A DNA stretch of 52,289 nt from assembly GCA_031254805.1 (NCBI GenBank), contig JAIRTP010000003.1, positions 1 to 52,289 of the forward strand. Direction: 5' to 3'. The notes below the pieces were generated by a model, which saw only the letters and a list, made by a program, of their open reading frames with translations, did no database searches and had not been told where the DNA came from. Positions 1 through 52,289 of the stretch are shown here, in pieces. The number at the start of each line of letters is the position of its first letter. Position 1 is the first letter of the stretch. A program made the translations under genes and the position numbers. The DNA comes from Bacteroidales bacterium (GTDB lineage Bacteria; Bacteroidota; Bacteroidia; Bacteroidales; WRLA01).

Positions 1-9
1 ATAACCATG

Positions 10-1155
10 TCAGATATTCATCTTTTTTATGCTCATACAATTCTTCACCGGCAAGGCGTAAATATTCAAGAAAATATTTTGCAATTCGCTAATATCTCCT
101 TCAATATCTTGTAATCCTGCATTCATATAAGCCGAAAACTGTTCTTTTTGTTCATTCGAATAGCGAGATGAAAATTTATCCGTATCATGTAACAAGTCGT
201 AAGCGATATAATTAGTCGTCCAAAGTTGATAACGCGCAAATATTTTTTGGTCGATAATTTGAGCTAATCTTTTATACTTTTCATTTTGCGGTAAAGCGTT
301 GCATCGAATCAATTCTTCCTTCGTAATGGTATCGCAAACGGCAATATGCAAATTTTCTTTCCACTGTTTAATTCCGTTAACAATACTGTTGATATCTTCT
401 TCGGCATTTTTCACATAAGTTTTTCGACGCGATATATATATTTCTCTGGTTTTCAAAAAATCGCAAGGCTCGTACATGTAAGAGATGGCGACAGGCGTAA
501 TATTCAATTCCAAAAAATTAGGAACGAACGGTTTTGCACTACCCATGGCAAACATTTTCAAAACAGCTGTTTCCGTTTTATCATCGCCGTTTTTAGTTCT
601 GCCGTTTCGCTGAGCAATCCAAATGGATTCTTTCTTTTCGGTAATTGTATAACGCATATATTGCGACACTTTCAGAGAGTTGGCAAAAATCTCTTTGGCC
701 GTGCCTCCGCGATCAATTTTAAACATTTTGTTCATTTTACCGATATCTATCACAAATTGGCTGCTCATCAAATTACTACCAAAAGTAATTTCCGAAGTCT
801 TAAGATTACATTCGTGCAAAATAACTTGTAAAATCGCGGAATCCAACAAAATATCTCTATGATTAGATATGTATATGTAGCTTTTATCATTCGTAAGCTT
901 CTCAAATCCGCTGTAGGAAAATTCTTTCGTAGTCAATTTCAGGGTAATACGGATCACTTGATCCATTATTTGGAATTGAAATTGATCTATGGTAGCAATT
1001 TTTCGGAATTTTTCGAAAAAATACTTTATATCGCCATTCGGAAAGAGAAACTTCACTAATTCCGGAAAATATATATTCTCCGAAACGCGTTTTATAGCGT
1101 CCGGGATCTCATGATCATAATAAGGGCGAGTATCTTCAAAGTCGTTTTGTCTCAT
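10..1155 (-). CDS. PlsC/PlsB-like glycerolipid acyltransferase
   Basis: A 381-residue protein of the glycerol-phosphate acyltransferase superfamily, which transfers an acyl chain from acyl-CoA or acyl-ACP to a hydroxyl. The motif NHRDILLD at about residues 98-105 is the catalytic His/Asp block, here with five residues between His and Asp rather than the classical four. A later QRNGRTKNG segment (about 182-190) stands where the second conserved substrate-binding motif is expected. There is no signal peptide. It is the last gene of the minus-strand lipid operon inside the window, 60 bases after the ligase gene. The start is the ATG at 1155; an ATG eight bases upstream runs into a stop. The true acyl acceptor cannot be told from sequence. 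Confidence 0.8.
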   Translation of the reverse strand: MRQNDFEDTRPYYDHEIPDAIKRVSENIYFPELVKFLFPNGDIKYFFEKFRKIATIDQFQFQIMDQVIRITLKLTTKEFSYSGFEKLTNDKSYIYISNHRDILLDSAILQVILHECNLKTSEITFGSNLMSSQFVIDIGKMNKMFKIDRGGTAKEIFANSLKVSQYMRYTITEKKESIWIAQRNGRTKNGDDKTETAVLKMFAMGSAKPFVPNFLELNITPVAISYMYEPCDFLKTREIYISRRKTYVKNAEEDINSIVNGIKQWKENLHIAVCDTITKEELIRCNALPQNEKYKRLAQIIDQKIFARYQLWTTNYIAYDLLHDTDKFSSRYSNEQKEQFSAYMNAGLQDIEGDISELQNIFLNIYALPVKNCMSIKKMNI

Positions 1156-1215
1156 GCGTTCATGTTTTATTATTTTTATAACGAGGCTTTGTATTAATTT
1201 GCCCCTCTCGAAAGA

Positions 1216-2514
1216 TCATTTTCTTTTATCAATAAACTTTACCGGTTTTCGTTTCATTTCGGGATATTGTATACGTTTGATCTCTTCTATTTCTGCAAAT
1301 TTTATTTGCGGAGCAACGCGTAATCGCGCTCTGAAACGATCTTTTAGATCTTTAACCAACTCGTCGCTTTCTATTCTCGAACCGACAATAATTACAACTT
1401 CGTCCATGCCAACCTCGTCTGAATAAACCTCTACAAGATAATTTTCAATACATTCAATATGATCCAAAACGTCAAAAATCGAAGCCGGATAAAGCGTCGT
1501 CCCTTTAAGTTTTATCATTTGATTTTTCCGTCCGGCGATCGGGCTAATGCGCATTGTTTTTCTTCCGCAAGAGCAAGGCTCGTAATGAAAACAACAAATA
1601 TCGCCTGTTTTAAAACGAAGCAAAGGCATTCCTTCCACATTCAAAGTAGAAATAGTCAATTCCCCAAACTCGCCTTCCGCCACAACATTATTATCTTCGT
1701 CCAACAATTCGCAAATGATCAATTCCGGATGGTGATGCCCTCCCTTACCTGCTTCGCATTCGCAAAAAGTCGTATTCATCTCCGTAGAGGCGTAAGTAGA
1801 ATAAAGCTCAATATTCCAGTTTTCTTTAATTTTTTGTCCCAATAAATTAAGCGAGAAATCGTTGGTTCGAAGATTTTCCCCTATGCAAACAGCTTTTTTT
1901 ACGCTCGTTTTTCGATGATCAATATGATGTTCTTGGGCGTATTGAATAATTTTTGGGATAAAAGAAGGGACGCAAATAATCGTATCAGGGTTGATTTTTC
2001 TTATCGTATCCCATTGCAACTCAGGAATTCCATTTCCTACGCGAATAATACTCGCTCCCATTTTACGAATGCCGAGAAAATAAGCTAATCCTGCCATAAA
2101 ACGCTTATCAATGGTGGTCATCAATTGATAAATGTCGCCGGGTTTTCCTCCCGCGCAAGTAAAAGAGAGCGCTTCGTTATACGCTAAACGTTCCAGGTCA
2201 AAATCGGTTACGGCAAAAACCGTCGGATCGCTCAACGTTCCGGAAGTGGTCATATAATCGACAAATTTAGCCCTGTCAACGCAAAAGAAATCTTCATTGT
2301 ACAATTGCAGATCCTCTTTTGTGACGACCGGAATATGTTGAAGGTCTTCTATAGTTTTTATCTTTGCAACGTCGATCTTTTCTTTTTTAAAAAGCCGAGA
2401 ATAATACGGAGATCTTTCCGCTAAATAAGCCAGCAACTTCTGCAATTCTCGCTCTTGAAACTTTTTAATTTCAGATAAAGGTTGATATTCTATTTCAGGT
2501 CGAAAATTCATCAT
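1216..2514 (-). CDS. PaaK-like adenylate-forming acid ligase
   Basis: A 432-residue ANL-superfamily enzyme of the phenylacetate-CoA ligase/CapK type, which activates a carboxylic acid with ATP and passes it to CoA or another thiol. Visible core motifs are TTSGTLSDP (89-97, nucleotide loop), YASTEM (241-246), RFKTGD (300-305) and GRKNQMIKLKG (328-338). Cysteines and histidines at about 251-262 with CSCGR at 313-317 resemble the metal-binding insert seen in PaaK relatives. It starts 4 bases after the esterase stop, so the two are likely co-translated. In this operon it probably activates the acid that is later attached to or extended into the lipid; whether the acid is aromatic or aliphatic is unknown. 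Confidence 0.8.
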   Translation of the reverse strand: MMNFRPEIEYQPLSEIKKFQERELQKLLAYLAERSPYYSRLFKKEKIDVAKIKTIEDLQHIPVVTKEDLQLYNEDFFCVDRAKFVDYMTTSGTLSDPTVFAVTDFDLERLAYNEALSFTCAGGKPGDIYQLMTTIDKRFMAGLAYFLGIRKMGASIIRVGNGIPELQWDTIRKINPDTIICVPSFIPKIIQYAQEHHIDHRKTSVKKAVCIGENLRTNDFSLNLLGQKIKENWNIELYSTYASTEMNTTFCECEAGKGGHHHPELIICELLDEDNNVVAEGEFGELTISTLNVEGMPLLRFKTGDICCFHYEPCSCGRKTMRISPIAGRKNQMIKLKGTTLYPASIFDVLDHIECIENYLVEVYSDEVGMDEVVIIVGSRIESDELVKDLKDRFRARLRVAPQIKFAEIEEIKRIQYPEMKRKPVKFIDKRK

Positions 2515-2518
2515 AGCT

Positions 2519-3379
2519 TTATTCTAATATTCCTATTTCGTAGAGCCATTCCGTGAAAGATTGTCTCCATTGCGCCGCCTCTCCGCCTCGTTTTTCATCA
2601 ATGCCGAATCCATGCCCGCCCTTTTCATATAAGAGAAATTTATTAAAAATGCCGTTCTCATCAAGAGATTGTTTCAACACAAGGCTATTTCGATAATCAA
2701 CAACAGGGTCGTCTTTAGCCGTTACTAAAAAAACAGGCGGCAATTCTTTCGAAACTTGAAGTTCCATCGAAAATTTATCTTTTTCCTCTTGATTAATCTT
2801 CTTTCCTAACAAGTTTTTCCGGGAACGTACATGGGCAATATCGTCTTGCATGGATACGACGGGATAAACGGGAACGATAAAAGCCGGTTTTAATGGAACG
2901 TCGCTCTTGACTCCGATCTCTTCCAAATAATTTTCATTACAAAAAATGCCCGACATCAACGATAAATGGCCTCCGGCAGAAAATCCCATAACGCCCACTT
3001 TTTCAGAATTAATTTGATAATGATCGGCATGTTCGCGCACCCATTGAATGGAACGCTGAATATCTTCCAGCATGGCCGGATGACGATATTTATGTTTTCC
3101 TACGCGGTATTGAAGTACAAAAGCGGTGATTCCGTTTTCATTAAGCCATTGCGCAACCTCGAATCCTTCCCATTTTATGCCATATAAATGGGCATAACTT
3201 CCTCCCGGACAAATGACCACCGCGACATTTTTATGCAATGAATCGGCCGGTTTAAAAACATATAGATTCGTTTTTTCCCGCTTCATGGAATCTACATCTT
3301 TCCATAGAGATATTTTCTCATAGGCAAATAATGTCCCGACAATCGACAAAAACCAGAAAAACAACAACCCTCTTTTCAT
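2519..3379 (-). CDS. secreted alpha/beta-hydrolase (BD-FAE/acetylxylan-esterase-like)
   Basis: A 286-residue esterase with an N-terminal signal peptide (about residues 1-19, hydrophobic core LLFFWFLSIVGTLF). The oxyanion loop CPGGSY (57-62), nucleophile GFSAGG with Ser134, an acidic residue at Asp223/224 (KDDPVV) and the histidine in GGHGFG (His256) make a complete catalytic triad. The closest family type is the BD-FAE/lipase-like group that removes acyl or acetyl groups from polysaccharides or small esters. Its location inside a lipid-type operon suggests that it may instead trim an ester on the exported product in the periplasm. That role is inferred from context only. Confidence 0.8.
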   Translation of the reverse strand: MKRGLLFFWFLSIVGTLFAYEKISLWKDVDSMKREKTNLYVFKPADSLHKNVAVVICPGGSYAHLYGIKWEGFEVAQWLNENGITAFVLQYRVGKHKYRHPAMLEDIQRSIQWVREHADHYQINSEKVGVMGFSAGGHLSLMSGIFCNENYLEEIGVKSDVPLKPAFIVPVYPVVSMQDDIAHVRSRKNLLGKKINQEEKDKFSMELQVSKELPPVFLVTAKDDPVVDYRNSLVLKQSLDENGIFNKFLLYEKGGHGFGIDEKRGGEAAQWRQSFTEWLYEIGILE

Positions 3380-3427
3380 CGCTTTTCAAAATTTTACTTA
3401 AATGAAAAAATCAATTTTCTTCATACG

Positions 3428-3946
3428 TTATTTTTTCAACGCTTTAGCGACCTTTTTTCCTAATTTCTCACCCGCTTCTCCGTAAGAGCTCGCTATACGA
3501 CGCGCTTCGGTGGCGTATGTGTGCGTCACATCAGATAAACTTCCTTTCGCTTGTTTCACGAGAATTCTGGATAATTCCTTAGAACTACCGCTCTTAGTAA
3601 TTACAATTTCTACGGTAACTTCGGCAGGTTTTGTAAAAGGTCCTGCAATATATCCCGGCTCTAGCCATAAAGTTTTCACTGTCGCTATATATTCCGCATC
3701 CGGAAAATATCCTCCTTCAAGGCTTAATCCTTTACCTACGGTTTCCGCATTGAAATCTTTCAAAAAAACATTTTGAACATACTCTTTCTCCTCGTCTTCT
3801 TTCTCTGTCATCGGTTGTTTATGTTCGAACTGAAAATGTAACTTCTCCACCTCTTTTAAGAAGTTCAACGAGCCTGTTACTTTTTGAGCTTGAATGCAAG
3901 TTATTGATATGAATAAACATATCGCCATTAAATAAACTTTTTTCAT
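3428..3946 (-). CDS. secreted protein of unknown function in lipid operon
   Basis: A 172-residue protein that I do not recognise. It begins with a clear signal peptide (about residues 1-20, ending AICLFISITCIQAQ) and has no lipobox, so it should be periplasmic or released. The mature part is a mixed alpha/beta sequence with a lysine-rich C-terminus that reads like a helix (GEAGEKLGKKVAKALKK). Its start codon overlaps the stop of the 131-residue gene by four bases (ATGA), a sign of translational coupling, so it likely acts in the same process as the rest of the operon. Confidence 0.7.
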   Translation of the reverse strand: MKKVYLMAICLFISITCIQAQKVTGSLNFLKEVEKLHFQFEHKQPMTEKEDEEKEYVQNVFLKDFNAETVGKGLSLEGGYFPDAEYIATVKTLWLEPGYIAGPFTKPAEVTVEIVITKSGSSKELSRILVKQAKGSLSDVTHTYATEARRIASSYGEAGEKLGKKVAKALKK

Positions 3947-4338
3947 AATTGAATTATTTTATCGTTATTATTTAAAAAATCTCTAATCTTCGCAGAACTT
4001 AATAATTCCCATTTCGGCTTGACAAAGTTCTCATTTTCAATGTCAAACTTGACCAAATAAAATTCTTCATCATAAAAAGAAAGCTTCGAATTCATTTCAG
4101 GATTATGTTCGATATAAACCATCTCGTTCACAGGTATTTGATAAGCTTCGCATATTTGTTTTGCCAGTGAACAAGAAACCTGCGTAATCGAAGTACCCGG
4201 ATTATTTTGATATAATTCGGATACGATAACTATATACTGTTCTTCTTTTTGATTTATTTTTAATCCACATTTTGAAGGGATATCCCACAACCCTTTATAG
4301 TCAAAAATTTCATCAATATTTTTAAACGACGCTTTCAT
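3943..4338 (-). CDS. small cytoplasmic protein of unknown function in lipid operon
   Basis: A 131-residue protein that I do not recognise. It has no signal peptide, no membrane segment and no obvious catalytic motif; it is acidic and rich in Asn, Glu and Ile. It begins 20 bases after the radical SAM gene and is coupled by an ATGA overlap to the following secreted protein. A scaffold, carrier or specificity role is possible, but no phosphopantetheine-type Asp-Ser-Leu motif is visible, so it is not an obvious acyl carrier protein. Confidence 0.65.
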   Translation of the reverse strand: MKASFKNIDEIFDYKGLWDIPSKCGLKINQKEEQYIVIVSELYQNNPGTSITQVSCSLAKQICEAYQIPVNEMVYIEHNPEMNSKLSFYDEEFYLVKFDIENENFVKPKWELLSSAKIRDFLNNNDKIIQL

Positions 4339-4358
4339 TTTTAATTGAAAAAATAAAT

Positions 4359-5645
4359 TTAACCTATTTTACTAATATTTCTAACTACTTCTTTTCCAAA
4401 GCTTTTATTGACGAGCTCTCTTTTTCTCGGCACATAAGTCCCTTTTTCCATTTCACGAAGCATAACAGTTGTAAAAAGCTTGAACATCTTCTCTTCTTGA
4501 CTCTCGTCTTGATAAAATGATTTCCAAGCATATTCATATAATTCTTGCAAACGTTCGGGCGATATGTGTTTCGGATAATAGACCACTTGTCCGGCGTTAT
4601 AATGATCCCAATCGTGATCAAATATCCGGTTTTGTCGGATTAAGTCGTTATAAGCTTTCGTATGAGGAAACGGAGAAAGTACCGTAAATTCCGCCAAATC
4701 CAAATCAATCTCCAGCAAAAAATCTATCAATCTCAGAATATCGCTTTCCGTTTGGTTATCCAAACCCAGTAAAATGGTTCCTTCTACGCCAATTCCATGG
4801 TCATGATAACGTTTAATACGTTCTTTGATATAATCCGAAGTATCAAAAACGGCTTGATAAACATACCAGGCGCCCGCTTGCGCCGCCAAATCAAGTATTT
4901 TCGGATCGTCGTCGATCGTATGGCTGATCCATTGCTTTTTTAGCGGAATCATCGCCCGAAAAAGTTCCTCTTCCCATTTTTTATCTTGCGCCAAAGAGTT
5001 ATCGACAATAAAAAGACGGTTATTATCGATGGTTTCCAACTCTTCTATCGCCTTATGAACCGGACGGGGACGAAATTTTCTTCCGCCTAAATAAGAAACT
5101 GCGCAAGGATAGCAACTAAATCTGCAACCGCGCGACGCATGGAACAAATCGACCATTTGCACGCCCTTGTGATTGTAAAGATCCCTTTTGTAAAGATCTC
5201 TTCGCGCCGGGCCGACTAATTCAATATCGGGATGATTATTCATGAAATTGTAAACTTTTTTCAGTCTTCCCGTTTTCCAATCATTAATGACGGCCTCCAT
5301 GCGGCCTTCTGATTCTCCTAAAAATATGGAATCGGCGTATTGCATGGTCTCTTCCGCATGTAACATGGTGGAGATGCCGCCAAATATCACCTGTTTCCCT
5401 CTTTTTTGAAATTCCTGAGCGATTTTATAACCTCTTTTTACCTGCGTGCTCAACATCATGGAAATAGCCACAAAGTCGCATTCTTCGTCAAAATCAATAT
5501 CTTCTACATTTTCGTCGGTAAAAGAGACGGCAACATATTCCGGCAACGTCGCCGCAAATACCACAGGTCCGTGCGGCGGCAGATTGAAAGTGGTTTGTCC
5601 GGGAAGCTTATTCCATTTTGGGTAGATCAGTTTACATTTCATCAT
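4359..5645 (-). CDS. B12-binding-domain radical SAM enzyme
   Basis: A 428-residue radical S-adenosylmethionine protein. The cluster-binding CX3CX2C motif is CRFSCYPC (Cys174, Cys178, Cys181). The first 130 residues have the Rossmann-like pattern of a cobalamin-binding domain (FVAISMMLSTQ, QVIFGGISTMLH), as in the BchE/HpnJ-type class B methylases and cyclases. A later GTILLGLDNQTE segment fits the radical SAM barrel. In this operon it may methylate or rearrange an unactivated carbon of the lipid. The gene starts 10 bases after the oxidoreductase stop. The reaction cannot be deduced from sequence alone. Confidence 0.85.
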   Translation of the reverse strand: MMKCKLIYPKWNKLPGQTTFNLPPHGPVVFAATLPEYVAVSFTDENVEDIDFDEECDFVAISMMLSTQVKRGYKIAQEFQKRGKQVIFGGISTMLHAEETMQYADSIFLGESEGRMEAVINDWKTGRLKKVYNFMNNHPDIELVGPARRDLYKRDLYNHKGVQMVDLFHASRGCRFSCYPCAVSYLGGRKFRPRPVHKAIEELETIDNNRLFIVDNSLAQDKKWEEELFRAMIPLKKQWISHTIDDDPKILDLAAQAGAWYVYQAVFDTSDYIKERIKRYHDHGIGVEGTILLGLDNQTESDILRLIDFLLEIDLDLAEFTVLSPFPHTKAYNDLIRQNRIFDHDWDHYNAGQVVYYPKHISPERLQELYEYAWKSFYQDESQEEKMFKLFTTVMLREMEKGTYVPRKRELVNKSFGKEVVRNISKIG

Positions 5646-5655
5646 ATAATATTCC

Positions 5656-7155
5656 TTAACTGTTTGCTATTTCTCTGACGATTTCATTAAGTCCCAAGAA
5701 TTCAGAGCAAGTGATCATAGCTCCGATCATTACGCCCAAAATTCCATGAGAATTGATATTTTGCCCCGTCATGTACAGATTAGGCAGTTTTGTTTTTTGC
5801 GAAATGAGCGTTTGGGTCGGGAAATTTTTATCGCGGATGATTCCATACATCGATCCCTCTTTTGTCGCCGTATAATCGCGATAAGTCAACGGCGTCGAAG
5901 TATACACGCTTTCGATAGCGTCTCTAATTCCCGGAAACGATTCTTCTAATTTATCCAACATTTTTTTTGCTTTTTCCGCTTTAAATGCTTCATAATCTTT
6001 TCCTCGCTTACCGACGTTCGTATTTTCCCATTGTCTCACTTCATCCCAATTCATATAGGCGATCATTTCTGCGCTCTCCGCAAACGGGGCATTTTGTTCT
6101 ACGCTTTGATGCATATAGAGATAACTTTGAGGCCAAGCGTTTACATCATAATTATTAGACGCCCAAACATCCTCGCTGTCATAATAATAAAAATTATAAT
6201 TTAAATAAGGCGTCGCCTCTTTTTTAAATTTGATAAACAGCGTAAAATTAGAGATAGAATTATCGAGATTGGCAATCCGTTCGCGATAAATTTTACGGAT
6301 CTGCTTGGCTTTTATCTTATCCATTGTTATTTGCGGATGAATATTGGAGATAAAATAATCCGCTTCGATGGTTGTTCCATCTTTCAACAATACGGCGGTA
6401 ACTTTTTGATCGTCGCAAAGAAATTCTTCCACTTCCGCATGCGTTTTGATCGCTCCTCCATGCGAGCGAATAGATTTCGCCAACGACAAAGCAATGCTAT
6501 CGCTTCCGCCGACAATTCTAAATGCGTTCTGTATGTATAAATTATTGATCAATGCATGGATATATGTCGGCGTTTTATCTTTCACTCCCGCATAAAGAGG
6601 TGAATTTCCCGCCAAAACGCTCTGCAAACGTTTATTTTTAGTGCACGATTCGATAAATTCGTTAATCCCTACTTTTATATAATCGACTTCTATGAAGACA
6701 TAGTCATTGATCTCCTGCAATTTGTATAAAGGAGAAGCGTCGGCAATTTTTTGAATGCGACGCACATAATCCTGAATGTCCGTTTTATGATCGGGAAACT
6801 TTTTGGAGAGTTCTTCTACGAAATTTTCAAAACCTGAAGCGTATTTATAAACTTCGCCGTTTATGGAAATCACATCATATCCGGATGGATCTAAACGGCT
6901 CAATTCCACGTCGTTCAACAAATTCAGATATTTAAAAAAACGATGCAAAATCTGGCCTTCTTCCATGCTGCCAATATAATGCATTCCCGTGTCAAATTTT
7001 ACGCCGTCTCGTTTAAAAGTCTGCAAGCAACCGCCAATTTGAGCGTTTTTTTCAACAATTAATACCTTATAACCATGTTTTGACAGAATATACCCGCAAA
7101 CAAGTCCTCCCAAACCGCTTCCCGCAATTATTATGTCGTATTTCTCTCTATCCAT
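5656..7155 (-). CDS. CrtI/phytoene desaturase-like FAD oxidoreductase
   Basis: A 499-residue flavoprotein of the phytoene desaturase/retinol saturase family. The N-terminal dinucleotide-binding fold is seen as IIIAGSGLGG (residues 8-17) followed by an acidic strand end VLIVEKN, and the family C-terminal FAD-binding block is LYMTGQNINSHGILG (about 464-478). Such enzymes desaturate or saturate long polyene or isoprenoid chains. Its start overlaps the end of the exporter gene by 8 bases, so it is translationally coupled to it. No phytoene synthase is nearby, so a carotenoid substrate is not indicated; a polyene or unsaturated acyl chain is the better guess. Confidence 0.85.
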   Translation of the reverse strand: MDREKYDIIIAGSGLGGLVCGYILSKHGYKVLIVEKNAQIGGCLQTFKRDGVKFDTGMHYIGSMEEGQILHRFFKYLNLLNDVELSRLDPSGYDVISINGEVYKYASGFENFVEELSKKFPDHKTDIQDYVRRIQKIADASPLYKLQEINDYVFIEVDYIKVGINEFIESCTKNKRLQSVLAGNSPLYAGVKDKTPTYIHALINNLYIQNAFRIVGGSDSIALSLAKSIRSHGGAIKTHAEVEEFLCDDQKVTAVLLKDGTTIEADYFISNIHPQITMDKIKAKQIRKIYRERIANLDNSISNFTLFIKFKKEATPYLNYNFYYYDSEDVWASNNYDVNAWPQSYLYMHQSVEQNAPFAESAEMIAYMNWDEVRQWENTNVGKRGKDYEAFKAEKAKKMLDKLEESFPGIRDAIESVYTSTPLTYRDYTATKEGSMYGIIRDKNFPTQTLISQKTKLPNLYMTGQNINSHGILGVMIGAMITCSEFLGLNEIVREIANS

Positions 7156-10100
7156 TTATAATATAAAACGTATAATTATTATTTTCTTCAAGCTTTTTCA
7201 CATCCAAATTATCTGTAATAAAATCGGGCTCTGTAATCAGTAATATCGGTTTATTAAAAGATAACGTCGCATGCAAACATTCATGCGACGGATAAAACGC
7301 AACAAAGGTATCATATTTCTCCAAATTCTCAAATTTTCTTTCATAGAAAAGATTTTTTGGTTTTGAAATACAATTTTCCGCAATAGCGAAAGCTTCTTCA
7401 TCTTCCTCAAAAGCAGTTATTTGAAGATTTTTTTTCACCAAAGCGCACATCAAAGGAAATTCTCCTTGTCCGCAATGATACGCCATCAATGTTCCTTTGT
7501 CGGGAATATGGGATATAATAGAGTTGAAATTATTGAATTTCTTCAAATTAGCTTTTGCCTTACGTTCAATCGAAGGGCCTTTGTATATATAATTATGGTA
7601 TACTTTATCTTTGAAATAATCGGGCGTTTCTATTTGAGAAGCAAGTTCGTTATATTTTTTCACATATAACAAGCGAAGATTTTTTGATATTTCCAACATT
7701 TTTTTCCCTTTTCTCAAAGGACTCTCGGTCGTAATTCGCTCCAGAATCTCAATATGAATTTGTCCCTTTCTTAACAAAAATTCCGTTTTAGGAAGTACAT
7801 GGCCTATTCCGTGAATGACAAGCGGAACAATGTCCAAATTCAATTTTTCAGCAAGATAAAATGCTCCTTTGTGAAAACGTTGAATAGAACAATCGGGCGA
7901 TCGCGTTCCCTCGGGAAATATTAAAATGGAATATCCGTCTGCAATTAATTTCTCTAATGCGTCGACATGTCGTTCTATGCCGTCAATCGCCGGCAAGAAA
8001 TCGGCATAACGAATAATCCAACCGTAAAACGGCGACTTCCAAACCCATTTATTGGTTAAAACAATGAGCTTTGGCGACAACATCAACGTATACAGCAAGT
8101 CGATATGCGATTGATGATTACAAAGAATCACGCTCGGTTTTTCAAAACGCTCGTTATACGGATTGACGATCTTATGCGGAGTCTGGATCATCATTTTCGA
8201 CAGAATCCGAAACGTAGCGTACAGAATAACATGATATTGAGATTTATGTTTTTTTGTTTTACCGCCTAACGTCAACAAGAAAAATCCGACAAACGTTAGG
8301 ATAATTGCTCCTATAATAAATATGATAAATGAGATAATTGTTTTGAATAAATTCCACAAAGTAACCGGAATCAATCTCGGCTTTCCTTTTTTTACGGAGA
8401 GCATTCTAAATATCAACGGAGGAAAGATGAAGGCCATAAAAATTACCGAGATCATTCCCACCATAGTGACCTCTGCCAGAGAACGCATGGCAGGATGTTG
8501 CGCGAAAATAAGCATCCCAATTCCCAAAAACATGATAATAGCAGATAATATCACGGAATTTTTGAACGACGCCAACATCTTTTTCCGATAAGTATATTCG
8601 TAAATCAACCCTTCCGTCACAAAAATAGTATAATCGTCGCCTTGTCCGAAGATAAACGTCGCTAAAATAATATTTACAATATTGAATTTGAATCCGAAAA
8701 TAGCCATTAATCCCAAAATCCATATCCACGCAACCGTCAAAGGAATGAACGACGCCAAAGCTAATTCGATCCTACCGAAAGAGAATAGCAAAAAGAAAAA
8801 AACAATAAATCCGCAAATGAAAAAAACGTAATTAAAATCGCCCGATAAGGCATTGACCATCCGATCGGCAACGGACACATTGTCAAAAGTAAAGAGGGCT
8901 TCGTCAATAGCGTTGAGCGTCTCTTCAACTTGAGATTGATTTTCAGGATCTAATTGTAAAACTGTAAATACTAATGATCTATCAGGCGTTACGGCTAAAT
9001 AATTTTCACCGAGATTTGAAAGAATAACATCAAAATAATCGTGAGATTCAGGTTGATATTTCCTGTTCAAAATGGATTTAAAAATATCAAAAGAGCCATC
9101 ATGATATCCCTCTTGAACGGCTATTTTATCAATATTCTCAATCAATTGATCTTTACGATTTTTCCAAAATCCGTTCCATCGCTCTATTTTTTGACGCTGC
9201 ATTTTTTCCGACGGAAGATAATGCAAAATACCGGATTGTCGCGCTATCAAACCTGCATGAAACAGCGAATCCGAGTAAAACATTCCCGTTTCATAACTTT
9301 CCAAAGCATGATCCAAATTATCTCCTCTCGCTATAAAATATAGCGTTTTATAATTGGATTTGTTTTCCTGTATCAGTTTATCAAATTGAACACGTTGCTC
9401 CTGAGTCATATAATTGATGGCGTGCAAATTGGTTTCAAACGAAGTTCTAAAACTGAAAAACAGGAAAACGACAGTTAACGTCAAAACCGACAAAACGATC
9501 CATTTATTTTTCTCAGGAGCAAAAGAAGCCAATCGTCCAAAAGCCAATCTCTTCTCTTGCTCAAGATCTTTTTTCGGCTTTTTCTTTAAAAAATGAGGTA
9601 AAAAGAAGAGAACGAACAAAATAGTTCCAATCAGCAACAAAGAAGCAAAAAGCCCTAAATCTTTCATCGCATCAGAGCTGATAAATAACAAACTTAAAAA
9701 CGCGCCTACCGTCGTTATATTTCCGATCAATAACGGATTAACAATCTCTTTGATAGTCTGTTTCTTATCATGTCCATGTTTATAATGCGCCAAAAAGTGT
9801 AAAGGATAATTGATCGCAATCCCAATAATAACCGATGCAATGCCAATGGCAATAATTGAAACGGTATCTTTGACGAGCACGATCATTCCCAACGCGAACA
9901 ACATTCCGAACGCAACCGAAACTGCAATTAAAATAATGCTTCGCGTATTACGAAAGAAATAAATCAACAATGCCAATATGAAAATTAAAGCAAGCGCAAT
10001 GGCCGCATAACTATCTTTTTTGATCTGATCGGCATTGGCGATGGAAATCAAAGCCGCTCCAAACGGTATCAAATCAATTTGTTCGTCAAAATGTGATTTA

Positions 10101-10837
10101 GTATGTCGCACGGCGTTGGCAATATCATTTGCCAACAATTTGTTATTGGCCGTTTCGCTGACCGGATATTTTGAAGTAATCGTAACCAACGTTTCCGTTC
10201 CTTCCCCGTTAAAAATAAAACCGTCTTCCAAATGATATTGATCGTTCAAACGAAAAGCGCTCAATCCCTGCAAAATGCCATTAGAAAAATGTAAAGGATC
10301 GGCGACAAGCGCGCTACGGATGAAAATTCCCATCGGAGAAAGAAGCAACTGCTTGTTGTTTTGCAAATGATAAGTAATATTTTCCGGCGTTAACAATGAA
10401 TCGATCCGCAAATAATCCTCATCGGAGAGAAAATATGCCATATTCTTCACCAAGAAATCAGAAACTTGCAACATTTGCCGTTGGTCAATCTCATAAGTTA
10501 TATGTTGAATACGATGCAATGTATCCTGATCGGAAAGATATTCGGCAAATTGAGCGGCCGCTTCCTTTAACAACTCTCGATCGACTTTCACATTCACGTT
10601 GTCCGATTCCGTCATTTTAACATTAACAACGATCGTATTACCGTCGCTTAAATGCTGATAGGCAAAATTGATCTTTTTATTATCTTCGTCCGACGGTAAA
10701 AAACTGCCGATATCTTCAACAAAACGAAGATCGGAAGCAGAATAGATACAAAAACCTGTTATTAATAAAAATGTCGTCCACAAAAATAGCGGACGTCGTT
10801 GAAAATACTGAAATATCTTTACAAAAAAATCACCCAT
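7148..10837 (-). CDS. MMPL-type exporter fused to PlsC acyltransferase and methyltransferase-like domain
   Basis: A 1229-residue three-part protein and the first gene of the lipid operon. Residues about 15-820 are an MMPL/RND exporter: one membrane helix, a periplasmic loop, a five- to six-helix block (about 275-415), a second loop and a second helix block (about 670-815) containing GQGDDYTIF. Residues about 825-1065 carry two more hydrophobic stretches and a PlsC domain with NHQSHID (HX4D, about 907-913) and FPEGTRS (974-980). Residues about 1095-1229 look like a Rossmann methyltransferase (YHCGQGEFP, then AFEEDEEAF). I chose the ATG at 10837; a GTG at 10885 would add 16 residues without membrane or domain character. 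It probably acylates and moves a lipid across the inner membrane. Confidence 0.85.
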   Translation of the reverse strand: MGDFFVKIFQYFQRRPLFLWTTFLLITGFCIYSASDLRFVEDIGSFLPSDEDNKKINFAYQHLSDGNTIVVNVKMTESDNVNVKVDRELLKEAAAQFAEYLSDQDTLHRIQHITYEIDQRQMLQVSDFLVKNMAYFLSDEDYLRIDSLLTPENITYHLQNNKQLLLSPMGIFIRSALVADPLHFSNGILQGLSAFRLNDQYHLEDGFIFNGEGTETLVTITSKYPVSETANNKLLANDIANAVRHTKSHFDEQIDLIPFGAALISIANADQIKKDSYAAIALALIFILALLIYFFRNTRSIILIAVSVAFGMLFALGMIVLVKDTVSIIAIGIASVIIGIAINYPLHFLAHYKHGHDKKQTIKEIVNPLLIGNITTVGAFLSLLFISSDAMKDLGLFASLLLIGTILFVLFFLPHFLKKKPKKDLEQEKRLAFGRLASFAPEKNKWIVLSVLTLTVVFLFFSFRTSFETNLHAINYMTQEQRVQFDKLIQENKSNYKTLYFIARGDNLDHALESYETGMFYSDSLFHAGLIARQSGILHYLPSEKMQRQKIERWNGFWKNRKDQLIENIDKIAVQEGYHDGSFDIFKSILNRKYQPESHDYFDVILSNLGENYLAVTPDRSLVFTVLQLDPENQSQVEETLNAIDEALFTFDNVSVADRMVNALSGDFNYVFFICGFIVFFFLLFSFGRIELALASFIPLTVAWIWILGLMAIFGFKFNIVNIILATFIFGQGDDYTIFVTEGLIYEYTYRKKMLASFKNSVILSAIIMFLGIGMLIFAQHPAMRSLAEVTMVGMISVIFMAFIFPPLIFRMLSVKKGKPRLIPVTLWNLFKTIISFIIFIIGAIILTFVGFFLLTLGGKTKKHKSQYHVILYATFRILSKMMIQTPHKIVNPYNERFEKPSVILCNHQSHIDLLYTLMLSPKLIVLTNKWVWKSPFYGWIIRYADFLPAIDGIERHVDALEKLIADGYSILIFPEGTRSPDCSIQRFHKGAFYLAEKLNLDIVPLVIHGIGHVLPKTEFLLRKGQIHIEILERITTESPLRKGKKMLEISKNLRLLYVKKYNELASQIETPDYFKDKVYHNYIYKGPSIERKAKANLKKFNNFNSIISHIPDKGTLMAYHCGQGEFPLMCALVKKNLQITAFEEDEEAFAIAENCISKPKNLFYERKFENLEKYDTFVAFYPSHECLHATLSFNKPILLITEPDFITDNLDVKKLEENNNYTFYIING

Positions 10838-10925
10838 CACATCAGTAATAACCTGCGTACGACAATCCGAAATACGATTTATCACACACGGTTTAGTTTT
10901 CTAGATTCACTTTCTAAATGAAATA

Positions 10926-10933
10926 CAAAGATA
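10926..10933 (-). promoter_or_regulatory. promoter -7 element of the lipid operon
   Basis: On the minus strand this reads TATCTTTG, a match to the Bacteroidota TAnnTTTG element. It lies about 90 bases upstream of the chosen ATG of the exporter gene and divergent from the rplU promoter. No clear TTTG is present at the expected upstream distance. Confidence 0.55.
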
Positions 10934-11024
10934 TAAAACAATTGTTAACTATCTATCGTAACTTGAATATTTTTCACGCTACAATTTTTTTTCAAATTTT
11001 TATAAATGAAAAAGAATAATTTGT

Positions 11025-11032
11025 TACCTTTG
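11025..11032 (+). promoter_or_regulatory. promoter -7 element of rplU-rpmA
   Basis: TACCTTTG followed by CACCC, the form also seen before rpsJ and fusA here. It gives an untranslated leader of roughly 75-80 bases before rplU. It is divergent from the lipid-operon promoter. Confidence 0.75.
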
Positions 11033-11043
11033 CACCCAAATTT

Positions 11044-11084
11044 TACCTCACAGGTCTTGTAAAGACTTATTTATTGAAAATAAG
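11044..11084 (+). promoter_or_regulatory. hairpin-rich 5' leader of rplU
   Basis: The leader between promoter and rplU can form consecutive hairpins: ACCT/AGGT (11045-11048 with 11052-11055), GTCTT/AAGAC with a 3-base loop (11054-11058 with 11062-11066) and CTTATTT/AAATAAG with a 5-base loop (11066-11072 with 11078-11084). The first and second share bases and could be alternatives. Autogenous control by bL21 is known through leaders in other bacteria; here it is only a possibility. Confidence 0.4.
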
Positions 11085-11116
11085 CGCCTTAGGGTTAAAC
11101 ATAAAATGTTTTATAG

Positions 11117-11518
11117 ATGTTTGTTATTGTAGAAATTGCAGGACAGCAATTTAAAGTTGAAAAAGGAAGAAGTTATTTTGTTCATCGTTTGCAAGATGAA
11201 GTGGGTTCTAAAGTCTCTTTTAATAAGGTAATGTTGGCGTACAACGACAACGACGTTATTGTCGGAAATCCTATAGTAGAAGGAATAACTGTAAATGCGG
11301 AGGTTCTTGAACACCTTAAAGGCGACAAAGTTATTGTTTTCAAGAAAAAGAGAAGAAAAGGCTATCGCGTTAAAAACGGACACCGTCAATGCTTTACTAA
11401 AATATTAGTACAAGATATTATTGCCGGAGAGCCCAAAAAAACCAGAGCAAAAAAAACAGAGCCTAAAGTAGAAGAGGCTGTTGTAGAACAACCGGCGAAT
11501 GAAAATAACGCGGAATAG
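11117..11518 (+). CDS. rplU: 50S ribosomal protein bL21
   Basis: A 133-residue bL21, a component of the large subunit that binds 23S rRNA. The family core spans about residues 1-103 (FVIVEIAGQQFKV, KKKRRKGYRVKNGHRQ). Residues 104-133 are an added low-complexity tail rich in Lys then Glu, longer than in most bL21. It is followed 39 bases later by rpmA, the usual partner. Confidence 0.97.
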   Translation: MFVIVEIAGQQFKVEKGRSYFVHRLQDEVGSKVSFNKVMLAYNDNDVIVGNPIVEGITVNAEVLEHLKGDKVIVFKKKRRKGYRVKNGHRQCFTKILVQDIIAGEPKKTRAKKTEPKVEEAVVEQPANENNAE

Positions 11519-11557
11519 AGAATCAATTTAGTAATTAACTTCAAAAAATCATAGAAT

Positions 11558-11815
11558 ATGGCACATAAGAAGGGCGTCGGAAGTTCGAATAACGGACGCG
11601 AATCGCATAGCAAGCGATTAGGTGTGAAGATTTTTGGCGGACAACAGGTAAAAGCCGGAAATATTATTGTTAGACAAAGAGGTACGGTTCATAATCCCGG
11701 CGTGAACGTTGGAATGGGAAAAGATCATACGCTTTTTGCATTGGCCGACGGCGTAGTCGCTTTTAAAAGAAAAGCCGACAACAGATCGTATGTTTATATC
11801 GTTCCTCAGGAATAA
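11558..11815 (+). CDS. rpmA: 50S ribosomal protein bL27
   Basis: An 85-residue bL27, which reaches toward the peptidyl transferase centre. It begins directly with [20 protein letters not shown], so there is no cleavable N-terminal extension like that of Firmicutes bL27. It is the second gene of the rplU transcript. Confidence 0.97.
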
Positions 11816-12402
11816 ACAAAAGAATGGATTAAATATCAGACTGTTATTATAGTCTTGAAATATTGAGTCCACTCTGGAAACCCGCTCAGTTCTATTTTAA
11901 CCTTATTCACACGCTTTGTGAGCGAGGTTCATTTTGAGAAAAGCGCTTCTCGGAGTGGACTTAATATTTAAACTGTTGAACGTTAATGCGGCCGCATTCA
12001 TAAAAAATTAAACGAATTATATTTAATGCTTTATGAAATCCTTGCAATAAAATATTTCATTCATTAATAGATAAAGAGTAATGATTCATAGTAGATTTGA
12101 TGAATTTTATGACTTGATATTAAAATGAGAATTAATGTTCTTTCATTTTGCATCTAAATTTTAAAGCTATTTCCAAAACAGAATCTACATTTTTAATAAT
12201 GCGTAAAAATTTCATAGATTAATAATCAGGCGTCGTTTGTTCATTCCCACTAAAATTTTACTTATAAATGCGCTTCTTCCTGTAAGAACTGTCGTTTTTT
12301 TTTGTAAAAAGCATGAATTAAATAAGATGAAATATTACATAGATCAGGCAATGAAATTAATTTTAGTAGAGATTTCATGTCGCATTTTTTTACATTCTTA
12401 AT
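11816..12402. other. 587-base gap between rpmA and rimO
   Basis: No open reading frame of note. It holds the long inverted repeat described separately (11858-11969), a 14-base perfect palindrome AATGCGGCCGCATT (11985-11998), and an AT-rich hairpin AAAATGA/TCATTTT (12122-12128 with 12143-12149). I see no TAnnTTTG element just before rimO. The rest is AT-rich sequence in which I see nothing. Confidence 0.6.
11838..11969 (+). ncRNA. candidate structured RNA with long closing stem
   Basis: Bases 11858-11874 and 11953-11969 form a 17-pair stem (16 Watson-Crick and one G-U), which three more pairs including wobbles could extend inward (11875-11877 with 11950-11952). Inside are the helices AACCT/AGGTT (11899-11903 with 11925-11929) and TCACA/TGTGA (11907-11911 with 11917-11921), plus an alternative GAGAA/TTCTC hairpin (11936-11940 with 11947-11951). 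A small hairpin AGACT/AGTCT (11838-11842 with 11851-11855) precedes it. There is no promoter element directly before it, so it may be cut from the rplU-rpmA transcript. The strand is assumed from that; 6S-like or a Bacteroidales-specific RNA are options, as is a DNA repeat. Confidence 0.45.
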
Positions 12403-13680
12403 ATGAAAGTCAATATCATCACATTAGGCTGTTCAAAAAACATCGTTGATTCGGAGGTTTTGATGAAACAATTACAAGCTTCCGGTCTCGAAGTCGTTCA
12501 TGACAGTAACGAACCTGCTAAAATAGTCGTCATCAACACCTGTTCTTTTATCGCCGACGCTAAACAAGAATCTATTGATACCATATTGGACGCTGTAGAG
12601 TTGAAAAAAGCGGGAAAGATCAGTAATATTATCGTATTCGGATGTTTACCGGAACGTTACGCCAAGGAGTTAAAAGCAGAAATTCCTGAAGTCGACTATT
12701 GGTTTGGCGTACAGGATCTTTCAAAGATAACGCAAGCGGCGAAGGGGACGTATAATCCGGAAATCTTAAATGAACGGGTTTTATCGACGCCGACGCACTA
12801 CGCTTATCTGAAAATTGCTGAAGGATGCGACAGAAAATGTTCCTTTTGCGCTATTCCGTTAATCAGAGGAAAACATATTTCAAAACCGATTGAAATTTTG
12901 GAAGATGAAACGAAACGGTTAATCGATAAAGGCGCCAAAGAGATATTAATGATATCGCAAGATTTGACCTATTATGGCGTAGACAGGTACGGTAAACAAG
13001 AGTTGACAAAATTGGTCGACGCTATTTCCCAAATCAATGGAGTTGAATGGCTTCGACTTCATTACACATTTCCCACCGGATTTCCAACTTCGTTATTAGA
13101 TTTGATGCGTGAAAGAGAGAACATCTGCAATTATATCGACATTCCTCTGCAACATATCAATGATCGTATATTGAAAAGCATGCAACGGGGAATTGGAAGA
13201 GAAGGAACAATAAAATTATTTGAGCAGTTTAGAGAAAAATTGCCAAACGCCGCTATCCGGACGGCATTTATCGTCGGTTATCCGGATGAAACGGAAAAAG
13301 AATTTTTAGAATTGGTAGACTTTGTTCGTTATGCTCAATTTGACAGAATGGGCGTTTTTACCTACTCTTCCGAAGAGGGGACAAAATCGTACAACATGAA
13401 CGATAATATTCCGGAAGAAGAGAAGCAAAAACGGGCTGAATATTTAATGGATATTCAACAAGAGATTTCGTTAAATAAAAACAAAGCAAAAATAGGGAGC
13501 ATTCAAAAAACGCTGATTGATGAATTTGAAACTTCTTATTGGATCGGACGTACCGAACATGATTCTCCGGAAGTGGATAATACCGTTTTGATAAAGAGTA
13601 AAAAACCATTGAAAATTGGAGAGTTATACGACGTTAAAATTGTCGGGGCAGATTTATATGATTTAGAAGGCGAAATTTAG
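12403..13680 (+). CDS. rimO: ribosomal protein uS12 methylthiotransferase RimO
   Basis: A 425-residue radical SAM methylthiotransferase that adds a methylthio group to the conserved aspartate of ribosomal protein uS12. The N-terminal UPF0004 domain shows Cys10, Cys47 and Cys81 for the auxiliary cluster, the central CX3CX2C motif is CDRKCSFC (Cys142, 146, 149), and the C-terminus is the RNA/protein-binding TRAM domain. The opening VNIITLGCSKNIVDSE is typical of RimO rather than MiaB. It stands alone after the rpmA gap. Confidence 0.95.
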   Translation: MKVNIITLGCSKNIVDSEVLMKQLQASGLEVVHDSNEPAKIVVINTCSFIADAKQESIDTILDAVELKKAGKISNIIVFGCLPERYAKELKAEIPEVDYWFGVQDLSKITQAAKGTYNPEILNERVLSTPTHYAYLKIAEGCDRKCSFCAIPLIRGKHISKPIEILEDETKRLIDKGAKEILMISQDLTYYGVDRYGKQELTKLVDAISQINGVEWLRLHYTFPTGFPTSLLDLMRERENICNYIDIPLQHINDRILKSMQRGIGREGTIKLFEQFREKLPNAAIRTAFIVGYPDETEKEFLELVDFVRYAQFDRMGVFTYSSEEGTKSYNMNDNIPEEEKQKRAEYLMDIQQEISLNKNKAKIGSIQKTLIDEFETSYWIGRTEHDSPEVDNTVLIKSKKPLKIGELYDVKIVGADLYDLEGEI

Positions 13681-13788
13681 CCTCTATCAAAAAAGCAATT
13701 TGTCGTATTGTTCATAATAACATTTTCACATCAATGCGCTCGCGCTATTCGGCATCATTTTATTTTTCCATTTTACAGCAAAAAAGCA

Positions 13789-13796
13789 TAACTTTG
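13789..13796 (+). promoter_or_regulatory. promoter -7 element of the SRPBCC gene
   Basis: TAACTTTG followed by CA, a TAnnTTTG match 25 bases upstream of the ATG at 13822. No TTTG is found at the ideal upstream spacing. Confidence 0.6.
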
Positions 13797-13821
13797 CAAA
13801 AATATTAATATTCATCATTTT

Positions 13822-14220
13822 ATGAAGAAAATAGATTCTCAATCGGTTATAATTGAAATTTCCGCTCAAAAATCATATGATTTTATCAGCAACTTCAATA
13901 ATTTTGAAAAGTTCCTTCCCGAACAGGTAACAAACTGGCAAGCGACGGAATCAGAATGCTCTTTTACTATTCCGAATGTAGGAAACGTCACATTAAGAAT
14001 GGAAAAGAATGAAGCTGTTTGGCAAATTAAATACGTTGGCGTTTCAGCTCCGGCTCCTTTTGAGCTACTATTTGAGTTGGAAGATTTATCCAACGAGAAA
14101 ACAAATTTAACTATCTCTGCATTCGTAGAAGCGGCGGCTTTCATAGTGATGATGATCAACAAACCTGTTCACAATTTTATATCGATTTTGTTGGATAAAA
14201 TTAAAACATTGACCGAATAA
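13822..14220 (+). CDS. SRPBCC-fold (START-like) small protein
   Basis: A 132-residue cytoplasmic protein with the pattern of the SRPBCC/polyketide-cyclase fold: an opening beta strand (SQSVIIEISAQKSYDFIS), the F-NNFEKFLPEQV helix, several beta strands and a long C-terminal helix (about 105-131). Proteins of this fold bind hydrophobic ligands. The specific ligand is unknown. It has its own promoter and no operon partner. Confidence 0.65.
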   Translation: MKKIDSQSVIIEISAQKSYDFISNFNNFEKFLPEQVTNWQATESECSFTIPNVGNVTLRMEKNEAVWQIKYVGVSAPAPFELLFELEDLSNEKTNLTISAFVEAAAFIVMMINKPVHNFISILLDKIKTLTE

Positions 14221-14337
14221 AATTTATATTCAATTGATTTTAAATATATTACTTCTGTAATTAAGATCTTCGTGTTTTGTTTTATTCTCATAATGAGGCC
14301 TTGATTATAAGCCTTTCTGCTTGATTTTTCTCTTCTC

Positions 14338-14368
14338 TTTGTTTTTAACAAATCATAACATACCTTTG
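14338..14368 (+). promoter_or_regulatory. full -33/-7 promoter of the beta-propeller gene
   Basis: TTTG at 14338-14341, a 19-base spacer, then TACCTTTG at 14361-14368, the complete Bacteroidota promoter form. The start codon follows 28 bases later. Confidence 0.8.
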
Positions 14369-14396
14369 CACTTTTAAAAACAAACCTTGAATATGT

Positions 14397-15518
14397 ATGA
14401 CAATATCAACCCGTTATTGGTTGGCAATAATATTTTTTATTATTGTTAATCAAATACATGCAACGAATTTTGAAGATATTTCTCAAAAAGATCCCATTGT
14501 AATAAAAATTAACGGAACTTTTTTTTCGACGCCGGCAAAAACACATTGCAATAAAGTATTTATCGCTTCTCATAATACGCATCTGTATTGTTTTGACAAC
14601 AAAGGATCTTTGATAAACAGCTATAAAACAAAAGGCTGGATACATGCTACGCCGGCTCAACTTTCCAATAATGTCGTTGGAATAGGTTCTTACGACGGAC
14701 ATTTCTATTTTTTCGATAACAATGGAAATTTTCAAAAGCATATTAGGCCTAAAGGGTTTATTTTTACTAATCCTATAAAATTCGGCGAAGAAATTGTTTT
14801 TGGCAGTAATAAAAGAGTCGTTTTTTATCATCCCGGAAAAGATTCATTAAGTTATTTGCGCGTTAGAAGGCTTGCTCACGGTTCTCCTATGATCACCTCC
14901 GATTCTTCTTTAATCATCGGAACCAATGGAGGAAGACTCTATTTTATCAACTCCGATAAAGAAATAGAACATATTTTTAAAACAAAAGGATGGATCATAC
15001 ATTCGCAAGCTATTGAAACTTATGATCAGTTAATTGTGGTCGGATCTTATGACAAACATCTTTACGCTTTGAATAAATCGGGAGAAATTGTCTGGAAATA
15101 TAAAACAGAAGGGCGCATTCATGCTACTCCGTTGCAAATGCCGGACAGTTCTATCATTTTCGGCTCGTTCGACAAGCATATTTATATTCTCTCGCCGCAG
15201 GGAGAATTGATCAATAAAATAGAAACGGAAAAACGTATTGTCTCTTCGGCGGCGATAATCAACGATTCTATCGCCGTAGTCGGATCTTACGATAATCATC
15301 TCTATTTTATCTCCACCAAAGGGGAATTGCTTGGAAAATATAATGCAAAGGGGAAAATATTCTCTTCTCCTATTGTTCTTTCATGCGGAACTATTTTTTG
15401 TTGTACGACTAAAGGCAGCCTGCACTTCTTGCCGCCGACCTGTATCGCTCATATTTTAGATAATCAAAAGGATTTACTTTCCGCTACAAATGACGCTAAT
15501 CATTCAAATATCAATTGA
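14397..15518 (+). CDS. secreted PQQ-like beta-propeller repeat protein
   Basis: A 373-residue protein with a signal peptide (about residues 1-22, core LAIIFFIIVNQIHA). The rest is about seven to eight repeats of roughly 40 residues with the pattern GSYDxHLYxxxxxGExxxKYKTxGxIHATP, the blade signature of PQQ-binding-like propellers. No dehydrogenase active-site residues are evident, so it is probably a binding or scaffold protein of the envelope, not an enzyme. An out-of-frame ATG lies 4 bases upstream. The gene is monocistronic with a strong promoter. Confidence 0.8.
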   Translation: MTISTRYWLAIIFFIIVNQIHATNFEDISQKDPIVIKINGTFFSTPAKTHCNKVFIASHNTHLYCFDNKGSLINSYKTKGWIHATPAQLSNNVVGIGSYDGHFYFFDNNGNFQKHIRPKGFIFTNPIKFGEEIVFGSNKRVVFYHPGKDSLSYLRVRRLAHGSPMITSDSSLIIGTNGGRLYFINSDKEIEHIFKTKGWIIHSQAIETYDQLIVVGSYDKHLYALNKSGEIVWKYKTEGRIHATPLQMPDSSIIFGSFDKHIYILSPQGELINKIETEKRIVSSAAIINDSIAVVGSYDNHLYFISTKGELLGKYNAKGKIFSSPIVLSCGTIFCCTTKGSLHFLPPTCIAHILDNQKDLLSATNDANHSNIN

Positions 15519-15564
15519 TCAAATCAGAACGCTCTTTATAGAACAATGTATTGAAATCTTTTGT

Positions 15565-15572
15565 TATCTTTG
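15565..15572 (+). promoter_or_regulatory. promoter -7 element of ruvB-queG
   Basis: TATCTTTG followed by CCTCC, a TAnnTTTG match 39 bases upstream of the ruvB ATG. It lies in the 93-base gap after the propeller gene. Confidence 0.65.
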
Positions 15573-15611
15573 CCTCCAAAATGTAAATATTTAGTTTTAA
15601 GACCATCGTAA

Positions 15612-16637
15612 ATGAACGACAATTTAGATGCAAGCGGCAGATCGATGTCGGTAGGCGAGAAAGAGATTGAAAAAGCCCTTCGGCCAATTGCTTTCGACGA
15701 TTTTGCGGGACAACGCAATGTTGTGGAAAATCTGGAGATATTCGTAGCCGCTGCGCGTCAACGCGGAGAAGCGCTGGATCATGTGCTGCTGCACGGCCCT
15801 CCCGGATTAGGAAAAACGACATTGTCTCATATCATCGCCAATGAATTGGGCGTCAACTTGAAGATGACTTCAGGCCCTGTTCTGGATAAACCGGGCGATT
15901 TAGCCGGATTGCTCACCACATTAGAAGAAAACGACGTATTGTTTATCGACGAAATTCACCGGCTGAGTCCCATTGTAGAAGAATATCTATATTCCGCAAT
16001 GGAAGATTATAAGATCGATATTATGATCGAAACAGGTCCGAATGCGCGGAGCGTTCAAATTACGATCAATCCGTTTACATTGATCGGAGCGACAACCCGT
16101 TCAGGATTATTGACGGCTCCATTGCGTTCCAGATTCGGCATTAATTCACGGTTGAATTATTACAATTCCGAAATTTTATGCGCTATTGTAGAACGATCGG
16201 CAGGAATTTTGAAAGTTCCTATTTCACAAGAAGCGGCATTGGAAATTGCCGGCCGCAGTCGCGGAACGCCGCGAATTGCCAACTTATTACTTCGTCGCGT
16301 ACGCGATTTCGCCCAAATCAAAGGCGATGGAAACGTCGATCTTAAAATTGCCCGTTTTGCGCTCGAAGCGCTCTATGTTGATCAGCATGGCTTAGACGAG
16401 ATGGATAATCGCATCCTCTCGGCTATCATTGATAAATTTAAGGGCGGCCCTGTAGGATTAACGACTATCGCCACCGCTGTAGGAGAAGATGCCGGAACCA
16501 TCGAAGAAGTCTACGAGCCGTTTCTTATTCAGGAAGGATTTTTGATGAGAACGCCGCGAGGACGCGAAGCAACCGAGAAAGCTTATAAACATCTCGGAAA
16601 AACGCGCCAAAATGGGACGATGAATCTTTTCGATTAA
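15612..16637 (+). CDS. ruvB: Holliday junction branch migration helicase RuvB
   Basis: A 341-residue AAA+ motor that drives branch migration of Holliday junctions with RuvA. The Walker A loop is GPPGLGKT (62-69), Walker B is DEIH (113-116), the sensor region reads [17 protein letters not shown], and the C-terminal winged helix contains GPVGLTTIA and TPRGREAT. Length is normal for the family. queG begins 5 bases after its stop. Confidence 0.97.
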
Positions 16638-16642
16638 AGCAT

Positions 16643-17581
16643 ATGCCTGTTTCGTCTTTAAAAGAACGTATCAGAAGAGCAGTTTTAGAATCCGGTTTCG
16701 ACCTTTGCGGATTCACGGACGCTTCTCCCGTATCAAAAGAGATTGTCGCATATTATCAGGATTGGTTGCAAGCCGGTAATCGAGGTTATTTGGATTATAT
16801 GGAGCGAAATTTTGAAAAACGCGTCAACCCGTCGCTTTTGGTCGAAGGAGCAAAAACCGTTATTATTGCCGCGATAAATTATTTTCCCGCTCAACGGCAA
16901 ACTTCGAATTTTCACATTGCAAAATATGCTTATGGGAAAGATTATCATCATGTTATAAAACAAAAACTTTCTAATACTATCAAGCAAATCCCAGAGTTGA
17001 AACAATCAAAATCTCTGCGCATTTTTACCGATTCCGCTCCCGTGGCGGAGCGTCCTTTAGCGGTTAGGGCGGGATTAGGTTTTATCGGAAAAAATAATTT
17101 GCTGATCGTTCCGGGTAGAGGGAGTTATTTTTTCTTGGGGGAAATCTTTACCGATTTGGAAATAGAACCCGATTCATCGTTTAGCAAACATCTTTGCGGA
17201 TCTTGTACGCGCTGTCTCGACGCTTGTCCGGCGAAAGCTTTAGAGAAACCTTTCACGCTCAATATGCAGCGTTGCATCTCTTTTCAAACAAACGCCAATA
17301 AGAACGACGCCGTGATTTGTATGGAAAAAACAAGCAGGTATAAATGGATTTACGGTTGCGACATTTGCATAGATGTTTGTCCCTGGAATCGTTTTGCAAA
17401 ACCATCGAAAGATCTTGATTTTACTCCAAATACGGAAATGTTGGCTCTTAAAGATAATGATTGGGAAACGTTAGATGAAACAAGCTTCAACAAAATCTTC
17501 TCCAAATCGGCATTAAAACATACCGGATTTGCGAAGTTAAAAGGAAATATTGACGCTTGGAAAGCGATAAACGGTAAATAA
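16643..17581 (+). CDS. queG: epoxyqueuosine reductase QueG
   Basis: A 312-residue enzyme for the last step of queuosine synthesis in tRNA, reducing epoxyqueuosine to queuosine with cobalamin and two 4Fe-4S clusters. Cluster ligands are visible as CGSCTRCLDACP (Cys185, 188, 191, 195), Cys211 and CDICIDVC (Cys239, 242, 246). FTDSAPVAER holds the catalytic Asp130. It is co-transcribed with ruvB. Confidence 0.94.
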   Translation: MPVSSLKERIRRAVLESGFDLCGFTDASPVSKEIVAYYQDWLQAGNRGYLDYMERNFEKRVNPSLLVEGAKTVIIAAINYFPAQRQTSNFHIAKYAYGKDYHHVIKQKLSNTIKQIPELKQSKSLRIFTDSAPVAERPLAVRAGLGFIGKNNLLIVPGRGSYFFLGEIFTDLEIEPDSSFSKHLCGSCTRCLDACPAKALEKPFTLNMQRCISFQTNANKNDAVICMEKTSRYKWIYGCDICIDVCPWNRFAKPSKDLDFTPNTEMLALKDNDWETLDETSFNKIFSKSALKHTGFAKLKGNIDAWKAINGK

Positions 17582-17608
17582 CTTTATTTTTTTTACCTTT
17601 ATAAACAT

Positions 17609-17616
17609 TATCTTTG
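17609..17616 (+). promoter_or_regulatory. promoter -7 element of priA
   Basis: TATCTTTG followed by CGG, a TAnnTTTG match 18 bases before the priA start codon, implying a very short leader. It sits in the 52-base gap after queG. Confidence 0.6.
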
Positions 17617-17633
17617 CGGCATAATTATATTTC

Positions 17634-20114
17634 ATGGAACGCATCACGTTATTTGCTGATATTCTATTACCTTTAAAACTGGAAAGAACTTTTACCTATC
17701 GGGTTCCTTATCATTTGAATGACGCTATTAAAATCGGCCAGCGCGTTACCGTTCCTTTTGGGAAAAACAAGCTTTATTCCGGATTAGTGCGCCGAATTCA
17801 CAAAGAGATTCCTCAAGTGAAAGAGGTAAAATATTTACACGCCATTTTGGATGAATATCCTATAATCAATGAGAAACAATTTCAGTTGTGGGAATGGATT
17901 GCACAATATTATTTGTGCGCCATCGGCGAAGTCATGAATGCGGCGTTGCCTTCCGCTTTAAAACTAAATAGTGAAACGAAGATTGCTTTAGATCCCGCTT
18001 ATGATGGGATGTGCGAAAATCTCTCCGAAAAAGAGTATCTCATTGTCGAAGCATTGGAACTCCAGCAGATTCTCACACTTTCCGAAGCGGCCAAAATTGT
18101 GGATTTGGTAAAAATTATGCCGCTTGTCAAAACCATGATTGATAAGGGGATTATTATTCCCGAAGAAGAACTTCAAGAGCGTTATATCCCCAAAAAAGAA
18201 AACTTTATCCGGCTTTCATCGGTTTTTCATGATGAAGAACAACTTCGCAAGCTTTTTGAAAAATTGGAAAAACGCGCCGAAAAACAGCTCGATATTTTAA
18301 TGTCTTATTTGATGATAAACGGATCGACAACAAAGGATTTTCAATGGATCAAGCAAAAAACAGTCGTTGAGATGTCGCGCAGCAATGCGGCCGCTTTGAA
18401 AACGTTGATCGGAAAAAAGGTTTTTGAAATAGAAGAGCAAACCGTAAGTCGTCTTCAAGACGTGAAAGAGTCTAAAAGTCCTGATGAGATCATTCTCAGC
18501 GCAGATCAGCAATGTTGCTTTGATCAAATCGAATCGGAATTTAAACATAAAAACGTACTCCTGTTACATGGCGTAACAGCCAGTGGAAAAACAGAGTTGT
18601 ATATCAAATTAATTCAAAAAACTATTCGGCAAGGCAAACAAGCCCTCTATTTATTACCTGAAATCGCTCTAACGGGTCAAATCGTCAGCCGCCTCAGAAA
18701 ATATTTCGGTAATCAAGTAGGCGTTTATCACTCTCGATTCAATGAACATGAACGCGTAGAGATATGGAATCGTGTTTCAGGACAAGAGCCGAATCGTTAT
18801 AATTTACTTTTAGGAGCTCGTTCGGCCTTATTTTTACCTTATGAAGATTTAGGCTTGGTCATTGTAGACGAAGAACACGATACTTCGTACAAACAATATG
18901 ATCCGGCGCCAAGATATTTAGCGCGCGATACGGCTATTGTTTTGGCTAAGATATATGAAGCTAAAACTTTATTGGGTTCGGGGACGCCTTCTTTAGAAAG
19001 TTGGTATAATGCACAAACAGGAAAATATGGCTTCGCGCAAATTCTTACTCGTTATGGAGGACAAGAACTTCCGCAAACTATTATAGCAGATTTAAAGGCC
19101 GAGAAACGCAGAAAATCGATGATATCGCATTTTTCTTCTATTTTGACGGAGAAAATACAGGAGAGTTTATTAAAAAAGGAACAGATTATTTTATTTCATA
19201 ATCGACGCGGATTTGCGCCTCGTATTGTTTGCGAAACTTGCGATTGGTCGCCGCAATGTAAAAATTGCGACGTTACATTGGTCTATCATAAAAAGAAAGA
19301 TACGCTTCGTTGCCATTATTGCGGTTATAATACGCAAGTTCCGACTGCTTGTCCCGAATGCGGAAGCTCTCACATCAGATTGGAAAGTTACGGCACGGAA
19401 AAAGTAGAAGACGAACTCCGATTAATTTTTCCCGACGTTATAATAGAACGTATGGACTTGGATACTACGCGGGGCAAAAATGCGCATCAAAATATTATTG
19501 AGCGCTTTGAACAACGAAAGATTGATATTTTAGTTGGTACACAAATGGTCTCTAAAGGATTAGACTTTGATAATGTGGGACTTGTCGGTATTTTGAATGC
19601 CGATCAAATTCTCTCTTATCCCGATTTTCGATCATTCGAACGCGGTTTTCAAACCATTTCTCAAGTAAGCGGAAGAACAGGGCGATCCGAAAAAACCGGA
19701 TTAGTCGTTATCCAAACGCACGTTCCGCAACATCTGATCGTTCAATTTGCCGTCAACCATCAATTTAAAGAAATGTATGCAAGCCAACTTACAGAGCGTA
19801 AAGCATTTTACTATCCTCCTTACGTGCGATTGATACGTATTACCTTGAAGCATCGCGACAGCTTGATATTGAACGATGCCGCGCGTTTTTTTGCCGATCA
19901 TTTGAAGTCAAAACTTGGAAATCGCGTTCTTGGCCCTGAATATTCTCTGATCAATCGCATTAAAAATCTCTATTTAAAAGATATTTTAGTTAAAATAGAA
20001 CCGGCTCTCAATAACTCGGTCGTAAAAAAACAAATCGTCGAAGCAAACCTCCTAATGCTTCAAAAACTCGAATGGAAAAGCATTAAAATGCACGCCGACG
20101 TCGATCCGTATTAA
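17634..20114 (+). CDS. priA: primosomal replication-restart helicase PriA
   Basis: An 826-residue superfamily 2 helicase that reloads the replisome at stalled forks. The N-terminal DNA-binding domain (about 1-110) is followed by Walker A GVTASGKT (313-320), the DEEH box (412-415), and a zinc module made of repeated CX2C pairs between about residues 530 and 575 (CETC, CKNC, CHYC, CPEC). The C-terminal helicase half has the GTQMVSKGLDF and SGRTGR motifs. Somewhat longer than the E. coli protein, as is usual in this phylum. Confidence 0.96.
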   Translation: MERITLFADILLPLKLERTFTYRVPYHLNDAIKIGQRVTVPFGKNKLYSGLVRRIHKEIPQVKEVKYLHAILDEYPIINEKQFQLWEWIAQYYLCAIGEVMNAALPSALKLNSETKIALDPAYDGMCENLSEKEYLIVEALELQQILTLSEAAKIVDLVKIMPLVKTMIDKGIIIPEEELQERYIPKKENFIRLSSVFHDEEQLRKLFEKLEKRAEKQLDILMSYLMINGSTTKDFQWIKQKTVVEMSRSNAAALKTLIGKKVFEIEEQTVSRLQDVKESKSPDEIILSADQQCCFDQIESEFKHKNVLLLHGVTASGKTELYIKLIQKTIRQGKQALYLLPEIALTGQIVSRLRKYFGNQVGVYHSRFNEHERVEIWNRVSGQEPNRYNLLLGARSALFLPYEDLGLVIVDEEHDTSYKQYDPAPRYLARDTAIVLAKIYEAKTLLGSGTPSLESWYNAQTGKYGFAQILTRYGGQELPQTIIADLKAEKRRKSMISHFSSILTEKIQESLLKKEQIILFHNRRGFAPRIVCETCDWSPQCKNCDVTLVYHKKKDTLRCHYCGYNTQVPTACPECGSSHIRLESYGTEKVEDELRLIFPDVIIERMDLDTTRGKNAHQNIIERFEQRKIDILVGTQMVSKGLDFDNVGLVGILNADQILSYPDFRSFERGFQTISQVSGRTGRSEKTGLVVIQTHVPQHLIVQFAVNHQFKEMYASQLTERKAFYYPPYVRLIRITLKHRDSLILNDAARFFADHLKSKLGNRVLGPEYSLINRIKNLYLKDILVKIEPALNNSVVKKQIVEANLLMLQKLEWKSIKMHADVDPY

Positions 20115-20142
20115 ATAATGTGAATTTTTGATTAAACAATTG

Positions 20143-20224
20143 AAATAAGTAAGCAGGTCGTTTCTTTTTACAAAAAAACTTGACGTCGTTCGATAAATAT
20201 GTACGTTGGCCCGCCGACTTATTT
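20143..20224. repeat. imperfect inverted repeat between priA and lepB
   Basis: Bases 20143-20157 and 20210-20224 pair at 12 of 15 positions, with an eight-pair outer run AAATAAGT/ACTTATTT. The enclosed 52 bases contain a T-rich/A-rich pair (about 20160-20179) and GACGTC (20182-20187). It may end the priA transcript or be a small RNA or miniature element; there is no clear T tract. Confidence 0.35.
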
Positions 20225-20254
20225 GAAAATTGACAAAATATCGGAATTATCAAT

Positions 20255-20262
20255 TATCTTTG
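20255..20262 (+). promoter_or_regulatory. promoter -7 element of lepB
   Basis: TATCTTTG followed by CAAAT, a TAnnTTTG match 76 bases upstream of the lepB start. Confidence 0.65.
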
Positions 20263-20281
20263 CAAATCAAATTGTAACCTA

Positions 20282-20322
20282 AAGAATAATCATACGTCTT
20301 AAAAACGTAAAAAATTATTCTT
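20282..20322 (+). promoter_or_regulatory. hairpin in the lepB leader
   Basis: AAGAATAAT at 20282-20290 pairs perfectly with ATTATTCTT at 20314-20322, and TACGT/ACGTA inside can extend the fold. It lies wholly in the untranslated leader, 16 bases before the start codon, so it could affect translation or mRNA stability. It is not followed by a T tract, so it is not a standard terminator. Confidence 0.45.
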
Positions 20323-20338
20323 AAAAAATAAAAATAGT

Positions 20339-22003
20339 ATGATACTAATCATTTTATTGATTCTAATTCTTTGTTATCCATTTCTTTTATGGAAAACTTT
20401 CAGCGATGCCGGTTATAAAAGTTGGCAAGCCTTTGTTCCGATCTATAACTACATCATCTTGCTTAAAATAATTCAGAAGCCATTTTGGTGGTTTATTATT
20501 TGGCTTATTCCTTATATCAATATTTTCATGATATTTCTCATGGCTGTCGAAACGGCTAAATGTTACGGAAAATATAATTTGAAAGGACAGGCTTTAGCTG
20601 TTTTATTTCCGTTTGCTTATTTCCCGTTTTTAGAACTTTCTGATAAATATCATTTTACTCCTCCGGACAAACAAACCCCGCCTAAAAAGACAAAAACTCG
20701 CGAATGGGTCGACGCTTTGATCTTTGCCGTAGTAGCGGCATTTATTATCCGTACATTTATGATAGAACTTTATGTCATTCCGACTTCGTCGATGGAAAAG
20801 TCTCTCTTAGTAGGCGACTATTTGTTTGTCAGCAAGATGCGTTATGGTCCTAAAACGCCGAATACGCCGTTGGCGATTCCTTTTATTCATAATAACATGC
20901 CGGTAAGTCCCAATACCAACAGTTATGTAGATTGGATACAGTTTCCTTATTATCGATTCCCAAAAATAAGAGATGTGAAAAATTACGACAACGTAGTTTT
21001 CAATTATCCGACGGGCGATACGGTTGTTTTGGCTCTCAAAAAGGAAGTATTGGCAGAATTAACGGGAAATTCAAATCAAAAAGGAACGTTATTATTAGAA
21101 CTGTTGAAAGACAATCCTTCGTTTAGGCAGAGCGATATTATAGCATACCGAGATCATTTATTGCGAAATCCGGTATTAATTGAATCTTCCTTTAGCCGGA
21201 GAGCGGAAGATTATTACAGAATAATCCGTCATGAAAGCCGCGAGAAAATCCACAAATATTATAAAGTCATTCCTCGTCCGATAGACAAACGCGAGAATTA
21301 TGTAAAAAGATGCGTCGCTATTGCAGGAGATACCTTGCTATTCGATCGTCAAAATTTATATATCAACGGAACATTAATGGAAGATCCGCCGGGCTTGCAA
21401 TATAGATATAGACTTACTTACAACGGGGCTTTTATTCCTGAAAGAAAATTACGGCAAATGGGTCTTTCATCGGAAGTTATTGGTTATTACAATAATACGC
21501 AAGGACAATACCTCATTTTAACGATAGAAATGGCAAAAGAAGTCGCCAAGCTTTCCAATATTTCTTCTATTGAAAAGGATTACGAACAGCCGGAATTTGC
21601 CAATCCCGACGTTTATCCGTTCGAGCCGTCCGTATTTTCATGGAATGAAGACAACTTTGGCCCCTTGTATATTCCCGAGGCAGGAAGGACTATCGAACTT
21701 ACTAAAGAGAATATGATCCTCTATCGCAGGTTGATTGAAACGTATGAAAAAAACGAAGTTAAAACGAAAGGCGATAAAGTATGGATCAACGGAGAGTTAT
21801 CCGATAGTTATACGTTTAAAATGAATTATTATTGGATGATGGGAGATAATAGGAATAACTCTCTTGATTCGCGTTTTTGGGGATTTGTTCCGGAGGATCA
21901 CGTTGTCGGAACGCCCGCGTTCATCTTTTTCTCAGTAGACAAAGATAGATCGTTGTCTGATGGAAAAATTCGTTTCAATCGAATATTCAAACGATCTAAT
22001 TAG
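20339..22003 (+). CDS. lepB: signal peptidase I with extra N-terminal membrane domain
   Basis: A 554-residue S26 family peptidase that cleaves signal peptides at the periplasmic face of the inner membrane. The first 100 residues form several membrane helices of the type found fused to Bacteroidota LepB (SDAGYKSWQAFVPIYNY). After another helix (about 124-146) comes the catalytic serine in PTSSMEKSL (Ser151), the catalytic lysine in YVKRCVAIAGD (Lys323), and the late block MGDNRNNSLDSRFWG. About 150 residues are inserted between the serine and lysine motifs, so it is much longer than E. coli LepB. Confidence 0.94.
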   Translation: MILIILLILILCYPFLLWKTFSDAGYKSWQAFVPIYNYIILLKIIQKPFWWFIIWLIPYINIFMIFLMAVETAKCYGKYNLKGQALAVLFPFAYFPFLELSDKYHFTPPDKQTPPKKTKTREWVDALIFAVVAAFIIRTFMIELYVIPTSSMEKSLLVGDYLFVSKMRYGPKTPNTPLAIPFIHNNMPVSPNTNSYVDWIQFPYYRFPKIRDVKNYDNVVFNYPTGDTVVLALKKEVLAELTGNSNQKGTLLLELLKDNPSFRQSDIIAYRDHLLRNPVLIESSFSRRAEDYYRIIRHESREKIHKYYKVIPRPIDKRENYVKRCVAIAGDTLLFDRQNLYINGTLMEDPPGLQYRYRLTYNGAFIPERKLRQMGLSSEVIGYYNNTQGQYLILTIEMAKEVAKLSNISSIEKDYEQPEFANPDVYPFEPSVFSWNEDNFGPLYIPEAGRTIELTKENMILYRRLIETYEKNEVKTKGDKVWINGELSDSYTFKMNYYWMMGDNRNNSLDSRFWGFVPEDHVVGTPAFIFFSVDKDRSLSDGKIRFNRIFKRSN

Positions 22004-22067
22004 AATTGATTCATACGATATTTTTTTGAGATATTGAAAAATTGAAAAAGCAAATATCAGAATTGTA

Positions 22068-22096
22068 AAAATTTGATTTATGTGAAATCAAATTTT
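22068..22096. terminator. bidirectional hairpin between convergent genes
   Basis: AAAATTTGATTT (22068-22079) and AAATCAAATTTT (22085-22096) make a perfect 12-pair stem with a 5-base loop. It sits where lepB and the minus-strand MntP-like gene meet tail to tail and overlaps the last codons of the latter. All pairs but two are A-T and there is no separate T run, so the efficiency is uncertain. Confidence 0.55.
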
Positions 22097-22657
22097 GCCG
22101 CTATAACGCAAAAAATAGAAAATCGCTAAGATTAAAAATAATATCGCGCTGATCGTGGCCGGTTTTGTTCTATTGATAATAGAAGCAATGTGCGGTGAAA
22201 ATCCTGCGCCCGTAAAACTTCCAAGAAAAGCGCCCAGCGAGATCAACAGAGCGGTATTCAAATGCAGCGCTCCTGAAAGCGTTAATGCAATACCTACTAA
22301 TAATCCGTTCAGCCCATTAGCAAAGCTAAGGTATAATATGATCGGCATCTTTGAAATAACGTAAAAATTATTTTCAGGTTTATATGAAAAAACATTCCAC
22401 AACGTCTTGACCGCCATAGTAAGCATGATGACGACGATAACTGCATTCTTCATTCCGTAATTAAGATCTAAGAACAGCTTCGTGGCAAAAATTCCTATAT
22501 AATAAAAGCAAAAATGGCTAATCGCCATAAAAAAGCCGAATTTTAAAGCAAGTTTCGAAGATCGTCCAGTGGTTTTCATGGAAGCGTTGGTTCCAATACC
22601 TAAACAAATCAAAGCAATAGCGATGCAAGTAACGACAAGTATCCAAGTAGGGATCAT
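22088..22657 (-). CDS. MntP-like six-helix membrane protein
   Basis: A 189-residue inner-membrane protein with about six hydrophobic helices. Size, topology and the internal two-half symmetry resemble the MntP/YebN manganese exporter family, but the conserved aspartate of the first helix in MntP (…MDAFAVS) is replaced here by GIGTNASM, so metal transport is uncertain. It is a single gene with its own promoter about 85 bases upstream. An alternative is a LysE-like or unassigned exporter. Confidence 0.6.
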   Translation of the reverse strand: MIPTWILVVTCIAIALICLGIGTNASMKTTGRSSKLALKFGFFMAISHFCFYYIGIFATKLFLDLNYGMKNAVIVVIMLTMAVKTLWNVFSYKPENNFYVISKMPIILYLSFANGLNGLLVGIALTLSGALHLNTALLISLGAFLGSFTGAGFSPHIASIINRTKPATISAILFLILAIFYFLRYSGKI

Positions 22658-22741
22658 AATAGTATTTTTATTTTATAAATATTCTTTCGTTTTACCATCA
22701 ATTTCATGCAAAATTTGAGAAATGAAATCGTTTTATCCGTG

Positions 22742-22749
22742 CAAATATA
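22742..22749 (-). promoter_or_regulatory. promoter -7 element of the MntP-like gene
   Basis: Reads TATATTTG followed by CAC on the minus strand, a TAnnTTTG match 85 bases upstream of the start at 22657. The leader is AT-rich without a recognisable metal-sensing structure. Confidence 0.55.
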
Positions 22750-22915
22750 CGAATTTAAGTCTCATTTTATATTTGCATAATTTTTTTGCGCCTGACTTGT
22801 TGAAAAAATTGTTCATTAGCTTAAAATGCTCCTTTTTCCCATCAACATGGATAGTCCTAAATAAGCGCTACAGATTTATGGGGCAAAAATATTATAATTT
22901 ATGGAAGGGACTAAC

Positions 22916-22946
22916 CCTTTTGAGACAGCCTCATCTTGGCTTTTTT
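22916..22946. mobile_element. possible solo insertion-sequence end
   Basis: CCTTTTGAGACAGCCTC (22916-22932) resembles the terminal inverted repeat of IS1182/IS4-like elements (complement GAGGCTGTCTCAAAAGG). Directly after it AGCC and GGCT (22927-22930, 22938-22941) pair and are followed by six T, a terminator-like arrangement often found at such ends. No matching second end and no transposase frame are visible, so only a remnant could be present. Confidence 0.3.
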
Positions 22947-23103
22947 GTTTATTGCATGCAAATAAGAAAATCGTTATCAATTCAATCTTTTTTGTTTTCA
23001 TATTTGTTATTATATTCACTATAATAAATTTTATGACAAGGTAACGCATTATTTGACATAATACAAGAAAAAAGATATTTAAAACGCAAATGATTAACTG
23101 ATG

Positions 23104-23184
23104 TTACGCAGCGTTTAAATTTTCTTTGAAAGAATTCAGTTTCCCCATGAAAGCTTGAGCGCCGATATCAGCGTCAGCGTATTA
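23104..23184 (-). pseudogene. short decayed coding remnant
   Basis: On the minus strand an open stretch of 25 codons, ending in KLNSFKENLNAA and a stop, reads like a real protein C-terminus, but a stop lies just upstream and the overlapping frame also reads plausibly. It could be the tail of a dead transposase or other gene. I cannot name the parent gene. Confidence 0.25.
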
Positions 23185-23502
23185 AAATTTGAGTAGTTCA
23201 ATGAGGAAATATCTGTTCCAAGCTGCTTTTGCTATAAAAAACCGTTTAAAAATTATATCTGTGTAAAGGAGTAAGCGCAAACATAGAGATTGGCATTTTT
23301 CCCATTTAGAAGAAGTGATTTTTTAAAATAAACGATTATTTCTTCTTAATAAAGATAAAAACGAGCTGGATTAATGCCTCTGTTATCCCTTCATTTAAGA
23401 CACAAAACTCTTGAATAGATAAATTTTAACCACTAAGTATTCAGCATTTTAATACAATTATACGCTTATTTTGAAAAAAAAATAAAAAAAATATCACAAA
23501 TA

Positions 23503-23533
23503 TTTGTTTGTATCAAAAATATGCCTACCTTTG
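23503..23533 (+). promoter_or_regulatory. distal full promoter (P1) of the S10 operon
   Basis: TTTG at 23503-23506, a 19-base spacer and TACCTTTG at 23526-23533 followed by CACCC. It points toward rpsJ and would give a leader of about 370 bases that carries two hairpins. Confidence 0.75.
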
Positions 23534-23614
23534 CACCCGCTTTTAGAAATTAAAGAGCGAGATAAATTAAAGTTCTGATACAGTTTTTATTGTTAGTATT
23601 AGAAATAGGTATGA

Positions 23615-23685
23615 GGAGCCTGAAAAAGCGACAAATATAGGCTTCACCCCGAAAAGGAAACACGTTGCGTTACATAATTTTCGGG
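23615..23685 (+). promoter_or_regulatory. tandem hairpins in the S10 operon leader
   Basis: First hairpin: 23615-23621 pairs with 23639-23645 (seven pairs, one G-U, 17-base loop). Second hairpin: CCCGAAAA at 23648-23655 pairs perfectly with TTTTCGGG at 23678-23685 (22-base loop). Both lie downstream of P1 and upstream of P2, so only the P1 transcript would carry them. A regulatory leader bound by a ribosomal protein is possible, as known for the S10 operon of enterobacteria, but no homology is claimed. Confidence 0.4.
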
Positions 23686-23828
23686 CATCTGGTCGAAAAG
23701 AAACCTTTCGAAACTCTTTGTACCCATTTTATTATTCATGATAAATTGATATTCAGTTAAGTTCATTGAATGAATATATTTTTTTATTTTTTTTGAAAGA
23801 AATAAAAGTATGATATTAAAATAAGCGC

Positions 23829-23836
23829 TACCTTTG
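23829..23836 (+). promoter_or_regulatory. proximal promoter -7 element (P2) of the S10 operon
   Basis: TACCTTTG followed by CACCCC, 75 bases upstream of rpsJ. TTTG occurs only further upstream (23792-23795) than the ideal distance. Confidence 0.7.
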
Positions 23837-23911
23837 CACCCCTGTAATTTCGGGATGTAAATAGTAAATAAAAAAGAGATAATCAAATAGATATAAAAAC
23901 AGCATCTGATA

Positions 23912-24217
23912 ATGAACCAGAGAATTAGAATTAAGCTTAAATCTTACGATTACAATTTGGTAGATAAATCGGCCGAAACGATCGTAAAAACGGTAAAAGC
24001 AACGGGAGCCGTTGTAAACGGTCCTATTCCGTTACCGACGCATAAGCAAATTTTCACTGTGTTGTCGTCAACATTCGTGAACAAAAAATCTCGCGACCAA
24101 TACGAATTAAGCTCATACAAACGCTTACTCGATATTTATAGCACAACATCGAAAACGATCGATGCTTTAATGAAACTTGAGTTGCCAAGCGGCGTGGAAG
24201 TAGAGATTAAAGTGTAA
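23912..24217 (+). CDS. rpsJ: 30S ribosomal protein uS10
   Basis: A 101-residue uS10, part of the small-subunit head and also a partner of NusB in antitermination. The opening [19 protein letters not shown] and GPIPLPTHK are family hallmarks. It is the first gene of the 15-kb ribosomal cluster and lacks the upstream rpsL-rpsG-fusA genes that usually precede it in this order. Confidence 0.98.
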
Positions 24218-24255
24218 CTTAAGTAAGAATAAGAAAAAACTAAAGTTTTAAGACA

Positions 24256-24885
24256 ATGTCAGGACTTATAGGAAGAAAAATCGGTATGACCAGTATATAT
24301 GATGCCTCTGGGAAAAATATCCCATGCACGGTTATTGAAGCTGGCCCTTGCGTAGTAACCCAAGTCAAAACAAAAGAGAAAGACGGTTACGACGCAATTC
24401 AACTTGGCTTTGACGAAAAAAAGGAAAAGCATACAACTAATGCATTAAGAGGACATTTCAAAAAAACAGGAACGACTCCCAAGAAAGTATTGATGGAGTT
24501 TTCTCGTTTTGAAGAAGGTCATAAAAAACAATTAGGAGAGGTTCTTTTAGCAGACGTGTTTGTTGAAGGAGAATTTGTGGATGTGGTAGGCGTGAGCAAA
24601 GGTAAAGGTTTTCAAGGTGTTGTAAAACGTCACGGATTCGGAGGCGTTGGACAGCGCACGCACGGTCAACATAACCGTTTACGCGCTCCGGGATCTGTAG
24701 GAGCGTCGTCTTATCCGTCGCGTGTCTTTAAAGGTATTCGTATGGCGGGACGCACGGGCGGAGATACCGTGAAGATGATCAACCTTCAAGTGATGAAAGT
24801 GGTAGCTGAAAAAAATCTTGTAGTAGTAAAAGGTTCTGTGCCAGGTCCTAATGGTTCATATGTAAAAGTAGAGAGATGGAGTTAA
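24256..24885 (+). CDS. rplC: 50S ribosomal protein uL3
   Basis: A 209-residue uL3, an early-assembly protein near the peptidyl transferase centre. The extended loop reads [20 protein letters not shown], including the glutamine that is methylated in enterobacteria. Its end overlaps the start of rplD by 10 bases, so the two are translationally coupled. Confidence 0.98.
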
Positions 24886-25502
24886 CAGTATATAATAAGG
24901 AAGGAAAATCAACCGGACGTACGGTTGTACTGAACGACGATATTTTCGGTATAGAACCGAACGATCACGCTATCTATTTGGATGTAAAACAAATTATGGC
25001 CAACCGTCGTCAAGGAACGCATGCATCAAAAACACGCGGATTGGTTGTAGGAAGCACGCGTAAGTTAAAACGCCAAAAAGGAAGCGGCGGCGCGCGCGCA
25101 GGCGATATCAAAAACCCTCTTTTCAGAGGAGGCGGACGTGTCTTTGGACCGCAACCGCGCGATTATAGCTTTAAACTCAACAAAAAAGTGAAAAGCTTGG
25201 CGCGTAAGTCGGCGTTGTCGTATAAAGCAGGCGACGAACAAATTGTTGTTATTGAAAATATCAACTTTGAAACGCCGAAAACCAAAGACTTCAAACATAT
25301 TTTGAAAAATTTGGAGCTGGATAATAAAAAAACGCTGTTGGTTCTTCCTGAAACAAACGTTAACGTAGCTTTGTCAGCTCGGAATTTACAACAAGTTGGC
25401 GTTATAAACGCTTTAAGTATAAATACTTACGATATTTTAAATGCACAAACCATGCTGGTCTTGGAAGATTCGATCTCCAAAATCGAAGAGATGTTTGCAT
25501 AA
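24876..25502 (+). CDS. rplD: 50S ribosomal protein uL4
   Basis: A 208-residue uL4 lining the exit tunnel. The extended basic loop is seen as [22 protein letters not shown]. In enterobacteria this protein represses its own S10 operon through the leader; the tandem hairpins before rpsJ make a similar test worthwhile here. The start is the ATG inside the rplC 3' end. Confidence 0.97.
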
Positions 25503-25549
25503 AAAGTCGGGAGAAAGAGGGGGTGTTTAATTAAATAATAAACGAAACA

Positions 25550-25843
25550 ATGAACATTATTTTAAAGCCGGTAGTGACGGAAAAGATGACAATGATTACT
25601 GAAAAAATCAGTAACCGCGTAGCGTTCATCGTTGACAAAAGAGCCAACAAGATTCAGATCAAGAAAGCTATCAAGGAACTTTACGGCGTCGAAGTAGTAG
25701 ATGTCAATACCATGAATTATGCCGGGAAACATAAATCTCGTTATACAAAGGCAGGAGTTATATCCGGCAAGAAAAACTTTTTTAAAAAGGCTATCATAAC
25801 ATTAGCCGAAGGAGAAGTAATTGATTTTTATAGCAACATTTAG
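25550..25843 (+). CDS. rplW: 50S ribosomal protein uL23
   Basis: A 97-residue uL23, the tunnel-exit protein that docks trigger factor and SRP. It opens with ILKPVVTEKMT and has the NKIQIKKAIKELYGVEV core. Gap to rplD 47 bases, to rplB 12 bases. Confidence 0.97.
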   Translation: MNIILKPVVTEKMTMITEKISNRVAFIVDKRANKIQIKKAIKELYGVEVVDVNTMNYAGKHKSRYTKAGVISGKKNFFKKAIITLAEGEVIDFYSNI

Positions 25844-25855
25844 TGTAAGAAAGAA

Positions 25856-26680
25856 ATGGCTTTAAAGAAATTCAAACCAACAACGTCGAGTCAGCGCTTC
25901 AAAATTATCAGCGCTTTCGATGATATAACTACCGCAACGCCGGAAAAGAGCCTTTTGGCTCCGATAAAAAAGAGCGGCGGTAGAAATAACCAAGGTAAAA
26001 TGACCATGCGCTATATGGGCGGCGGTCACAAACAAATGTACCGTATTGTTGACTTCAAACGCGATAAAGAAAATATTCCTGCGACGGTAAAAAGCATCGA
26101 ATATGATCCTAATCGTACTGCGCGTATTGCGTTAATAACGTATGCCGACGGAGAAAAACGTTACATTATAGCGCCGCAAGGCTTGAAAGTAGGGCAAGAA
26201 ATAATAGCGGGCAAAGGAGCGGTTCCGGAAATCGGCAACACATTGTACTTGAGTGAAATTCCGTTTGGAACGATCATTCACAATATTGAGTTGCGTCCGG
26301 GACAAGGAGCGAAGATGGCTCGTAGCGCAGGTTCTTATGCGCAGTTGATGTCGAGAGATGGAAAATACGCCGTTATCAAGTTGCCTTCAGGCGAAACGAG
26401 AATGATTCTTCAAGCGTGTAGAGCAACTGTGGGAATCGTTTCAAATGGCGAGCATAGCCTCGAAGTATCAGGAAAAGCAGGAAGAAGCCGTTGGTTGGGA
26501 CGTCGTCCGAGAGTCCGCGGCGTTGTAATGAACCCGGTTGATCACCCGATGGGCGGCGGCGAAGGACGCGCAACAGGAGGCCATCCACGCTCGCGCAAAG
26601 GAATACCGGCAAAAGGATATCGTACGCGCGATAAGAAAAAAGTTTCGAGCAAGTACATTATTGAAAGGCGTAAAAAATAA
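25856..26680 (+). CDS. rplB: 50S ribosomal protein uL2
   Basis: A 274-residue uL2, required for subunit association and peptidyl transfer. The highly conserved C-terminal block [15 protein letters not shown] carries the functional histidine. Length is normal. Confidence 0.98.
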
Positions 26681-26699
26681 TTAGAATAAAGATAGAATT

Positions 26700-26981
26700 A
26701 TGAGTCGTTCACTAAAAAAAGGACCGTTCATTCATTATAAATTGGAGAAAAAGGTATTGGCAAATATTGAAGCCAATAAGAAAACGGCGATTAAAACTTG
26801 GTCGCGCGCATCAATGATTTCTCCCGATTTTGTAGGTCAAACGATAGCGGTACACAACGGAAATAAATTCATTCCGGTATACGTAACAGAAAATATGGTA
26901 GGCCATAAACTTGGCGAGTTTGCACCCACCAGAACTTTCCGCGGCCATGCAGGTAGTAAAAAGGATAAAGGTAAAAGGTAA
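26700..26981 (+). CDS. rpsS: 30S ribosomal protein uS19
   Basis: A 93-residue uS19 of the small-subunit head. [11 protein letters not shown] at the start and [16 protein letters not shown] near the end are diagnostic. Separated by 14 bases from rplV. Confidence 0.98.
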
Positions 26982-26995
26982 AAAACCGAAGAATA

Positions 26996-27418
26996 ATGGG
27001 ATCTAGAAAACATCATACAGCAGAAGCACGAAAAGAGGCAAAAAAAGTACAATACTTTGCCAAATTGAATGACTGTCCGACTTCGCCGAGAAAAATGCGT
27101 CGCGTTGTTGATATGGTTAGAGGAATGGAAGCGGAAAAAGCGTTATACATTTTGAAAAACGCTTCGCAAGAAGCATCAACCAGAGTTTATAAACTTCTTC
27201 TTTCGGCCATCTCCAACTGGCAACAAAAGAATGAAGGCGTGAGAATGGAAAATGCAGAACTCTATATTAAAGAGATTATGGTTGACAGTGGAAAAATGTT
27301 GAAAAGAATGCGTCCGGCTCCGCGCGGAATGGGACATCATATTCTCAAACGCTCCAATCATGTTACTTTAATACTTGGAAATAAAGTCGAAGAGCAAACC
27401 GTAAAAGCGGCAGAATAA
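26996..27418 (+). CDS. rplV: 50S ribosomal protein uL22
   Basis: A 140-residue uL22 whose loop lines the exit tunnel. The core [15 protein letters not shown] and the loop region [16 protein letters not shown] are clear. About 20 residues longer at the N-terminus than E. coli uL22, as is common in Bacteroidota. Confidence 0.97.
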
Positions 27419-27446
27419 TTAAGTAAAATAGCGAAAAAAGATATAC

Positions 27447-28205
27447 ATGGGACAAAAAACAAATCCAATAGGTCTTAGATTAGGCATCATTCGCGGATGG
27501 GAATCCAATTGGTATGGAGGAAAAAGATTTGACGAAAAATTAGTTGAAGACAATAAGATCAGAAAATATCTAAATGTGCGTTTAGCAAAATCGGGTATTT
27601 CAAAAATAGTGATCGAGCGTAACTTAAAGTTGGTTACGGTAACTATTCATTCGGCTCGTCCGGGTTTGATCATTGGAAAAGGCGGTCAAGAAGTTGACAA
27701 ACTGAAAGAAGAGTTGAAGAAGATCACTGATAAAGAAGTTCAAGTGAATATCAACGAAGTAAAACGCCCTGATCTTGACGCCGTTTTAGTGGCTGCATCG
27801 GTAGCTAAACAAATTGAAGGCCGTGTCAGTTTCCGCCGCGCTGTGAAAATGGTTATCGCTTCAACTATGAGATCTGGAGCGGAAGGAATCAAAGTGATGG
27901 TATCCGGTCGTTTAGGCGGAGCGGAGATGGCTCGTTCGGAACAATATAAAGAAGGACGAATTCCTTTGCACACGTTGCGCGCCGATATTGATTATGCCAC
28001 GGCGGAAGCGCATACTTCATACGGACGCATCGGCGTAAAAGTATGGATATTCAGAGGCGAAGTATATGATAAACGTGAAAATGTTCTCTTCTCAAACACA
28101 ACAGCTTATTCAGGACAAAAACCGATGGGCGGAGGCGAAAGAAGACGCGAAGGCGGCGAAAGAAGACGCGGAGGCGGAGAGAGACGCAAAAGAAGAAATA
28201 ATTAA
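27447..28205 (+). CDS. rpsC: 30S ribosomal protein uS3
   Basis: A 252-residue uS3 at the mRNA entry channel. The KH domain loop [14 protein letters not shown] and the C-terminal [12 protein letters not shown] are visible. The last 25 residues are an unusual Arg/Gly/Glu-rich tail with repeats of GGGERRR, likely disordered and RNA-binding. Confidence 0.98.
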
Positions 28206-28227
28206 TAATATAAAATAAGCGAGTAAA

Positions 28228-28659
28228 ATGTTACAGCCAAAAAGGACAAAATATAGAAAGCAGCAAAAGAATAAAGGCTCCATCAAAGGCAATGCGCACC
28301 GTGGAACCGAGATTGCATTTGGCTCCTACGGTATCAAAGCCCTCCAATTCGGATGGATTACCGGACGTCAAATAGAAGCTGCGCGTCAGGCAGTTACACG
28401 TCACATGAAAAGAGAAGGACAAATCTGGATCAGAATATTTCCGGATAAACCTTTAACAAAGAAACCTGCCGAAGTACGTATGGGTAAAGGTAAAGGAGCT
28501 CCCGAATTGTTTGTAGCAACCGTAAAACCGGGAAGAATACTTTTCGAAGCGGACGGCGTACCTTTGGAACTTGCAAAAGAAGCGTTACGCCTTGCAGCAC
28601 AAAAATTGCCTGTGACAACCAAGTTTATTTTGCGTCGCGATTATGACGCTAATGCATAA
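28228..28659 (+). CDS. rplP: 50S ribosomal protein uL16
   Basis: A 143-residue uL16, which helps place the A-site t[17 protein letters not shown] at the start and [20 protein letters not shown] in the middle identify it. The arginine region hydroxylated in some bacteria (PVAE/RMGKGK) is conserved. Confidence 0.97.
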
Positions 28660-28680
28660 CCCAAAAACTTTTAAGTGAAG

Positions 28681-28884
28681 ATGAAAAAAGAAGAAGCTTT
28701 AAGAGAACTTTCGACAAGCGATTTGATCGAAAGATTAGAAGGGGAAACATTGCAATTGATGAAATTGCGCCTCAACCATGCGGTGAATCCATTGGATAAT
28801 CCCAATACGTTGAAGGCATACAGAAAATCTATAGCCAGAATTAAAACTGAGCTGAGAAGAAGAGAAATTGAAAATATCAAGTAA
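28681..28884 (+). CDS. rpmC: 50S ribosomal protein uL29
   Basis: A 67-residue two-helix protein at the tunnel exit. I chose the ATG at 28681 over the GTG two codons upstream (28675), because [10 protein letters not shown] fits family starts. The motif [21 protein letters not shown] is typical of the phylum. Confidence 0.93.
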
Positions 28885-28888
28885 TAAA

Positions 28889-29143
28889 ATGGAACGTAAT
28901 CTCAGAAAAGAAAAAATAGGGGTTGTTACCAGTAATAAAATGGAGAAATCCATTACGGTGATAGTAGAGCGTAAAGTAAAACACTCGAAGTATGGAAAAT
29001 TCGTAAAGAAAACTTCCAAATTTCATGCGCACGACGAAAACAACCAATGCGGCGAAGGCGATACCGTAAGAATCGCAGAAACGCGCCCGCTGAGCAAAAC
29101 GAAGTGTTGGCGATTAGTCGAAATTATTGAAAGAGCGAAATAA
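28889..29143 (+). CDS. rpsQ: 30S ribosomal protein uS17
   Basis: An 84-residue OB-fold protein, a primary 16S rRNA binder. The ATG at 28889, 4 bases after the rpmC stop, gives [20 protein letters not shown], the expected start; a TTG at 28868 would lie inside rpmC. The C-terminal part has [20 protein letters not shown]. Confidence 0.96.
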
Positions 29144-29145
29144 TT

Positions 29146-29514
29146 ATGATACAACAAGAATCCAGATTAGCTGTAGCAGATAACAGCGGGGCAAAAGAAG
29201 TACTTTGTATCCGCGTGCTAGGCGGAACCGGGAAAAGGTATGCCAGTGTTGGAGACCGTATTGTGGTAACTGTAAAAAAAGCGTTGCCCGACGGAAACAT
29301 CAAAAAAGGAGCCGTTTCCAAGGCCGTCATCGTGCGAACTAAAAAAGAAGTTCGTCGTAACGATGGTTCATACATCCGCTTTGACGATAACGCGGTTGTA
29401 TTATTGAACGCTGCGGGAGAAATGATAGGCACACGTATCTTCGGTCCCGTTGCCAGAGAGTTGAGAGAGAAACAATATATGAAAATTGTATCCTTAGCCC
29501 CGGAGGTGCTTTAA
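29146..29514 (+). CDS. rplN: 50S ribosomal protein uL14
   Basis: A 122-residue uL14 at the subunit interface. [19 protein letters not shown] and [13 protein letters not shown] are diagnostic. Starts 2 bases after the rpsQ stop. Confidence 0.98.
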
Positions 29515-29528
29515 AAAGTTAAAAAGTT

Positions 29529-29852
29529 ATGCGTAGAAAATTTCATGTAAAAAAAGGAGATACGGTTATAGTAATTGCCGGCGAATCCAAAGGTCAAAAA
29601 GGACAAGTACGCGAAGTATTGGTTAAAAAATCACGCGCTATTGTAAGCGGCGTGAATATGATCAAAAAACATCAAAAGCCCAATACTAAATTTCCTCAAG
29701 GAGGAATTATTGATATGGAAGCCCCTATTCACCTTTCCAACCTTATGGTTGTAGATAGCGCCGGAAAACCAACCCGTATCGGCCGTAAACAAGATTCGAA
29801 AACAGGAAAACTTGTTCGTTATTCCAAAAAATCAGGGGAGGTAATTAAATAA
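29529..29852 (+). CDS. rplX: 50S ribosomal protein uL24
   Basis: A 107-residue assembly-initiator protein with an N-terminal KOW motif ([20 protein letters not shown]). Its stop overlaps the rplE start by one base (TAATG). Confidence 0.97.
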
Positions 29853-30409
29853 TGAGTAACTACATTCCAAGACTAAAAGAGAAGTACGTCCAAGAAATTG
29901 TGCCCGCAATGATGGAACAATTTCAGTACAAAACAGTGATGCAAGTTCCGCGTCTTCAAAAGATTAGTATCAATCAAGGTATTGGCGCAGGTATCGCAGA
30001 TAAAAAACTCATAGAGTTCGGCGTACAAGAATTGACGCAAATTACAGGACAAAAAGCGGTTCCGACAATCTCAAGAAAAGACATCTCTAACTTTAAATTA
30101 AGAAGAGGAATGGCTATCGGAGCGCGCGTGACTTTACGCGGAGAGAGAATGTTTGAATTTTTAGATCGTTTGATCGCCGTTTCAATACCGCGTATTCGCG
30201 ACTTTAAAGGGATCAACGACAAAGGATTCGATGGCAGAGGAAATTACTCTTTTGGAGTAAGCGAGCAAATCATCTTTCCAGAAATCAATATGGATAAAGT
30301 AAATAAAATCAACGGTGTAAATATCACTTTTGTTACTACCGCCCGCACCGATAAAGAGGTGCTTGAGTTATTGAAAAAATTTGGATTACCTTTTAAAAAC
30401 CAAAAGTAA
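29852..30409 (+). CDS. rplE: 50S ribosomal protein uL5
   Basis: A 185-residue uL5 that binds 5S rRNA in the central protuberance. [16 protein letters not shown] and [18 protein letters not shown] are family marks. Translation is coupled to rplX. Confidence 0.97.
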
Positions 30410-30410
30410 T

Positions 30411-30680
30411 ATGGCAAAGGAATCAATGAAAGCACGCGAGGTAAAACGCGCTCGTCTTGCAGCAAAATATGCTGAAAAACGTGCAGAATTAAAAGCTGCA
30501 GGAGACTATGTAGGCCTCCAAAAACTTCCGAAAAACTCTAATCCGATCCGTTTGCACAACAGATGTAAACTGACGGGACGTCCGAAAGGATATATGCGTA
30601 AATTCGGAATCTCACGTATCAATTTTAGAGAGATGGCGGCAAACGGTTTAATTCCGGGCGTAAAAAAAGCAAGCTGGTAG
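30411..30680 (+). CDS. rpsN: 30S ribosomal protein uS14 (zinc-free form)
   Basis: An 89-residue uS14. The start at 30411 ([13 protein letters not shown]) lies one base after the rplE stop; an upstream in-frame ATG inside rplE is not expected to be used. It is the long form without CX2C zinc ligands (only one cysteine, in [10 protein letters not shown]). Confidence 0.97.
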
Positions 30681-30717
30681 TAAATAATATTTTGTAACGA
30701 CAGGAAAATAAAAGAAT

Positions 30718-31116
30718 ATGATAACGGATCCAATTGCAGATTATTTAACCCGCATTAGAAATGCTGTAAAAGCAAATCACAGGGTTGTGGAAATTCCTGC
30801 ATCAAAGGTAAAAAGGGATATAACTAAGATATTATTCGAAAAAGGATATATCCTCAATTATAAATTTGAAGATAACGATAAGTCGGGCAATATCAAAATA
30901 GCCTTGAAATACCATCCGGTAACAAAAGAAAGCGCTATTAGAACTATTACGAGAGTAAGTAAGCCCGGTTTAAGAAAATATGTGAAAGCCGACGAGCTTC
31001 CTCGCGTGATGAACGGACTTGGAATCGCTGTTATTTCAACTTCTCACGGTATGATGACCGATAAAGAGGCAAAACAACAGAATGTTGGCGGAGAAGTAAT
31101 TTGTTATATCTCGTAA
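30718..31116 (+). CDS. rpsH: 30S ribosomal protein uS8
   Basis: A 132-residue uS8, a central 16S rRNA binder. The start [13 protein letters not shown] and the end [20 protein letters not shown] are characteristic. In enterobacteria uS8 represses the spc operon; no such site was identified here. Confidence 0.98.
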
Positions 31117-31131
31117 AGCAAGGAGGAAAGT

Positions 31132-31686
31132 ATGTCAAGGATAGGTAAATTACCCATAACGCTTCCACAGGGAATACAAGTAACGGTTGAGAACAACGAA
31201 GTCATCGTGAAAGGTAAACTTGGCGAATTGAAGCAAATTGTAAAACCGGAAATACAAGTAGCGGTAGAAGACGGCTCGGTAAAATTAAGCATCACGGAAG
31301 AGACGAAAGAAAATAAATCATTACACGGCTTATATCGTGCGCTGATCAATAATATGGTCGTCGGAGTTTCTGAAGGGTTTAAAGCAGACTTGGAGTTAGT
31401 CGGAGTTGGTTACAAGGCGACAAATACCGGACAAGTATTGGAACTCACGTTGGGATATTCGCACTATATTTATTTCCAACTTCCAAAAGAAATAAAAGTA
31501 GAAACAACCAACGAAAGAGGTAAAAATTCGACGATTGCGCTTACGAGTTACGACAAGCAACTTTTAGGACAAGTAGTCGCTAAAATACGTTCGCTTCGTC
31601 CGCCGGAACCTTATAAAGGCAAAGGTATTAGATTTAAAAACGAAGTTCTCAGACGTAAAGTGGGCAAATCGGCAGCTAAGAAGTAA
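31132..31686 (+). CDS. rplF: 50S ribosomal protein uL6
   Basis: A 184-residue uL6 at the factor-binding face. MSRIGKLPITLPQGIQV and the C-terminal RPPEPYKGKGIRF are diagnostic. Confidence 0.98.
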   Translation: MSRIGKLPITLPQGIQVTVENNEVIVKGKLGELKQIVKPEIQVAVEDGSVKLSITEETKENKSLHGLYRALINNMVVGVSEGFKADLELVGVGYKATNTGQVLELTLGYSHYIYFQLPKEIKVETTNERGKNSTIALTSYDKQLLGQVVAKIRSLRPPEPYKGKGIRFKNEVLRRKVGKSAAKK

Positions 31687-31710
31687 TAGGACAATAAAAT
31701 TTAAAGCAAG

Positions 31711-32073
31711 ATGGCTATTAATAATAAAAAAGAATACAGAAGAAATCGAATTAAACGCCGTATCAGAAAGAGACTTTCCGGTACAGCCGAAAGACCAAGA
31801 ATGTCTGTATTTAGAAGTAATAAAGAGATATACGTTCAATTTATCGACGATTTGAACAGTAAGACCCTTGCTGCGGCATCGTCGAAAAGCGAATCGATGA
31901 AAGAAGTAAAAGGCACGAAAATGGAGATTGCCGCGCAAGTAGGAAAATTAGCTGCGGAAGCAGCCAAATCGGCAGGCATTTCAACAGTCGTATTTGATAG
32001 AAACGGATATCTCTATCATGGAAGAGTAAAAGCGTTAGCTGACGCTGCAAGAGAAGGTGGTCTTAAATTTTAA
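31711..32073 (+). CDS. rplR: 50S ribosomal protein uL18
   Basis: A 120-residue 5S rRNA binder. Basic N-terminus ([14 protein letters not shown]) followed by [16 protein letters not shown], and the C-terminal [20 protein letters not shown]. Confidence 0.97.
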
Positions 32074-32082
32074 AAGAAAATT

Positions 32083-32601
32083 ATGTCAAACATAAACATC
32101 AAAAGAGTAAAATCCAGCGAGATTGAATTTAAAGACAAACTCGTTAGCATCCAAAGAGTAACAAAAGTTACTAAAGGGGGACGTACGTTCAGCTTTTCAG
32201 CTATCGTAGTGGTAGGAAATGAAAATGGCGTAGTTGGCTACGGATTAGGAAAAGCAAAAGAAGTACAAGCGGCGCTTCAAAAAGGAATCGATGACGCGAA
32301 GAAAAACTTGGTCAAAGTTCCGATATTGAAAGGCACTATTCCGCACGAACAATACGGCAAATATAGCGGCGCATACGTATTCTTGAAACCGGCGGCTCCC
32401 GGTACGGGAGTTATTGCAGGAGGAGCTATGCGCGCCGTGTTGGAAAGCGTGGGCGTAACCGACGTCTTGGCGAAATCAAAAGGATCGTCGAACCCGCACA
32501 GCGTAGTAAAAGCTACTTTTGACGCTTTGTTGCAAATGCGCGACGCTTATACCGTTTCTCAACTTCGCGGCGTAGATTTGAATACAGTGTTTAACGGTTA
32601 A
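32083..32601 (+). CDS. rpsE: 30S ribosomal protein uS5
   Basis: A 172-residue uS5, involved in decoding accuracy. [16 protein letters not shown] and [17 protein letters not shown] are the conserved RNA-binding segments. Confidence 0.98.
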
Positions 32602-32615
32602 AAATAGATATTGCG

Positions 32616-32795
32616 ATGAAAAAATACAAAGTAACACAAGTCAGAAGCAGTATTGGGCGTCCTGCGACGCAAAAGCGCACTTTAGAAGCGCTGGGATTAA
32701 GAAAACTTAATCAAACTGTAGAACATCAAGGAACGCCTCAAATTGAAGGTATGCTTGAAAAGGTAAAGCATTTAGTAATTATTGAAGAAATCTAA
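32616..32795 (+). CDS. rpmD: 50S ribosomal protein uL30
   Basis: A 59-residue protein starting MKKYKVTQVRSSIGRP and ending LVIIEEI. The motifs TLEALGLRKLNQTV and the position between rpsE and rplO identify it. It begins 14 bases after the rpsE stop. Confidence 0.96.
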   Translation: MKKYKVTQVRSSIGRPATQKRTLEALGLRKLNQTVEHQGTPQIEGMLEKVKHLVIIEEI

Positions 32796-32821
32796 GTTTT
32801 AACCCTTTTAGACTAACAAAA

Positions 32822-33268
32822 ATGGATTTAAGTAATTTGAAGCCAGCAAAAGGCTCTGTACGAAAAAGAAAAAGAATAGGACGCGGTTCCGGATCAGGTC
32901 ATGGCGGAACATCAACGCGCGGACATAAAGGAGCTCAGTCAAGATCAGGATATTCTCAAAAGAGAGGTTTTGAAGGTGGGCAAATGCCTTTATACCGTCG
33001 CGTTCCAAAAGGCGGCTTTAAAAATATTAATAGAATCGAATATGTTGGTATCAACATCGACCGTATTCAAAAATTACATGACGAGAAAGGTATCAATGTT
33101 TTCACGATCGATACATTTAGAGAAAACGGGCTCGTTTCTAAAAACGACTTTATCAAAATTCTCGGACGCGGCGAATTAAGCGCGAAAGTTGAAGTAACTG
33201 CGCACGCTTTTTCTGAAACGGCTGTCAAAGCTATTGAAGCAAATGGCGGTGTTGCAACTAAAATTTAA
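32822..33268 (+). CDS. rplO: 50S ribosomal protein uL15
   Basis: A 148-residue late-assembly protein. The Gly/Arg-rich N-terminus (RIGRGSGSGHGGTSTRGHKG) and GFEGGQMPLYRRVPKGGF are characteristic. secY follows after 6 bases. Confidence 0.98.
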   Translation: MDLSNLKPAKGSVRKRKRIGRGSGSGHGGTSTRGHKGAQSRSGYSQKRGFEGGQMPLYRRVPKGGFKNINRIEYVGINIDRIQKLHDEKGINVFTIDTFRENGLVSKNDFIKILGRGELSAKVEVTAHAFSETAVKAIEANGGVATKI

Positions 33269-33274
33269 TAGCCA

Positions 33275-34630
33275 ATGAAACGATTCATAGAAACTTTAAA
33301 GAATATTTGGAGTATAGAAGATCTTCGTAAGAAGATACTCTATACGTTGGGGATTGTCCTAATATATAGGTTAGGTTCTTATGTCGTATTACCGGGAGTC
33401 GACCCAACTTATTTAGCAGCGTTGAAACAACAAAGTAGCGAAGGACTTTTAGGATTGTTGAACATGTTCTCCGGCGGAGCGTTTGCTAATGCGTCGATTT
33501 TTGCATTGGGAATCATGCCTTATATTACGGCGTCCATTATCGTTCAGTTGCTTGGAATGGCTATTCCGTATTTTCAAAAACTTCAAAAAGAAGGCGAAAG
33601 CGGAAGAAAAAAAATGAATCAAATAACCAGATATTTAACTATTATCGTTTGTACAGTTCAAGCGCCTACTTACATCACTAACTTGAGGATGCAAGTCCCT
33701 TCTGAGGCTATTTATCCCTTTATTTCAGGCGGTTCGCCGTCGACTCTATTCTGGGTAGCGTCTATCATTATTTTGATATCCGGCACGCTGTTTGTCATGT
33801 GGCTTGGAGAGCGTATAACAGAAAGAGGAATAGGGAATGGTATTTCATTGATTATTATGATCGGTATTATCGCTCGCCTTCCTTTTGCACTTTTCGGAGA
33901 ATTTGCATCACGTATGGAACAGCAAGGAGGAGGCTTGGTTTTCTTTGTAGTGGAAATTGCCGTATTGGTGATGATCATTCTACTCTGTATTTTATTGGTA
34001 CAGGGAACGAGGAGAATTCCTGTGCAATATGCTAAAAGAGTGGTTGGAAATAAACAATATGGCGGCGTTCGTCAATATATACCAATAAAAATAAATGCGG
34101 CAGGGGTAATGCCTATCATCTTTGCGCAAGCAATCATGTTCTTGCCTTTGACGATTGTCGGATTTACAAATACAGAAGGCGGTATCTCCAACTTTTGGAC
34201 TACCATGTTGAATATGCATGGTTTTTGGTATAATTTTGTATTCTTTGTTTTAATCGTAGTGTTTACCTATTTCTATACGGCGATCACTATTAATCCGCAA
34301 CAAATGGCGGACGATATTAAAAAGAATGGCGGTTTTATCCCCGGCGTAAAACCGGGCAAGAAAACGGCGGAATATATTGATAATATTCTTTCTCGCATCA
34401 CTTTGCCGGGATCTATGTTCCTTGGCGTTGTAGCGATTCTTCCTGCCATTATAGCGCAAGCGGGCGTAACCAATGAGTTCTCAAGTTTCTATGGCGGAAC
34501 TTCATTGTTGATCCTGGTCGGCGTTATTTTGGATACGCTTTCGCAAATAGAAAGCCAATTGTTGATGCGTCATTATGACGGATTGATGAAAGACGGCAGA
34601 ATCAAAGGACGTTCCGGTGGAGGATATTAA
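33275..34630 (+). CDS. secY: preprotein translocase channel subunit SecY
   Basis: A 451-residue integral membrane protein with about ten helices that forms the Sec channel with SecE and SecG. GIMPYITASIIVQLL, the plug/loop QLQKEGESGRKKMNQ-type segment (LQKEGESGRKKMNQ) and the C-terminal LLMRHYDGLMKDGRIKGR are SecY marks. map begins 2 bases after its stop. Confidence 0.97.
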   Translation: MKRFIETLKNIWSIEDLRKKILYTLGIVLIYRLGSYVVLPGVDPTYLAALKQQSSEGLLGLLNMFSGGAFANASIFALGIMPYITASIIVQLLGMAIPYFQKLQKEGESGRKKMNQITRYLTIIVCTVQAPTYITNLRMQVPSEAIYPFISGGSPSTLFWVASIIILISGTLFVMWLGERITERGIGNGISLIIMIGIIARLPFALFGEFASRMEQQGGGLVFFVVEIAVLVMIILLCILLVQGTRRIPVQYAKRVVGNKQYGGVRQYIPIKINAAGVMPIIFAQAIMFLPLTIVGFTNTEGGISNFWTTMLNMHGFWYNFVFFVLIVVFTYFYTAITINPQQMADDIKKNGGFIPGVKPGKKTAEYIDNILSRITLPGSMFLGVVAILPAIIAQAGVTNEFSSFYGGTSLLILVGVILDTLSQIESQLLMRHYDGLMKDGRIKGRSGGGY

Positions 34631-34632
34631 AA

Positions 34633-35427
34633 ATGAAGGTAAATTTGGTTAAGACGGAGGCCGAAATAGAATTGATCCGTCAAAGTTCTTTACTTCTTGG
34701 TAAAACGCATGCGGAAGTAGCCAAACATATTCGTCCGGGCGTAACTACGCGACAACTCGACAAAATAGCCGAAGACTTTATCAGGTCGCACAACGCGCTT
34801 CCGAGTTTTAAAGGTTATGGCGGTTTTCCGGCGACATTATGTACGTCGGTCAACGAAGTTGTCGTACACGGCTTTCCCAACGATATTCCTTTGAAAGAAG
34901 GCGATATCGTCTCAATAGATTGCGGCGTTTATATGAACGGTTATCATGGCGATTCAGCTTATACGTATCCTGTCGGAGAAATATCGGAAGATCTTATGAA
35001 TTTGTTGAAGCGCACGAAGCAGTCCCTATATTTTGGCATTGAAAAAGCGGTGCACGGTAAACGAACGGGCGATATCGGACATGTCGTTCAAAGTTATAGC
35101 GAATCGTTCGGTTACGGCGTAGTACGAGATTTGGTAGGACATGGCGTCGGTAAAAATTTGCACGAAAAACCCGATGTTCCCAATTATGGAAGAAAAGGAA
35201 CGGGACATAAATTGGAAAGCGGCATGACCATTGCGATCGAACCGATGATCACTTTAGGAAAACGCCATATCGATATCGACAACGATGGATGGACAATTCG
35301 TACTATAGATGGCAAAGCTGCCGCTCATTACGAACATACCGTAGCGATAAGGAAAGATAAAGCAGAAATTCTGACAACCTTTGAATTTATTGAGGAAGAG
35401 TTGAAAAAACATGGAATAGTTATTTAA
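34633..35427 (+). CDS. map: type I methionine aminopeptidase
   Basis: A 264-residue metalloenzyme that removes the initiator methionine. Metal ligands fit Asp in SIDCGVYMNGYHGDSA (two aspartates), His in GHGVGKNLHEKP, and glutamates in AIEPMI and HYEHTVAI. There is no N-terminal extension. It is coupled to secY, as usual in this phylum. Confidence 0.97.
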   Translation: MKVNLVKTEAEIELIRQSSLLLGKTHAEVAKHIRPGVTTRQLDKIAEDFIRSHNALPSFKGYGGFPATLCTSVNEVVVHGFPNDIPLKEGDIVSIDCGVYMNGYHGDSAYTYPVGEISEDLMNLLKRTKQSLYFGIEKAVHGKRTGDIGHVVQSYSESFGYGVVRDLVGHGVGKNLHEKPDVPNYGRKGTGHKLESGMTIAIEPMITLGKRHIDIDNDGWTIRTIDGKAAAHYEHTVAIRKDKAEILTTFEFIEEELKKHGIVI

Positions 35428-35471
35428 TTCCAAAAAAATTAAAACGAATATTTGAGTAAATAAAAATTATT

Positions 35472-35690
35472 ATGGCAAAACAGATGGCAATAGAACAAGA
35501 TGGAACAGTGATTGAATCGCTGGGAAATGCCATGTTCCGTGTTGAGCTCGAGAATGGTCATGTCATAACGGCACACATATCGGGTAAAATGCGTATGCAC
35601 TACATCCGTATTTTGCCGGGCGACAGGGTAAAGGTCGAAATGACTCCTTACGATTTGACCAAGGGAAGAATAAGTTTTAGATATAAATAA
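35472..35690 (+). CDS. infA: translation initiation factor IF-1
   Basis: A 72-residue OB-fold factor that occupies the A site of the 30S subunit during initiation. [20 protein letters not shown] and [18 protein letters not shown] are diagnostic. Confidence 0.97.
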
Positions 35691-35711
35691 AAGAAGAAAA
35701 AGAAGATAGCG

Positions 35712-35828
35712 ATGAAAACCAGAGCATCAGTAAAAAAACGTACTCCCGATTGCAAGATCGTGAGAAGAAAAGGAAGATTGTACGTGATTAATAAAAAGAA
35801 TCCGAAGTACAAACAAAGACAAGGATAA
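35712..35828 (+). CDS. rpmJ: 50S ribosomal protein bL36
   Basis: A 38-residue protein: [19 protein letters not shown], then [17 protein letters not shown]. Only one cysteine is left, so it is the form without a full zinc site. Found between infA and rpsM, the standard position. Confidence 0.96.
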
Positions 35829-35864
35829 TAATTAACAAAATCAACATTAAAACAAAAGATTTGT

Positions 35865-36245
35865 ATGGCAAGGATTGCTGGAGTTGATATTCCTAATAAT
35901 AAAAGAGGAGAAATCGGATTGACCTATATTTATGGCATAGGTCGTAGTTCGGCGCAAAAGATTTTGAAAGAAGCAGACGTAGATATAAATAAAAAAGTAG
36001 CTGATTGGAGCGATGACGAGCAAAACGCTATTCGTACGGTAATCGGAAATAGCTTCAAAGTAGAGGGAGAATTGCGTACCGAAGTACAAATGAACATTAA
36101 ACGATTAATGGATATTGGTTGCTACAGGGGAATCCGTCATCGTATTGGTTTGCCTTTGCGCGGCCAATCGACCAAAAACAATGCACGTACTCGTAAAGGT
36201 CGTAAGAAAACTGTCGCTAATAAGAAAAAGGCGCCTAAAGGCTAA
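35865..36245 (+). CDS. rpsM: 30S ribosomal protein uS13
   Basis: A 126-residue small-subunit head protein forming intersubunit bridges. [20 protein letters not shown] and [22 protein letters not shown] are diagnostic. First gene of the alpha-type segment. Confidence 0.98.
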
Positions 36246-36288
36246 AAATTAGTATTAAAATAATAGTAGAAGCAACGTAAAAAAAATT

Positions 36289-36684
36289 ATGGCAAAAACA
36301 TCAAAAGGTAAAACCTCGAAAAAAAGGGTTGTTAAGGTTGATGCGCATGGAAGAGCTTATATCAATGCATCTTTTAACAACGTGATCGTTACCCTTACCA
36401 ACGGCGTCGGCCAAGTGATCTCTTGGTCGTCCGCAGGGAAAATGGGTTTTAGAGGTTCAAAGAAGAACACGCCTTACGCTGCGCAAATGGCGGCGGAAGA
36501 TTGTGGTAAAGTAGCATACGACTTGGGATTACGCAAAGTTAAAGTTTTCGTAAAAGGACCAGGTCAAGGACGTGAATCTGCAATTCGTAGCCTTCATGGA
36601 TTAGGCATTGAGGTTATGGAAATTAGAGATATAACGCCGCTGCCGCATAATGGTTGCAGACCACCTAAACGTAGAAGGGTATAA
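36289..36684 (+). CDS. rpsK: 30S ribosomal protein uS11
   Basis: A 131-residue platform protein. [19 protein letters not shown] and the C-terminal [18 protein letters not shown] are conserved. Confidence 0.98.
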
Positions 36685-36726
36685 TTTTATAGTTTAAGAA
36701 TTAGAAATTGTAAAAAATCACGAAGA

Positions 36727-37329
36727 ATGGCAAGATATATTGGCCCTAAAACAAAAATAGCGCGTAAATTTAAAGAACCTATTTACGGACCGGACAAAGC
36801 ATACGATAGACGTAGTTATCCTCCGGGACAACATGGAAATAGTCACCACAGAGGTAAACGATCTGAATATGAAATTCAGTTGATGGCAAAACAAAAGGCG
36901 AAATATACTTATGGTATTTTAGAACGTCAATTTAGAAATCTCTATAAGGCCGCTTCCCGTAAAGGAGGGATTACCGGCGAGATTTTGCTCCAAATGTGCG
37001 AATCGCGTTTGGATAATGTCGTTTACCGCCTTGGAATAGCTCCGTCGCGCGCGGCGGCGCGTCAATTGGTTTCTCATCGCCATATTATTGTCGACGGCGA
37101 AGTAGTTAATATTCCAAGTTATCAACTCAAAGCAGGACAAACCATAGGCGTTCGTGAAAAATCAAAATCATTAGAAGCTATTACGGCGTCGCTCTCTTAC
37201 AGAACCTCTTACTCTTGGTTGGAATGGGATGAATATGCAATGACGGGAAAATTCATGCATATCCCCTTGAGAGTAGATATTCCGGAAAATATAAAAGAAC
37301 AACTGATCGTTGAGTTGTATTCTAAATAA
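36727..37329 (+). CDS. rpsD: 30S ribosomal protein uS4
   Basis: A 200-residue primary 16S rRNA binder. [25 protein letters not shown] and the S4 domain ([20 protein letters not shown]) are present; the N-terminus lacks a four-cysteine zinc site. In enterobacteria uS4 represses the alpha operon. Confidence 0.98.
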
Positions 37330-37360
37330 TAGTTTGATTTAATAAAAAAAGGTTACAAAT

Positions 37361-38356
37361 ATGGCTATTTTAGCATTTCAACAACCCGATAAGGTGATCA
37401 TGATCCAGTCGGATGAATTTAAAGGATCATTTGAATTCCGTCCGTTAGAACCGGGATTTGGTATCACAATAGGCAATGCGCTTCGAAGAGTATTACTCTC
37501 TTCTTTGGAAGGTTTTGCCATCACAGATATCCGTATTGAAGGCATTGAGCATGAGTTCAGTTCTATCAAAGGCGTGATGCAAGATGTAACCGAAATTATT
37601 CTAAATTTAAAGCAAATTCGTTTCAAACGTCTTATCGAAACGGAGGATTCGGAGAAAGTTCGCGTTGTGATAGGAAACAGCGAAGTATTTAAAGCCGGCG
37701 ATATCAATAAATTTCTCACTAACTTTCAAGTCTTAAATCCTGATTTGGAAATTTGTCGCATGGAAACTGGCGTGAAGTTGAATATTGATATGACCGTCAA
37801 AAAAGGACGCGGTTATGTTGCGGCGGAAGACAACAAGGATATCAACGCTCCCATCGGAACGATTACTTTGGATTCAATCCATACGCCGATCAAAAACGTT
37901 AAATTCAACATTGAGAACTACAGAGTGGAACAAAAAACTGATTACGAAAAATTAGTTTTTGAGATCATTACCGACGGTTCCATTCAACCGAAAGAAGCGT
38001 TAAAGTCAGCGGCGAAAATATTGATACAGCATTTTATGCTCTTCTCCGATGAAAAAATGACTATCGACTTTGATATCGAAAAAAGCGTTCAAGACGAATT
38101 CGATGAAACGTCGCTGCATATCCGTCAGCTTTTGAAATCAAAATTGGCCGATTTAGATCTTTCTGTAAGAGCTCTTAACTGCTTGAAAGCAGCAGAAGTC
38201 GAAACATTAGGACAGCTTGTATCGTTCAATAAAACCGATTTGTTGAAATTTAGAAATTTCGGTAAGAAATCGCTCACAGAATTGGAAAATTTGGTTAAGT
38301 CTAAGGGACTTGACTTTGGGATGAAAATAGAAAAATATAAATTAGATAAGGAGTAG
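37361..38356 (+). CDS. rpoA: RNA polymerase alpha subunit
   Basis: A 331-residue subunit. The N-terminal dimerisation domain contains [20 protein letters not shown], and the C-terminal domain (about 255-331) has the helix-hairpin-helix block [15 protein letters not shown] and [16 protein letters not shown] used for promoter and activator contacts. rplQ begins 4 bases after the stop. Confidence 0.98.
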
Positions 38357-38360
38357 TGAA

Positions 38361-38924
38361 ATGAGACATCGTAAGAAATTCAATCACTTAGGAAGAAAGT
38401 CGGCTCACAGACAAGCCATGCTCTCCAATATGGCGGCTTCGTTAATTCTTCACAAGAGAATAAAAACTACCGTTCAAAAAGCAAAGGCGTTGAGAGTTTA
38501 TGTAGAACCCATCATAAACCGTAGTAAAGATAACGCTACGCACTCAAGAAGGATCGTTTTTTCCTATTTGCAAAATAAAGAGGCGGTTATGGAATTATAC
38601 CGTACGGTAGCTGATAAAGTCGCCGACAGACCGGGCGGTTATACCCGTATTCTGAAAATGGGTAATCGTTTGGGCGATAATGCGGAGATGTGTTACATTG
38701 AGTTGGTGGATTTCAATGAAAATATGTTGAAAACCGAAACTAAAAAAGCCGCGACGCGTAGAAGTAGGAGAGGAAGTAGTACTTCGAAACCGGTTGCCGC
38801 AGTTGCGCCGAAAGCAGAAGAAACTCCAAAAGTTGAAGAAAAAACTGTTATAGAAGAACCGGTAGCGGAAACGACTCCGCAAGAAGAAATTTCGGTAATC
38901 GAAGAAGAAAAAACAGAAGAGTAA
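38361..38924 (+). CDS. rplQ: 50S ribosomal protein bL17 with long acidic tail
   Basis: A 187-residue bL17. The family core is residues 1 to about 120 ([40 protein letters not shown]). The last about 65 residues are a low-complexity tail, first basic (RRSRRGSS) then rich in Glu, Pro, Val and Ala, likely disordered. It closes the supercluster. Confidence 0.97.
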
Positions 38925-38956
38925 AAAGAGGATTAACATTTTGTAAGATATGCAAG

Positions 38957-38984
38957 AGGCCGCACAAGCGGTCTTTTGTGTTTT
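38957..38984 (+). terminator. intrinsic terminator of the ribosomal supercluster
   Basis: AGGCCGC (38957-38963) pairs with GCGGTCT (38968-38974) around the loop ACAA, with one G-U pair, followed by TTTTGTGTTTT. It lies 32 bases after the rplQ stop. The following 265 bases up to the next gene show nothing else. Confidence 0.8.
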
Positions 38985-39249
38985 AATTACAAAAGAAAGT
39001 TTTTAGTATGCGGAAAATCTTTGAGCGTCGCTCCATGTAATTTGTGCAAATTCGCGGACAAAATTGGAGAAAACAGAGACAAAAGAGATGCAAATATCAT
39101 CTTTGAAGTCCATTTGACTTTTATTTTCGAAAAGCAGATCTTGTATATTAAATTAACGAGCGTTTCCAATCATATAGATCTTTCCGTATTGTCAATAAAG
39201 ATTAGTTTACCGGAATTTAGGAGTTGTAAAACGCTGTTTAGGAGGCTTT

Positions 39250-40458
39250 TCAGAAAGTTTCGGAGATATCTAAATAGAAACCTTGCGACTTTCTTCCAAT
39301 AGCATAATCGACGGAGATATTGGTTCTGGAAAATCGATTCAATTTCAAACGCAATCCTATTCCGGCGCCAGGTTCTATATACTCAAAGAGCCGGATCTTT
39401 TGTTCAATAGAAGGCGCATTGGGCGCTGAAGCAGTAGATGCATTTATAAATGCAACGGCTCCAATCAAATCATTGCGAGTTATGGAAGCGCGGTATTCAA
39501 TCTCTCCATATAACAATTTATCGCCGCGAAAGCGTCCGATGGCATATCCTCGCGCCGATTTTCCAAAAAGATCATATCCAACTGCCGGAAGGTTCATATA
39601 TGGAACGTCTCCGGTTGTGATCATGGAGGCATAAGCCCAAAACGCTAAACGATGACGATTATTAGAGGTCAAGCGTTGAAAAGCGCGAAATTCCGCCCAT
39701 AATTGTTGCCAAGATTGATCCGATCCTAAAATGTCAAATAAAAACGAATAAGTTACGCGTGCTAATATGCCTTTATAAGCGTTAATGATATTATCGCGGG
39801 TATCGTATAAGGCGGCTATATTGAAACCTGCCGCTACCGATTGATCTTGAGCAATCCCCAAAGAGCGATTATAATTAATATAATAATCAGGTAATGAATC
39901 CTTTCCATGAATGTTGAAATAATAATTGTAATTAATTCCCGCTCCGGCATAAAAAGCGTTGGAGATTTTTTTCATCATGGTAATATTTGCGCGAACAGTG
40001 CTGTAATATAAAAGCCATTCGTTATCGACAGGCGTTCCTGTCCCCAAACCATAGATATTTTCATTATTATTGTTATATCGAATATCAATGTCGGCCGTCC
40101 AGCTATTTCGAGGCAAATATGTTTGCCCGCGAAGATAGAAATAAAGTTGCTTCTTTGTAGTGTATGCCAAAGAGATCGTTTGCGCTGATTTTTGGGTGAT
40201 TGAATCTTTCCCTAAACGGTAGTGAATATTAGTTACCGCTCCAAATTTGAATCCTGAAGAAGGACTGGCGGCAACGTAAGGCAATGCGCCGAATTCAACG
40301 ACGCGTTCTTTACGTGCTTTCAAGGAATCTTTTTTTTTCTTTTCACCAAAAATGATCTGCCAAATATCTTTTAATTCTGCATCTCCTTTAGTTTGAGCCG
40401 ATAATTCTTGGAATGGAATTATCGCAATTAATAATAAGATGGTTAAATATTTCCTCAT
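39250..40458 (-). CDS. Omp85/BamA-family outer-membrane barrel protein
   Basis: A 402-residue outer-membrane protein with a signal peptide (about 1-21, LLLIAIIPFQELSAQ). It lacks POTRA domains and is mostly the 16-strand surface-antigen barrel. The loop-6 signature appears as IGRFRGD (VRGF/Y-type), the strands alternate aromatic and polar residues, and the chain ends in phenylalanine (DISETF), the sorting signal for barrel insertion. Small POTRA-less Omp85 proteins occur in several contexts, including lipid or effector export; the substrate is unknown. It is divergent from fusA. Confidence 0.85.
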   Translation of the reverse strand: MRKYLTILLLIAIIPFQELSAQTKGDAELKDIWQIIFGEKKKKDSLKARKERVVEFGALPYVAASPSSGFKFGAVTNIHYRLGKDSITQKSAQTISLAYTTKKQLYFYLRGQTYLPRNSWTADIDIRYNNNNENIYGLGTGTPVDNEWLLYYSTVRANITMMKKISNAFYAGAGINYNYYFNIHGKDSLPDYYINYNRSLGIAQDQSVAAGFNIAALYDTRDNIINAYKGILARVTYSFLFDILGSDQSWQQLWAEFRAFQRLTSNNRHRLAFWAYASMITTGDVPYMNLPAVGYDLFGKSARGYAIGRFRGDKLLYGEIEYRASITRNDLIGAVAFINASTASAPNAPSIEQKIRLFEYIEPGAGIGLRLKLNRFSRTNISVDYAIGRKSQGFYLDISETF

Positions 40459-40477
40459 AATTATCTATTTTTCACTG

Positions 40478-40485
40478 CAAATTTA
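40478..40485 (-). promoter_or_regulatory. promoter -7 element of the Omp85-like gene
   Basis: On the minus strand TAAATTTG followed by CAG, a TAnnTTTG match 20 bases upstream of the start codon at 40458. It is divergent from the fusA promoter. Confidence 0.6.
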
Positions 40486-40568
40486 CACGATTATTTTGTT
40501 TTTTTAATGCGTATTTATACTAAAAAATTAAGCTGATTTTTTGAGGACTGATGAAATTGATTATTATA

Positions 40569-40599
40569 TTTGTTTTTTCAAATAAAAACACTACCTTTG
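40569..40599 (+). promoter_or_regulatory. full promoter of fusA
   Basis: TTTG at 40569-40572, a 19-base spacer and TACCTTTG at 40592-40599 followed by CACCC. The leader of about 85 bases begins with a small hairpin ACCCA/TGGGT (40601-40605 with 40610-40614). Confidence 0.8.
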
Positions 40600-40688
40600 C
40601 ACCCATTTTTGGGTACGGGTGGATTTTCTTTTAAACCACTTATAATCAAATATAACTTAGAAACATATCATTTGATTTTATTAAAAAT

Positions 40689-42758
40689 ATGTCATTAAAC
40701 AAACTCAGGAACATCGGAATTGCGGCGCATATTGACGCAGGAAAAACAACGGTAACAGAACGAATTCTGTATTTTACCGGAACGAATCGCAAACTTGGCG
40801 AGACGCACGACGGTAAAGCTACCATGGATTTTATGAAACAAGAGCAGGAAAGAGGCATTACCATTGCATCTGCCGCTATTACTTGTAAATGGAATGATCA
40901 TCAAATAAATTTGATCGATACTCCTGGTCATGTGGATTTTACGGTAGAAGTAGAACGTTCGTTAAGAGTAATCGACGGCATGGTCGCCGTCTTTTGCGCT
41001 GTTGGAGGAGTAGAACCTCAAAGTGAAACTGTTTGGAATCAAGCCGAACGTTACAGAGTGCCGAGAATTGCTTTTATCAATAAAATGGATAGAACCGGAG
41101 CCGATTTTGACGAAGCGATCAGTCAAATGAACAAATACCTCGACGCTAACGCCATTCCGTTGCAAGTTCCTATGGGATCTGAAGACTCTTTTACGGGAAC
41201 GATTGACATTATAAACAGAATTGCATATACGTTTGAAAATGAAAAACGTAATGAAGTCGCTATTCCTGCGGAATATGTTGAAAAGGTTGAGAACGCAAGA
41301 AATTATCTTGTGGAAAAACTTGCCGATTTTGATGACGAGATCATGGAACTTTTTTTCGATGAAAAAGAAGTTCCTGCTGAAAAATTGATGGATGCCGTAA
41401 GAAACGCCACTTTGAAATTATTGATTACGCCTGTTTTTTGCGGAGCGGCTTATAAAAACATAGGCATTCAATTATTATTGGACGCAGTAGTGAATTATCT
41501 TCCGTCTCCTGTTGATATCGGCGCAGTTGTCGGTCACGACTTGGATGATGAAGCAAAGACGCATTCGAGAAATCCCTCATCAAACGAGCATTTTTCTGCT
41601 TTGGCGTTTAAATTGATCAATGATCCTTATGTCGGACAACAAACTTTTATCAGAATATTCTCCGGAAAAATCCAAAGCGGCATGCAATTTTTGAACGCCA
41701 CCAAACAGAAAAATGAGAGAGCCGGCAGAATTTTCAGGATCAAAGCCAAAGAGAGAGAGGAAATTAGCGAGGCTGGAGCAGGTGAAATTGTGGCGTTGGT
41801 AGGGATGAAATCTACTAAAACGGGCGATACGCTGTGCGATATAGATCATCCGTTGTTGTTGGAATCGATTCATATTCCCGTTTCCGTTATCGAACTGAAG
41901 ATACAACCCGTCAAACAAAAAGATAAGGACAAGCTTGGCGAAGCGTTGAGCAAACTTGTCAACGAAGATCCTTCTTTCAATGCGAGATACGACGAAGAAA
42001 CGGAAGAAACAATTATCTCTGGAATGGGCGAATTACATCTTGAGATCATGATCGACAGATTGAAAGAAGAATTTAAAATAGATGTAGAAGTAGGAGAACC
42101 GTCCGTAGCATTCCGTGAGACTATCACAGAAGCTGTCGAGTCTAATTATAAACATGCGAAACAAACGGGAGGCAAAGGACAATTTGCGCATACTGTTCTC
42201 CGGATGGAACCCAATACGGGTAAAGGTTATGAATTTGTAGATATGATCAAAGGCGGCGTAATTCCGGGAGAATACGTTCCTTCTGTAAATAAAGGCATTG
42301 TGAAATGTATGGAAAGAGGTATTTTAGCAGGATTTCCTGTTGTCGACGTTAAAGTTTACGCTATCGACGGCGGTTATCATCCCGTCGACTCGTCGGATAT
42401 GGCTTTTCAAGTTTGTGCCGACATGTGTTTCAAACAAGGATTTAATAGAGCTAAACCAATTCTTTTAGAGCCTGTTATGAAAATAGAGGTAAATACGCCC
42501 GATGATTATATAGGCGAAGTGGTCGGGAACTTGAACAGACGTAGAGGTAAAATTGAATCGATGAGAAGATATCGTAAAGGTTCGCAAAAAGTAGTTGGAA
42601 CAGTTCCGCTGATGGAGATGTTCGGATATTCTACACAACTTAGAAATATCACTTCAGGAAGAGCCAATTATTCTATGGAATTTTATCAATATCTACCGTT
42701 GCCTTCAGGCGTTCAGGAAGAAGTCTTGAAAAAATTGGATGAAAAAAAGAAAAAATAA
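40689..42758 (+). CDS. fusA: translation elongation factor G
   Basis: A 689-residue translocation GTPase. All G motifs are intact: AHIDAGKTT, RGITI, DTPGH, NKMD and the SAL-like GAA, so it should hydrolyse GTP. Domain IV has the GGKGQFAH-type and GFPVVDVKV loops. It is a little shorter than the EF-G typical of Bacteroidales str operons, with a compact link between the second and third G motifs (AAITCKWNDHQINLIDTPGH). It is monocistronic, with strong promoter and terminator, and not beside rpsL-rpsG. It may be the sole EF-G moved away, or a second paralog. Confidence 0.92.
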   Translation: MSLNKLRNIGIAAHIDAGKTTVTERILYFTGTNRKLGETHDGKATMDFMKQEQERGITIASAAITCKWNDHQINLIDTPGHVDFTVEVERSLRVIDGMVAVFCAVGGVEPQSETVWNQAERYRVPRIAFINKMDRTGADFDEAISQMNKYLDANAIPLQVPMGSEDSFTGTIDIINRIAYTFENEKRNEVAIPAEYVEKVENARNYLVEKLADFDDEIMELFFDEKEVPAEKLMDAVRNATLKLLITPVFCGAAYKNIGIQLLLDAVVNYLPSPVDIGAVVGHDLDDEAKTHSRNPSSNEHFSALAFKLINDPYVGQQTFIRIFSGKIQSGMQFLNATKQKNERAGRIFRIKAKEREEISEAGAGEIVALVGMKSTKTGDTLCDIDHPLLLESIHIPVSVIELKIQPVKQKDKDKLGEALSKLVNEDPSFNARYDEETEETIISGMGELHLEIMIDRLKEEFKIDVEVGEPSVAFRETITEAVESNYKHAKQTGGKGQFAHTVLRMEPNTGKGYEFVDMIKGGVIPGEYVPSVNKGIVKCMERGILAGFPVVDVKVYAIDGGYHPVDSSDMAFQVCADMCFKQGFNRAKPILLEPVMKIEVNTPDDYIGEVVGNLNRRRGKIESMRRYRKGSQKVVGTVPLMEMFGYSTQLRNITSGRANYSMEFYQYLPLPSGVQEEVLKKLDEKKKK

Positions 42759-42787
42759 GACATTTCAAGGTTGGTATAAGTTAAAGT

Positions 42788-42834
42788 AAATAACTGCAGA
42801 AATCGGCCATTCGATACGCTGCAGTTATTTTTTT
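42788..42834 (+). terminator. strong intrinsic terminator after fusA
   Basis: AAATAACTGCAG (42788-42799) and CTGCAGTTATTT (42819-42830) form a perfect 12-pair stem with a 19-base loop, ending in a run of seven T (42828-42834). Because A precedes the stem on the other strand, it may also act on transcripts from the minus-strand operon. Confidence 0.85.
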
Positions 42835-42970
42835 GTGCGAACAATATTTCGTGCATTTCGTTCAAAAATATCAAAATTCAGAGATTTGTAATGCAATTAT
42901 TGAATCCTGGAATTATTTACATGATAATTATTGACGTATGAATAACCGATATTATTGATTTTTAAGATTA

Positions 42971-43621
42971 CTATTTCAAAACATCTAACGATCTGCCGGA
43001 TATGATCAAATCGCAATTATCTTGTACGTCGTAAATAAATTCATTGTACGCCACATTACGCGAAGTAAACGCACTTTTTGAGGCGAGTTTCAAATCAAGA
43101 TTTTGGATCGAATTTGACGAATCAATATAAATGCGGCTTTCGTCATTCGCCATAATAATGAGATTTTCGATATGACAGTCAATTAACGATATGTCGCTTT
43201 TATGCTCTGCGACAAGACACATATCTTTCGTGTGAAACCCCTCGATATTGATGAATTGCGAAGAAATAACTTCAACCTTTTCCAACTCGGTAAGAAGGAT
43301 CTTGCCTCTGCTGTTATATCCTTTTTTCACTACCGTCAGTTTTCCATTTTTTACTTCATAAGAAATATCTTGTTTAGTAGATAAAAATTGGTTAATCGTA
43401 TCGCTATGAACAACTCTTATTTCTCCTGTATTTGAAAAATACGCGGTATCATTCATAAAACATATAGAAGCAACCGGCGGCAATATTTCTTTTATTCCGT
43501 TTTTATAAGGATCGTCGAAATCTCCATTTAAAAACTTATTTCTAAGAATGATCCCGTTGGAACAAACGCCTGCGAAAATCACGATCAAAGTAATTAACGC
43601 TATGATATTTGACTTTTTCAT
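42971..43621 (-). CDS. membrane-anchored GIN/DUF2807-like protein
   Basis: A 216-residue protein with one N-terminal membrane helix or uncleaved signal (about residues 5-24). The rest is a run of short beta strands rich in Ser, Asn, Asp and Ile, in the manner of the GIN (DUF2807) beta-helix domain, for example ISLIDCHIENLIIM and ISSQFINIEG. No catalytic motif is seen. It is the last gene of the GntR-ABC operon, 30 bases after the repressor gene, a frequent setting for such proteins in Bacteroidota. Function unknown; envelope stress sensing or export partner is speculative. Confidence 0.6.
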   Translation of the reverse strand: MKKSNIIALITLIVIFAGVCSNGIILRNKFLNGDFDDPYKNGIKEILPPVASICFMNDTAYFSNTGEIRVVHSDTINQFLSTKQDISYEVKNGKLTVVKKGYNSRGKILLTELEKVEVISSQFINIEGFHTKDMCLVAEHKSDISLIDCHIENLIIMANDESRIYIDSSNSIQNLDLKLASKSAFTSRNVAYNEFIYDVQDNCDLIISGRSLDVLK

Positions 43622-43651
43622 TTTCTTATTATTTATTTGGTTATCTGAAAA

Positions 43652-44008
43652 TTATACATGATTTTTATAATATTCTACAATCTCTTGCATGTCTATATTC
43701 AATAATTTCAACGTTTTAAAAAAATCGGACAATTCCGTTTCAAAGAAACGTTTTTTACGAATTTGAAGAATAATATTTATAGCGTCTGCCGCTACAAAAA
43801 AACCAATTCCCCGCTTATTGAAAATAATATTTTGTTGTTGAAGATATTCATAGGAACGCATGACGGTATTCGGATTGACTTCCAATTTAACGCCTAAATC
43901 GCGTACTGATAAAATTTTCTCCTCCAACGGCCATTTTCCCGTCAAAATATTATCGCAAACATAATCGGCGATTTGCATATAAATTGCCTGTTTCTCTTTG
44001 AATTGCAT
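43652..44008 (-). CDS. YtrA-type GntR transcriptional repressor
   Basis: A 118-residue regulator with a GntR winged helix-turn-helix (about residues 5-75: IYMQIADYVCDNILTG, LSVRDLGVKLEVNPNTVMRSYEYL, then the wing) and a short C-terminal helical tail, the layout of the YtrA subfamily that controls adjacent ABC transporters. I chose the ATG at 44008, which follows the permease stop by 2 bases; an in-frame ATG 16 codons upstream lies inside the permease gene. It probably represses its own operon by binding the inverted repeat at 45627-45650. Confidence 0.88.
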   Translation of the reverse strand: MQFKEKQAIYMQIADYVCDNILTGKWPLEEKILSVRDLGVKLEVNPNTVMRSYEYLQQQNIIFNKRGIGFFVAADAINIILQIRKKRFFETELSDFFKTLKLLNIDMQEIVEYYKNHV

Positions 44009-44010
44009 GA

Positions 44011-44766
44011 TTATGCCTCTTTTTCTCGAAGTTTCATATATGATAAAATCCAACACAATGGAAGTAACAAGTAATTGAAATATTGCATAAAACCATTAAT
44101 ACTTATTCTGTTCCCTGTTCCCCGTTCAATGATCTCAAAAGAACCGAATTCGATAAGATTAACAGCTTCGCGAGGTAAGAAAAGCGATGTAATAGAGATT
44201 TGTAATAATAGAAATATTATAATCAAAATAATACTTATAAATCCTCCGTATTTTTTGAAAAATAATGAGCCAAATAGAATCACTGAGGCAATAGTCGCAA
44301 AACCGATATAATCGCTTGCCGGAATATCGGAGAGTTTAAACATGATCTGATCGCTTTGATGAAGATTATTAAAAATTCCAATCGCGATGAAATCAATTAT
44401 AAAAAAGAAAGAAATAAGAATCAATGGAATAAAAATCATTACATAACAAAAAGCGATTAATAATCGCTCCAATGGAGCGGTAGGAATAGATAATGAAAAC
44501 ATTGTCATTTCTCTTTTTGTGGAATAATTATTGAAAAATCGAATCGCATTCCCGCAAAGAAAAGCTCCGCAAAAAGTAATGAAAATGAACTCGTCATGAA
44601 AGTCGTACTGATAACTTTTGATCGGCTTCCAACTATTCAGTATCAAAAATAAAAACATTAAGATAATCGGTATCAATATGAACTTTAAAATTATTCTCTT
44701 TTTATTTTCTATCCAATATGCTTTTACTGATAAAGCAAATCGTTTAAAACTAAATACATCGTTCAT
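44011..44766 (-). CDS. ABC transporter permease (ABC-2 type)
   Basis: A 251-residue integral membrane protein with about six hydrophobic helices and no signal peptide. It starts 3 bases after the ATPase gene and ends 2 bases before the GntR gene, so the three are one translational unit. Its likely role is the channel half of an exporter with the upstream ATPase. The substrate is unknown; cell-envelope-acting peptides are common for this gene arrangement. Confidence 0.8.
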   Translation of the reverse strand: MNDVFSFKRFALSVKAYWIENKKRIILKFILIPIILMFLFLILNSWKPIKSYQYDFHDEFIFITFCGAFLCGNAIRFFNNYSTKREMTMFSLSIPTAPLERLLIAFCYVMIFIPLILISFFFIIDFIAIGIFNNLHQSDQIMFKLSDIPASDYIGFATIASVILFGSLFFKKYGGFISIILIIIFLLLQISITSLFLPREAVNLIEFGSFEIIERGTGNRISINGFMQYFNYLLLPLCWILSYMKLREKEA

Positions 44767-44769
44767 GAC

Positions 44770-45612
44770 TTATGATTTTTTATGGTTAAATAACTCTTTC
44801 ATGGCGGTTTTATTCGCCATTGTTGCATTGAACAAAAGATCCAGATGGAACTCGCCGCAAGCGCCTTCATCATCGTTTTTAGAGACAGAATAAACGCCTC
44901 CCATTTTTTCTTCCGAATATAATGCGCCGGACGGCTTTTCGGGAGATATTTGGAAAGCAAGTTTTCGAACAATTTGTTCCATATCACTTTGAATGAGAAT
45001 GTCGCCGTTGTCTAATATAATCACCGAATCGATCAATTTCTCAATATCTTGAGCTTGATGCGTCGAGACGATGATGCAACGATTTTCCATTGCTAAAGAG
45101 GCGATCATTTGCCGAAATTGCGATTTCGAAGGGATGTCCAAGCCGTTGGTTGGTTCGTCCATAATCAAAATTTTCGTATTGGCCGCCATAGCAAAAGCCA
45201 AAAGCGCTTTTTTCCTCTCGCCAAGAGATAACGATTTCAGTTTATCGGCTTCGTTGAGTTCAAACTCTTTCAACAAAGTTTTGAACAGTTTGTGATCGAA
45301 TCTGGGATAAAATCCTGCGTACGAAGATTCATATTCTGCAATGCGGAGCGAAGGCGTGAAGATTTCTTCCGGTACGAACATCATCTCGCAAAGCATCGAC
45401 GGCAAACGTTTTTCGGATGGAAGACCGAAAACTTTGCATACTCCCGATTTCGGAAAACACATTCCCATTATAACCTTCAATAAAGAAGTTTTTCCGGTTC
45501 CGTTTCTACCAAGTAAACCGTAAATACAGCCTCCCGATAACGACAAATCAAGATTATCAAACAGTAATCTATCCTTACTGTAGCCAAATTTCAATTTTTC
45601 TATCTTTATCAT
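44770..45612 (-). CDS. ABC transporter ATP-binding protein
   Basis: A 280-residue ATPase. Walker A GRNGTGKTS (about 35-43), signature LSLGERKK (about 128-135), Walker B ILIMDEP followed by TNGLD, and the switch histidine in STHQAQD are all present. Beyond about residue 205 is an extra C-terminal region. It is the first gene of the operon. Confidence 0.92.
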   Translation of the reverse strand: MIKIEKLKFGYSKDRLLFDNLDLSLSGGCIYGLLGRNGTGKTSLLKVIMGMCFPKSGVCKVFGLPSEKRLPSMLCEMMFVPEEIFTPSLRIAEYESSYAGFYPRFDHKLFKTLLKEFELNEADKLKSLSLGERKKALLAFAMAANTKILIMDEPTNGLDIPSKSQFRQMIASLAMENRCIIVSTHQAQDIEKLIDSVIILDNGDILIQSDMEQIVRKLAFQISPEKPSGALYSEEKMGGVYSVSKNDDEGACGEFHLDLLFNATMANKTAMKELFNHKKS

Positions 45613-45626
45613 TTTACATTTTATTT

Positions 45627-45650
45627 AGTATATTAGTGCAATAATACACT
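45627..45650. promoter_or_regulatory. inverted repeat, candidate GntR operator
   Basis: AGTATATTA (45627-45635) and TAATACACT (45642-45650) are inverted copies with eight of nine positions matching and a 6-base spacer. The site lies directly downstream of the -7 element and covers the expected transcription start of the ABC operon, the usual place for a repressor site. Confidence 0.65.
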
Positions 45651-45651
45651 G

Positions 45652-45659
45652 CAAAAATA
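45652..45659 (-). promoter_or_regulatory. promoter -7 element of the ABC-GntR operon
   Basis: Reads TATTTTTG followed by CA on the minus strand, a TAnnTTTG match 39 bases upstream of the ATPase start. The inverted repeat begins one base downstream. Confidence 0.65.
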
Positions 45660-45721
45660 CGCCTCTTTTTTTACATGACCAATTTTTTTTAAAACAATGA
45701 CATTTTACACAAAAAGGAGAA

Positions 45722-45754
45722 TAAAAAAGGCGAAGGCGTTATTTCTTCGTCTCC
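45722..45754 (-). terminator. intrinsic terminator overlapping the rlmN end
   Basis: On the minus strand CGAAG (45745-45749 in plus numbering) pairs with CTTCG (45731-45735), extendable past one mismatch to about nine pairs, followed by CC and six T. It overlaps the last codons of rlmN. Confidence 0.55.
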
Positions 45755-46779
45755 TCGTTACCGCCATTCTTAACCGACAGCAACCCGCATGCCGCCATAA
45801 TATCTTCTCCTCGCGAAGCGCGGATAGTTGTAGTTAAACCTTTTTTATTCAATTGTTCGGCAAATTCTTTTACGGTTTGTTCATCGGGACTTTCTCTATC
45901 AAAAACATTAGATTTATGGAAGCGGATCAAATTGATACGGCAACGCAATCCGCTTAATAATTTTGTCAATCCCTTTACATGAAGCGGCGTACAGTTCAAT
46001 CCTTTAAATAATATATATTCAAAGCTGATACGTCTTTGACGTCCAAGATCGTATTGTCTGATTGTTGCGATAACCTTTTCGATAGGATACGTTTTTTGGA
46101 TGGGCATTAACGATTTTCTCTCTTCATTGAACGGGGAGTGCAAGCTAATAGCCAAATGACATTCGCTCTCTTCCAAGAAACGTTTCATGGCGGGAATAAT
46201 TCCAATGGAGGAGACCGTAATCCGTTTTGGGCTCATGGCATAACCCCATTCCGCAGATAAAATCTGTAAACTTTTCAAAACGGCGTCAATATTATCAAAA
46301 GGTTCGCCCATTCCCATATATACTAGATTTGTTAAAGATTCTGATTCCGGAATAGAACGCATTTGATTCAATATTTCTGCCGTAGATAAATTTCCATGAA
46401 ATCTCATAGAGCCTGTCGCGCAAAAAGCGCAATTCATTTTACATCCTGCTTGCGTACTTATGCACAATGTTTTACGATCGCGTTCAGGGATCATTACCGA
46501 TTCGATCAATCGGTTATTAGGCAGCGAAAAAAGATATTTTTTGGTTCCGTCGACGGATTGTTGCACTTGAACAGGCTCTGATATGCCTAACGTATATTTC
46601 TCCGAAAATATTTCTTTGACGCTTTTAGAGATATTGCGCATTTCGTCAAAAGCGACAACGTGTTTCTTATAAAGCCAATCTGTCAATTGTCGGGCGACAA
46701 ATTTTTGAAAACCAAATTGTTGACAAATGAGTTGCAATTCCTCTAATGTTTTTCCCAATAACGGCTCTTTCATTTTCAT
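45739..46779 (-). CDS. rlmN: dual-specificity rRNA/tRNA adenine-C2 methyltransferase RlmN
   Basis: A 346-residue radical SAM methylase that acts on A2503 of 23S rRNA and A37 of some tRNAs. The cluster motif is CKMNCAFC, preceded by TLCISTQAG; the region GMGEPFDN and the C-terminal AACG cysteine loop fit the two-cysteine mechanism. It is the last gene of a minus-strand run, 5 bases after aroA. Confidence 0.95.
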   Translation of the reverse strand: MKMKEPLLGKTLEELQLICQQFGFQKFVARQLTDWLYKKHVVAFDEMRNISKSVKEIFSEKYTLGISEPVQVQQSVDGTKKYLFSLPNNRLIESVMIPERDRKTLCISTQAGCKMNCAFCATGSMRFHGNLSTAEILNQMRSIPESESLTNLVYMGMGEPFDNIDAVLKSLQILSAEWGYAMSPKRITVSSIGIIPAMKRFLEESECHLAISLHSPFNEERKSLMPIQKTYPIEKVIATIRQYDLGRQRRISFEYILFKGLNCTPLHVKGLTKLLSGLRCRINLIRFHKSNVFDRESPDEQTVKEFAEQLNKKGLTTTIRASRGEDIMAACGLLSVKNGGNEETKK

Positions 46780-46784
46780 AACGG

Positions 46785-48002
46785 TTAATCGCGCATTAAT
46801 GCATTTAGATGTTCAAAAAATTCCGGATAAGACTTATTTACGCATGCGGTATCGTTTATAATAATGTCTTCTGCAGAAACTAACGAAGCAATAACAAAAG
46901 TCATAGCGATTCGATGATCATGATGAACATCGATTGTCCCGCCTCTTATTCTGTCGCCATACACGATCATCTTTCCATTTTCAATATCAATTTTGATATT
47001 CAACTTTTTAAACTCCTGCTGTAAAACAATGCCTCTGTTGCTCTCTTTAAATTGTAGACGATCTGCTCCAAGAATAATGGAAGTTCCATTCGCACACGCG
47101 CCTAAAAGAGTTAAAATTGGTATTAGATCGGGACAATTGGTCGCGTCGAAAATAAAAGGATTTATTTTGGACTTTCTGACCCGATAAACGTGTCCGTCAT
47201 ATGAAACTTCCGCTCCGGCGCATTTCAAAGCATCAAAAATAACCTTATCGGCTTGTAAAGAATGCGGATTAAGTCCTGATATGGAGATATCTCCGGCAAT
47301 TGCTCCGGCTACAAACCAAAAAGCGCCGCCGCTCCAATCGCCTTCTACGAGATATTTTACAGGCTTGAATTTTTGATTTCCGGGAATAATAAAATTAGCA
47401 TAATCAACATGTTTTATCTTTATTCCGAATACTTTTAACATTTCAAGTGTTATGTCGATATATGGTTTACTATTGAGATTTTTCACGGAAATGGTATTAT
47501 CTCCGTCCAAACATGGAAGAGCGATCAATAAGCCTGTCAGAATCTGAGAAGTAACGGCTGCGTCGATATGATAATTTCCACTTTTTAATTTTCCGTGAAA
47601 TGACATGGGCAAATAGCCGTTGTTTGTATTGCAAATAACTCCTCCCTGATAAAGAGCGTTTTCCAGCATCGAAATCGGACGTCGCAATAAAGTTCCTTCG
47701 CCTGTTATTATAAAGTTATTCCCTGCGATAGCGGATAAGATTGAAAAAATTCTCAAAGAAAGTCCTGATTCTCCGGCGTTTATGTGATTTGTTAACGGAT
47801 TAAGACCGCCTTTGATGGCAACGCCGTTTTCTATTTCTTTGATGATTGCGCCCAAATTTTTTGCTAATGAAAGCGCGGCCAGCACATCTTTACTTTTTCC
47901 AATATTATGAATCTCGGATTGTCCCGTTGAAAGAAATGACATGGCAATAGCTCGTTGTGCGATGCTTTTGGACGGAGGAGCAGAAATACATCCTTTAATC
48001 AT
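46785..48002 (-). CDS. aroA: 3-phosphoshikimate 1-carboxyvinyltransferase (EPSP synthase)
   Basis: A 405-residue enzyme of the shikimate pathway. APPSKSIAQRA at the start binds phosphate and PEP; the loop that reads as NAGTAMR in many bacteria is here AGESGLSLRIF (about 77-87), a variant usual in Bacteroidota. DRLQFKESNR and HHDHRIAMT near the end are conserved. Slightly short for the family but with all key blocks. It sits 5 bases after the permease gene, with no functional link to transport evident. Confidence 0.95.
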   Translation of the reverse strand: MIKGCISAPPSKSIAQRAIAMSFLSTGQSEIHNIGKSKDVLAALSLAKNLGAIIKEIENGVAIKGGLNPLTNHINAGESGLSLRIFSILSAIAGNNFIITGEGTLLRRPISMLENALYQGGVICNTNNGYLPMSFHGKLKSGNYHIDAAVTSQILTGLLIALPCLDGDNTISVKNLNSKPYIDITLEMLKVFGIKIKHVDYANFIIPGNQKFKPVKYLVEGDWSGGAFWFVAGAIAGDISISGLNPHSLQADKVIFDALKCAGAEVSYDGHVYRVRKSKINPFIFDATNCPDLIPILTLLGACANGTSIILGADRLQFKESNRGIVLQQEFKKLNIKIDIENGKMIVYGDRIRGGTIDVHHDHRIAMTFVIASLVSAEDIIINDTACVNKSYPEFFEHLNALMRD

Positions 48003-48007
48003 AATGA

Positions 48008-49348
48008 TTAATCATGTCTTAACGACTCGACAATATCTTGCATCGAAGCTTTTTTTGCCGGCGTATATCCGAAAATAATTCCCACTGCGGCAGCTACTGT
48101 AAAAGAGATAAATATACTCAAAGGGCTTATTATTGTCAAAATTCCCGTAATTCTTTCGATTACAAATGACAGAGCAATGCCTAAAATAATTCCTATAATG
48201 CCTCCAAATATTGAGATCAAAGTAGATTCTATTAAAAATTGAGCGGTAATATCTTTTCTACGCGCTCCGACGGAACGTCTTACGCCAATCTCGCGAATGC
48301 GTTCCATCACGGAAGCCAACATGATATTCATGATGCCGATACCGCCGACTATGAGAGAAATTCCTGCAATTGCTCCCAAGACAATATTGAAAATATCTTT
48401 TGTGCGTTGTTCCTGTTGTAGCAACAACAGAGGAACAATAATTTTATAATCTTGGATGCCGTTATGTTTACGCGCTAATTGTCTATCAATAATATCAGCG
48501 GTCGTTTGCAACATGTTCGATTCCGACACCTGAACTACAATTTTATCTACTTGATTAAAATCTCCCGCTTCAGTTGTTCCCTGTCTGGAACGTTTGATGG
48601 AACGTTGCGTAATAATGGAACGATCGTTAATTCGCTGAAGAACGGTGGTTAGCGGAGCAATAAGTTGATACGACGAATTACTCACGCCAAGATCGCTGTT
48701 GGAGCTGACTTCCATATTTTCATAAATACCGATTACCGTGAGCCATACATCGTTGCATTTGACCGTTTGACCCATCGGATTTTCACCCGGGAAAAGCCTC
48801 GAACTAAGTTTATCGCTGATCAAACATACCGGATTGGCATTACTGTATTGAAATTCACTAAACATATTTCCTGAAATAATCTTTATCGGCAATATCATAA
48901 AATAATCAAGCGTAACGCCTTTTAATTCCGCTTTTTTTTGAATGCCATTTTTCAATGCAGTAACGGCATAAGAAGATTCAGGACTTGCTTTAATAACATT
49001 CGGGATGGTCCCCTTAATAGCTTCGGCCTCTTGAATAGAAAGTCCTTTTGATACTTTTTGAGCGTTTTTTTGGGAAGAATCATCATCTTCGTTCGATTCG
49101 AGAGAACTTGCTTTTTTATCACTTTCCTTAATAGCTTGGATAATAATATTATTGACGCCGATGGTTTTCATTTGCTCAAGTATTTCCTGTTGCGCTCCCG
49201 TTCCGATGGAGAGCATGGCAATGACCGAAGCTACGCCGAATATAATGCCAAGCGTCGTCAGTAAAGATCGTATTTTATTGGCTAAAACCGATTCCATGCT
49301 GATATTCAGCAGCTCGAAAAATCGTGTTACAGAGCTTTTTTTATTCAT
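48008..49348 (-). CDS. MacB/FtsX-like ABC permease without ATPase domain
   Basis: A 446-residue membrane protein with one helix near the N-terminus (about 22-46), a large periplasmic domain, and three helices at the C-terminus (about 325-430), the MacB/FtsX fold. The opening ESVLANKIRSLLTTLGIIFGVAS and the late RIREIGVRRSVGAR are MacB marks. The nucleotide-binding domain that heads E. coli MacB is absent, so a separate ATPase must act with it; none is next to it. The start overlaps the adaptor gene by 8 bases. Confidence 0.9.
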   Translation of the reverse strand: MNKKSSVTRFFELLNISMESVLANKIRSLLTTLGIIFGVASVIAMLSIGTGAQQEILEQMKTIGVNNIIIQAIKESDKKASSLESNEDDDSSQKNAQKVSKGLSIQEAEAIKGTIPNVIKASPESSYAVTALKNGIQKKAELKGVTLDYFMILPIKIISGNMFSEFQYSNANPVCLISDKLSSRLFPGENPMGQTVKCNDVWLTVIGIYENMEVSSNSDLGVSNSSYQLIAPLTTVLQRINDRSIITQRSIKRSRQGTTEAGDFNQVDKIVVQVSESNMLQTTADIIDRQLARKHNGIQDYKIIVPLLLLQQEQRTKDIFNIVLGAIAGISLIVGGIGIMNIMLASVMERIREIGVRRSVGARRKDITAQFLIESTLISIFGGIIGIILGIALSFVIERITGILTIISPLSIFISFTVAAAVGIIFGYTPAKKASMQDIVESLRHD

Positions 49349-50597
49349 CCTTTTTCAGAAAAACAAATTTAAAACTATTGGAATCTTCCGGTATATTCAG
49401 CAACACTTTTTGCCCTTCGGACAAACCTTCTTCGATAATCACATAATTGTCGTTATTTTTACCGATCTTGACTTCCTGACGAACATTTCCCGTATAAACA
49501 AATCTTATGGAATCATTACCATGCAACGCTTCTAACGGTATATAAAGCACATCGGGAATTGATTCTATAATGATATCGCATTGTGTTGTCATAGCGGGTT
49601 TTAACAAAGAATCAACCCTTTTCAGTTCTATAATCGTTTCATAAACTTTTGCGCTGCTGTTGCGAAGTTGCTCGCCTATGTTGGCCAAAGAGGTAATTTC
49701 GCCGAGATAAACCTTTCCGGGAAGCGCGTCGATACCGATATTGACTTTTTGCCCGACCTTTACTTTGCTGATATCTACTTCATTTACATAGGATCGAGAA
49801 ATCATTTCGGACAAATCCGGAAGTTTGGCGACAATATTATCCCATACCGAAAACTGCGAACCGCTTTCCAATTTTTTTCCTGACCAATCTTTTTGATAAA
49901 TGACCATTCCCGATTGCGGCGCATAAATTGTGAATTGATTTAAAATCTCATTATGTCGTTGCAGCCGAATCAGTCTTTGATTTAAATCAAATTGAACTTG
50001 GGCTACTTGCGTTTCGGATTTATTTTTTCTTAAAGAATAATTATCAAGCGATTGCTGATAATTTCTTTCTGCTTTTTCCAAGTTAATCTGCGTTTGTCGT
50101 TGAATGGCTGGCGCTTCATATTTTGATTGTTCGACTTCTATTTCATACTGTTCCAATTCAAATTTCTGATTGATCAATTGATCGCGCGCAGAACGTAACT
50201 CCAAAGCGGTATCAATTTTTGCCTGATTCAATTGCGTTTCGAGCTTCTCTATCTCATTTTCTATCTCCTTTATCTTATTTATAAGCGACGTTTTGTCGAT
50301 ACTTGCCACAAACATTCCTGAATCTACAATTGTCCCTTCCTGAATAATACGTTCTATGACAAGATCGCTGTAAAAATGAATATCTCTCAATCCTTGCGGG
50401 CCTGAAATATCTTTTGCCCGTTTAGCCTCCAATTCACCGGTCGTACTAACTGTAATAATAAACTCGCCTCGTTCGGCTTTAGCAGTTATCTCTTTAATCG
50501 AACTTTTTCCTTTTGGAAAAAATATAGCCGCCAACACAATGATAATTACTACTGCTATTACGCTGTAAAGTATCTTTTTTTTCTTGCTGAACTTCAT
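49341..50597 (-). CDS. MacA/HlyD-type periplasmic adaptor
   Basis: A 418-residue membrane-fusion protein with an N-terminal membrane anchor (about 9-28). A long coiled coil (about 105-225, KIKEIENEIEKLETQLNQ and following) separates the two halves of a lipoyl-like domain, and beta-barrel segments follow. It would link the inner-membrane permease to an outer-membrane TolC-type channel. It is translationally coupled to the permease and heads a run with aroA and rlmN. Confidence 0.88.
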   Translation of the reverse strand: MKFSKKKKILYSVIAVVIIIVLAAIFFPKGKSSIKEITAKAERGEFIITVSTTGELEAKRAKDISGPQGLRDIHFYSDLVIERIIQEGTIVDSGMFVASIDKTSLINKIKEIENEIEKLETQLNQAKIDTALELRSARDQLINQKFELEQYEIEVEQSKYEAPAIQRQTQINLEKAERNYQQSLDNYSLRKNKSETQVAQVQFDLNQRLIRLQRHNEILNQFTIYAPQSGMVIYQKDWSGKKLESGSQFSVWDNIVAKLPDLSEMISRSYVNEVDISKVKVGQKVNIGIDALPGKVYLGEITSLANIGEQLRNSSAKVYETIIELKRVDSLLKPAMTTQCDIIIESIPDVLYIPLEALHGNDSIRFVYTGNVRQEVKIGKNNDNYVIIEEGLSEGQKVLLNIPEDSNSFKFVFLKKDE

Positions 50598-50679
50598 GGT
50601 ATTAAATCGTCAAATGAATATTATTTTATTGATTTTTATTTTTTTTATATTATCATAAGAAAACGTGGAAATATCTCTT

Positions 50680-52107
50680 TTAGTCTTTTGTCGGCGTTAA
50701 ACCTATTCGTTTTGCCGCATAAAGCATGAAATCATACGCATCTTCGTAAGTATTATCAATTTCGCAGTCAAGAATAGCCTCTCGAATAGCGTTTTTGATC
50801 ATTCCTACTTCGCGTCCCGGCTGCAATCCGAACGTTTCCATAATAATTTCACCGGTTATCGGCGGTTGCCAATTTCGAATTCTATCTTTTTCCTCGACTT
50901 CCTGCAACTTTTGCCTGACTAATGCAAAATTTTGAAGGTATTGTGCAACTTTTTTGCGATTTTTTGAAGTGATATCAGCTTCTGCTAATGTCATCAAATT
51001 ATCAATATCGTCGCCGGCGTCAAACAACAACCGTCGAATAGCAGAATCCGTTACAATTTCCTCCACCAATGCAATTGGTCGAAGATGCAGAAGAACTAAC
51101 TTATATACATATTTATTCTTTTCATTCTGAGGAAGTCGCAATCGCGCAAATATCTTGTTGGCCATTCTTGCTCCGACAACTTCATGGCCATGAAACGTCC
51201 AGCCTGTTTGAGGGTCGTATTTTTTGGTGGGCGCTTTTCCTATATCGTGCAGCAACGCCGCCCACCGCAGCCAAAGATCGGAGTTTTTTTTTGCAACATT
51301 ATCAAGAACTTCCAAAGTATGATAAAAATTATCTTTATGTTGTTTTCCATCGACATTCTCCACGCCTCGCAAATTTTCTAGTTCCGGCAAAATAATCTTT
51401 AATAATCCGCTTTTATGCAAAAGAATAAAAGAATCGGACGGTTTATCGGAAAGCAACATTTTATTCAATTCTTCTGCAATGCGTTCTTTGGAAATAATAT
51501 TGATTCGATCTATTGTATCGACAATTCCGTTCCAAGTAGCAGGCTCGATCGTAAAATTAAAACGTCCGGCAAAACGAATAGCGCGTAACATCCGCAACGG
51601 ATCGTCCGAAAATGTAATATGCGGATCAAGCGGAGTACGAATAATTCCATTTTTTATATCTTCCAAGCCGTCAAAAGGATCAATCAACGTTCCAAAATTG
51701 TTATTGTTCAGCCCTATAGCTAATGCATTAATCGTAAAATCGCGCCGGTTTTGGTCGTCTTCCAACGTCCCGTTTTCAACAATCGGCTTTCGTGAATTTC
51801 GCTGATAACTCTCTTTTCGCGCTCCTACAAATTCTACTTCGCATTCGCCTTCTTGTTTGGTTTTGTATTTGATTTGCGCCGTTCCAAAATTCTTGAAATA
51901 ATGCACCTTGACATGTCTTCCCAACTTATTCGCTACCAAAGAGGCTAATTTTAAACCGTCTCCAACAGTAACAACGTCAATATCTTTCGTTGGATTTCTC
52001 ATGATCAAATCGCGTACAAAACCGCCTACGACAAAAGTCGGTTGTCCGAGAGAATCGGCTGCTTGTTGAATATAACCAAAAATTGAATGCGTCAGATGTT
52101 CTTTCAT
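50680..52107 (-). CDS. cca: CCA-adding tRNA nucleotidyltransferase with HD domain
   Basis: A 475-residue enzyme that builds or repairs the 3' CCA of tRNA. The class II polymerase signature is GGFVRDLIM followed by KDIDVV, then RRDFTINALA and the nucleotide-selection region; an HD phosphohydrolase domain (LLHDIGKAP) follows, and a C-terminal helical part. A longer frame to 52200 exists, but the promoter element at 52123-52130 lies inside it, so I chose the ATG at 52107. macA follows 82 bases after its stop. Confidence 0.92.
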   Translation of the reverse strand: MKEHLTHSIFGYIQQAADSLGQPTFVVGGFVRDLIMRNPTKDIDVVTVGDGLKLASLVANKLGRHVKVHYFKNFGTAQIKYKTKQEGECEVEFVGARKESYQRNSRKPIVENGTLEDDQNRRDFTINALAIGLNNNNFGTLIDPFDGLEDIKNGIIRTPLDPHITFSDDPLRMLRAIRFAGRFNFTIEPATWNGIVDTIDRINIISKERIAEELNKMLLSDKPSDSFILLHKSGLLKIILPELENLRGVENVDGKQHKDNFYHTLEVLDNVAKKNSDLWLRWAALLHDIGKAPTKKYDPQTGWTFHGHEVVGARMANKIFARLRLPQNEKNKYVYKLVLLHLRPIALVEEIVTDSAIRRLLFDAGDDIDNLMTLAEADITSKNRKKVAQYLQNFALVRQKLQEVEEKDRIRNWQPPITGEIIMETFGLQPGREVGMIKNAIREAILDCEIDNTYEDAYDFMLYAAKRIGLTPTKD

Positions 52108-52122
52108 CTTGCCTATTTTTTG

Positions 52123-52130
52123 CAAAAGTA
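52123..52130 (-). promoter_or_regulatory. promoter -7 element of cca
   Basis: On the minus strand TACTTTTG followed by CA, a TAnnTTTG match 15 bases upstream of the chosen start. It decides between the two possible starts of cca. Confidence 0.65.
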
Positions 52131-52189
52131 AAGAAAAAGTTGAAAAATGTCGCAGACGTTTGATAAAACAACAGGGCAAACGCACGAAA

Positions 52190-52289
52190 TTAAGTAACAA
52201 GTTTTTTGAGATACTCCATATCGTAAGCCGCTTTAAGCCTGCGCTTCTTAAGACTTAATTTGTCGGAGTATCCACTGATAATTTGCAAG
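52190..52289 (-). CDS. 3' end of an unidentified gene (partial)
   Basis: The last 32 codons of a frame that enters from the right edge and stops with TAA at 52190-52192. The visible C-terminus (YSDKLSLKKRRLKAAYDMEY, then LKKLVT) is lysine- and leucine-rich and reads like a genuine protein end. GATACTCC/GGAGTATC in this stretch also form an inverted repeat. It ends 59 bases upstream of the cca promoter. The product cannot be named. Confidence 0.45.
   Translation of the reverse strand, partial: LQIISGYSDKLSLKKRRLKAAYDMEYLKKLVT

Follow-up and report, generated by a model that had tools for sequence, protein, structure and literature searches.

The long stem that follows rpmA in the window, by which we mean the whole 52,289-nucleotide stretch of Bacteroidales DNA analysed here, is, on sequence comparison, very probably an immobile relic of a MITE family whose ends are common to an IS1182-like insertion sequence of related Bacteroidales. 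The two arms of the stem correspond to the terminal inverted repeats of a dispersed mobile element with the consensus GAGTCCACTCCGAAAA. As related copies are scattered across other uncultured Bacteroidales, we interpret the stem as mobile DNA and not as a conserved small RNA, and its identity as a 6S RNA is unlikely.

The stem downstream of rpmA

The stem lies in the gap (11816-12402) between the plus-strand gene at 11558-11815, which from its sequence we take to be rpmA, encoding ribosomal protein L27, and the next gene on the same strand, which starts at 12403 and is presumably RimO-like. A repeat search identified an inverted repeat at 11855-11874 and 11953-11972 whose arms are 90% complementary and separated by 78 nt. 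In the minimum-energy fold, the helix includes 17 pairs, AAATATTGAGTCCACTC with GAGTGGACTTAATATTT, one of them G-U, and the 78 nt within the arms form a further stem and hairpin, so that the arrangement is as the initial annotation had described it, with two 17-base arms and one G-U around about 78 self-folding bases. The further claim that the structure exceeds chance expectation also held, as the plus strand had a folding energy of -67.0 kcal/mol versus -39.9 ± 4.0 kcal/mol for 200 dinucleotide shuffles (z = -6.8), none of which was as stable as the native fold. Unusual stability was also seen for the minus strand (z = -4.1), as expected of a DNA palindrome. The interval originally given, 11838-11969, contains a real stem but starts too early, since 11838-11855 forms in the fold a small separate plus-strand hairpin that belongs to the left flank and is outside of the element.

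Sequence inspection together with a test of the family places the whole element, a 98-bp MITE without a transposase gene, at 11865-11962, 49 bp beyond the stop codon of rpmA. It begins with the left terminal inverted repeat GAGTCCACTCTGGAAA (11865-11880, plus strand) and ends with the right terminal inverted repeat AAGTCCACTCCGAGAA (11947-11962, minus strand), each of which agrees with the family consensus in 14 of 16 positions. Between them lies a variable, hairpin-forming centre of 66 bp (11881-11946; z = -2.6 when folded alone). Direct reading of the sequence shows the hexamer AATATT on both sides, at 11859-11864 and at 11963-11968, as the two copies of a 6-bp target duplication. This hexamer agrees with the target preference of the family, which is A-W-T-N-W-T-like, but it is palindromic and alone cannot separate a direct from an inverted repeat, making it weaker as sole evidence. 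At 98 bp the window copy is short for the family (median 149.5 bp over 64 paired copies), and its centre found no match among the other copies. No ORF of at least 60 aa lies inside of the element, and the sole ORF of that size to touch it is an antisense ORF over rpmA that starts within the left arm. The remainder of the gap before the RimO-like gene, 11969-12402, is A+T-rich, contains no ORF of at least 60 aa, and may hold further decayed insertions.

A dispersed family and its IS1182-like parent

The arm TTGAGTCCACTCYGRRAA, allowing at most one mismatch, was found in 26 of 96 Bacteroidales genomes including the window's own, with 42 copies in genome G062, 40 in G077, and 29 in G091, while the reversed arm pattern, used as a control, gave a single match across all 96 genomes. 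At this threshold the window's genome had no matches other than the two arms of the element itself, and thus carries one copy; at three mismatches there were eight extra scattered arm matches versus three for the control. Multiple copies per host are usual for MITEs, although they are not strictly required of each host. A palindromic repeat had been one of the options offered for the stem, and this proved right in kind, given the scattered copies in other Bacteroidales, but not for the window's own genome, where the element is single. The exact 17-base arm was absent from 395 genomes across the phylum, only five of which, besides the window's own, belong to the same order; as this exact pattern misses the window copy too, the conclusion from this search is limited to the rarity of the exact arm outside of the order. 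When the stretch was compared with 99 genomes by BLAST, four gave a match: the window's own, G077, G062, and G056. The G077 and G062 matches are arms within other paired or single repeats, the G062 match (in L004) being a lone arm, while the G056 match sits inside a long ORF and was taken as chance. Similarity between window 11830-11858 and a G077 copy (L002:408-438) runs approximately 30 bp past the inverted repeat (83% over 53 bp), which is either chance in A+T-rich DNA or shared target sequence.

For analysis of complete elements, copies were required to have one arm with at most two mismatches and a partner with at most five, 60-450 bp apart, with 40 bp of flank on both sides. This yielded 64 paired copies from 16 genomes, with identical copies counted once, and a further 40 loci without an acceptable partner were dropped. 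When GAG...CTC was taken as the limits of the element, its edges showed a perfect direct repeat of 6 bp in 37 of the 64 copies (permutation mean 1.6, maximum 7) and a repeat with at most one difference in 45 (permuted mean 9.9, maximum 22); the remaining 27 lack an exact duplication. The register of the ends was fitted after a first test with 3 bp (38/64) and was kept the same in the permutation, and the counts in neighbouring registers of the 3-bp test indicate that the repeat is 6 bp long. Exact duplications were found in 33 of the 58 copies with a non-palindromic left hexamer and, once the window copy was excluded, in 36 of 63, with at least one in 10 of the 16 genomes.

A candidate parent was found in G084, where two family ends approximately 1.3 kb apart enclose an ORF with a DUF772 transposase domain. 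A search of 28 genomes with the product of this ORF gave matches in three, G084 (two places), G091, and G024, and all four matches are flanked on both sides by family ends with at most five mismatches. An autonomous element with the same ends is thus present in these three genomes. Two of the transposase frames, one in L207 (560 aa) and one in L206 (554 aa), cover the IS1182 model (NCBIfam NF033551) nearly end to end, as members of that family do; unlike the family proper, they score only 81 and 114 bits versus a cut-off of 270, and because these scores are so far below the cut-off we term the parent IS1182-like only. An exact 6-bp duplication is missing from all four transposase-bearing copies, which weakens the case for recent movement of those copies. 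The search detected no transposase match in G062 or G077, which have the most copies of the element. It also detected none in the genome of the window, which is 97% complete, and this second result suggests that the window copy is now immobile.

We propose that the element entered the gap after rpmA when it was mobilised in trans by the parent's IS1182-like transposase, with a 6-bp staggered cut. The parent would since have been lost, or would never have become established in this genome, leaving the element immobile and slowly decaying, and the strong stem would be a by-product of its inverted-repeat ends. Transcription of rplU-rpmA may run on into the stem, which would then belong to the 3' untranslated region, and the element might influence expression of rpmA.

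RNA or DNA: compensation, rpmA loci, and alternative functions

Across the 64 dispersed copies, 11 arm changes were matched by a change in the partner arm, versus 10.6 expected by permutation, while 166 were one-sided, of which 67 leave a G-U pair. Compensatory changes of the kind expected of a conserved RNA stem were therefore not apparent in these dispersed, non-orthologous copies, and because the changes are uncompensated, each arm resembles a recognition site decaying on its own. The centres behave differently: with the ends removed, 44 of 64 folded with z < -2 and 36 with z < -3 (mean z -3.5), the G062 centres being mostly exceptions without unusual folding. As the ends were removed before folding, they do not explain this result. 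The centres differ in sequence, and many have GCCAC...GTGGC arms and A/C-rich repeats (e.g. L002:253-407, L181, L184, and L185). There is some chance, although a small one, that the family keeps its variable centres because they form hairpins. The element would in that case act as a mobile cassette, placing a functional hairpin close to genes such as rpmA, whether as a terminator, as the 3' end of a messenger, or as a fold of single-stranded DNA that serves transposition.

Relatives of rpmA were found in 93 of 97 genomes, and the comparison of their downstream regions covered 30 loci kept from the search of relatives and 80 loci from genome contigs. This revealed no counterpart of the stem at the other loci folded, in what is a coarse test given that the 300-nt stretches often reached the next gene; the longest helix spanning at least 80 nt had 19 pairs at the window locus, and no other locus exceeded 14. 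In G002, a genome of the same genus, the stem is absent after rpmA, where a different gene follows. No empty insertion site could be demonstrated.

These data bear on two readings in which the stem has a role. The possibility that a transposon-derived hairpin has since been put to use, either ending or stabilising the rplU-rpmA messenger or separating it from the next gene, strikes us as rather improbable. The proximity to a ribosomal protein operon, whose stop codon is 49 bp away, and the good state of the element, with both arms at 14 of 16 positions of the consensus and a nearly perfect stem, would suit such a role, but an insertion of no great age would explain the intact stem too. Moreover, no T-run follows the stem, and the only terminator-like site found there is a small inner hairpin, in a region with two such sites versus 0.8 expected. 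The second reading, a small RNA that is specific to the lineage and arises by processing of the rplU-rpmA transcript, had been among the suggestions for this stem and draws on the better folding of the plus strand relative to the minus strand (z -6.8 vs -4.1) and on G-U pairs that favour the plus strand. We consider it very unlikely, as the structure does not look conserved, being absent after rpmA in G002 and without a comparable helix at the other rpmA loci folded, and as the arm changes of the family are uncompensated, albeit in copies that are dispersed rather than orthologous.

The proposal of a 6S-like RNA was examined with the covariance models that had been recommended for 6S and the Bacteroidales RNA families, and none gave a relevant match at the stem. 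Rfam at the gathering threshold over the window placed no family there, and a search of 231 bases at E ≤ 10 returned only four chance-level matches, to snoRNA, miRNA, and CRISPR models. The 6S model RF00013 gave one weak match (in G005) among 41 genomes and none in the window's genome, although this model fails on most of the Bacteroidales searched. We assume that Bacteroidales-1 (RF01693) and 6S are the same RNA. RF01693 had no match at the stem and, at E ≤ 0.001 in the window's genome alone, none at all; in a run over 96 genomes at E ≤ 1, its sole and weak match in the window's genome was at C127:8258-8450 (E 0.006, 28.7 bits versus a cut-off of 60), equivalent to L138:1501-1693. This locus lies between two genes that we take to be zapA and rny, likewise in G002 and other relatives. 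Among 30 loci examined, 12 have rny nearby and nine of these also have zapA (tblastn, own locus included). Around the 15 strong RF01693 loci, the fetched sequence contains neither gene. Blocks of sequence are common to the 12 rny-linked loci, and 10 of their 12 consensus pairs have changed on both sides. The rny-linked loci are L138, L133-L136, L139-L143, L145, and L146, and in most of these genomes the RNA scores below the RF01693 cut-off. It is possible that the 6S RNA of these Bacteroidales, so far unannotated, is this zapA-rny RNA. A 6S RNA, together with product RNAs, has been reported from Bacteroides thetaiotaomicron (PMC7366714).

In common with 6S and Bacteroidales-1 RNA, the plus strand of the element has a long closing stem and an interrupted middle, here with a terminal hairpin, which is the shape expected of a regulatory RNA that sequesters RNA polymerase by mimicking an open promoter. 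That the element is such an RNA is nonetheless extremely improbable: it matches no 6S model, its arms are a mobile repeat, the Bacteroidetes-type promoter motif TANNTTTG was not found just upstream of it, and the Bacteroidales-1-like RNA at zapA-rny, with its two-sided changes in this and other genomes, is the better candidate. Upstream of rplU, the window has TTTG followed by TACCTTTGC at 11021-11033, which we take to be a promoter motif of the Bacteroidetes type.

Relation to known elements

MITEs are a known kind of element, also in Bacteroidetes (PMC4596501, PMC9769881). MITECca01 of Cardinium is a bacterial MITE derived from an IS982-family parent (PMC9769881), and like it the present element is short and non-coding, with inverted-repeat ends common to a transposase-bearing parent; unlike it, the present family has different ends, an IS1182-like parent, a presence across many genomes, and very variable centres. 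BrickBuilt of Porphyromonas gingivalis likewise is a MITE that lies between genes and comes from a Bacteroidales species, and it contains a 23-nt tandem repeat (PMC4596501). The present element has no such tandem repeat and has a hairpin centre, a distinction drawn from the published description. Titles and abstracts of the open-licence PMC literature yielded no description of the present family, and the arm strings occurred only in 13 papers that, by their titles and abstracts, concern eukaryotes. We therefore provisionally regard the MITE family as apparently undescribed.

Reading the stem as a transposon relic keeps it out of catalogues of Bacteroidales small RNAs. It also sets out what defines a seemingly undescribed MITE family, namely the ends, the duplication of 6 bp at the target, and the IS1182-like parent. 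The long stems of other copies of the family could mislead RNA searches elsewhere in the order. An exact family arm also lies at L177:4058-4075, on an IMG/VR viral contig with phage-like genes, where a single arm was found.
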